The notes under the pieces were generated by a model. That model did no database searches and had not been told where the DNA came from. It saw only the letters and a list, made by a program, of their open reading frames with translations. Source: an uncultured Selenomonadaceae bacterium (GTDB lineage Bacteria; Bacillota; Negativicutes; Selenomonadales; Selenomonadaceae). From it: a stretch of 35,390 bases of DNA. Shown in pieces: positions 1-35,390 of this stretch. How positions within the stretch are numbered: position 1 is the first letter of the stretch; each line of letters starts with the position of its first letter. The DNA lies in the NCBI GenBank assembly GCA_905236725.1, contig CAJOCT010000009.1:1-35390 (forward strand), given 5' to 3'. The position numbers and the translations under genes are program-made.

Positions 1-357
1 TTCAATGACGAGATCGGCGGTCTGCAAAATTTCTTCGTCAAAAACAAATTCGCGGAAAATTTTTTTCATCTCATCGCGGGCAACAGAAATATTTTCTTTC
101 AAAAGTTCGACGGCGTAAATATTCGCGAGCAGTTGAAGAAGAAATTTTTCGTCGCGGTCTTTAAAAAAATTTAATCGTTGTCGCAAAAGTTCGCAGAGAA
201 AAGCACCTTCACCCGCGGACGGTTCAAGAAATTTTGTTTCGGGATTTTTAATTTCGTCATCGATAACGGCGAGCATTTTTTTTACAATAAAAATCGGCGT
301 AAAAACTTCGCCGAAATTTTGGACACGTTCTTTTGATTTTATCAGTTGTTCAATCAA
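1..357 (-). CDS. N6-adenine DNA methyltransferase, N-terminal part (runs off window)
   Basis: An open frame of 119 codons without a stop runs off the left edge on the minus strand. The N-terminus reads ERVQNFGEVFTP followed by a helix, then FLEPSAGEGAFLCELL. The latter fits motif I (S-adenosylmethionine binding) of N6-adenine methyltransferases of restriction-modification systems, and GEVFTP is typical of their start. The catalytic (D/N)PPY motif would lie outside the window, so methylase alone versus a fused type IIG enzyme cannot be decided. The start is TTG at 357 with GGAG at 368-365, spaced 7 nt. It begins 15 nt after the stop of the phosphoglycerol transferase gene, so the two may be cotranscribed. 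The target sequence cannot be told. Confidence 0.75.
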   Translation of the reverse strand, partial: MIEQLIKSKERVQNFGEVFTPIFIVKKMLAVIDDEIKNPETKFLEPSAGEGAFLCELLRQRLNFFKDRDEKFLLQLLANIYAVELLKENISVARDEMKKIFREFVFDEEILQTADLVIE

Positions 358-372
358 AATTTTTCTCCGAAT

Positions 373-2355
373 CTATCTGAATTTCAAATCGTTGGTTAAA
401 AGCCACCAGCCGACAGTCCTCATCGCGGTGACGACGGTCGAGGCGGCGTTTCTTTCGTCAGCAAGATTGACGTTGTTGAGCAAATCACTTGATGCAACGT
501 GCGGCAAAAGTTCGACAACGTCAGCGTCGATTCTTCCCGCAACATTTTGAGTAACGAAGGCGTCGCGGTTAAATCCGACTCCGTTGCTTTGAGAGAGCGG
601 CGGGGCGATTGAGTAATATATAAAACCTTGCGGCGCAATGAGTTCGATAAGCGTCGGCACGATAGAAATATGATCTCCCGGCGCATCGGGCGGTAAAATA
701 TTTTGAGTGATTCCCGCGCCGTATAAAACGAAAGGCACGCTCTGATGTTCAAAAATCGTCGGGTGAGTGCCGGGGTCGGTTCTAACTGCGTGGTCTCCCG
801 TGATGACGAAAATGCTGTCGGGATAATTCGCCGAAACTTCGCGGACAAATTTTGTGACAACCTTGTCCATATACCAATAATGCCCGAGTTCTTTTGTCAA
901 AGTTTTTGCGTCGTCAATGTTGGGCAATTTTTGAACTTCAGCCAAAGTCGCGTCGAAGTCGAAACCTTCCGCCTTCAAATCCAGATTGTACGGCGGGTGA
1001 TTGGTCGTCGTCATAATCAGATGAACGGTCGGCGGCTCTCCGTCCAAATGCTCTTTAATCGCCCTGAAAAGATATTCGTCCTTCGCTCCCCAAGTCGTCT
1101 GTTTAGGCGCGTTGAGTTCGGAAAATCCGTAAAAATTATCGAAACCTTGAGCCAGTGACATTTTCGCGATATTGTCCCAACTCGGCGCACCACCGTACCA
1201 AAAGTCAACTTTGTAACCGAGTTCTTTCAACGGCGGAGCCATCGCGCAGGTATAAATTTGCTGATAAGTCCGCTCCTGATAATTTACGCGGATATTTACG
1301 TCGGGAATGCCCGTCACCATTCCCGTCAGCGCAACCGAAGTGAAATCGCCGTTGGGCATAAAATTTCTGCTGTAATAACAATTCGGCTCGGCGATTAAAG
1401 ACTTTATCCCGTCCGCAAGGTGTAAATCTTCGTACTTGCCCAACATCGGCCACTGCATAAAATTTTCTCCCATTATGATAAAAATATGGCGGGGCGTGTT
1501 AATTTTATGACCTTGCGCAGTCCGTTCGAGATACATCGCCAAATTATCCGCGTTCAAAAATTTTCTCTGTGAAATAAATTCCGCGCAGACAGCGATATTT
1601 TCTTTGTCCACGCCGGAAATTTCGCCCGCCTGCATAAGTTTCGCCATAGTTCTTACGCGATAAAGTGCCTGCCCGTCGTCGAGAATACATTCATTCAAAA
1701 ATTCGTCGGAAGTCAGCGCGGCATTTTCCCAGTTGACTCCGTAAGTATAAGTCAGACTGCCGCCGAATCTTGCGAAAATCCCGAATAAAACAATTCCCGC
1801 AACAAGTCCCGTCGTGAAGAGAATTTTTTTCTTTAAAGTCGGCAATTCGGGCAGGGGAAAAGTTTTTATCATCAGCAGACGACTTAAAACCGCGATGCAC
1901 ATCACGGTTAAAATCAGCGCGACGGGAAATCTCCAAAACATTCCGTATTCTTGAAAAACCGTCACGATTATTGAAACTATATCGTCGTTGAGTCCTTGCA
2001 AAACTTCCATGCCGTAAGTCGAATGAAATTCTTTATAGTACGGGTAACGCGCCATAAACAGCGTCGAAAAAATCAGCGACGCAAAAATTCCTATCGCCAA
2101 TCGAAGTCGGGGAGTCAGTCCCGCAATCGAGCAAAAGACGAACGGAAATAAAGTCACCGCGCCCGCAGTTTTCAAACTCAACCTTAACCCCGTCCACAGT
2201 GCGGAAAAAATTTGTGCGTTATCGGTGTTCGGGTCCATATAATCGAACATCGTGAAAATAAAAACCGCGCGGTAAATTTCGAGTAATACGAGTATAAATA
2301 AAAATATTCTTAAATCGCGTTGTATTCCGTCAAAAAATCTTTTTAAAAATTTCAA
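373..2355 (-). CDS. LTA synthase-like phosphoglycerol transferase (sulfatase fold)
   Basis: Membrane protein of the LtaS/MdoB family. These enzymes move glycerol-phosphate from phosphatidylglycerol onto cell-envelope glycans outside the membrane. Counting from the upstream ATG at 2385 (670 aa), five hydrophobic segments lie near residues 27-47, 70-90, 95-112, 152-172 and 188-206. An extracellular sulfatase-fold domain follows from about 298. The GEN motif puts a metal ligand at Glu307, Thr349 in NGDFTSVALTG is the likely nucleophile, and ITGDHAVRTD carries late metal ligands. The ATG at 2385 coincides with the predicted transcription start and lacks a ribosome site. TTG at 2355 has GAAGGAAAG 6 nt upstream, so I prefer it (660 aa). 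In a diderm lacking classical teichoic acid, the acceptor may be a periplasmic glycan; this is inferred. Confidence 0.85.
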   Translation of the reverse strand: MKFLKRFFDGIQRDLRIFLFILVLLEIYRAVFIFTMFDYMDPNTDNAQIFSALWTGLRLSLKTAGAVTLFPFVFCSIAGLTPRLRLAIGIFASLIFSTLFMARYPYYKEFHSTYGMEVLQGLNDDIVSIIVTVFQEYGMFWRFPVALILTVMCIAVLSRLLMIKTFPLPELPTLKKKILFTTGLVAGIVLFGIFARFGGSLTYTYGVNWENAALTSDEFLNECILDDGQALYRVRTMAKLMQAGEISGVDKENIAVCAEFISQRKFLNADNLAMYLERTAQGHKINTPRHIFIIMGENFMQWPMLGKYEDLHLADGIKSLIAEPNCYYSRNFMPNGDFTSVALTGMVTGIPDVNIRVNYQERTYQQIYTCAMAPPLKELGYKVDFWYGGAPSWDNIAKMSLAQGFDNFYGFSELNAPKQTTWGAKDEYLFRAIKEHLDGEPPTVHLIMTTTNHPPYNLDLKAEGFDFDATLAEVQKLPNIDDAKTLTKELGHYWYMDKVVTKFVREVSANYPDSIFVITGDHAVRTDPGTHPTIFEHQSVPFVLYGAGITQNILPPDAPGDHISIVPTLIELIAPQGFIYYSIAPPLSQSNGVGFNRDAFVTQNVAGRIDADVVELLPHVASSDLLNNVNLADERNAASTVVTAMRTVGWWLLTNDLKFR

Positions 2356-2390
2356 TGCAAACTTTCCTTCAAAAATAATTTTCATTTGTA

Positions 2391-2419
2391 ATTTTAAACG
2401 ACGCTTGCAAACTTATCAA
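2391..2419 (-). promoter_or_regulatory. Sigma-A type promoter of the LtaS-like gene
   Basis: On the minus strand TTGATA (2419-2414), a 17-bp spacer and TAAAAT (2396-2391) form a near-consensus promoter. The start of transcription would fall near 2384, on top of the first ATG of the downstream frame. This argues for translation from TTG at 2355. Confidence 0.7.
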
Positions 2420-2437
2420 GCCGAAAATAAAAAAATC

Positions 2438-2853
2438 CGGCAGGCAGACGATAAGCCGGATTCTGTATGTGGCAGCCATTTATCTGAATCGAACGTTACC
2501 GCCCGACTTTAGCAGCTTACCCGGAAGGTCAGCGAGCAACCTCAACCCTTCCCTATTTAGCTTTGCTCCGCGTGAGGTTTGTCAGGCTTGAATGTTACCA
2601 TTCAACCGGTAGGCTCTTACCCTGCCTTTTCACCCTTGCCGCTCTTAGTCTTCAGTTGACAGTTTTCAGTTGTCAGAAATAATTTCCTGCATTGCTGTCA
2701 ACTGACAACTGACAACTAAGCACGGCGGTTTGCTTTTCTGTGACACTGTCTTCAAGATTACTCTCACCGGGCGTTACCCGGCACGCCGCTCTGCGGAGTC
2801 CGGACTTTCCTCGTGCAAAAAAACTTGCCCGCGACTGCCTCTTCTGCCTGCCG
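2438..2853 (-). ncRNA. rnpB: RNase P RNA, bacterial type A, with enlarged P12
   Basis: Catalytic RNA of RNase P, which matures tRNA 5' ends. The minus strand shows the family's conserved blocks in order: GAGGAAAGTCCGGACTCC after the first stem, GGTAACGCC, AGAAAAGCAAACCGCC, AAGGGTGAAAAGG, GGTAAGAGC, then GAGCAAAGCTAAATAGGG and ACAGAATCCGGCTTAT near the 3' end. The 5' CGGCAGGCAGA pairs with TCTGCCTGCCG at the 3' end to make P1, and P1 followed by a T-run also looks like the terminator. Length is about 416 nt. The arm at the P12 position, after AAACCGCC, is replaced by a long hairpin of 7-bp repeats (2644-2720). Confidence 0.95.
2644..2720. repeat. Heptamer-repeat hairpin inside rnpB P12
   Basis: Two arms of imperfect 7-bp repeats face each other. 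In plus orientation the left arm contains TTCAGTT, GACAGTT, TTCAGTT, and the right arm contains CAACTGA, CAACTGA, CAACTAA. They flank an A/T-rich centre, AAATAATTTC. The arms are mutually complementary, so the insert extends P12 as one long imperfect helix and should leave the RNase P core intact. Confidence 0.85.
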
Positions 2854-2859
2854 AAAAAA

Positions 2860-2888
2860 ATTTTATCACGCGAAAATTTTGCTGTCAA
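2860..2888 (-). promoter_or_regulatory. rnpB promoter
   Basis: On the minus strand TTGACA (2888-2883), 17 bp, TAAAAT (2865-2860). Predicted transcription begins close to the first base of the P1 stem at 2853. The -35 region overlaps the upstream part of the opposing efflux promoter. Confidence 0.85.
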
Positions 2889-2901
2889 TCGACTTTGCCT
2901 G

Positions 2902-2910
2902 TGATATAAT
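2902..2910 (+). promoter_or_regulatory. Extended -10 promoter of the efflux operon
   Basis: TGATATAAT is a consensus extended -10 element, 30 nt before the start of the membrane fusion protein gene. No good -35 is present, and the expected position (about 2882-2887) coincides with the -35 of divergent rnpB. Confidence 0.6.
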
Positions 2911-2939
2911 TTTTAAAAATTTTTTGGGAGCGATAATTC

Positions 2940-3995
2940 ATGAAAAAAATTTTTTTAATCGGTGTTTTGCCGATAATTTTTTTTGTTTCAGGTTGCGGAG
3001 AAGAAAAAATCGAACAGCCGCCGCCTTTGGTAAAAATAATTTCGGCAAGCGAGGCGGGAAAAATTTTTTCCGATAATTACCCGGGCGTTGTCAAAGGTCG
3101 TTACGAATCGAATTTATCTTTTCAAACCGGCGGAAAAATTTTGTCTCGCGAAGTTGAGCCGGGAAATTTTGTAAGTGCGGGAGAAATTTTGATGACCATT
3201 GACGCGCGGGATGCCGTTCAACAGTTCAACGCGGGCGAAGCTCAAGTCGAATCCGCTCGCACTCAACTAAATCTCGCGAAATCCAATCTCGAAAGATACG
3301 AGCAACTTTCTAAAGAAAATGCAATTTCCGCCGCAACGCTTGACCAATATAAAACCGCTTACGATAATTCTGTCGCCGCTTATAATTCCGCCGTCGCTCA
3401 AGCCGAACAGACTCGAAACAATTTAAATTATACTCAACTTTTTGCGAACGCGGACGGAGTTATTTCCGAAATCAACGCGGAGGTCGGGCAGGTCGTCGCC
3501 GCAGGACAAAAAATTTTGACTTTGGTGCAGACCAATGAACTTGAAGTCGAAATAAACGTTCCCGAAAATAAATTATCCGAAACAAAAATCGGTCAGCCCT
3601 GCGAAATAACTTTTTGGGCGATTTCAGATAAAATTCGCGGAGTTGTCAGAGAAATCGCACCTGTGGCCGATTCGACTTCAAGAACTTATCGCGTGAGAAT
3701 TTCCCTTGAAAATCCGCCGAAAAATCTTCAACTCGGAATGACTGCCGAAGTTATTTTGAACACAACAGAAAATTTTTCGGGCGTTTATGTTTTGCCGCTG
3801 TCGGCGATTTATCAGACGGGCGAACAAACTCAAGTTTGGATCGTCACCGAAGAAAATAAAACCGCGCTGAAAAATATCACGGTGGAAAATTTCAGCGGCA
3901 ACGAAGTTTTGGTCAAAGGACTTTCGCCGAAAGATAAAATTATCTCGGCGGGAGTTCACAAACTGCGCGAAGGTCAGGCGGTGCGCACACAATGA
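2940..3995 (+). CDS. RND efflux membrane fusion protein (lipoprotein)
   Basis: Periplasmic adaptor of a tripartite RND pump, AcrA/MdtA family, 351 aa. The N-terminus is a lipoprotein signal: basic MKK, a hydrophobic stretch, then the lipobox VSGC with Cys19, so the protein should be anchored in the inner membrane. A biotinyl-lipoyl-like half follows (LSFQTGGKILSREVEPGN), then a helical hairpin of about 70 residues rich in Ala, Gln and Asn (residues about 93-155). After it come the second lipoyl half (ADGVISEINAEVGQVV), a beta-barrel domain and a membrane-proximal domain near the C-terminus. GGGAG lies 9 nt before the ATG. The last codons overlap the pump gene by 4 nt (ATGA), indicating translational coupling. 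Substrates cannot be read from sequence. Confidence 0.92.
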   Translation: MKKIFLIGVLPIIFFVSGCGEEKIEQPPPLVKIISASEAGKIFSDNYPGVVKGRYESNLSFQTGGKILSREVEPGNFVSAGEILMTIDARDAVQQFNAGEAQVESARTQLNLAKSNLERYEQLSKENAISAATLDQYKTAYDNSVAAYNSAVAQAEQTRNNLNYTQLFANADGVISEINAEVGQVVAAGQKILTLVQTNELEVEINVPENKLSETKIGQPCEITFWAISDKIRGVVREIAPVADSTSRTYRVRISLENPPKNLQLGMTAEVILNTTENFSGVYVLPLSAIYQTGEQTQVWIVTEENKTALKNITVENFSGNEVLVKGLSPKDKIISAGVHKLREGQAVRTQ

Positions 3996-6900
3996 AAAAT
4001 TTAACCGAAGTTTCTCTGAAAAATAAAATTCTCGTTTGGTATTTCATAATTGTGACTTTTATCGGCGGTGTTTTTGCTTACACTAAACTCGGGCGAATGG
4101 AAGACCCCGCCTTCACTATTCGGCAAATGGTTGTTTCTGCGGCGTGGCCGGGCGCGTCCGCCGAAGAAATGCAAAATCAAGTCACCGACAAACTCGAAAA
4201 AAAAATTCAAGACATTCCCAACTTAAAAGAAATCAAGAGCGAAACCCGCGCGGGGCAAGTCGTGATTTATGTTATTCTTGACGATGACATTGCGAAAGAA
4301 AATATTCGACCGACTTGGCGCGATGTCAGAAATTTTTGCGAAGACGTAAAAAAAGATTTTCCCGCCGGAGTTTACGGTCCTTTTTACAATGACAGGTTTG
4401 ACGATGTTTTCGGCTCGGTTTATGCGGTGACGGGCGACGGTTACACTTATGAAGAACTTCGGCAAAAAGCTGAACAAATTCGGCAAAAACTTTTGAGCGT
4501 CGAAAATGTTCAAAAAGTTTCCCTGCTCGGCGAACAGGAAGAAAAAATTTATATTGAAGTCGAGAGCGCGAAACTTGCCGAACTCGGAATAAGCCCGCAA
4601 ATTATTTCGCAGACTCTTCAGGCGCAAAACGAAATGACGGCGGCGGCGACGGTTGAAACTGATTCCGACAATATTTTTTTGCGCGTGACGGGAAAATTTT
4701 CAAGCGTCGAGGAAATAAAAAATTTGCCGATAAACGCGGGTGGAAAAATTTTTCGACTCGGCGACGTTGCAAAAATTGAGCGGCGAACAATCGACCCTGC
4801 GGAACCGAAAATGTTTTTCGACGGCGAAGAGGCAGTCGGAATTGCCGTATCGATGAAACCGGGCGGAAATATTTTAAAACTCGGCGAAGACTTAAAAACT
4901 TTAACAGAAAAAATTCGGCAAGATTTGCCCGTCGGTCTGGAAGTAAATCAAGTTTCCAACCAGCCCGAAGTCGTCGAAAAATCAATCGGCGAATTTGTCG
5001 AAACGCTTTTTCTTGCCGTCGTAATCGTTTTGGCGGTAAGTTTTTTGAGTTTGGGCTTTCGCACGGGGCTCGTCGTTGCGGGTTGCATACCTTTAGTTTT
5101 GGCGGGCGTTTTCGTTTTTATGTACATTTTCGGAATCGACTTGCAAAAAGTTTCTCTGGGAAGTTTGATAATCGCGCTCGGTCTTTTGGTCGATGACGCA
5201 ATAATCGCGGTGGAAATGATGAGTGTGCAACTTGAACGCGGTTTAAACAGATTCGACGCGGCTTGTTATGCCTTCAATGCGACGGCAAAACCGATGTTGA
5301 CGGGAACGCTGATAACCTGCGCGGGTTTTATTCCCGTTGCCTTTGCGAAGGGAATTGCCAGCGAATTTTGCGGAACGCTTTTCCCCGTCATCTCAATCGC
5401 GCTCGTACTTTCGTGGATAGTTTCGGTCATGGTTGCGCCGCTGTACGGTTTTTACATAATCCGCGTAAAAACTTCGCAAGATGAAAAAAATCCTTATCAC
5501 AGCAAATTTTATAAAATCTTCCGCGCAGTCTTGGAAAAATTTTTGACGCACAAAAAAATTGTCTTAATCGGAACGCTGATAATTTTTTTAACTTCGCTAA
5601 AAATTTTCGGCTCGGTCAAGCAAGAATTTTTTCCGCCGTCAATTCGTCCCGAAATAATTGTCGATATGTATTTGCCGAACGGCTCATCATTAAAATCAAC
5701 AGAAATTGAGGCGAAAAATTTTTCGGATTTTTTGGCAAGTCACGCGGATAAAATCGAAAATTTTTCTTACTACGCGGGAAGAAGTGCGCCGCGTTTCGTT
5801 TTAACTTTAAACCCGCTCGCCGACACAAATAATTTTGCGCAGTTCGTAATCGTTTCAAAAGACGCGGAGGCACGCGAAATTTTGGCGAAAGAAATTAAAC
5901 TTGAGATGCAAAATAATTTTCCGAACGTTAGACATAATTTGCGCTACATTCAAACCGGACCGCCCGCAGATTATCCGATTATGTTGAGAGTTTCCGCGCC
6001 GACAATTCCCGAAACTAAAAATCTCGCGAAAAAAGTTGCCGACATCGTTGCGGAAAATCCCGCCGCCGAAAATATTCATCTCGACTGGAACGAAGAAAGC
6101 AAAATCATTCGCCTTGACCTCGATCAAAATAAAATTCGCGCGCTCGGTCTTTCAAGTCAAACGGTTGCGCAAATGATTTACACTGAAGTCACGGGCGCGA
6201 CGGCGGCGCAATTTTACACCGGCGACAGGACGATTGATATTGATTTGCGCCTGGCGGAAAAAAATCGTCGCGAACTTTCGCAGTTAAAAGATATGCCGAT
6301 TTATTTGGGTGCGTCGGGTTATGTTCCGCTCTCACAGGTTGCAAAAATTTCTTTCGCGGCGGAGGACGGCTTAATAAAACGTTTCAACCTTCAGCCGTCA
6401 ATTTTAATTCAAGCAAACATAAAAAGCGGCACGGCAAACGACGCGACGCAAAAAATTTTTGACGCGACAAAAAATCTTCGTGAAAATTTACCTGCAGGCT
6501 GTTCAATTTCCGTCGACGGCTCACTGAAAGACAGCAAAACTTCTCTCGGTCATTTGGTTCAGCCCGTGCCCGCGATGATTTTCATCATAATGACGCTTTT
6601 GATGTTCCAACTGCGAAACCCGATTCACATGCTTTTGACAATTTTAACCGCGCCGCTCGGTTTAATCGGCGTGGCGTGGGGAATGTTTTTGACGGGTTCC
6701 GCTCTCGGCTTCGTGGCGGACTTGGGAATTTTGGCGTTAAGCGGAATGATAATCAGAAATTCGGTAATCTTAATCGACCAAATACAAAAACATTTGGCGA
6801 ACGGCGAAAAGGCTTGGGACGCGGTCATTGATTCGGCGGTGTTGCGTTTTCGCCCGATAATGTTGACGGCGGCGGCGGCAATTTTGGGAATGATTCCGCT

Positions 6901-7024
6901 TATGGCAAGCAATTTTTGGGGACCGATGGCGGTGGCAATTTCGAGCGGCTTACTTGTCGCAACGGTTTTGACTCTTTTGGTTTTGCCGACAATGTACGCG
7001 GCAATTTACAAAATCGAGAAATGA
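3992..7024 (+). CDS. RND family efflux transporter permease
   Basis: Inner-membrane proton-driven pump of the AcrB/MdtB superfamily, 1010 aa. It has the duplicated RND plan: TM1 at residues about 12-30, a large periplasmic loop, TM2-6 near 335-480, TM7 near 525, a second loop, then TM8-12 near 855-1000. The proton-relay acidic pair is present in TM4 (GLLVDDAIIAVEMM, Asp401-Asp402). In the TM10 block, where AcrB has a lysine, this protein reads IIRNSVILIDQ with Arg, as in several non-AcrB subgroups. No outer-membrane TolC-like gene follows; the next genes are tRNAs, so the outer channel must be encoded elsewhere. No terminator is visible after the stop. Confidence 0.93.
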   Translation: MKNLTEVSLKNKILVWYFIIVTFIGGVFAYTKLGRMEDPAFTIRQMVVSAAWPGASAEEMQNQVTDKLEKKIQDIPNLKEIKSETRAGQVVIYVILDDDIAKENIRPTWRDVRNFCEDVKKDFPAGVYGPFYNDRFDDVFGSVYAVTGDGYTYEELRQKAEQIRQKLLSVENVQKVSLLGEQEEKIYIEVESAKLAELGISPQIISQTLQAQNEMTAAATVETDSDNIFLRVTGKFSSVEEIKNLPINAGGKIFRLGDVAKIERRTIDPAEPKMFFDGEEAVGIAVSMKPGGNILKLGEDLKTLTEKIRQDLPVGLEVNQVSNQPEVVEKSIGEFVETLFLAVVIVLAVSFLSLGFRTGLVVAGCIPLVLAGVFVFMYIFGIDLQKVSLGSLIIALGLLVDDAIIAVEMMSVQLERGLNRFDAACYAFNATAKPMLTGTLITCAGFIPVAFAKGIASEFCGTLFPVISIALVLSWIVSVMVAPLYGFYIIRVKTSQDEKNPYHSKFYKIFRAVLEKFLTHKKIVLIGTLIIFLTSLKIFGSVKQEFFPPSIRPEIIVDMYLPNGSSLKSTEIEAKNFSDFLASHADKIENFSYYAGRSAPRFVLTLNPLADTNNFAQFVIVSKDAEAREILAKEIKLEMQNNFPNVRHNLRYIQTGPPADYPIMLRVSAPTIPETKNLAKKVADIVAENPAAENIHLDWNEESKIIRLDLDQNKIRALGLSSQTVAQMIYTEVTGATAAQFYTGDRTIDIDLRLAEKNRRELSQLKDMPIYLGASGYVPLSQVAKISFAAEDGLIKRFNLQPSILIQANIKSGTANDATQKIFDATKNLRENLPAGCSISVDGSLKDSKTSLGHLVQPVPAMIFIIMTLLMFQLRNPIHMLLTILTAPLGLIGVAWGMFLTGSALGFVADLGILALSGMIIRNSVILIDQIQKHLANGEKAWDAVIDSAVLRFRPIMLTAAAAILGMIPLMASNFWGPMAVAISSGLLVATVLTLLVLPTMYAAIYKIEK

Positions 7025-7042
7025 CTTTTGAAAAATTTTTGC

Positions 7043-7071
7043 TTGACTTAAATAATTTTAGCGTTTATAAT
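7043..7071 (+). promoter_or_regulatory. Promoter of the tRNA-Asp/tRNA-Cys unit
   Basis: TTGACT (7043-7048), 17-bp spacer, TATAAT (7066-7071), ending 40 nt before tRNA-Asp. Confidence 0.8.
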
Positions 7072-7111
7072 TCGCACTGTTGACGGCGCAATCGCGCTGA
7101 TTGAATTTAAC

Positions 7112-7188
7112 GGCCCGGTAGTTTAGTTGGTTAGAATGCCGCCCTGTCACGGCGGAGGTCGTCGGTTCAAGTCCGATCCGGGTCGCCA
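7112..7188 (+). tRNA. tRNA-Asp (GTC)
   Basis: Full cloverleaf: acceptor GGCCCGG pairs with CCGGGTC, discriminator G, CCA encoded. The anticodon stem CCGCC/GGCGG encloses a loop with GTC at 7146-7148. The T arm has GGTTCAAGTCC. Confidence 0.95.
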
Positions 7189-7201
7189 CTGATAATTTTT
7201 C

Positions 7202-7275
7202 GGCGACATAGCCAAGTGGTAAGGCCGAGGTCTGCAAAATCTCTATCCCCAGTCCGATTCTGGGTGTCGCCTCCA
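7202..7275 (+). tRNA. tRNA-Cys (GCA)
   Basis: Acceptor GGCGACA pairs with TGTCGCC, followed by the U discriminator typical of tRNA-Cys and an encoded CCA. Anticodon GCA is at 7234-7236 in loop CTGCAAA. It lies 13 nt after tRNA-Asp and is probably processed from the same transcript. Confidence 0.95.
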
Positions 7276-7290
7276 ATTTTGAAAAAAATC

Positions 7291-7319
7291 TTGGCACTGC
7301 TTAGGGTAGTGCCTATTAT
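7291..7319 (+). promoter_or_regulatory. Probable ffh operon promoter containing a palindrome
   Basis: TTGGCA (7291-7296), 17-bp spacer and TATTAT (7314-7319) fit a sigma-A promoter about 33 nt before ffh. The spacer holds an inverted repeat GGCACT (7293-7298) / AGTGCC (7308-7313), which could be an operator or the end hairpin of the tRNA transcript. There is no run of T after it (TATTATTATG), so I favour a promoter with an overlapping palindrome. Confidence 0.5.
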
Positions 7320-7351
7320 TATGAGTTGTTGAAGAAAGGCGGGAAAATTTT

Positions 7352-8779
7352 ATGTTTGAAGATTTATCACAAAACATACAGGAAGCCTTTCGTAAACTTC
7401 GCGGACACGGAAAGCTGACTGAAAAAGATGTCGATAAAGCGTTGAAGGACGTGCGGATGGCTCTTTTGAGTGCGGACGTGAACTATAAAATTGTTCGACA
7501 GTTTGAAAAAAACGTCAAAGCTCGCGCGGTTGACACGGAAATTTTAAACAAACTCACCCCCGCGCAATCGGTTATAAAAATCGTCAACGAAGAATTGACC
7601 GCGCTGATGGGCGGCAAAACCGCGAAGTTAAATATTTCCTCACACCCGCCGACAGTAATTTTGATGGTCGGTCTTCAGGGTTCGGGCAAAACCACTTCGG
7701 CGGCAAAACTCGCGCTTGCGATGAAAAAGCAGGGCAAACGTCCGGCACTGGTCGCGGCGGATATTTACAGACCTGCGGCAATTAAGCAGTTGCAAGTCGT
7801 CGGCGCACAGGTCGAAGTTCCCGTCTTTACCGAAGATATTCGGGACGCGGTACAAATTGCCAAAGACTCGCTGAAATTTTCGGATTCGCACGCCAGAGAC
7901 GTTTTGATAATCGACACGGCGGGACGCTTGCAAATTGACGAAAAGTTGATGCAGGAACTGAAGGACATCAAAGCCGCCGTCAATCCGCACGAAATTTTGC
8001 TTGTAGTCGATGCGATGATCGGTCAAGAGGCCGTGAACGTTGCGGAAACTTTCCATAACACGCTGGGAGTTGACGGAGTAGTTTTGACGAAACTCGACGG
8101 CGATGCAAGGGGCGGCGCGGCACTTTCAATCAAGGCGGCGACGGGTTGCCCGATAAAATTCGTGGGTATGGGAGAAAAAATTGAGCCTCTCGAAGTCTTT
8201 CACCCCGACAGAATGTCCTCGCGAATTTTGGGCATGGGCGACGTTCTTTCACTTATCGAAAAAGCGCAATCGACCATTGACGCGAAAACTGCCGAAAAAA
8301 TGGTCAAAAAAATCAAGCACGATGAGTTTACTCTCGCGGATTTCCTCGACCAACTTCAGCAGGTGAAAAAACTCGGTTCGCTCAACGATTTGCTGGGAAT
8401 GATTCCGGGACTCGGCGGACTTAAGAAAAAACTCGGCGGTGTCGATTTGGACCTTGACGGCAAGGAAGTCAAGCACATGGAAGCAATTATCCTGTCGATG
8501 ACTCCAAAAGAACGTCAGGACACAAGCATTATCGACGCAAAACGACGTAAGCGCATTGCAATGGGCAGCGGCACTCAAGTTTCCGACGTGAATAAACTTT
8601 TGAAACAGTTTGAGGAAATGCGAAAAATGATGCGTCAAATGAGCGTTAAGGCTCAGCAACAGCCCGCATCGAAAAAAGGTAAAAAAGGCAAGAATAAAAA
8701 AGCTCGTCCCGCGATGCCGAAGATTCCGAATTTAAGCGGACTTCTTGGCGGGCTTGGAAAATTTCCTTTTATGAAATAA
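7352..8779 (+). CDS. ffh: Signal recognition particle GTPase Ffh
   Basis: SRP54 homologue that binds signal sequences and 4.5S RNA and docks with FtsY to deliver membrane proteins. The 475 aa carry an N domain (1-85) and a GTPase G domain with GLQGSGKTT at 107-115, DTAGR and TKLDGDARGG. A Met-rich M domain follows from about residue 325 (GMIPGLGGLKKKL, then MRKMMRQM). The tail is basic and ends with Gly/Leu-rich sequence. The ribosome site is AAGGCGGGA before the ATG. The usual upstream partner gene ylxM is absent; two tRNA genes are there instead. It is followed by rpsP at 33 nt without a terminator, so ffh-rpsP-khpA are probably one operon. Confidence 0.97.
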   Translation: MFEDLSQNIQEAFRKLRGHGKLTEKDVDKALKDVRMALLSADVNYKIVRQFEKNVKARAVDTEILNKLTPAQSVIKIVNEELTALMGGKTAKLNISSHPPTVILMVGLQGSGKTTSAAKLALAMKKQGKRPALVAADIYRPAAIKQLQVVGAQVEVPVFTEDIRDAVQIAKDSLKFSDSHARDVLIIDTAGRLQIDEKLMQELKDIKAAVNPHEILLVVDAMIGQEAVNVAETFHNTLGVDGVVLTKLDGDARGGAALSIKAATGCPIKFVGMGEKIEPLEVFHPDRMSSRILGMGDVLSLIEKAQSTIDAKTAEKMVKKIKHDEFTLADFLDQLQQVKKLGSLNDLLGMIPGLGGLKKKLGGVDLDLDGKEVKHMEAIILSMTPKERQDTSIIDAKRRKRIAMGSGTQVSDVNKLLKQFEEMRKMMRQMSVKAQQQPASKKGKKGKNKKARPAMPKIPNLSGLLGGLGKFPFMK

Positions 8780-8812
8780 ATAAAAAAAATTCTCCGAAGG
8801 GTGGTGAAAAAA

Positions 8813-9088
8813 TTGGTTAAAATCAGACTTAATCGAATGGGTGCAAAACGTCAGCCGTTTTATCGCATTGTCGTTGCGGACAGTCGTTCGCCGCGTGACG
8901 GTCGTTTTATCGAAATCGTCGGCAATTACGACCCGAAAAAAAATCCCGCGATTATCAACGTTGACGAAGAAAAAATTATTTCTTGGATTAAAAACGGCGC
9001 ACAGCCGACCGATACCGTTCGCTCTCTCTTGAGCAAAAAAGGTATCATGAAAAAAATTCATGAAGAACGCAAGAGCACTTCAAAATAA
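8813..9088 (+). CDS. rpsP: 30S ribosomal protein S16
   Basis: Small-subunit protein needed for 16S rRNA assembly. The 91-aa sequence begins [20 protein letters not shown] and continues [11 protein letters not shown], the family signature. I choose TTG at 8813 because S16 proteins begin at this Met-Val-Lys-Ile and GGGTGGTGA lies 6-7 nt upstream. A GTG at 8801 in the same frame would add four residues but falls inside that ribosome site. Confidence 0.96.
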
Positions 9089-9119
9089 AATCCGCTCTTG
9101 AAAGTCGAGGTAGTAAATT

Positions 9120-9347
9120 ATGCAAGAATTGGTTAAAGTGTTGGCAAAAGCACTTGTTGAAAATCCTGACGCTGTCGAAGTTGAAGCTGTTGAGGAAGAA
9201 GACCGCACAGTTTTGAAACTTCACGTTGCGCAGGAGGACATGGGCAGAGTTATCGGCAAGCAGGGCAGAATTGCCAAAGCGATTCGCACGATTGTCAAAT
9301 CTGCCGCAACTCGCGAAAACAAAAAAGTCACAGTTGACATTGACTGA
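9120..9347 (+). CDS. khpA: KH-domain RNA-binding protein KhpA
   Basis: 75-aa single type-II KH domain protein (YlqC family). It carries the RNA-binding GxxG loop in VIGKQGRIAKAIRTI (residues 41-55). In Firmicutes KhpA partners with KhpB and binds many RNAs, affecting cell elongation and division. GAGGTAG precedes the ATG. It follows rpsP as in many Firmicutes, but the usual next genes rimM and trmD are missing; a terminator and glycosyltransferase genes follow. Confidence 0.93.
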   Translation: MQELVKVLAKALVENPDAVEVEAVEEEDRTVLKLHVAQEDMGRVIGKQGRIAKAIRTIVKSAATRENKKVTVDID

Positions 9348-9363
9348 GAAAAAATTTTTTTCG

Positions 9364-9396
9364 GCGGTGAATTTTTTAAAAGTTCACCGCTTTTTT
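9364..9396 (+). terminator. Rho-independent terminator after khpA
   Basis: Stem GCGGTGAA (9364-9371) / TTCACCGC (9383-9390), 11-nt A/T loop, then six T. The next ribosome site begins only 10 nt later. Confidence 0.85.
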
Positions 9397-9413
9397 GTTG
9401 CGGAGGTTTTCAA

Positions 9414-10199
9414 ATGGCAAAATTATCTGCGGTAATTTTGGCGAAGAATGAAGAAAAATTTATCGGCGCGTGCATTGAAAGCGTAAAAAATTTTGCGGAC
9501 GAAATTATTGTCGTGGACGATTTCAGCACGGATAACACGGCGAAAATTTGCGAAAATCTCGGCGCAAAAGTTTTTCGACGCGCTTTGAACGGAAATTGGG
9601 GAGAACAAAAAAATTTTGCGATCGGGCAGGCGAATTTTGACTGGCTTTTTTTAATCGACGCGGACGAAAGAGTCACTCCCAAACTTGCCGAAGAGATAAA
9701 AAAAATTTTGTCGGCGGACGATAAAAATTTTGCCTGGCGTTGTGCAAGGCTGAGTTATTTTTGGGGAAAACCTTTGCGACACGGCGGTTGGTTTCCGGAC
9801 TATGTCACTCGACTTTTGCCAAAGGTCGGAACTTATGCGGAAGGCGTTGTTCACGAAAAAATTTGTCACAACTGCACGGAAAAAAATTTCGACGAAAAAA
9901 AATATCTCGTGCACTATCCCTATCGAAATTGGGAGCATTATTTCAATAAATTTAACGTCTACACAACGCTTGCGGCAAAAAAAATGTATGAGTCGGGAAA
10001 GTCCGCGAATTTTTTAGATATAATTTTTCATCCGATTTGGGCGGCGGGTCGAATGTATTTTTTGCGCGGTGGATTTATGGACGGCGCAATCGGCTTTATT
10101 TTGTCGGGGTTCCACTACTTTTATACAATGGCAAAATATGTTAAACTTTACTACATTGAAAAAGAAAATCGACACGTCACGGAGGAAACCGATGTATAA
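9414..10199 (+). CDS. Glycosyltransferase family 2, LPS core type (WaaE/KdtX-like)
   Basis: 261-aa GT-A fold transferase. The nucleotide-sugar fold is seen in the N-terminal AVILAKNEEKFI and in VVDDFSTDNT. The metal-binding DxD appears as LIDADERV near residue 82. A WGKPLRHGGWFPD block and a C-terminal amphipathic/hydrophobic part (FRGG-like MYFLRGGFMDGAIGF) match the subgroup that adds a hexose to the inner LPS core. Donor and acceptor are not readable. It overlaps the heptosyltransferase gene by 8 nt, so the two are coupled. The ribosome site is CGGAGG. No promoter fits between the khpA terminator and this gene, so it may depend on read-through. Confidence 0.85.
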   Translation: MAKLSAVILAKNEEKFIGACIESVKNFADEIIVVDDFSTDNTAKICENLGAKVFRRALNGNWGEQKNFAIGQANFDWLFLIDADERVTPKLAEEIKKILSADDKNFAWRCARLSYFWGKPLRHGGWFPDYVTRLLPKVGTYAEGVVHEKICHNCTEKNFDEKKYLVHYPYRNWEHYFNKFNVYTTLAAKKMYESGKSANFLDIIFHPIWAAGRMYFLRGGFMDGAIGFILSGFHYFYTMAKYVKLYYIEKENRHVTEETDV

Positions 10200-11235
10200 A
10201 AATATTTTGGTAAATGCGCTGGTAAATTTGGGCGATGTTGTTTTGACGACTTCCGCGCTCGATCTGATAAAAAAAAATTTTCCCGATGCAAAAATTACTT
10301 TGATGGTGAAGTCCGTCGCGAAAGACGCGGTGATTGACAATCCCGTTGTTGACGACGTGATTGTTTTTGATTATATGGTCAAGGAACATTCTTTTAACAC
10401 GATGAGAAAAATGGTCGGCGAAGTTCGGAAAAGAAATTTCGATTTGGCGATTTCTTTCGACAGAAAACTGCGGCCGGCACTTTTAAATTTTATGGCGGGG
10501 ATAAAAAAGCGCGTCGGGCCTTCAAAAGTTTTCGACGACAATTCAAGCCGCGTGACTTTGCTTTACACCGATGTCATAAAAATTTCTCACGACTTGAATA
10601 AAACTTTGCAGGCGGAAACTTATCAAGAAATTGTCAGGCAGTTTTTCAAAATCGACGGACACGGCGAGCCGCAATTTCCGCAAAAAAAATCTCCCGTCGC
10701 CGAAAAACTTTTATCGCAACTCGACGAAAATAAATTAAAAATCGCGCTTTGTGTACGGGGAACTTTTCCGCTCAAAACTTATCCGAAAGAATATTTTGCG
10801 GAGGTTGTGCGAAGACTGCGAAAAAAATATTCTGCGGAATTTTTTATTGTCGGTGCGCCTGGTGATAAAGAGTACGCGGACGAAGTTATTTCTGAAATCG
10901 GCGGCGACGTGAAAAATTTTTGCGGAAAAACTTCACTCACGGATTTGGCGGAAATTTTTCGGCGTTCGGATTTGTTCATCACGGTTGACACGGGAGCAAC
11001 TCACATTGCCGCGACGACGAAAATAAAAATGGTTACGATGTACGGTTGCACTTCGCCGGATCGTTGGCATCCGATTAACGAAAACGCGATAACTTTGACG
11101 AGCCGGGAAAGTTGCTGTCCGTGCGCTTTTAAGCCTGAAGAGTGTCCGAGTTATCCGCATCCGAATTGCCTTTACAATGTCAGACCGTCCGAAGTTGTTG
11201 CGGCGTCGGAAAAACTTTTGCGAGAAAAGGTTTGA
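10192..11235 (+). CDS. Heptosyltransferase family (GT9), WaaF/WaaC-like
   Basis: 347-aa GT-B enzyme of family 9, which transfers ADP-heptose (or a related sugar) to LPS core at the cytoplasmic face. Family marks are ILVNALVNLGDVVLTTSAL at the start and the donor site FITVDTGATHIAA, followed by VTMYGCTSPDRWHP. A cysteine-rich tail (SCCPCAFKPEECPSYPHPNC) is common in this group. The start is the ATG at 10192 with GGAGG at 10181-10185. A longer frame from 10069 only extends into the preceding gene and adds no homology. Together with the upstream family-2 enzyme it indicates an LPS outer membrane. Confidence 0.9.
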   Translation: MYKNILVNALVNLGDVVLTTSALDLIKKNFPDAKITLMVKSVAKDAVIDNPVVDDVIVFDYMVKEHSFNTMRKMVGEVRKRNFDLAISFDRKLRPALLNFMAGIKKRVGPSKVFDDNSSRVTLLYTDVIKISHDLNKTLQAETYQEIVRQFFKIDGHGEPQFPQKKSPVAEKLLSQLDENKLKIALCVRGTFPLKTYPKEYFAEVVRRLRKKYSAEFFIVGAPGDKEYADEVISEIGGDVKNFCGKTSLTDLAEIFRRSDLFITVDTGATHIAATTKIKMVTMYGCTSPDRWHPINENAITLTSRESCCPCAFKPEECPSYPHPNCLYNVRPSEVVAASEKLLREKV

Positions 11236-11379
11236 TTGTGGGAATGTGTAGTTATGAGTGGTGTTTTTCTTATAATCGATTTTTAAAATAAAAAATTTTT
11301 TAGGTGATACTTTTCTTTTGACCGCACGTCCTGTGCGCCGGGTTTTGACTTTAAAACTTTTGCGAGAAAAAGTTTGATT
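11211..11379 (+). other. Intergenic region with duplicated heptosyltransferase tail
   Basis: The last codons of the heptosyltransferase gene (11211-11237) are repeated at 11353-11379 with 26 of 27 bases identical, 142 bp downstream and again ending in LKLLREKV-stop. The second copy lies in a short frame: SD-like AGGTGAT at 11302-11308, TTG at 11318, stop at 11375-11377, 19 codons. A TATAAT sits further upstream at 11271-11276 with no good -35. It may be a remnant of a deleted paralogous gene or a small ORF. Confidence 0.4.
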
Positions 11380-11390
11380 CTAAAATTTTT

Positions 11391-11435
11391 CCTCTGTGAA
11401 CGAGTAAAGCCCGTTCATAGAGGATTTTTTTTTTT
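11391..11435 (+). terminator. Strong intrinsic terminator
   Basis: Stem CCTCTGTGAACG (11391-11402) / CGTTCATAGAGG (11412-11423), 12 bp, followed by 11 T. It probably ends the LPS glycosyltransferase operon, but it lies only 15 nt before the ribosome site of the next gene. Confidence 0.9.
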
Positions 11436-11465
11436 GAAGTCGAAAATACAGGCGGGGTGATTCTC

Positions 11466-12626
11466 TTGAATTTGAAAAAATATTTTGCCGGTGCGTCGGC
11501 AATGTTGATAATATTTACAAGCAATCCGCAGATTTTCGCGCAGGGAACTGAAGTTTTCGGCGAGGAGTTTGACACGCAAAATTCTCAACCGTCAGAAACT
11601 CCGCCCGATGAAGTTTTTACTCCGCCTGCAGAAAATAATTCTGCTCCTCCTCCTCAACCTGTGACGGAAAATCCCGCGCCTCAACCTGTCGAGGAAAATC
11701 CCGCGCCTCAACCTGTGGCAGAAAATCCCGCGCCTCAACCTGTGGCAGAAAATCCCGCGCCTCAACCTGTGGCAGAAAATCCTCCTCCTCAACCTGTGGC
11801 AGAAAATCCCGCGCCTCAACCTGTGGCAGAAATTTCACAGCCGCCCGAAGAAGTTTCCGCGCCCTTCGAACAAAATGAGAGCGACGAAGATTTTGGCGAC
11901 AGTCTCAATTTCAACAACATTAACGGTCAAGACAACCCCGAAACTTTTTCACCGCCGCAACAAAATGAAACTCCGGACGGCGGAAATATCACGGTTATAA
12001 CTCCGCCGGAAAATAATTCTTCTCGCACAAATAACGAAAATCAAACTCCTTCAACTCCGCGCAATTCTTCTCAAAAGAAATTAAAAACTTTGCCGCAACG
12101 TTTTGTACAGGTGGCGGTTGACGAAAATTATATTTACTACCTCGACAAACAGAGCGTTGCCTGGAAAAAAATTCCTTACATGAATTCCGAATATATGGCG
12201 GACGTGTGGGTCAGAATGATTGAGCGCGAGCCCGATACAAGCGGAATGCCCGAAGATTTGGCGGCTTATGTGAACGATACAAGCAGTGACGAATTTGCTT
12301 TGGCTAAGGCGCAAGGTTATCAGTACATGAACGAAGACGTTAAAGTTTTGCAGAATAAAAGATATTTTTTGGAGCGTTATTTACTGCGGCCGAGCAAAGA
12401 TCAAATTCAATTTCTCTGTGAATTGGAGGTCGTCGGTCACCCGCAAAATACCGCCTCTCAAAGAAAATACGATTACAACAACTGGGAAGAACTTATTCCC
12501 GGCAGTATCGAATCGATTTTATATTATTCGATTATTCAAGTTATCGGCAAGGGCAAGGCATCGGAGCGCGGTCATATGACTTTTATCGATATGGTCGAAG
12601 AATACGGCAGAATTTCGATGCGTTAA
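11466..12626 (+). CDS. Secreted Pro-rich repeat protein, function unknown
   Basis: 386 aa from TTG at 11466 (GGCGGGGTGA ends 6 nt upstream); GTG at 11457 would put the start inside that ribosome site. The signal peptide is LKKYFAGASAMLIIFTSNPQIFAQG with cleavage likely after the Ala of FAQ. Residues about 60-125 are seven 9-residue units of the pattern PQPVAENPA, which would extend across the periplasm or from the surface. A second low-complexity part rich in Asn, Pro and Ser follows. The C-terminal third (from about residue 215) is a folded domain: QVAVDENYIYYLDKQSV, VWVRMIERE, KRYFLERYLLRP, FLCELEVVG. It resembles small surface-adhesin-like domains of Negativicutes, but I do not recognise a function. 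The AAA+ gene starts 22 nt later. Confidence 0.8.
   Translation: MNLKKYFAGASAMLIIFTSNPQIFAQGTEVFGEEFDTQNSQPSETPPDEVFTPPAENNSAPPPQPVTENPAPQPVEENPAPQPVAENPAPQPVAENPAPQPVAENPPPQPVAENPAPQPVAEISQPPEEVSAPFEQNESDEDFGDSLNFNNINGQDNPETFSPPQQNETPDGGNITVITPPENNSSRTNNENQTPSTPRNSSQKKLKTLPQRFVQVAVDENYIYYLDKQSVAWKKIPYMNSEYMADVWVRMIEREPDTSGMPEDLAAYVNDTSSDEFALAKAQGYQYMNEDVKVLQNKRYFLERYLLRPSKDQIQFLCELEVVGHPQNTASQRKYDYNNWEELIPGSIESILYYSIIQVIGKGKASERGHMTFIDMVEEYGRISMR
11652..11834 (+). repeat. 27-bp in-frame tandem repeat, seven units
   Basis: Units begin at 11652, 11679, 11706, 11733, 11760, 11787 and 11814. The shared core is CCTCAACCTGTGGCAGAAAA, encoding PQPVAENPA with small changes. Near-identical DNA between middle units suggests recent unit gain or loss and likely copy-number variation. 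Confidence 0.95.
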
Positions 12627-12647
12627 AAAATTTTTGAGGTTGATTGT

Positions 12648-13499
12648 ATGAGTGACGAGAAAAAAAATTCGCCGCCGAAAAAAGTTGAGGCTGAAGAGAA
12701 TATTTTTATCCCCGAAGAACCGCGCTGGTCTTTGGACGATATAATTTTGTCGGACGCGGTGAAAAATCAAATTTTGGACGTGGCGACTTATGCGGAAAAT
12801 TCTTACAGGGTTTTTGAACTTTGGGGATTTAAAAATACTCATAAATTTTCGCGCAGAATCGGCATAAATTTATACGGTGCGCCGGGCACGGGTAAAACTA
12901 TGGCGGCGCATGCGATTGCGAAAAATCTCGGCAGAAAAATTCTCGTCGTCAACTACGCTGACATTGAATCAAAGTACGTCGGCGAAACTCCGAAAAATAT
13001 TCGCAAGGCTTTTGAGGCGGCGAAAAAATCTGACAGCATTTTATTTTTCGACGAGGCGGACGCAATTTTAAGCAAGCGCGTTACAAATATGACGCAGGCG
13101 GTTGATGTCAGCGTAAATCAAACTCGCTCTGTTATGCTGATGTTGATGAATGAATTTCAAGATTTTATAATTTTCGCGACGAATTTTATTTCAAATTTCG
13201 ATCCGGCTTTTATGCGGAGAATTTCAATTCACGTTAAATTCGAACTGCCTGACGAAGAATGTCGGAAAAAACTTTGGCAAATGTATATTCCGAAAGAATT
13301 GCCGAATAATATTGACGTTGACGAGATTGCGAAAAAATATGACGGAATTTCCGGCAGTGATATTTCAAATGCGATGTTAAATTCAGCGTTCAAGGCGGCG
13401 CGATTGAAACTTGATTCGCTTGATAAAAAAATTGTTTTTGAGGCTGTCGAAAATATTCTTGCAAGCAAGCGGGCTAATTTAGGGGATAATGAACAGTGA
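12648..13499 (+). CDS. AAA+ ATPase, FtsH/SpoVK-like single domain
   Basis: 283 aa with one AAA+ module. Walker A is GAPGTGKT (77-84), Walker B ILFFDEAD (131-138), sensor 1 FATNF (176-180), arginine finger FMRR (188-191), and a lid helix follows with GISGSDISNAML. The pore-loop position reads SKYVGET, typical of substrate-threading AAA ATPases. There is no protease or membrane domain, so it likely remodels partners. The short acidic N-terminal part may recognise them. The final codons GAA CAG TGA fall inside a heptamer array (13491-13511), so the present C-terminus appears to have been set by insertion of that array. Two small unknown genes lie downstream in the same direction, beyond a four-helix-bundle gene. 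Confidence 0.85.
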   Translation: MSDEKKNSPPKKVEAEENIFIPEEPRWSLDDIILSDAVKNQILDVATYAENSYRVFELWGFKNTHKFSRRIGINLYGAPGTGKTMAAHAIAKNLGRKILVVNYADIESKYVGETPKNIRKAFEAAKKSDSILFFDEADAILSKRVTNMTQAVDVSVNQTRSVMLMLMNEFQDFIIFATNFISNFDPAFMRRISIHVKFELPDEECRKKLWQMYIPKELPNNIDVDEIAKKYDGISGSDISNAMLNSAFKAARLKLDSLDKKIVFEAVENILASKRANLGDNEQ

Positions 13500-13511
13500 A
13501 CAGGGGACAGT
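13491..13511. repeat. Heptamer array, left arm of the four-helix cassette
   Basis: Three units, GAACAGT GAACAGG GGACAGT, overlap the stop of the AAA+ gene. The reverse complement of the right arm (13907-13934) carries closely similar units (GGACAGT, GGACAGG-like), so the two arms are inverted relative to each other. Confidence 0.8.
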
Positions 13512-13533
13512 TTTTTTAAGGAGGTTTTTACCT

Positions 13534-13908
13534 TTGCCTGTTAAAAGTTACAGAGAATTGATTGTTTGGCAAAAAGCAATGGACCTGGCTGTAGAAATTT
13601 ATCGGTTGGTTAAACTTCTTCCGAAATCCGAAATTTATGCCTTGTCTGACCAAATGCGAAGAGTCGCAGTATCAATTCCTTCAAATATCGCCGAAGGACA
13701 GGGAAGAAATTCTACTAAAGAATATGTTAAACTTCTTTCTATTGCACGCGGCTCACAAACCGAATTGGAAACACAGTTAGAAATTTGTTTGCGCTTGGAA
13801 TATCTTTCAGTTTCTGACGCGGAAGTTGCTTTAGGTCTGTGTCAAGAAATCAGCAAAATGCTTGTTACTATGATGAAAAAGTTGACGGACAAGGACAAGT
13901 CCCTGTAA
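13534..13908 (+). CDS. Four-helix bundle protein (S23 / 23S rRNA IVP family)
   Basis: 124-aa helical protein of the family also found in intervening sequences of 23S rRNA genes and related to the Avd protein of diversity-generating retroelements. Diagnostic blocks are SYRELIVWQKAMDL at the start, LPKSEIYALSDQMRRVAVSIPSNIAEG in the middle, and QTELETQLEICLRLEYLS. Basic residues on the bundle suggest nucleic acid binding; no catalytic motif is present. I choose TTG at 13534, with a perfect AAGGAGG at 13518-13524 and a 9-nt spacer. The longer frame from 13489 starts in the repeat. Both flanks are 7-bp repeat arms, and the last codons lie in the right arm, so the gene looks like a self-contained insertion among the AAA+ group genes. 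Confidence 0.92.
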   Translation: MPVKSYRELIVWQKAMDLAVEIYRLVKLLPKSEIYALSDQMRRVAVSIPSNIAEGQGRNSTKEYVKLLSIARGSQTELETQLEICLRLEYLSVSDAEVALGLCQEISKMLVTMMKKLTDKDKSL

Positions 13909-13934
13909 CCTGTCCACTGTCCGCTACTCACTAA
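13884..13934. repeat. Heptamer array, right arm of the four-helix cassette
   Basis: Imperfect 7-bp phase runs through the end of the four-helix gene and beyond. The clearest units are AACCTGT, CCACTGT, CCGCTAC, TCACTAA (13907-13934). The ribosome site of the next gene follows directly. Confidence 0.8.
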
Positions 13935-13956
13935 CATAAAAGGAGATGTTTTTAAA

Positions 13957-14304
13957 ATGATTCCTGTTTTACTCGGAATTGGCGCGTTGGTCGGCGGTTA
14001 TTTGGTCGTCACCAACTGGGAAGAAGTTACCAAATGGCTTCAGGATTTCCTGCCGAAAATCCAAGAAGTTTTGAAAAGCACGGGCATCGGCGATTATGCG
14101 GCGAAACTTTTTTCAAGCATTGAGGACGGCGCACTTCGTCTGGTTCACAAACTTTATTACAAAGAAAACGGCAAGTGGATTGAAAAAACTACCACGCGCG
14201 AAATTGACGAGTCGCAAGTTCCCGAATGGGCAAAAGTCGGCTTGAGCGCGAAAGAAACTGATGTTACCGAACGTTACGAGAAAGAACTTGAATTGACAGT
14301 TTGA
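13957..14304 (+). CDS. Small membrane-anchored protein of unknown function (AAA+ neighbour 1)
   Basis: 115 aa, not recognised. Residues about 3-21 (IPVLLGIGALVGGYLVV) form one hydrophobic segment that is probably a membrane anchor. Next is an amphipathic helix, then a C-terminal part with alternating hydrophobic and charged residues: LVHKLYYKENGKWIEKTTTREID, ending ERYEKELELTV. This part resembles the end of the next gene's product (YFKDAEDKWHKV, RRELDL, PIEIE), suggesting a shared domain. AAGGAGATG precedes the ATG with good spacing. The 15-nt gap to the next gene indicates cotranscription. Confidence 0.75.
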   Translation: MIPVLLGIGALVGGYLVVTNWEEVTKWLQDFLPKIQEVLKSTGIGDYAAKLFSSIEDGALRLVHKLYYKENGKWIEKTTTREIDESQVPEWAKVGLSAKETDVTERYEKELELTV

Positions 14305-14319
14305 GCGAGGTGAATTTAA

Positions 14320-14736
14320 ATGGCGTTGACAAAAGAAACGGTGGATCAGACGATTGAAGTGGCAAAAGTCGTTGCGGAAGAAAAATTGGGGTCGGCGAAA
14401 GTTGTGGTCGAGTCCGTCAAAGACTTTTTTAAAAATCTGCTTAAACCGAATATGAAAATTGAGGATATAAAAGAAGTTGCCATGCCGAGACTTGCCGAGC
14501 TTATCGAGAAAAACGAAAAGAACGGTCTGCAGTACAGCGCGGGAAAATTTCATGTGAAATACGCCGACGAAAAACATTTTCAGCTGGAATTTGAAATGTA
14601 CTTCAAAGACGCGGAGGACAAATGGCATAAAGTTGCGAATGAAAGCGAACGTCGCGAACTTGATTTACTTGAGGAAGGCGCGGCAAAAACTCTTTCGGCT
14701 TTAAAAGTTGTCACATTCCCGATTGAAATCGAATAA
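14320..14736 (+). CDS. Small soluble protein of unknown function (AAA+ neighbour 2)
   Basis: 138 aa, not recognised. The N-terminal third is helical and charged (TKETVDQTIEVAKVVAEEKLG, then SVKDFFKNLLKP) without a signal peptide. The C-terminal half is predicted beta-rich: GLQYSAGKFHVKYADEKHFQ, LEFEMYFKDAEDKWHKV, then RRELDLLEEGAAKTLSALKV. The KW(I/H)xK...RE(I/L)D pattern is shared with the preceding protein. GAGCGAGGTGA precedes the ATG. It is the last gene before a bidirectional terminator. Position suggests that it acts with the AAA+ ATPase, as substrate, adaptor or target; this is inferred from context only. Confidence 0.75.
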   Translation: MALTKETVDQTIEVAKVVAEEKLGSAKVVVESVKDFFKNLLKPNMKIEDIKEVAMPRLAELIEKNEKNGLQYSAGKFHVKYADEKHFQLEFEMYFKDAEDKWHKVANESERRELDLLEEGAAKTLSALKVVTFPIEIE

Positions 14737-14744
14737 AATTTTAT

Positions 14745-14793
14745 AAAAAAAAATTACTCTCACAGAAAAAAATTTTCTGCGAGAGTTTTTTTT
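14745..14793. terminator. Bidirectional terminator between convergent genes
   Basis: Stem from ACTCTC-CAGAAAA (14756 on) to TTTTCTG-CGAGAGT (to 14786), with T-runs on both strands: 14786-14793 on plus, complement of 14745-14755 on minus. It serves the small-protein operon and yvcK. Confidence 0.9.
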
Positions 14794-16087
14794 ATGCGCC
14801 GAAATTGCCGCTCATTTCGTAAATAATTTTCATCACGGCCTTGCAAAGTTTATCGGGGTCGTGTCTGCCCGAATCGGTTTCGCTGATTAAATCCGCCTTA
14901 ATCAGTCCGCAACCGAGCGCGTTAATTTTTTCTTCGTCAACTTCCACAGGTTGAGAGCCGCCCTCTTCGCAAAAATTTTTCGGAATCGGCGCGGAATTTA
15001 CCAAAACATAATCAATCGCGCCGCGTCCCGTGTGGTCGAGAATTGCCTTTGCATGAGCGGAGGCAGAATAATTATCGGTTTCGCCCGGCTGAGTCATCAC
15101 GTTGCAAATATAAATTTTTATCGCCTTCGACTTTTTCAGAGCCTTTGCCACGCCTTCAACCAAAAGATTCGGCATAATCGAAGTATAAAGACTGCCGGGA
15201 CCCAAAATAATCGCGTCGGAATTTTCAATGGCTTCAATCGCGGCGGGAACTGCGGGAACTTTTTTCGGGAAAAGTTGAACGCGACGAATTTTTTTGTGAG
15301 CTTCGGGAATTTGAGATTCGCCTTCGACAACCGTGCCGTCAGTCATAATCGCGTCGAGACGGACGGAAACTTTGCTTGCGGGAATGACGCGCCCTTTCAC
15401 CGCCAAAACTTTCGACGATTCTTTCAAAGCAGTTTCCATATCTCCTGTAACTTCGTTCATCGCCGCGATAAATAAATTTCCGAAACTGTGACCCGCAAGA
15501 GCCGTCGAGCCTTTGAAACGATATTGAAAAAGTTTTTCCATCAGCGGTTCAGTATCCGCGAGGGCAACCAGACAATTTCTCAAATCGCCGGGCGGAATGA
15601 TTCCGAGTTCTTCGCGCAGTCTTCCCGAACTTCCGCCGTCGTCCGCAACCGTTACAACCGCCGAAACATTGCTTGTCGATTCCTTTATTCCGCGCAACAA
15701 AACCGACAGGCCATGACCGCCGCCGATAACCGTGACGACAGGACCGCGACTTAATTTTTGCTTCTGATAAATCAGATTAACAATTTTTTCCGAGCGATCG
15801 GGAATTAAAACGGCAATAATCGAACGAATAATTGAGCGCGTGGAAAACATCATCAAACACGCGCCGATTATGACAATAACAACGCCTGCCGCCATGGTAA
15901 ATTGATAATTGTAACTGCCGACCGTCATGTAAACGAATCTGAAAATTTCTTCCTCCGCACGCCCGAGATATTCATAATTCAAAGCAAGTGCCGCCCCGAA
16001 ACTTACCAACAAAACGCCGATTGCAAAGACTAAAAGCCAGCGTTTCATTTTCATTCCGGGATACAGCCATTTTAAAAGATTTAACAT
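14792..16087 (-). CDS. yvcK: YvcK/CofD-like gluconeogenesis factor with N-terminal membrane segments
   Basis: 431 aa. Residues about 115-420 are the CofD/YvcK fold that binds UDP-sugars: VVTVIGGGHGLSVLLRGIK, VADDGGSSGRLREE, PPGDLRNCL, GHSFGNL, and ILGPGSLYTSI. In Bacillus, YvcK is needed for growth on gluconeogenic carbon sources and for cell shape through PBP1 placement. Two hydrophobic segments near residues 17-37 and 62-82 precede the domain, so this is the membrane-tethered form. GAGGA lies 6 nt before the ATG. It follows rapZ in the same direction. The whiA gene that often comes next is absent; the gene ends at a convergent terminator. Confidence 0.93.
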   Translation of the reverse strand: MLNLLKWLYPGMKMKRWLLVFAIGVLLVSFGAALALNYEYLGRAEEEIFRFVYMTVGSYNYQFTMAAGVVIVIIGACLMMFSTRSIIRSIIAVLIPDRSEKIVNLIYQKQKLSRGPVVTVIGGGHGLSVLLRGIKESTSNVSAVVTVADDGGSSGRLREELGIIPPGDLRNCLVALADTEPLMEKLFQYRFKGSTALAGHSFGNLFIAAMNEVTGDMETALKESSKVLAVKGRVIPASKVSVRLDAIMTDGTVVEGESQIPEAHKKIRRVQLFPKKVPAVPAAIEAIENSDAIILGPGSLYTSIMPNLLVEGVAKALKKSKAIKIYICNVMTQPGETDNYSASAHAKAILDHTGRGAIDYVLVNSAPIPKNFCEEGGSQPVEVDEEKINALGCGLIKADLISETDSGRHDPDKLCKAVMKIIYEMSGNFGA

Positions 16088-16104
16088 TTAATTTCCTCAT
16101 CAAA

Positions 16105-16139
16105 CATTACGCATTACGCATTACTAATTACGCATTGAT
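16105..16139. repeat. Heptamer array between rapZ and yvcK
   Basis: Five 7-bp units: CATTACG, CATTACG, CATTACT, AATTACG, CATTGAT. It fills nearly all the 52-bp gap and abuts the rapZ stop codon. Confidence 0.85.
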
Positions 16140-17081
16140 TTAAACTTCCCGGACATCGTTTTTCATCAAGTCGCGGTGTTCAAGATTTACCGTGAAACCT
16201 TTTTTGACGAGCAGTTCAAAAATATGTTTCGCAATAAAAACGCTCCTGTGCATGCCGCCCGTGCAACCGACCGCAATGACTAACTGACTTTTTCCTTCGC
16301 GAACATATTGCGGCACAAGAAAATCAATCAGCGGATCGAGTTTTTTCAAAAATTCTTGCGTGACAGGTTTTTCGGAAATATAGTCTGCAACTTCTTGAAC
16401 GCTCCCGCTTTTGTGCCGAAGACTTTCGATATAAAACGGATTGGGCAAAAATCTCACGTCCAAAACCATGTCCGCGTCGAGAGGCATCCCGAATTTAAAG
16501 CCGAAACTCAAGACCGAAATATTCATTCCGATACCTTCTTTTTTGCCGAAAAGCTGTTTAATTTTTTCGCGCAGTTCAGTTTTCGTCAAATTTGAAGTGT
16601 CGATAATGTAAGTCGCCTTGTTACGAACGCCCTCAAGTCTTTCGCGCTCCTTTGCAACGCCGTCGGAAATTCTTGTGGAAGGAGCCATCGGGTGACGGCG
16701 GCGAGTTTCTTTGTAGCGGCGAATAATCGCGTCGTCTGTCGCGTCCATAAAAAGCATTTCGTAATCTTGATCGTTTCTGTCCATTTCTTCAAGGACGTGA
16801 ATCAAGTTGTCGAAAAATTCGCGGCTGCGCGTGTCCACAACCAAAACCACGTGGCTGACGTGATTGGCGGCGTGCGAACAAAGTTCAACAAATTTCGGAA
16901 TGAAAACCGGCGGCAAATTGTCCACGCAAAAATATCCCAAGTCTTCCAAAAATCTGCAGGCTTGAGTTTTGCCGCTGCCGCTCATCCCCGTCACAATAAT
17001 TATCCGCGTTTTTTCCGGCGCATTTTTTTTATCTTCATCGAATTTAATTTGTTCTTCCGAATTTTGAATATCAACTTCCAT
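16140..17081 (-). CDS. rapZ: RNase adapter / nucleotide-binding protein RapZ (YvcJ)
   Basis: 313 aa from ATG at 17081, with GGGAG at 17095-17091; TTG at 17090 would abut that site and is rejected. The N-terminal P-loop is GMSGSGKT (32-39), followed by FLEDLGYFCVDNLPP, the family signature. The C-terminal half has SFGFKFGMPLDADMVLDVRFLPNP and AVGCTGGMHRSV, which contains the phosphate or UDP-sugar binding site. In E. coli RapZ controls amino-sugar synthesis through sRNA decay; in Firmicutes it pairs with YvcK and affects envelope metabolism and competence. A perfect TATAAT promoter lies just upstream, opposite comF. Confidence 0.95.
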   Translation of the reverse strand: MEVDIQNSEEQIKFDEDKKNAPEKTRIIIVTGMSGSGKTQACRFLEDLGYFCVDNLPPVFIPKFVELCSHAANHVSHVVLVVDTRSREFFDNLIHVLEEMDRNDQDYEMLFMDATDDAIIRRYKETRRRHPMAPSTRISDGVAKERERLEGVRNKATYIIDTSNLTKTELREKIKQLFGKKEGIGMNISVLSFGFKFGMPLDADMVLDVRFLPNPFYIESLRHKSGSVQEVADYISEKPVTQEFLKKLDPLIDFLVPQYVREGKSQLVIAVGCTGGMHRSVFIAKHIFELLVKKGFTVNLEHRDLMKNDVREV

Positions 17082-17101
17082 TTTTATCAACTCCCGCGTA
17101 A

Positions 17102-17153
17102 ATTATATTTCTATGCTCTTAAACGTGCAAGTTAAAATTTTCTGTATTATAAT
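17102..17153. promoter_or_regulatory. Symmetric divergent promoters of rapZ and comF
   Basis: On minus: TTGCAC (17130-17125), 17 bp, TATAAT (17107-17102). On plus: the same hexamer read as GTGCAA, 17 bp, TATAAT (17148-17153). The two promoters thus share one -35 region at the exact centre, so polymerases should compete. The -35 matches are weak (3 of 6 each); both -10 boxes are perfect. Confidence 0.65.
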
Positions 17154-17178
17154 AAAAAAAAAATTTCGGAGCAGAAAA

Positions 17179-17844
17179 ATGCTGAACTTTATGAAAACAA
17201 CGCTGATATATCTGATTTTTCCGCCGCTGTGCCCGGTGTGCAAAGAAATTGTCGACGAGCGCGGGGAATTTTGCCCCGACTGCATAAAAAAAATTTGGTT
17301 TATGCACTTTGAAAAAAATTTTCCCGAAATTTTGGATGAGGTTTTTTGTCTGACGAAATATCACGGCGGTACACAAAATTTATTGCTCAAGCTGAAGTTT
17401 GAAAAAAAATTATCTGCCCTCTTGCCGATAAAAAAAATTTTGTCGATGGTTGCCGATGATGAAAATTTAAAAAAATTTATCGCTCAAGCCGATTTTGCAG
17501 TTTTCGTACCTCTCCATGAAAAAAGATTTAAAGAACGCGGTTACAATCAAACCGATTTAATTTTCAGAGATTTTTTGACCGAAAAAAATTTGCCGATTGA
17601 AAATTTTCTAATCAGAAAAAAATCTACGCCGAAACTTTACAAATTCGACTTCCCCGAGCGAAAAAAATTTTTGGAAGACGCTTTTGAAGTCGTCGAAGGC
17701 GCAAATTTAAACGGCAAAAAAATTTTATTGCTTGATGATATTTTCACGACGGGCGCAACTGCTTCGGAATGTGCGCGGGTTTTAAAAAATCACGGTGCGG
17801 AAAAAGTTTTTGTCTTGACTTTTGCAACGGCAAGTAATTTTTAA
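17179..17844 (+). CDS. ComF family phosphoribosyltransferase-like protein
   Basis: 221 aa. The N-terminus has a double zinc-finger-like pattern, CPVCKEIVDERGEFCPDC. The C-terminal half is a PRTase fold with LLLDDIFTTGATASEC (the PRPP-binding loop), preceded by FVPLHEKRFKERGYNQTDLI. ComF in Bacillus is needed for DNA uptake during competence, and homologues assist replication-fork or ssDNA processes. I choose ATG at 17179, with GGAG at 17168-17171. The frame also opens at 17113, but that would include the promoter. Confidence 0.9.
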   Translation: MLNFMKTTLIYLIFPPLCPVCKEIVDERGEFCPDCIKKIWFMHFEKNFPEILDEVFCLTKYHGGTQNLLLKLKFEKKLSALLPIKKILSMVADDENLKKFIAQADFAVFVPLHEKRFKERGYNQTDLIFRDFLTEKNLPIENFLIRKKSTPKLYKFDFPERKKFLEDAFEVVEGANLNGKKILLLDDIFTTGATASECARVLKNHGAEKVFVLTFATASNF

Positions 17845-17871
17845 AGTGCCTGAAAAAATTCTTTCGCATCT

Positions 17872-17906
17872 CAACTAACCCCTGCCCCCTATCCGCTACC
17901 CACTAA
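17872..17906. repeat. Heptamer array after comF
   Basis: Five units: CAACTAA, CCCCTGC, CCCCTAT, CCGCTAC, CCACTAA. The A/T-rich TGAAAAAATTCTTT lies just before it, like the centre of the other copies. The rest of the 194-bp gap before cheB (17907-18038) shows no clear promoter or gene. Confidence 0.8.
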
Positions 17907-18038
17907 ATTTAAGCAGATATTTTTTTCGGCTAATGAAGGAACTTTTTCAAGTCGGGCGAATAAAAAGAGGAACAATTATTTTTCGGACAATAACGCGAGT
18001 ATTGAAAAATTTTCTCGAACCCCAAAGGAGTGACGCTG

Positions 18039-19196
18039 ATGATTCGTGTATTGATTGCTGACGATTCGGCTTTTATGCGAAAAGTTTTGTCTGATTTGTT
18101 CAACAAGCAAAGCGACTTCGAAGTTGCGGGGACGGCAATCAATGGAAAAGATGCTGTTGATAAAGTAAAAAAACTTCAGCCTGATTTGCTGACTTTGGAT
18201 GTGACGATGCCGGTTATGGACGGATTGAACGCACTGGCGATAATCATGGAAGAAAATCCCGTGCCGGTCGTCATGGTAAGTTCGGCAACTCAAAGAGGAG
18301 CGGACGCAACAATTCGAGCATTGGCGTTGGGCGCGGTGGATTTTATCAGCAAGGCGGGCGGACCGATTTCAAAAATCGACACAATTTCTGATGAATTGCT
18401 TGATAAATGTCGGTCGGCGGCAAAAGCGCATGTTTCAAAATTCAGAGCTTCCGAATCCAGACCCGTAAGTTACAGACCGAGGTTGCCCGATCCCCCCGCG
18501 CTGAAACAAATTGAAGTCAAACGAAAGACAGGTTTTGTTCTCGGACAAAAACCCGTCATAAATAAAATTCCTTCGCAGTCACCGGGTTCGATAACAACAA
18601 CTTTCGCCCCGAGTATCGGCACGGGAAAAAAACTTGTCGTCATCGGAACTTCGACGGGCGGACCTCAAGCCTTGCAAACGGTCATAACTCGATTGCCGGG
18701 AAATTTGCCTTGCGGAGTTGTTGTCGTTCAGCATATGCCGGCGGGTTTTACGAAGTCTTTGGCAGAAAGATTAAATTCAATCAGCGAAATTGCCGTCAAG
18801 GAAGCGGAACACGATGAACTGATTAAGCCCGGACAAGTTTACATCGCCCCGGGAGATTTTCAGTTGAGAATCGCTCCTGCATTGAACGGGGAAAGAAAAA
18901 TTCTCTTAAGCAAAGATCCGCCGGTAGGAAATCATCGACCGGCTGTCAATGTCATGTTCGATTCTGCCGCGCAATTCGGCAAAGATTTAGTTTCCGTGAT
19001 TATGACGGGAATGGGCAGCGACGGTTGCAAGGGCATGAAAAAAATAAAAGATAACGGCGGCTACTCAATCGCGCAGGACGAACCGAGTTGCGTAGTTTAC
19101 GGTATGCCCAAAGCCGTTGTGGACGCGGGACTTGCCGACGAGGTACGCCCTCTTACAAAAATCGCCGAAGCTATCGTTGAAGCTGTTCGACGTTGA
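18039..19196 (+). CDS. cheB: Chemotaxis protein-glutamate methylesterase/deamidase CheB
   Basis: 385 aa. The N-terminal receiver domain has Asp8/Asp9, the phospho-acceptor Asp54 in LTLDVTMPVMDG, and Lys105. A Pro/Lys linker (about 135-195) joins it to the methylesterase domain, with catalytic Ser205 in IGTSTGGPQAL, His232 in VVVQHMPAGF and Asp328 in MTGMGSDG. It removes methyl groups from chemoreceptors when phosphorylated by CheA. AAAGGAG lies 8 nt before ATG 18039; the GTG at 18030 overlaps this site. It opens the chemotaxis cluster. No cheR is seen in the window. Confidence 0.97.
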   Translation: MIRVLIADDSAFMRKVLSDLFNKQSDFEVAGTAINGKDAVDKVKKLQPDLLTLDVTMPVMDGLNALAIIMEENPVPVVMVSSATQRGADATIRALALGAVDFISKAGGPISKIDTISDELLDKCRSAAKAHVSKFRASESRPVSYRPRLPDPPALKQIEVKRKTGFVLGQKPVINKIPSQSPGSITTTFAPSIGTGKKLVVIGTSTGGPQALQTVITRLPGNLPCGVVVVQHMPAGFTKSLAERLNSISEIAVKEAEHDELIKPGQVYIAPGDFQLRIAPALNGERKILLSKDPPVGNHRPAVNVMFDSAAQFGKDLVSVIMTGMGSDGCKGMKKIKDNGGYSIAQDEPSCVVYGMPKAVVDAGLADEVRPLTKIAEAIVEAVRR

Positions 19197-19204
19197 TATA
19201 TATT

Positions 19205-19274
19205 TAGTTTATAGTTGTCAGTGTGTAGCAGACAGAAATTTTCTAACAACTAAAAACTACAAACTACCAACTAA
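19205..19274. repeat. Heptamer hairpin between cheB and cheA
   Basis: Left arm units TAGTTTA, TAGTTGT, CAGTGTG, TAGCAGA; centre GAAATTTTC; right arm units TAACAAC, TAAAAAC, TACAAAC, TACCAAC, TAAAATT. The arms are partly complementary. It fills the intergenic gap, and the cheA ribosome site GGAGGAG follows directly. Confidence 0.85.
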
Positions 19275-19290
19275 AATTGGAGGAGTATGA

Positions 19291-21447
19291 ATGGAAACTA
19301 ATCAGTATATGGAGATGTTTCTGGACGAGTCGCACGAACATTTACAATCCTTGAACGACGGCTTGCTGGGCTTGGAAGATGATTCAAGCGATTTATCTAT
19401 TCTTAACGAAATATTCCGAAATGCTCATACTTTAAAAGGTATGTCGGCAACTATGGGATATAATAAAATTGCCGAACTCACTCACGAGATGGAAGACGTT
19501 TTGGACGCTCTTCGCAAGGAACAAATTAAAGTCCGCGAAGACATCATCGACACGCTTTTTAAATGCGTCGATTCCCTCGAACAGATGATTGACAACGTGG
19601 CAAACGGCGATCCCGAAGATTTAATCGACGTTTCGGATTTGGTTGCAAAGTTGAGTGCAATTTTAAGCGGCAAGACTGTTGAGGGCGGCGATGCGGCGGC
19701 GGCTCCTGCACCTGCAGCGGCTCAACCTGCGGCGGCGGCTCAACCTGCGGCGGCGGCTCCTTCTGCGGCAAGTGCAATCGTTCAGGAATTAACCGAAACT
19801 GAAAAAACCGTCATCAAAGAGGCGGAAAAAGACGGCATGCGCGGAATACATTTGACCGTTTCCCTTGCCGAAACTTGCTTGCTGAAATCTGCGCGTTCTT
19901 ATATGGTTATGAATGCGCTGGACGAAATCGGCACGGTTATAAAATCAATTCCGCCAGCCGAAGACCTTGAGCAAGAAAAATTTGAACGCTCATTTGAAGT
20001 TATTTTGGTCACGGCGGTTGAAGAATCCGCAGTCGTTGAGGCCGTTACGAATATTTCCGAAGTCGAAAAAGCCGAAACTTCGATTATCGATTTGAACGCA
20101 CAGCCTGCACCGGCTCCTGCGGCGGCTCCCGCTCCTGCACCGGCTCCTGCGGCGGCTCCCGCTCCTGCACCGGCTCCTGCGGCTTCGGCTCCGGCAAATG
20201 CTCCCGCTCCTGCGGCGAAACCTCCTGCGGCAAAAGCTCCCGCGGCAAAAGGGGCGGCGAAACCTCCTGCAGGCGGCGGCGCGGCTTCCAAAAAAAGTCA
20301 TGCAAGTCAGTCCGTCCGCGTTGACATTGATAAACTCGACACGCTCATGAACTTGATGGGCGAGCTCGTTATAAATAAAGTTCGTCTCGAACAGATCGGG
20401 CAAACTCACAGACTTTCAGAACTCACCGAAACTCTTGAGCAAATGGATCGCGTCACAACGGATTTGCAAAACATCGTCATGAAAGTCCGCATGGTTCCCG
20501 TCAGCCAAGTCTTTAACCGTTTCCCGCGCATGGTTCGCGACGTTACAAAAGAACTCAATAAAGAAATTAACCTCACAATCGAAGGTGAAGAAACAGAACT
20601 TGACCGCACGGTTATCGATGAAATCGGCGACCCGATTATGCACCTTTTGAGAAATTCTCTTGACCATGGCGTTGAAATGCCCGATGAGCGCGAGGCGAAG
20701 GGCAAACCACGCGTCGGTGAAGTCGGTCTTATCGCACGCCACGAAGGCAACAACGTCGTCATCATGGTCACAGACGACGGCAAGGGAATTGATGCCGATA
20801 AAATCCGCGCAAAGGCCGTTGAGAAAGGTCTTTACAGTCAAGAAGAAGTCGACAAGATGGACGACCAAGACGCGGTAAGGATTATCTTTTTGCCCGGCTT
20901 TTCGACTGCAGAAAAAATCAGTGACATTTCCGGGCGCGGCGTCGGCATGGACGTTGTTCGCAGTAAAATTGAATCGCTTTCCGGTCACGTCGATGTTGAA
21001 ACGCACGTCAACGAAGGATCGGTCTTTAAAATTAAATTGCCGTTGACTTTGGCAATTATTCAGGCGATGCTCGTGCAGGTTCAAGAAGAAATCTACGCAA
21101 TTCCGCTCGGCTCGATTGACAGCACAATCAACGTTCAACTTTCAGACATTAAAACAGTTCAAAATCGCGAAGTCATAGTTTTGCGCGGCGAAATTATCCC
21201 GATAATTCGCATGGAAGATACACTCTTCGTGCCGCACGTCAAAGATTCCGAAGAACTTTTTGTCGTCGTCGTTCACGCGGGCGAAGCAAAAGCCGGCTTG
21301 GTTGTCGACAAGTTAATCGGTCAACAGGAAATCGTTATCAAAACTCTGGGCAATTTGTTCATGGGATTGAAAATGTTCTCGGGCGCGACGGTTCTCGGCG
21401 ACGGTCGTGTTGCCTTAATTTTGGACGTTGCTACAATGCTTCAATAA
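19291..21447 (+). CDS. cheA: Chemotaxis histidine kinase CheA
   Basis: 718 aa with the five CheA domains. P1 HPt carries phospho-His46 in NAHTLKGMSATMGY. After an Ala/Pro linker (about 130-165) comes a P2-like CheY/CheB-binding domain (about 170-265). A second, longer Ala/Pro/Lys linker (about 270-345) follows. P3 dimerization (SVRVDIDKLDTLMNLMGELV) leads to P4 ATPase with N box HLLRNSLDHGVE, G1 VTDDGKGID and G2 SGRGVGMDVV. P5 is CheW-like at the end. It autophosphorylates and passes phosphate to CheY and CheB. The linkers are encoded by short tandem DNA repeats, unusual in a conserved gene. Confidence 0.97.
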   Translation: METNQYMEMFLDESHEHLQSLNDGLLGLEDDSSDLSILNEIFRNAHTLKGMSATMGYNKIAELTHEMEDVLDALRKEQIKVREDIIDTLFKCVDSLEQMIDNVANGDPEDLIDVSDLVAKLSAILSGKTVEGGDAAAAPAPAAAQPAAAAQPAAAAPSAASAIVQELTETEKTVIKEAEKDGMRGIHLTVSLAETCLLKSARSYMVMNALDEIGTVIKSIPPAEDLEQEKFERSFEVILVTAVEESAVVEAVTNISEVEKAETSIIDLNAQPAPAPAAAPAPAPAPAAAPAPAPAPAASAPANAPAPAAKPPAAKAPAAKGAAKPPAGGGAASKKSHASQSVRVDIDKLDTLMNLMGELVINKVRLEQIGQTHRLSELTETLEQMDRVTTDLQNIVMKVRMVPVSQVFNRFPRMVRDVTKELNKEINLTIEGEETELDRTVIDEIGDPIMHLLRNSLDHGVEMPDEREAKGKPRVGEVGLIARHEGNNVVIMVTDDGKGIDADKIRAKAVEKGLYSQEEVDKMDDQDAVRIIFLPGFSTAEKISDISGRGVGMDVVRSKIESLSGHVDVETHVNEGSVFKIKLPLTLAIIQAMLVQVQEEIYAIPLGSIDSTINVQLSDIKTVQNREVIVLRGEIIPIIRMEDTLFVPHVKDSEELFVVVVHAGEAKAGLVVDKLIGQQEIVIKTLGNLFMGLKMFSGATVLGDGRVALILDVATMLQ
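20104..20182 (+). repeat. 30-bp tandem repeat in the cheA linker
   Basis: About 2.6 copies of a 30-bp unit (CCTGCACCGGCTCCTGCGGC plus 10 bases), starting at 20104, 20134 and 20164 and encoding alternating Ala and Pro. A shorter 18-bp repeat lies in the first linker near 19727-19765. Confidence 0.85.
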
Positions 21448-21473
21448 TTGAAAAAAGGGGAGGGTAAAATTTT

Positions 21474-21950
21474 ATGGCGAGAGATACCATGATCAATGAT
21501 CTCGGCGAAGAAGTAAATTTAAACGAAGGTATGCAGGTTGTGGCGTTCAAACTGCGCGACGAAGAATACGGCGTAAATATTTTTCAAGTGCAGGAAATTC
21601 GCAACCTCGTTGATATAACGCGAGTGCCTTTTGCCGCAAGTTACATAAAAGGCGTTATCAATTTGCGCGGAAGTGTTCTGCCGGTCATCGACTTAAAAAG
21701 TCGGCTCGGTCTTGAGCAAATGCCTTACACCGAAAACACGCGAATTGTTACGGTAATGGTCGGAGATTTGCCTGTCGGAATGCTCGTCGACGCGGTGACG
21801 GAAGTTTTGACCATTCGTTCAAAATTAGTCGATACAAAAAAAGCAATTAACGAAAAAGACATCAGCAAATTTTTGAGCGGTATCGGAAATATTGACGGGC
21901 GATTGGTTATTATGTTAAATTTAGAAGAAATTGTCGGAGTTTCAGGCTGA
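21474..21950 (+). CDS. cheW: Chemotaxis coupling protein CheW
   Basis: 158-aa CheW-domain protein that bridges chemoreceptors to CheA. Typical blocks are VVAFKLRDEEYGVNIFQVQEIRN, SYIKGVINLRGSVLPVIDLKSRLG and GMLVDAVTEVLTI. A 16-residue N-terminal extension precedes the fold. The ribosome site GGGGAGGG precedes the ATG, and the gene begins 26 nt after cheA. Confidence 0.97.
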   Translation: MARDTMINDLGEEVNLNEGMQVVAFKLRDEEYGVNIFQVQEIRNLVDITRVPFAASYIKGVINLRGSVLPVIDLKSRLGLEQMPYTENTRIVTVMVGDLPVGMLVDAVTEVLTIRSKLVDTKKAINEKDISKFLSGIGNIDGRLVIMLNLEEIVGVSG

Positions 21951-22001
21951 ATAATTTTGGTTATGAGTTCCACCTGTAAACTGAAGTGAGGTTTGTTTTA
22001 G

Positions 22002-22616
22002 ATGAATGATGAATACGATTTGAGTCCGATACAACTCGACGCGTTGCGGGAAATCGGTAATGTCGGGGCGGGAAATTCCGCAACCGCACTTTCACAGATT
22101 ATAAACAAAAGAATTGATATGAACGTGCCGAAAGTTGCGCTCGTGCCGATTGAAGCCGTTCCCGATTTGGTCGGCGGTCCCGATGCCATTGTTGTCGGCG
22201 TATTTTTGAGAATTTACGGCAGAGCCCCGGGCAATGTCTTATTTCTCATGCCGCAAAAAAGTGCGTTTTACCTCGTCGATACTCTCATGGGTCGGGAGCA
22301 CGGCACAACTAAAACGCTTGATTTTATGGACGAGTCGGCACTCATGGAAATCGGCAACATTCTTTCCGGTGCATACTTAAACGCATTTTTCAGCTTTACA
22401 CATATTTCGATGTTGCCGTCAATTCCCGCGCTTGCAATGGACATGGCCGGCGCAATTCTAAACATAATTCTTGTACAACTCGGGCAAATGGGAGACCAGG
22501 CAATGGTTATCGAGACAGAATTTTTGGCAGAGGATGACGGAATCAGCGGACATTTTTTCCTTGTGCCTGATCCGGGTTCACTTGGAATTTTGATTGAGGC
22601 AGTAGGAGTTGAGTAA
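22002..22616 (+). CDS. cheC: CheY-P phosphatase CheC
   Basis: 204 aa of the CheC/CheX/FliY family with two active-site helices, as in CheC: EIGNVGAGNSATALS (Glu17, Asn20) and EIGNILSGAYLNAF (Glu116, Asn119). CheC removes phosphate from CheY-P and binds CheD as an adaptation signal in Bacillus and Thermotoga. GAGG precedes the ATG. CheD starts 2 nt after its stop, so the pair are translationally coupled, as expected for interacting proteins. Confidence 0.96.
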   Translation: MNDEYDLSPIQLDALREIGNVGAGNSATALSQIINKRIDMNVPKVALVPIEAVPDLVGGPDAIVVGVFLRIYGRAPGNVLFLMPQKSAFYLVDTLMGREHGTTKTLDFMDESALMEIGNILSGAYLNAFFSFTHISMLPSIPALAMDMAGAILNIILVQLGQMGDQAMVIETEFLAEDDGISGHFFLVPDPGSLGILIEAVGVE

Positions 22617-22618
22617 TA

Positions 22619-23104
22619 ATGGCAAACCTCATAAAGGTTGGTATGGCTGATTACAAGGTGGGGCGCAGTCCGTCAACGCTCATCAGTTACGGCTTGGGTT
22701 CTTGTATAGGTATTTCCCTGTACGATCCGCAAACGAAAATCGGCGGTCTGCTCCACATCATGTTACCTGACAGCACACAGGCTAGAGCAAGCGACAATCC
22801 CGCCAAATTCGCCGATACAGGTATTCCCCTTATGCTGAATGACGTTATTGCGCTTGGAGCGTCCAGAAGTCGTTTGGTTGCGAAAATTGCGGGCGGTGCG
22901 CAAATGTTCGCCTTCGCAAATGCAACCGACATCATGCGCGTAGGTAATCGTAATGCGGACGCAGTCAAACAAATTTTGCGGCGCAACGGCATTAAAGTCA
23001 TCGCGGAAGATACCGGCGGAAATTACGGGCGTACTGTGCAAATTGACTTGAACACGGGCGTTTACAAAGTCAAAACCATTGACCGCGGCGAAAAAGATAT
23101 TTAA
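22619..23104 (+). CDS. cheD: Chemoreceptor glutamine deamidase CheD
   Basis: 161 aa. The catalytic Cys29 lies in SYGLGSCIGISLYDP and His46 in GGLLHIMLPDS. KIAGGAQMF and NxGGNYGRTV follow, as in the family. It deamidates receptor glutamines and is regulated by binding CheC. The start is ATG at 22619, with a GGAG-type site in the last cheC codons. Confidence 0.97.
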   Translation: MANLIKVGMADYKVGRSPSTLISYGLGSCIGISLYDPQTKIGGLLHIMLPDSTQARASDNPAKFADTGIPLMLNDVIALGASRSRLVAKIAGGAQMFAFANATDIMRVGNRNADAVKQILRRNGIKVIAEDTGGNYGRTVQIDLNTGVYKVKTIDRGEKDI

Positions 23105-23140
23105 AGTTGGCAGATTGTCTGTCTGAAAAAGGTGATTACT

Positions 23141-23461
23141 GTGTCAACAATATTGATGGCATTATCGTTGGGCGCAGTTTCCATGATAATTGTATTCATT
23201 TCGGGAATGATGAGCGGAGTCGTGCGGTTCGGGACGTTGTCTTTGCGGAGTTTTATCGCTTTTTGCGTGACAACTGCGTTGACGTATTTTATTTTGATGA
23301 TTTTTGAAATGTACGACGAACGCAGGCGAAAAGAAGTTGAAAAGGTTGCAAAAGAACTTGCGACAGATGAAGAAAATTCCGCGGCTGAAAATCCTTCGGC
23401 GGAAGATAATACACACGGAAATTTTCAACCGGTAAATCCCGGCGATTATCCTCAAGCATAA
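23141..23461 (+). CDS. Small membrane protein of unknown function in the chemotaxis cluster
   Basis: 106 aa from GTG at 23141, with AAAGGTGAT at 23128-23136; GTG at 23132 lies inside that site. Two hydrophobic segments (SLGAVSMIIVFISGMMSGVV and SFIAFCVTTALTYFILMIF) are followed by a charged, Glu/Asn/Pro-rich cytoplasmic or periplasmic tail from about residue 52. I do not recognise a family. Position between cheD and fliA suggests a motility role, but no motif shows it. Confidence 0.75.
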   Translation: MSTILMALSLGAVSMIIVFISGMMSGVVRFGTLSLRSFIAFCVTTALTYFILMIFEMYDERRRKEVEKVAKELATDEENSAAENPSAEDNTHGNFQPVNPGDYPQA

Positions 23462-23463
23462 TT

Positions 23464-23511
23464 TAGTTGCCGGAAAATTTCTGCCCACTACCCACTGACA
23501 ACTGCCCACTA
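23464..23511. repeat. Heptamer array between the small membrane protein gene and fliA
   Basis: Left part TAGTTGC, centre GGAAAATTTCTG, right arm units CCCACTA, CCCACTG, ACAACTG, CCCACTA in strict 7-bp phase. It fills the 76-bp gap between the two genes. Confidence 0.85.
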
Positions 23512-23537
23512 ATTTTGCATGGAGCGGGGTGAAAGAC

Positions 23538-24290
23538 ATGGAAAGCGACGCAAAAGATATTGACATAATCGGACTTTGGAAACAGTACAAGGCGAGTAAA
23601 TCCGTCGAACTTCGCAACAGGCTTGCCGAATATTACTTGCCGTTGGTTAAAATTGTCGGCGGGCGGCTTGCCGTGAGTCTGCCGCCTCATTTGGATCGCG
23701 ACGACTTATTGAGCAGCGGCTTTTTCGGCTTGATGGACGCGATAGATCGATTCGACATCACGCGCAACATCAAATTTGAAACTTATGCGGGCGTACGTAT
23801 TCGCGGCGCGATGATTGACTATTTGCGCTCAAAAGATTGGATTCCCGTCACCATGCGTCAAAAAATTCGCAGATATGAGCAAACCGTTTATCGACTGGAA
23901 ACCGAACTTGGCAGAAGCGCGACCGATAACGAAGTTGCCGAAGCATTGGACATTTCGCTTGACGAACTGCAAATTTTGGTCAGCCAATGCAACGCGGCAA
24001 CAATTATCCCGCTGGAAGAATATCTAAAAACAGATGCGCCGGAAGCAGTCGATGCAAATCCTGCGGACACGGCGGAATTTTTTGAGTTAAAAGACACTTT
24101 GGCGCGAGCGATTGACCGACTGCCTGAAAAAGAACGTACGGTCGTTTCGCTCTATTATTACGAAGAATTGACGTTGAAAGAAATAAGTTTAATCCTTCAT
24201 CTGAGCGAGGCGCGAATTTCTCAACTGCACACAAAAGCTATTTTCCGAATGAGAAATTACCTTGCACGAATGAAAGAAACTTTTTATTGA
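23538..24290 (+). CDS. fliA: Flagellar RNA polymerase sigma factor FliA/SigD (sigma-28)
   Basis: 250 aa. Region 2 reads HLDRDDLLSSGFFGLMDAIDRFD and FETYAGVRIRGAMIDYLRSKDW (a diagnostic sigma-28/WhiG signature). Region 3 follows with RYEQTVYRLETELGRSAT, and region 4 with RLPEKERTVVSLYYYEELTLKEI plus the HTH LHLSEARISQLHTKAI. It directs late flagellar and chemotaxis transcription. I choose ATG at 23538 with GGGGTGA upstream; GTG at 23529 falls within that ribosome site. The gene order cheD-orf-fliA-...-swrB matches the end of the Bacillus fla/che operon. Confidence 0.95.
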   Translation: MESDAKDIDIIGLWKQYKASKSVELRNRLAEYYLPLVKIVGGRLAVSLPPHLDRDDLLSSGFFGLMDAIDRFDITRNIKFETYAGVRIRGAMIDYLRSKDWIPVTMRQKIRRYEQTVYRLETELGRSATDNEVAEALDISLDELQILVSQCNAATIIPLEEYLKTDAPEAVDANPADTAEFFELKDTLARAIDRLPEKERTVVSLYYYEELTLKEISLILHLSEARISQLHTKAIFRMRNYLARMKETFY

Positions 24291-24320
24291 GATAAATTTT
24301 TCGAAAGAGAGGGAGTCCGA

Positions 24321-25970
24321 ATGGCAGCACCGACTATTGGCGGATTTGATTCGGGGTATAAATATGAGTTCAGGGAAGACGGCGTATATTTGACAATATA
24401 TCCTGCCGAATCGGAATCTCTTATGTTTGAACTTTCCGACATGCGGCAGATTTTGCGAGAATGCGGCGTTATTGATTATGACGTGGCTCTTTTGTCCAGG
24501 ACAATGCGAGAGGCTTCGGGCAGGGCGCAAAAAATCGCCGAGCCGGTCGAAATGACGGAAGAAATTTTGCAGAAAATTGCCGACGGCGAGCCGGTTAATC
24601 TCAATCAAGACGAGGCTTTCGCCAGACTTATCGTCGATATAAGCCGCGACAAAATGAAAGCAACCGTCAAATACGACACGAAAAACGGCTCTAAACTCCC
24701 GACCTTTGACATGGTTATGGCGGAATTGACTGAAAAGGGCGTAAAGTTCGGAATTGACGAAGATGAAATTAAACGCGGGATCGAAAGTCTTTCGCCGTTC
24801 GTTGCCGCGCAGGGCAAACCGCCGATACCGGGCGAAAATGCTTACATCGACAGAAAATTTGATTTGGGCGTTAAAGGTCGTCCCGTCGTCGACCAATATG
24901 ATCGTGTCGATTATAAAAATTTAAATTTATTCGTCTTGGCTGAAGCAAATGAAACCCTTGCAATTCGCATCCCGCAGACAAAAGGCACGGCGGGTACGAA
25001 TGTTTTCGGCGATACCGTTCCCGCGCAAAACGGCAGACCTATCCCAATGCCCGCCGGAAAAAATACTCAAGTTGTCGGCGAAAATCAACTCATTGCGACA
25101 ATTAACGGGCAGATTGTGGACACCGGAAATAAAATCAGCGTCGATCCGCGACTTGAGATTAAAAGTTCAGTCGGTGTGGCGACGGGCGACATTGATTTTG
25201 ACGGAAGTGTTTTAATCAGCGGCGACGTTAAGCAGGGTTTTTCCGTCAAAGCGACGGGCGACATTGAAATTAAAGGCTCTGTCAACGGCGGCGAGGTCAA
25301 CGGGCGCAGTATCATCATAAGCGGCGGAATTACGGGCGCGAATCGCGGAAAAGTTCAGGCCGTCCACGACGTTCGCGCGGCTTTTGCGGAAAACGCGATT
25401 GTCGAGGCAGGACGAGATATTTATATTGCCGATGTTGCTTTACATTCGACTTTGCGGGCAGGCAAAAAAATTATCGTCGAGGGCAAGGGCGGAAAAATTA
25501 TCGGAGGTTTGACTGTTTCGGGCGAAGAAGTTTCCGCGAAAGTTATCGGCAACGATGCTTTTGTCATCACGCGCGTTTCAGTGGGCGTTGACCCGAATCT
25601 TCAAAAAGAATATCACGAGGTTTGCAAAAGTTACAAAGAAGGCAAGAAAAAACTCCTTCATATTACGCAGACTTTAAACACGCTTGCAAAAATCGACATG
25701 AGCAAACTTCCCCCCGAAAGAATGGCGCAAATTAACGCCATTACCCGTTCACAATTCCCAATCGCCGGGCAACTCAAACGCGATGAGCAAAAAATTTTGG
25801 AACTTGAAACAAAACTTTCCGAAATGAAAAACGGCAAAATTCGCGTCGACGATGTGATGTACCCCGGTGCGCGACTTTCAATAAATTCCGTCGTCAAAAA
25901 CGTTCAGGAAGAATATCGCCATTGCACGATGTCACTCAACGAAGGCGAAATTTCTCTCGGTACGTTTTAA
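24321..25970 (+). CDS. FapA family protein (DUF342)
   Basis: 549 aa. Residues about 1-190 form an N-terminal domain. From about 215 to 430 the sequence has repeating short beta units (ATGDIDFDGSVLISGDVKQGF, ATGDIEIKGSVNGGEV, GNDAFVITRVSVGVD), the beta-helix of the FapA/DUF342 family. A coiled-coil-like helical segment runs at about 435-510, then a short beta C-terminus (GARLSINSVVKNVQEEY). Vibrio FapA links glucose signalling to flagellar assembly; in many motile bacteria DUF342 genes sit next to fliA, as here. Its role here is inferred from that context. It starts 31 nt after fliA with GAGAGGGAG. Confidence 0.85.
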   Translation: MAAPTIGGFDSGYKYEFREDGVYLTIYPAESESLMFELSDMRQILRECGVIDYDVALLSRTMREASGRAQKIAEPVEMTEEILQKIADGEPVNLNQDEAFARLIVDISRDKMKATVKYDTKNGSKLPTFDMVMAELTEKGVKFGIDEDEIKRGIESLSPFVAAQGKPPIPGENAYIDRKFDLGVKGRPVVDQYDRVDYKNLNLFVLAEANETLAIRIPQTKGTAGTNVFGDTVPAQNGRPIPMPAGKNTQVVGENQLIATINGQIVDTGNKISVDPRLEIKSSVGVATGDIDFDGSVLISGDVKQGFSVKATGDIEIKGSVNGGEVNGRSIIISGGITGANRGKVQAVHDVRAAFAENAIVEAGRDIYIADVALHSTLRAGKKIIVEGKGGKIIGGLTVSGEEVSAKVIGNDAFVITRVSVGVDPNLQKEYHEVCKSYKEGKKKLLHITQTLNTLAKIDMSKLPPERMAQINAITRSQFPIAGQLKRDEQKILELETKLSEMKNGKIRVDDVMYPGARLSINSVVKNVQEEYRHCTMSLNEGEISLGTF

Positions 25971-25973
25971 TTT

Positions 25974-26008
25974 CTAATCCCTAACCACTGTCCACTAACC
26001 ACTATTCA
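25974..26008. repeat. Heptamer array upstream of the small basic protein
   Basis: Five units, CTAATCC, CTAACCA, CTGTCCA, CTAACCA, CTATTCA, in exact 7-bp phase. They begin 4 bp after the FapA stop and run directly into the ribosome site GGAGGTG at 26009. Confidence 0.9.
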
Positions 26009-26021
26009 GGAGGTGTCTTTT

Positions 26022-26354
26022 ATGGATATTGCGCCGGTAGGAATACAGATGACTTATGCCAATGCGAATAATGCGGGGCAAGTTCAGCACAACTTAAATC
26101 ACGCGGCAAACGTTCAACAGGCGGAGCAGGCGGAGAAAGAAAAAGAAGACGCAGACCTTAAACAGTCGCAAGTTCGCAATAAAGACAACGCGGAGGGCGG
26201 CAAAATTAAAGATGAGCCCGATCGTCGTGAGCGCGGCGGCGGATATTATTACAACCGTTCCAAGAAAAAAAAGCAAAACGACGGCGAAGAGGAAACTCCC
26301 GAAAAATTTGCGGTTGACCCGAAAAGAGGACGTTATCTTGACATTTCATTATGA
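26022..26354 (+). CDS. Small charged protein of unknown function next to swrB
   Basis: 110 aa, highly charged and probably disordered. It opens with DIAPVGIQMTYANANNAGQVQH, followed by a Gln/Glu/Lys helix (QQAEQAEKEKEDADLKQSQ), then a basic patch with YYYNRSKKKK. It closes with an ordered-looking VDPKRGRYLDISL. Short proteins with a similar closing motif occur beside fliA in other Firmicutes, but I do not know a function. ATG 26022 has AGGAGGTG upstream; GTG at 26013 lies within it. Confidence 0.7.
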   Translation: MDIAPVGIQMTYANANNAGQVQHNLNHAANVQQAEQAEKEKEDADLKQSQVRNKDNAEGGKIKDEPDRRERGGGYYYNRSKKKKQNDGEEETPEKFAVDPKRGRYLDISL

Positions 26355-26386
26355 ATTTTTTACCTGCATTGGACTCATAAACTAAA

Positions 26387-27583
26387 ATGATTACCGAATT
26401 GATGTTAATATTGACGGTGGTCGGCGCGGGAATTATTTTGGTCGTGTGGACCAATTCAAAAAAAAGAAAGCGCGTCGAACAGGATCGTCAGGAGGTCGCG
26501 GAATCCGCAAACGAATTTAAAATTGAGCTTGAAAAAACCGCCAACGAAATTATCGGGCGAATGGAAACGCAGGCCAATCATTTGGAAAGTTTGCTGGACG
26601 ACTCCGAAAGAAATCGCGCACAACTTGAAGGCAGAGTCACCGAACTGAAAAAACTTTTGAAACGCACGGAAAATCAATCAACCGAAATCCGCGACTTACT
26701 TGAAAGATTGGACGACGCGGTTGAAGACGTTGACGCAATGCAAAAACAAATGGACGCGATTGAGAAAAAAATAAATTCCGCAATCAACGCGCAAATCCCG
26801 AAACCTTCAGTTTTGGGCAACGTGCCGCAAATCGTGCCGCCGCCTGTTATAAATCCGCTCATTCAAGCTCAACCGATACCGCAACCCGTCATAAATCCGA
26901 TTCCCGCGCAGATTGTCACGCCGCCGCCGATTATCAGCCCGCCCGTAACGCCAGTGCAAACTCCTCCGCCGCCTGTCGAAAAAGTTGTCGAGGAAAAAAA
27001 ACCTCCCGAAGATTTTTCAAAAGTCCTGGAAAAAACCATGCAAGAAGAACCCGCGCCGAAACCCGTCAGAGTTCCCGCACCGCCGGACAGAAACTCAATC
27101 GTCCTTTCGCGCGAAATAAAAACTCCCGCAAAAGCTGTGGCGGCTGAACCTGTCAAAATCGAATCGACGCGAAAAAAAATAGAGCCGCTCGAATCAATCG
27201 CCGAAAGACAGGCGCGAGTTTTGGCAGAAAGAAAAAATCGCGCGGCAGAAAAAAAAGTCGAAACTTCCGAACGCTCGGCAGAAATTCGCAAGGCGGCGAT
27301 GGCGGCCATAAAAAACGCCGTCGAAACTGAAAAAACAATCGGAATCCCGCCTTCAACCGAAGAACTCAAGACAACCGAACGACTTCAGGCACTCAAAGAA
27401 CGCGCGGAAAATATCGCGGACAAAGTTCCCGAACCCGCACCCGTCAAGCCGGAAAATGTAAATATTCGCGAAATGCTCTTATCGGGAATGAGCGTTGAAG
27501 AAGTCGCCAGAGAAACCGGACTCGGACGCGGCGCAGTCGAACTTGTTCAGCAGATGACAAAAAAACAGCTTGAGCGAAAATAA
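26387..27583 (+). CDS. SwrB-like protein (TM, coiled coil, Pro-rich region, C-terminal HTH-like motif)
   Basis: 398 aa. One N-terminal membrane helix (residues about 4-22) is followed by a long coiled coil with heptads (about 25-130). A Pro-rich unstructured region (about 140-225) comes next, then a charged helical part. The C-terminus NIREMLLSGMSVEEVARETG plus LGRGAVELVQ is the small helical motif seen at the end of Bacillus SwrB (YlxL), which activates flagellar export-apparatus assembly. SwrB is encoded right after sigD in Bacillus, matching this position. It is much longer than Bacillus SwrB because of the Pro-rich insert. No good ribosome site is visible before the ATG. Confidence 0.75.
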   Translation: MITELMLILTVVGAGIILVVWTNSKKRKRVEQDRQEVAESANEFKIELEKTANEIIGRMETQANHLESLLDDSERNRAQLEGRVTELKKLLKRTENQSTEIRDLLERLDDAVEDVDAMQKQMDAIEKKINSAINAQIPKPSVLGNVPQIVPPPVINPLIQAQPIPQPVINPIPAQIVTPPPIISPPVTPVQTPPPPVEKVVEEKKPPEDFSKVLEKTMQEEPAPKPVRVPAPPDRNSIVLSREIKTPAKAVAAEPVKIESTRKKIEPLESIAERQARVLAERKNRAAEKKVETSERSAEIRKAAMAAIKNAVETEKTIGIPPSTEELKTTERLQALKERAENIADKVPEPAPVKPENVNIREMLLSGMSVEEVARETGLGRGAVELVQQMTKKQLERK

Positions 27584-27606
27584 GTTTTTTTGAAAATATT
27601 CAATGT

Positions 27607-27639
27607 AAAAAATCTCTTCGGCAAATCGAGGGGATTTTT
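27607..27639 (+). terminator. Terminator of the chemotaxis/fliA cluster
   Basis: Stem AATCTCTTCG (27611-27620) / CGAGGGGATT (27627-27636) with some G-T pairs and a T-rich tail. The rqcH ribosome site begins 7 nt later. Confidence 0.75.
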
Positions 27640-27658
27640 AATTTTGGGAGTGATTAAG

Positions 27659-29335
27659 TTGAATTTAGACGGATTTTCAATGCGCCCGCTGACTTTGGAA
27701 CTCAAAAAATTTTTGGTCGGCGGACGAATAGATAAAATTTCTCAACAAAATAAAGTGACTTTTACAATCACAATCAGACAGCCGGGACAAACTTTTTTGC
27801 TGAAAATTTCCGTCGCGCCGCAAAACCCCGCGATGTATTTGGTAAAAAAATCTGCGGAAAATTTGCCCGAACCGTCAACTTTTTGTATGGTTTTAAGAAA
27901 AAATCTTGAAGGCGGACGAATTGCCGAAATTCGACAGTTTGAACTCGATAGAATTATTTTTATCGACGTTGATTCAATCGGCGCGGGAGGAAAAATTCAA
28001 ACCGTTACGCTTTCTTGCGAACTCATCGGCAAATACAGCAATTTGATTTTAATTTCCGAAGAAAAAATTATTGACGCGCTGAAAAAAATCGGCACGAACT
28101 CAAGCCGCGTCAGAACTGTCCTGCCGAATCAGATTTATCAAATGCCGCCCGCTCAAAATAAATTCGATATTTTTTCTGCCGACCTCGACGAAGTTACAAA
28201 AAATTTGCAGGCGGATAAATCGATTATGAATTTTTTTCAAGGATTCGGACCGCAGACCACTCAAGAAATTATTTTTTTGTCCGAATCTGTCGGCTTAAAA
28301 AATTCTCTTGAAAAAATTCGCGAAAACTGTAAAAATCCGACGCCCTGTTTTGTCGAAGAAAATAAAAAAATTTCCGCAATCTCCGCGATTGATTTAAATT
28401 ATTTGCCCGGCGAAAAAAAATTTTTTGAAACTCTTTCCGAAATGCTCGAAACTGCCGACGAAATTATGAAAAATTTTGTCCCGCCCGATAAAGAAAAATT
28501 TTTGAAACTCATTCACAACGAACTGAAACGCGCCAAAAATAAAATTTCTGTGCTGGAAAATGAACTTGCCGCCTCCGAAAACGCCGAAGATTTCAAAATT
28601 CTTGCCGACAATCTTTCGACTTACCGTTATCAATTCAAAGACCACGCCGACGAAAAAATTTCCGTGCCGAATATTTACAGCGAGATCGGCGAAAAAATTT
28701 TAATCCCGCTCGACAAAAAAATCACAATCGCTGCCAACGTTCAAAATTTTTACAAAAAATATGACAAACTCAAGCGCGCAAAAATTTTTATCACCGAACA
28801 AATTGAAAAATGCCGCGAAGAAATTTTTTATCTTGAGAGCGTCGAACATTCTTTAAATTCCTGCGAAACTTTGGCGGAAATCGACGAAATTAAAACCGAA
28901 CTCATCGCTGGCGGATATTTCAAAGAAAATCGAAAAAAAACCGCCTCAAGCAAAAAATCCGAGCCGTTCAAATTTTTTTCGCCTGACGGGACGGAAATTT
29001 TAATCGGGAAAAATAATTTGCAGAACGATCGACTGACTTTCAAAATTGCCGCGCCTGAAGATATTTGGTTGCACACGAAAAATATCACGGGGTCGCACGT
29101 GATAATTCGCGCCGAAAATCCGAGCGACGAAACTTTATTTTTTGCCGCCGAACTTGCCGCGAAATTTTCTAAGGCGGCGGGTTCTTCAAAAGTGCCCGTC
29201 GATTACACGAAAATTAAATTTGTGAAAAAACCCAACGGCTCAAAGCCCGGTTTCGTGATTTTTACCAATCAGAAAACTGTTTACGTTGACGGAGATGTTG
29301 AGAATGGAAATGAAAATAAGATTGGCAACGCTTGA
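27659..29335 (+). CDS. rqcH: Ribosome quality control factor RqcH (NFACT family)
   Basis: 558 aa from TTG at 27659 (GGGAG 8 nt upstream). The N-terminal NFACT-N domain has CMVLRKNLEGGRI and LDRIIFID, placing Asp97-Arg98 at the exact numbers known from B. subtilis RqcH, which supports this start. A helical coiled-coil region is at about 290-345 and 380-430. The C-terminal NFACT-R domain has APEDIWLHTKNITGSHVIIR. RqcH binds obstructed 50S subunits and recruits Ala-tRNA to add alanine tails that mark stalled chains for degradation. A longer frame opens at 27590 but overlaps the terminator. Confidence 0.93.
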   Translation: MNLDGFSMRPLTLELKKFLVGGRIDKISQQNKVTFTITIRQPGQTFLLKISVAPQNPAMYLVKKSAENLPEPSTFCMVLRKNLEGGRIAEIRQFELDRIIFIDVDSIGAGGKIQTVTLSCELIGKYSNLILISEEKIIDALKKIGTNSSRVRTVLPNQIYQMPPAQNKFDIFSADLDEVTKNLQADKSIMNFFQGFGPQTTQEIIFLSESVGLKNSLEKIRENCKNPTPCFVEENKKISAISAIDLNYLPGEKKFFETLSEMLETADEIMKNFVPPDKEKFLKLIHNELKRAKNKISVLENELAASENAEDFKILADNLSTYRYQFKDHADEKISVPNIYSEIGEKILIPLDKKITIAANVQNFYKKYDKLKRAKIFITEQIEKCREEIFYLESVEHSLNSCETLAEIDEIKTELIAGGYFKENRKKTASSKKSEPFKFFSPDGTEILIGKNNLQNDRLTFKIAAPEDIWLHTKNITGSHVIIRAENPSDETLFFAAELAAKFSKAAGSSKVPVDYTKIKFVKKPNGSKPGFVIFTNQKTVYVDGDVENGNENKIGNA

Positions 29336-29828
29336 CGACGCGGAAAAAATTTTGGAAATTTATTCTTATTACGTGGAAAAAACCGCGATAAGTTTTGAAT
29401 GGACCGTGCCGACGCTTGAAAATTTTATCTTGCGAATGAAACGGTCAATGAAAAAATATCCGTACCTTGTTGCCGTGCGAGGAGAAAAAATTATCGGTTA
29501 TGCTTATGCCCACGAATTTATTTTGCGCGAGGCTTACAAATATTCTTCAGAACTGACGATTTATCTTGACAAAAATTTTCGTCGTCAAGGCGCGGGAAAA
29601 AAACTTTATTCCGAGCTGGAAAAAATCTTGCGCGAAATGGGGATTTTGAATTTGTACGCGTGTATCGGTTCTCTTGAAGTTGCGGACGAATTTTTGAATG
29701 ACGACAGCGAAATTTTTCATAAAAAAATGGGATTTCATTTTGTCGGCAGATTTAAAAAATGCGGCTATAAATTCGGGCGTTGGTACGATATGATTTGGAT
29801 GGAAAAAATTATCGGCGAACATTTATAA
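29304..29828 (+). CDS. GNAT acetyltransferase, phosphinothricin acetyltransferase-like
   Basis: 174 aa single GNAT domain. Blocks are KIRLATLDDAEKILEIYSYYVEKTAISFEW at the start (residues 3-32), the acetyl-CoA loop YLDKNFRRQGAGKKLYSELE, and HKKMGFHFVGRFKKCGYKFGRWYDMIWME near the end, as in the Pat/Bar and related families. It would acetylate a small amine; the natural substrate is unknown. The gene overlaps rqcH by 32 nt. ATG 29304 has GGAG 9 nt upstream, while ATG 29295 is too close to it; ATG 29310 is an alternative. Confidence 0.85.
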   Translation: MEMKIRLATLDDAEKILEIYSYYVEKTAISFEWTVPTLENFILRMKRSMKKYPYLVAVRGEKIIGYAYAHEFILREAYKYSSELTIYLDKNFRRQGAGKKLYSELEKILREMGILNLYACIGSLEVADEFLNDDSEIFHKKMGFHFVGRFKKCGYKFGRWYDMIWMEKIIGEHL

Positions 29829-29841
29829 AAATTTTTTTTTT

Positions 29842-29850
29842 TGCTATAAT
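29842..29850 (+). promoter_or_regulatory. Extended -10 promoter of the ABC exporter
   Basis: TGCTATAAT after a T-run, 30 nt before the ATG. No clear -35. Confidence 0.6.
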
Positions 29851-29880
29851 GCAGAAAATTTCTTATTGAGAGGCGTTTAA

Positions 29881-32082
29881 ATGAATTTCTTTGAGAAAAT
29901 AAAAAGTTTTTTTGGAATGGAAAATTCGCGCGTAAAAGTGCCGACAATTTTGCAAATGGAAGCGACCGAATGCGGTGCGGCAAGTTTGTCGATGATTTTG
30001 GCGCATTATAATTTGTGGTTGCCGCTTGAAAAATTGCGTCAGGAATGCGGCGTAAATCGTGACGGTTCAAAGGCAAGTTGCGTACTTCGCGCGGCAAGAA
30101 ATCGCGGTTGCAAGGCGAACGGTTACAAGTGGAATGCGGACAGACTCAAAGAAATCGGAGCTTATCCGCTGATAATTCACTGGGAATTTAATCATTTCGT
30201 CGTTTTGGAAGGAATCAAGGGCAAAAAAGTTTTTCTGAACGATCCTGCGATGGGGCGGCGCACTGTTGAATGGAAAGATTTTAAAACTTCTTACACGGGC
30301 GTTGCGCTTAACGTTGAGCCGGACGAAAATTTTAAGCCCGAAGGCGAACGCTACAACATTTTTAAAGCCGTCGCAGAAAAACTTGCGCAAGACAAATGGG
30401 CGGTACTTTTTGTATTGCTTTTAAATTTAGGAATGATAATTCCCGGACTTGCGTCGCCGGTTTTCAGTCAAATTTTTTTGGACGATATTTTGACAAAAAA
30501 ACACCCCGACTGGATGTTTAATTTTATGTTGGCGATGACGGTTTCATTTTTGGTTTGCGGCGCGATGAATTTTTTGCAGGCTGTAATTTTAACGCGCTGG
30601 CAGAGAAAATTAACTTTGTCGGATTCCTCAAAATTTTTCTGGCATTTACTTCGCCTGCCGATGCAATTTTTTCATCAGCGATACGCGGCGGAAGTTGCAG
30701 GTCGTGTAAACTTCAACGAATCAATCGCGGGAGTTTTGTCGGGCCCGGCGGCATTGTCAGTTTTAAATTTATTCGTCGCCATTTTTTATCTGCTCCTGCT
30801 CCTGCAATACAACGTAACTTTGACAATAATCGGCGTTGTATTTTCAAGCATCGATATAATAATTTTTTTCGCGCTCAGAAGGCATTTGACCGATTTAAAT
30901 ATGAAAATTCAGCAGGACGCGGGCAAAGGTTACGGCGTTGCGATTAACGGCTTGTCGATGATTGAGACGATAAAAGCGAACGGCAACGAAAACGATTTTT
31001 TCACGAAATGGGCAGGTTACCGCGCAAAAGTTCTCTCGGCAAGTCAAGATGTTGCACTTTGGCAAATGACCGCGACAATAATCCCGACTCTTTTGGGCGG
31101 AATTAACGGCGCATTGATAATGACGCTCGGCGGCTTTTCGATAATGGACGGCGCAATGACTGCGGGAATGTTCATGGCGTTTCAAAATTTAATGGGAAGT
31201 TTTCAAGCTCCCGTAAATGCTTTACTCGGACTCGGCTCGACTTTGCAATCGACTGAAATGCAAATGCAAAGATTAAATGACGTGCGCCGATATGAAATTG
31301 ACGATTTAAATTGCGCGGACGAAAAAGTTTCTGAAAATGTCGAAAGACTTTCGGGCGAATTGGAATTAAAAAATATTTCTTTCGGATATTCGCCGCTTGA
31401 AAAACCTCTGCTCAATAATTTCAATTTGCACATAAAGCCGGGACACTGGGTGGCAGTCGTCGGCGCGAGCGGTTCGGGCAAATCGACCGTTGCAAAAATT
31501 GTCACCGGTTTATATGAAGAGTGGAGCGGGGAAATAAAATTTGACGGAAAAATTCGCAGAAAAATTCCTCGCGCGTCGATTGTAAATTCAATTTCTGCAG
31601 TTGACCAAGATATTTTTCAGCTTACCGGCACCGTCACGGAAAATTTAACTCTGTTCGACGATTCGATAAGAAAATCTGACGTGATACAAGCCGCCAAGGA
31701 CGCTTGTATTCACGAAGATATTTTGCAACTTGACGACGGCTACGACGCAAAAGTTTCGGAAGGCGGATTAAATTTTTCCGGCGGACAGCGTCAACGCTTG
31801 GAAATTGCGCGGGCGTTGGCGACCAATCCTTCACTTTTGATTTTGGACGAAGCGACAAGTGCGCTTGACCCGATGACTGAACAAAAAATTTTGGAAAATA
31901 TCCGGCGGCGCGGTTGCAGTTGCTTAATCGTGGCTCACAGACTTTCGACAATTCGGGACGCGGACGAAATTATAATGTTACATCACGGCGAAGTTGTCGA
32001 GCGCGGCAAACATCGCGATATGATTTTGCACAACGGTCCTTATAAAAGATTGATTGAAGAACGCGAAAACGAAAACTTATAA
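29881..32082 (+). CDS. Peptidase C39-domain ABC exporter (bacteriocin/NHLP type)
   Basis: 733 aa. The N-terminal C39 cysteine peptidase has Cys31 in MEATECGAASLSMIL, His105 in HWEFNHFVVLEG and Asp121 in LNDPAMG. This catalytic triad cuts double-glycine leaders during export. A six-helix ABC membrane domain follows (about 170-455), then an ATPase with Walker A VGASGSGKST, signature FSGGQRQRLEIARAL, Walker B LLILDEATSALD and switch His in IVAHRLSTIRD. The ECGAASL and DGSKAS features are like exporters of nitrile-hydratase-leader peptides. No precursor peptide, modifying enzyme or partner ABC protein was recognised nearby, so its cargo is unknown. GAGAGG precedes the ATG. Confidence 0.92.
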   Translation: MNFFEKIKSFFGMENSRVKVPTILQMEATECGAASLSMILAHYNLWLPLEKLRQECGVNRDGSKASCVLRAARNRGCKANGYKWNADRLKEIGAYPLIIHWEFNHFVVLEGIKGKKVFLNDPAMGRRTVEWKDFKTSYTGVALNVEPDENFKPEGERYNIFKAVAEKLAQDKWAVLFVLLLNLGMIIPGLASPVFSQIFLDDILTKKHPDWMFNFMLAMTVSFLVCGAMNFLQAVILTRWQRKLTLSDSSKFFWHLLRLPMQFFHQRYAAEVAGRVNFNESIAGVLSGPAALSVLNLFVAIFYLLLLLQYNVTLTIIGVVFSSIDIIIFFALRRHLTDLNMKIQQDAGKGYGVAINGLSMIETIKANGNENDFFTKWAGYRAKVLSASQDVALWQMTATIIPTLLGGINGALIMTLGGFSIMDGAMTAGMFMAFQNLMGSFQAPVNALLGLGSTLQSTEMQMQRLNDVRRYEIDDLNCADEKVSENVERLSGELELKNISFGYSPLEKPLLNNFNLHIKPGHWVAVVGASGSGKSTVAKIVTGLYEEWSGEIKFDGKIRRKIPRASIVNSISAVDQDIFQLTGTVTENLTLFDDSIRKSDVIQAAKDACIHEDILQLDDGYDAKVSEGGLNFSGGQRQRLEIARALATNPSLLILDEATSALDPMTEQKILENIRRRGCSCLIVAHRLSTIRDADEIIMLHHGEVVERGKHRDMILHNGPYKRLIEERENENL

Positions 32083-32088
32083 AAAAAT

Positions 32089-32112
32089 TCCTCCTTCGCG
32101 GAGGATATTTTT
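32089..32112 (+). terminator. Terminator after the ABC exporter
   Basis: Stem TCCTCC (32089-32094) / GGAGGA (32100-32105), 5-nt loop TTCGC, then TATTTTTT. Confidence 0.8.
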
Positions 32113-32148
32113 TGACGAGATATTATCAGCATTGAAAGGAGAATTTTT

Positions 32149-32619
32149 TTGTCAGTAGAAAAAGTTAAAAAATTTTTTGCCGAACTCGGCGAGCCTGAAA
32201 AAGTCGTTGAGTTTAACGAATCGACGGCAACTTCGGAAGAGGCGGCAAGTGTTTTGAATTGCGAAGTCGGGCGGATTGCAAAAACAATTTCGGTCTTTGC
32301 GGACAAAAAACCGATTTTAATTTTGCTCGGCGGCGATATGAAACTTGATAACAAAAAATTTAAAGCTCAATTCGGCACACGTCCAAAGATGATTCCGATT
32401 GAAGAAGTCGAAAATTTTATCGGGCATGCAGTCGGCGGAGTTTGTCCTTTCGCGGTAAATGACGGCGTAAAAATTTTTCTCGACGAATCTTTGAAGCGTT
32501 TTGATTTCATTTACCCGGCGGCGGGCTCGTCCAACAGCATCGTTAAAATAAATCTGATTGAGCTTGAAAAATATATTAAGTCGGCGGGCTGGGTTGACGT
32601 GGCTAAATTGAAAACGTGA
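32149..32619 (+). CDS. YbaK/EbsC family aminoacyl-tRNA deacylase
   Basis: 156 aa single YbaK domain, a trans-editing enzyme fold that clears mischarged tRNA (often tRNA-Pro). Family blocks are EVGRIAKTISVF with the conserved Lys, ILILLGGDMKLDNKKFK, the long HAVGGVCPFAVNDGVKIFLD, and AAGSSNSIVKI. The start is TTG at 32149, with AAAGGAG at 32135-32141 and a 7-nt spacer. There is little room for a promoter after the upstream terminator. Which mischarged amino acid it acts on is not decided by this sequence. Confidence 0.9.
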   Translation: MSVEKVKKFFAELGEPEKVVEFNESTATSEEAASVLNCEVGRIAKTISVFADKKPILILLGGDMKLDNKKFKAQFGTRPKMIPIEEVENFIGHAVGGVCPFAVNDGVKIFLDESLKRFDFIYPAAGSSNSIVKINLIELEKYIKSAGWVDVAKLKT

Positions 32620-32636
32620 AAATCTTTTTTTCTTAA

Positions 32637-32673
32637 AACCTTCGGCAGAAAAATTTTGTCGGAGGTTTTTTTT
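32637..32673. terminator. Terminator between ybaK-like gene and the BrnT/BrnA pair
   Basis: Stem AACCTTCGGCA (32637-32647) / TGTCGGAGGTT (32657-32667) with a few G-T pairs, then T to 32673. The opposing antitoxin-like gene ends at this T-run; in that direction the T-run is shorter. Confidence 0.8.
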
Positions 32674-32855
32674 CATGCGATTTTTAAATTTTTTTCGCGA
32701 AGTTTTGCGCGCTTCTTTGCTATCGCGCGTTCAAATTCTTCGTGCGTAATTTCAGGAATATCGCTTAAATCAATTTTTCTGTATTTTAATGCGTCAAGCT
32801 CTGCAATCTGTTCTTCCGTCAATGGCGGAATTTCTTTTTTAATAAAATTGTTCAT
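32673..32855 (-). CDS. Short BrnA-like antitoxin
   Basis: 60 aa: KKEIPPLTEEQIAELDALKY and IDLSDIPEITHEEFERA match the N-terminal half of BrnA antitoxins. The C-terminal ribbon-helix-helix DNA-binding half (typically with RLDxDVLxWFK) is absent; a Lys/Arg-rich helix ends the protein instead. It is either a short natural form able to bind toxin but not DNA, or a truncated one. It starts inside the last codons of brnT (17-nt overlap), the usual toxin-first order of this system. Confidence 0.75.
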   Translation of the reverse strand: MNNFIKKEIPPLTEEQIAELDALKYRKIDLSDIPEITHEEFERAIAKKRAKLREKNLKIA

Positions 32856-33138
32856 AGTAATCGGTCTCCTCTCTTTTTGTAGCTTGTCGTGCAGAAATAA
32901 TTCTGTTCCTGTCGCCGCGTTCAGTGTAAATCACAACCAAAATTTCTCTGACTTTGCCGATAATTTTATATCTGTCCTCAAAATCGCTGTGAATTTCATC
33001 AAACTCATCAATGCTGTTTTTGTCCAAAAAAACACGTATCGCAATCTCAAAACTTACGCCGTGTTTTCTCTTGCTAATCTCGGCTTTTTCGCTGTCCCAA
33101 ACAAATTTATACTCGCCTAACTCAAAATTTACGTCCAT
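32839..33138 (-). CDS. brnT: BrnT family toxin (RelE-like fold ribonuclease)
   Basis: 99 aa, DUF497/BrnT family. Signature blocks are FVWDSEKAEISKRKHGVSFE, the central DRYKIIGKVREILVVIYTERGDRNRIISARQATKRE and the closing ExxYYEQF. BrnT from Brucella cleaves RNA and halts growth until bound by BrnA. GGAG at 33150-33147 is 8 nt before the ATG; a second GAGGAG abuts the ATG and is too near to be used. Confidence 0.92.
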   Translation of the reverse strand: MDVNFELGEYKFVWDSEKAEISKRKHGVSFEIAIRVFLDKNSIDEFDEIHSDFEDRYKIIGKVREILVVIYTERGDRNRIISARQATKREETDYYEQFY

Positions 33139-33156
33139 CTCCTCAACTCCGCGATA

Positions 33157-33185
33157 ATTTTACAGAAATTTTTTCGCACCGTCAA
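33157..33185 (-). promoter_or_regulatory. brnT promoter
   Basis: Minus strand TTGACG (33185-33180), 17 bp, TAAAAT (33162-33157). The predicted transcription start near 33150 gives a very short leader. A repressor site for a BrnTA complex was not recognised. Confidence 0.75.
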
Positions 33186-33196
33186 ATATAAAAATT

Positions 33197-33224
33197 CCTA
33201 ATTCCTCACTCCACATTACAAATT
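33197..33224. repeat. Heptamer array upstream of brnT
   Basis: Four units: CCTAATT, CCTCACT, CCACATT, ACAAATT, between the brnT promoter and the porin terminator. Confidence 0.75.
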
Positions 33225-33256
33225 AAAAAGAGCCTTCGATTTCTCGAAGACTCTTT
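33221..33256 (-). terminator. Terminator of the porin gene
   Basis: Stem AAAGAG-CTTCGA (33227 on) / TCGAAG-CTCTTT (to 33256) with one mismatch, followed on the minus strand by TTTTTAATT. A second hairpin (AAGTTCA/TGAACTT) lies between it and the gene. Confidence 0.85.
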
Positions 33257-33349
33257 CTGAAGTTCACGTTGGTGGGTCATGAACTTTGATTTAGATTGTT
33301 TTAAATTTCTGTGGCCTTAAAAAATTTTCAGTTAAAAACTTGTGAGTTA

Positions 33350-34654
33350 TCAGAAGAAGAACTCAACACGTCCCCAGAAGTGACGATCTTTGATGTCGGT
33401 GTCGATAATTTTTGCATCAGCATATCTCAAGAGGATACCGACATTTTTGAACGGTGCATAAGCCGCGCCGATGTGCCAACCTTTTTCGCCGGTCGCGATG
33501 TCATCACCCTGATCGGTAGCAACAGCCGTGCTGGCGGAGAATTTGGAATATCCTGCCCAAACAGCCCAGTCGCCTTTGTTGGCATAGTCGCCGTAGTTAC
33601 CATAGCGAGCCTCAATCTGCCAAGAGGTTTTGTTGTCAGCAGCTTTGTTGTTGTTGGCAACGCCGCCCCAGAGTTTGAACATATCGTTGAAACGATAGCC
33701 CAAAGTTCCGGACAAGACGTACGCTTTGTCGCCGGTGAAATCTTTGCTTATAACAGCATAATCGGCATCTTTTGCCCAAGTGTAAGCAACACCGCCGAAG
33801 AGACCTTTGTCGCCGGGATCAGCATACTGTACACCGAGTCTTACAACATCGGTATCATCGCCGGCAGCTCCGCCGAAGTGAGCTTCGTCACTGTCAGCAC
33901 CGATGCGACCTGCTACCAAGTCAACTTTCCACTTGCTGCCGAAGTTAAGGTCAATACCGCTGACAACAGTATCAATAGCGAGACCATCTTCTTGATCAGG
34001 GCAGAAACCGAAACGACCGATTTTAACGTTAAATTTGTCATAATCGCCCTCTGCGAAAATTCTCTTAAGTTTGACGTTGTCGTGAGAAGTCGTGCCGGTA
34101 CGATAAGTACGATCATTGCCGGTAACGTCGTCTTTACCGTTGTAAGTAGCATCCAAACGAGCATTTGCAGTCCAGTGTTCGTTGACTTCAGCTCTCGGCT
34201 CAAGACGGAACACGCCGTCATGACCGGTCGATCTGTTGGTTCCTGTACCAGCTCCACTGTATCTGTGGTGGTTGTAGGTGTACTCGATTTTGCCGGTCCA
34301 TTTGACCATGTCGGCATGTTTTTCGAGTTCGGAAACGCGAACGCCCAAGTTGTCGAGTTCTTCACGGAACTCAGCCGCGAGTCTGTCGAGTTCGGCTTTG
34401 CTTGCGCCGCTCGGGTTTTTCGCCATAGCTTTTGCAATCATCTGAGCCATTTCATAACGGGTGATGTTGCGGTTGCCCAAGAAAGTTCCGTCGCCGTAAC
34501 CTTCAATAACGCCTTCCTGCGCAAGTTTGGTTACAGAATTGTAAGCCCAATGACCCGCAGGAACATCGCTGAACGGATTCGCTGCCGCAAAAGTGGTAGC
34601 GGTTGCACCGACAACCAAAGCTGTTGTCAACGCAGAAACAACTGATTTTTTCAT
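33350..34654 (-). CDS. SLH-domain outer-membrane porin (OmpM-like)
   Basis: 434 aa. The signal peptide (MKKSVVSALTTALVVGATAT to about Ala24) precedes one SLH domain (FSDVPAGHWAYNSVTKLAQEG and ITRYEMAQMIAKAM, residues about 28-80), which binds cell-wall polymer in Negativicutes. A coiled-coil segment (about 85-112) should span the periplasm. The rest is amphipathic beta strands of a 14-16 strand barrel and ends in HFWGRVEFFF, with the terminal Phe recognised by the BAM machinery. This is the main structural evidence for an outer membrane tethered to peptidoglycan. AAGGAGG lies 9 nt before the ATG behind a strong promoter, so high expression is expected. Confidence 0.93.
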   Translation of the reverse strand: MKKSVVSALTTALVVGATATTFAAANPFSDVPAGHWAYNSVTKLAQEGVIEGYGDGTFLGNRNITRYEMAQMIAKAMAKNPSGASKAELDRLAAEFREELDNLGVRVSELEKHADMVKWTGKIEYTYNHHRYSGAGTGTNRSTGHDGVFRLEPRAEVNEHWTANARLDATYNGKDDVTGNDRTYRTGTTSHDNVKLKRIFAEGDYDKFNVKIGRFGFCPDQEDGLAIDTVVSGIDLNFGSKWKVDLVAGRIGADSDEAHFGGAAGDDTDVVRLGVQYADPGDKGLFGGVAYTWAKDADYAVISKDFTGDKAYVLSGTLGYRFNDMFKLWGGVANNNKAADNKTSWQIEARYGNYGDYANKGDWAVWAGYSKFSASTAVATDQGDDIATGEKGWHIGAAYAPFKNVGILLRYADAKIIDTDIKDRHFWGRVEFFF

Positions 34655-34758
34655 GTTTGTACATCCTCCTTAAGATGAACTTTATGAAAATTTTCTTTTG
34701 TCTCTGTGACTCGGCTCAAGCACTTTTCTGAGTTTCCATGTTTCCTCTGAATTTTTTC

Positions 34759-34869
34759 TTGCGCCTCATCTTCAAGACGTGCGAATTGTACTGCTAATTT
34801 TTTTCTTTGTCAAGCACTTTTTAAAAAATTTTTTAAGTTTTTTCATTTGACTTTCAGAATGAGGCGCAA
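34759..34869. repeat. 11-bp perfect inverted repeat flanking the porin promoter
   Basis: TTGCGCCTCAT (34759-34769) and its exact complement ATGAGGCGCAA (34859-34869), 89 bp apart, with the -35 and -10 between them. The left copy lies in the start of the transcribed leader and the right copy upstream of the promoter. This looks like paired operator sites for a looping regulator; it is not a hairpin in one transcript. Confidence 0.55.
34785..34813 (-). promoter_or_regulatory. Strong porin promoter with long leader
   Basis: Minus strand TTGACA (34813-34808), 17 bp, TACAAT (34790-34785). The mRNA leader is about 125 nt (34655-34778). It contains a possible 7-codon reading frame (METQKSA, 34739-34716) with a GAGGA site at close spacing. 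Confidence 0.85.
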
Positions 34870-34933
34870 ATGTCGCATTGACGCGAAAAATATTTTTTTC
34901 ACTTACTGAAAAATTTCTGATAAGGCGGCAAGA

Positions 34934-34962
34934 TTGACAGTTTTTTTAGGAAAGTTTATAAT
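34934..34962 (+). promoter_or_regulatory. tRNA-Pro promoter
   Basis: TTGACA (34934-34939), 17 bp, TATAAT (34957-34962); both hexamers are exact consensus. Between the porin leader and here (34814-34933) I see only A/T tracts and the repeat. Confidence 0.9.
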
Positions 34963-34973
34963 CTGCGAAGTTA

Positions 34974-35052
34974 CGGGGCGTAGCTCAGCTTGGTCCAGAG
35001 CGTCTGATTTGGGATCAGAAAGTCGCAGGTTCGAATCCTGTTGCTCCGACCA
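34974..35052 (+). tRNA. tRNA-Pro (TGG)
   Basis: Acceptor CGGGGCG pairs with TGCTCCG with G-T pairs; discriminator A and CCA are encoded. The anticodon stem TCTGA/TCAGA encloses loop TTTGGGA with anticodon TGG. The T arm is CAGGTTCGAATCCTG. Confidence 0.95.
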
Positions 35053-35065
35053 TAAAGAAAATAAC

Positions 35066-35098
35066 AAGCCGTCGAGCGAAGAACTTGGCGGCTTTTTT
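35066..35098 (+). terminator. Terminator of tRNA-Pro
   Basis: Stem AAGCCGTC (35066-35073) / GGCGGCTT (35087-35094) followed by TTTT. Confidence 0.85.
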
Positions 35099-35114
35099 GG
35101 TGAAAAAATTTTTG

Positions 35115-35143
35115 TTGTGCAAAAAAAAAATTTGCTATATATT
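35115..35143 (+). promoter_or_regulatory. Promoter of the rodA/ftsW-like gene
   Basis: TTGTGC (35115-35120), 17 bp of mostly A, TATATT (35138-35143). Confidence 0.55.
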
Positions 35144-35168
35144 ATTGCCGAATGGAGAGTGAAAAATT

Positions 35169-35390
35169 TTGGCGGTAAGAAATTTGGAAATAATCGCGGC
35201 GGACACAAAACGCCTGCTTACTCGAATAGATTTTCCGTTACTCATCGCGTCGGCGGCAATAATAATTTACAGCTTGGTGATAATCAGCAGCGCGACGCAC
35301 GTAAACAACCCGAGCGAAGAAAGATTTTGGTTTGTGCAACGTCAAGGAATTTTCGCGATAGTCAACGTGATAGTCGCGGTAATTTTTATG
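35169..35390 (+). CDS. RodA/FtsW/SpoVE family peptidoglycan polymerase, N-terminal part
   Basis: Open frame of 74 codons running off the right edge. It begins at TTG 35169 with GGAGAGTGA upstream. A cytoplasmic start leads to a first membrane helix DFPLLIASAAIIIYSLVIISSATH. EERFWFVQRQGIFAIVNVIVAVIFM follows, with the conserved (V)QRQ(G) before TM2 that marks SEDS glycosyltransferases. RodA elongates and FtsW divides; the SSATH-VQRQGIF wording is more like RodA, but the fragment is too short to be sure. Confidence 0.85.
   Translation, partial: MAVRNLEIIAADTKRLLTRIDFPLLIASAAIIIYSLVIISSATHVNNPSEERFWFVQRQGIFAIVNVIVAVIFM

Follow-up and report, generated by a model that had tools for sequence, protein, structure and literature searches.

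A four-helix-bundle gene between heptamer arms and its gene-less arrays as a possible two-part repeat element in uncultured Selenomonadaceae

A stretch of 35,390 nucleotides from an uncultured Selenomonadaceae bacterium, termed the window here, carries a gene for a four-helix-bundle protein of the IVP/S23p family, enclosed by inverted seven-nucleotide repeats. Similar arrays without a gene lie elsewhere in the same window. The question that this locus raises is how the gene, its arms and the gene-less arrays belong together. An earlier note, made from the sequence of the window, proposed that gene-bearing and gene-less forms are one element family, perhaps moved or stabilized by the protein.

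The protein scores 134 bits against PF05635 (23S_rRNA_IVP/S23p), for which the curated cut-off is 33.8, and it is indeed a member of the family known from 23S rRNA intervening sequences (IVS), as the note had stated. Its reading frame most likely starts at TTG 13534, after the AAGGAGG motif, rather than at ATG 13489. No transposase family was matched in a Pfam profile search, and no phage match was found. IVP proteins are not known to contain a nuclease, transposase or polymerase domain, and S23p/IVP has had no function assigned to it since 1993. Relatives of the protein in the PDB are 2gsc (E 2.5e-23) and 2rld (E 5.4e-10), each deposited with five chains. Xcc0516 has been described as five four-helix bundles (a reference cited in PMC3936711; also PMC4990558). 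The window genome has three IVP genes.

The coordinates of the features are collected in Table 1. Inverted heptamer arms, which the earlier note had placed on both sides of the gene, were located at 13490-13511 and 13902-13935, and the last codons of two genes do lie within them. The TGA stop of the AAA+ gene (12648-13499) falls in the left arm, and the IVP gene's own TAA stop (13906-13908) in the right one. The S23p gene is enclosed by terminal inverted repeats, as in an IVS, and it sits between the AAA+ gene and a 115-residue gene rather than in a 23S rRNA gene; no rRNA was detected in the window by Rfam. A scan for period-7 segments with a threshold of 15/21 lag matches returned nine segments, which fall in the left arm and in seven gene-less sites, the number given in the earlier note. 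At the same threshold, periods of 4, 5, 8, 10, 11, 13 and 17 gave no segments in the window.

Table 1. Features of the window and the evidence for each.
Feature	Position	Strand	Evidence or remark
RNase P RNA gene	2437-2850	-	RF00010
Gene-less inverted heptamer pair, AGTTGTC../..GACAACT	2647..2723 (2647-2727 in period-7 scan)	-	RF00010 alignment; in RNase P RNA gene
Upstream host gene, AAA+ ATPase	12648..13499	+	PF00004
Left arm, about three heptamers, TGAACAG TGAACAG GGGACAG T	13490..13511	+	sense-strand AG core
Shine-Dalgarno AAGGAGG of IVP gene	13518..13524	+	read from sequence
IVP/S23p four-helix-bundle gene	13534..13908	+	124 aa, TTG start; PF05635 E 3e-39
Right arm, about five heptamers, CCTGTAA CCTGTCC ACTGTCC GCTACTC ACTAAC	13902..13935	+	inverted relative to left arm
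Downstream host gene, 115 aa, without Pfam family	13957..14304	+	orthologous-site marker
Gene-less array, CATTACG class	16095..16138	+	period-7 scan
Gene-less array, CCCACTA class	17878..17906	+	period-7 scan
Gene-less array AACTACA/AACTAAA, cheB-cheA gap	19238..19278	+	period-7 scan
Gene-less array, CCCACTA class	23481..23511	+	period-7 scan
Gene-less array, CTAACCA class	25968..26008	+	period-7 scan
Gene-less array, AATTCCT class	33192..33230	+	period-7 scan

Two further features of the window were observed. The 115-residue downstream gene has paralogues, and this family, which has no Pfam match, reaches six members in a genome; at times these stand in tandem or take the form of longer repeated proteins. 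In addition, a near-perfect 27-nt tandem repeat of 6.7 copies at 11652-11832 gives rise to a PQPVAENPA repeat in a protein predicted to be exported.

Flanking arms of this kind are a general feature of IVP genes. Among genus mates of the window genome (uncultured Selenomonadales), 39 of 60 genomes carry one to four IVP genes each, and complementary flanking arrays are found at 29 of 32 of these genes, compared, at the same threshold, with 17 of 862 control genes from that genus, some of the 17 being themselves bordered by gene-less arrays. In a comparison of flanks at 80 IVP loci from about 20 phyla, complementary arrays occur at 54 of 78 IVP genes, and the other 24 fall below the arm threshold. 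The check that every four-helix gene should have heptamer flanks is borne out for nearly every intact gene of the genus and for part of the remote loci. Across the 80 loci, identity at lag 7 is 0.37-0.38 in IVP flanks, whereas control stretches give 0.26, and the signal recurs at lags 14 and 21.

The wording of the heptamers varies by locus, and the left and right arms of one locus always share their unit: the match between a locus's own arms has a median of 20-21.5, versus 9 for arms of different loci. Arms have a median length of 34 nt and consist of 3-6 heptamers. The unit is roughly TYAGKKR, in which AG is 92-95% invariant, and successive AGs are spaced by 7 nt (189 times) or 8 nt (49 times). 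Over 87 arm pairs, AG stands at 0.150 in the left arm versus 0.031 for CT, and the right arm mirrors this; the polarity with AG on the sense strand of the left arm is present in 82 of 84 loci.

Such symmetry could in principle be maintained in RNA. The arms would then pair in the operon mRNA, RNase III would remove the stem together with the gene, selection on RNA pairing would keep the arms complementary, and the element would persist as an RNA-silent one. There is a precedent in the 23S IVS of Coxiella, where RNase III cuts a 28-bp terminal stem and the S23p gene is preceded by GACAGAT heptamers (PMC4990558). IVP genes are also co-directional with both neighbors (28/31 and 53/66), and the arms of the window gene pair in the predicted fold, with a z of only -1.35. 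However, mismatches between arms comprise 101 G.U and 143 A.C pairs. Because there is no G.U excess, the complementarity looks like a property of the DNA rather than one maintained via RNA pairing, and selection on RNA pairing was rejected as the source of arm symmetry.

Orthologous sites with and without the insert, which the earlier note had named as a check, do exist: a site may be empty, hold an array alone or carry the gene. In relatives, the AAA+ gene of the window site lies directly before the 115-residue gene, with a gap of 39 nt in the nearest sequenced species and gaps of 20-49 nt in others. Two species have an array without a gene there, and in one species a gene-less inverted pair precedes the same 115-residue gene behind a different upstream gene. 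The atpG/atpD gap contains an IVP gene in six species, is a clean gap of 23-30 nt in about a dozen, and otherwise holds other small genes or arrays only; in genome G021, the array in this gap is built of GGGACAA, which is also the unit of the IVP element that this genome has at cheB/cheA. The cheB-cheA gap, which holds only an array in the window, contains an IVP gene in three other species. No target-site duplication was seen; empty sites are present, but the genomes are too diverged for base-exact borders. Across sister species (loci L282-L311), the contents of the short atpG/atpD gap are thus very diverse: it may be empty or hold arrays, an IVP element, a glyoxalase-like gene, or genes for small acidic proteins that are presumably secreted.

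The gene and its arms differ in how they evolve. The IVP protein tree of 32 genus loci sorts by site, with 6 changes, which is the minimum, versus 17.5 when shuffled. A tree that follows site in this way is compatible with a single filling of each site and later inheritance along with the host, and the IVP gene itself appears to move rarely. Recurrent insertion into hot sites is unsupported in the genus, where the IVPs of one site form one clade. Every pair with sufficient divergence for a judgement has a dN/dS ratio within 0.04-0.21, and the protein is evidently under purifying selection and inherited vertically with its site. At orthologous loci, a locus's own arm pair matches at 21.6, versus 14.9 when left and right arms are crossed between loci, and L028 and L029 differ by a matching change in both arms (TAGGGA/TAGGGG and TCCCTA/CCCCTA). 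Judged from these sequences, the two arms of a locus change together and the protein stays conserved. Same-site genes lacking arrays, which would speak against a single element, are absent in the genus; the only armless ones are two decayed IVP-like ORFs at the murG site (L325 and L327), which also lack the conserved SIPSNIAEG motif and are possibly domesticated or dying copies.

The gene-less arrays track the presence of IVP genes. In stretches of 23 genus genomes (11 with and 12 without IVP), there are 58 gene-less arrays in 829 kb (~70/Mb) of IVP-positive genomes versus 5 in 1022 kb (~5/Mb) of IVP-negative ones, and arrays occur in 9 of 11 versus 2 of 12 genomes (Fisher p 0.003). The earlier note held that a wide occurrence of arrays in genomes lacking the family would refute its proposal, and this outcome did not appear in the genus. 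No arrays are found in 651 kb of two nearly complete IVP-negative genomes (G003 and G049); they nonetheless occur in two IVP-negative MAGs, which are 88-89% complete. Dispersed arrays match the IVP arms of their own genome at 18.2, versus 12.0 for those of other genomes. Because gene-less arrays are common where IVP is present and rare in relatives without it, gene and arrays look like one system; arms, array density and the within-genome match of units together support the claim that gene-bearing and gene-less forms are one family. On the AtpD tree, genomes with IVP are scattered, with two supported independent pairs and no counterexamples, and two pairs are too few to separate the association from shared history.

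Period-7 arrays could alternatively be neutral products of polymerase slippage, with IVP genes as passengers and arm symmetry arising by template switching in quasi-palindromes. The concerted turnover of arms is compatible with conversion between them, and the number of heptamers varies among Coxiella strains (PMC4990558). Heptamers are also over-represented among bacterial simple repeats, for which slippage at the polymerase footprint has been proposed, as cited in PMC4692102. Slippage does not, however, predict the excess of arms at IVP genes over control genes, the AG polarity or the lower array density in IVP-negative relatives, and 100 kb of E. coli contain no arrays. We consider it quite improbable.

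The gene-less arrays have no preferred orientation (38 sense, 28 antisense; p 0.27) and no preferred type of gap, all gap types being occupied, and many are single arms that are incapable of forming a stem. A role as sense-strand sites only was rejected, since the orientation bias is not significant. Unit wording is linked to protein subtype in the genus, where 17 of 18 subtype-B IVP proteins go with AAT-core units and subtype A goes with AG-core units. A universal link fails in other phyla, for which the subtype-B set was taken from plasmid records, and genome G000 has AAT-class arrays yet no subtype-B IVP. Flavobacterium genomes with 9-12 IVP genes have hardly any gene-less arrays, and both the arrays and the IVP-free species of this group are too few for a replication of the IVP-array correlation. 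On Nostoc and Pseudanabaena plasmids, arrays of the same unit cluster around IVP.

Cyanobacterial plasmids also carry IVP genes in gaps of CRISPR-Cas operons (L342, L345, L347, L338, L339), several with heptamer arms, in the arrangements cas6-IVP-cas4, cas2-IVP-cas1 and cas10-IVP-cmr3. In Pseudanabaena pPg_01 (L352, 18791-22526), arrays that share one AGCT-type unit, some more than 15 copies long, occupy several successive gaps of a type I-D CRISPR operon around IVP. The 23S_rRNA_IVP family has been listed as a cas-associated function, and IVP genes have been reported in cas loci (PMC3936711); this listing may stem from insertion into the gaps of operons and not from a role in CRISPR.

One gene-less site of the window lies within a structured RNA. 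According to the RF00010 alignment, the inverted pair lengthens the P12 helix of the RNase P RNA, within which it lies; the insert hairpin has a predicted energy of -44.2 kcal/mol (z -8.2 versus shuffles), and the RNase P RNA gene of the related G018 is 39 nt shorter at this point. In heterocystous cyanobacteria, the arrays termed STRR are heptanucleotide arrays, and those in rnpB are a parallel to the P12 insert. The 23S rRNA IVS is a case of the same type, except that its loop contains the gene. The lengthened P12 adds to the case for an intervening sequence acting as RNA. Against it, gene-less arrays are often single, lie in either orientation and occupy all gap types, and an RNA stem does not account for the co-occurrence of arrays with IVP genes or for their matching units at loci far apart. 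The description of the element as RNA-like in the earlier note thus finds no support in the arms, which lack a wobble excess, or in the orientation and single state of the arrays. The RNA-stem reading is the main rival, and we regard it as unlikely; it may also apply, alongside the main reading, at any place where the element lies in an RNA helix.

A regulatory role for the arrays must also be weighed. They could bind a translational or transcriptional regulator, and IVP itself could be a TRAP-like ring that acts on operons through AG-heptamers in RNA. TRAP is a ring protein with evenly spaced RNA target units, and even AG units before a ribosome-binding site resemble the RNA targets of such ring proteins. 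MacGregor proposed a post-transcriptional role for the TAACTGA repeats of Beggiatoaceae (PMC4679880), and paired arrays in Geobacter have been called regulator sites (PMC2700814). Yet neither units nor sites stay constant from one sister species to the next, the arrays occupy every type of gap and run in either orientation, one array lies inside a ribozyme (RNase P RNA), and the mirrored right arm is given no role. This reading appears very improbable.

It is, on balance, somewhat probable that the IVP gene with its arms is the gene-bearing, autonomous form of a two-part repeat element, of which the gene-less arrays are the other form. The IVP protein would bind AG-heptamers in DNA, or in a single exposed strand of it, with each subunit taking one unit; the five chains of its relatives and the median arm of 34 nt, about 5 x 7, would be in keeping with this. 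Bound protein would assist the replication or repair enzymes of the host in extending and copying arrays and, now and then, in moving them to new places. The arms would serve as recognition ends, the gene-less arrays would be non-autonomous copies, and expression would be supplied by the host operon. Copying would have to fall to host enzymes, since there is no visible recombinase and no need for a resident reverse transcriptase. Dependence on reverse transcriptase was rejected, as many IVP-positive genomes with arrays have no RVT_1 match. That the protein moves the element, as the earlier note suggested, is plausible.

A two-part element of this type can be compared with several known systems. 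Like the IVS of Leptospira and Coxiella 23S rRNA, it has a gene of the same protein family in a loop between terminal inverted repeats, and the Coxiella IVS has GACAGAT heptamers with an AG core beside the gene, in strain-variable number (PMC4990558). Unlike these, the window element lies between protein-coding genes, elements of the genus are found in many operons, and gene-less arrays are dispersed in the genome with units that differ by site. As in RAYT/REP (BIME) and IS/MITE systems, one gene with inverted repeat ends accompanies many gene-less copies that match the gene-bearing copy of their own genome (18.2 versus 12.0). The IVP element, in contrast, has no Y1 or DDE transposase and no recognized recombinase; its gene encodes a four-helix-bundle protein rather than a REP-associated tyrosine transposase, and what marks its ends is a period of 7 nt with an AG core and no fixed sequence, in tandem arrays rather than single palindromes. 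The bAvd protein of diversity-generating retroelements is a distant fold relative, reached by a weak second match of the window protein to PF22296 (E 2.8e-07, below the Pfam cut-off). However, the IVP gene has no adjacent reverse transcriptase or template/variable repeat, and four genomes (G006, which is 99% complete, G015, G050 and G051) have IVP and arrays without RVT_1.

Heptamer arrays described separately are similar in being intergenic, of period 7, often paired and built of a lineage-specific unit. These include the STRR of heterocystous cyanobacteria, TAACTGA arrays in Beggiatoaceae, for which “no mechanism is evident” (PMC4679880), GGGAATC units in Xanthomonas and GGGGATT units in Nostoc (PMC4692102), and paired sites in Geobacter (PMC2700814). 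They have been read as regulatory sites, quadruplexes or slippage products (PMC2700814, PMC4679880, PMC4692102). In these papers, as far as searched, no mention of an IVP gene was found, and the likeness of their arrays to those described here is one of period, pairing and unit only. A general link between the IVP gene and arrays was likewise not found in the open-access papers searched. The gene-bearing element is of the IVS kind outside rRNA, and the novel part is the protein together with dispersed arrays of free wording as a system.

A wider proposal, which we put forward tentatively and as possible though doubtful, is that IVP/S23p is the overlooked agent of the heptamer repeats reported one by one in cyanobacteria, Beggiatoaceae, Xanthomonas, Geobacter and others. 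The family would then form a phylum-spanning class of mobile repeat elements whose two ends, marked by a 7-nt period and an AG core instead of a sequence, are rewritten together by a protein without a known catalytic domain. The link between IVP and arrays would give S23p/IVP a concrete nucleic-acid partner and the arrays a candidate agent. It may also explain why IVP genes recur in CRISPR-Cas and other operons, and in its light the rRNA IVS would become a special case, one of the places in which a general element can land.
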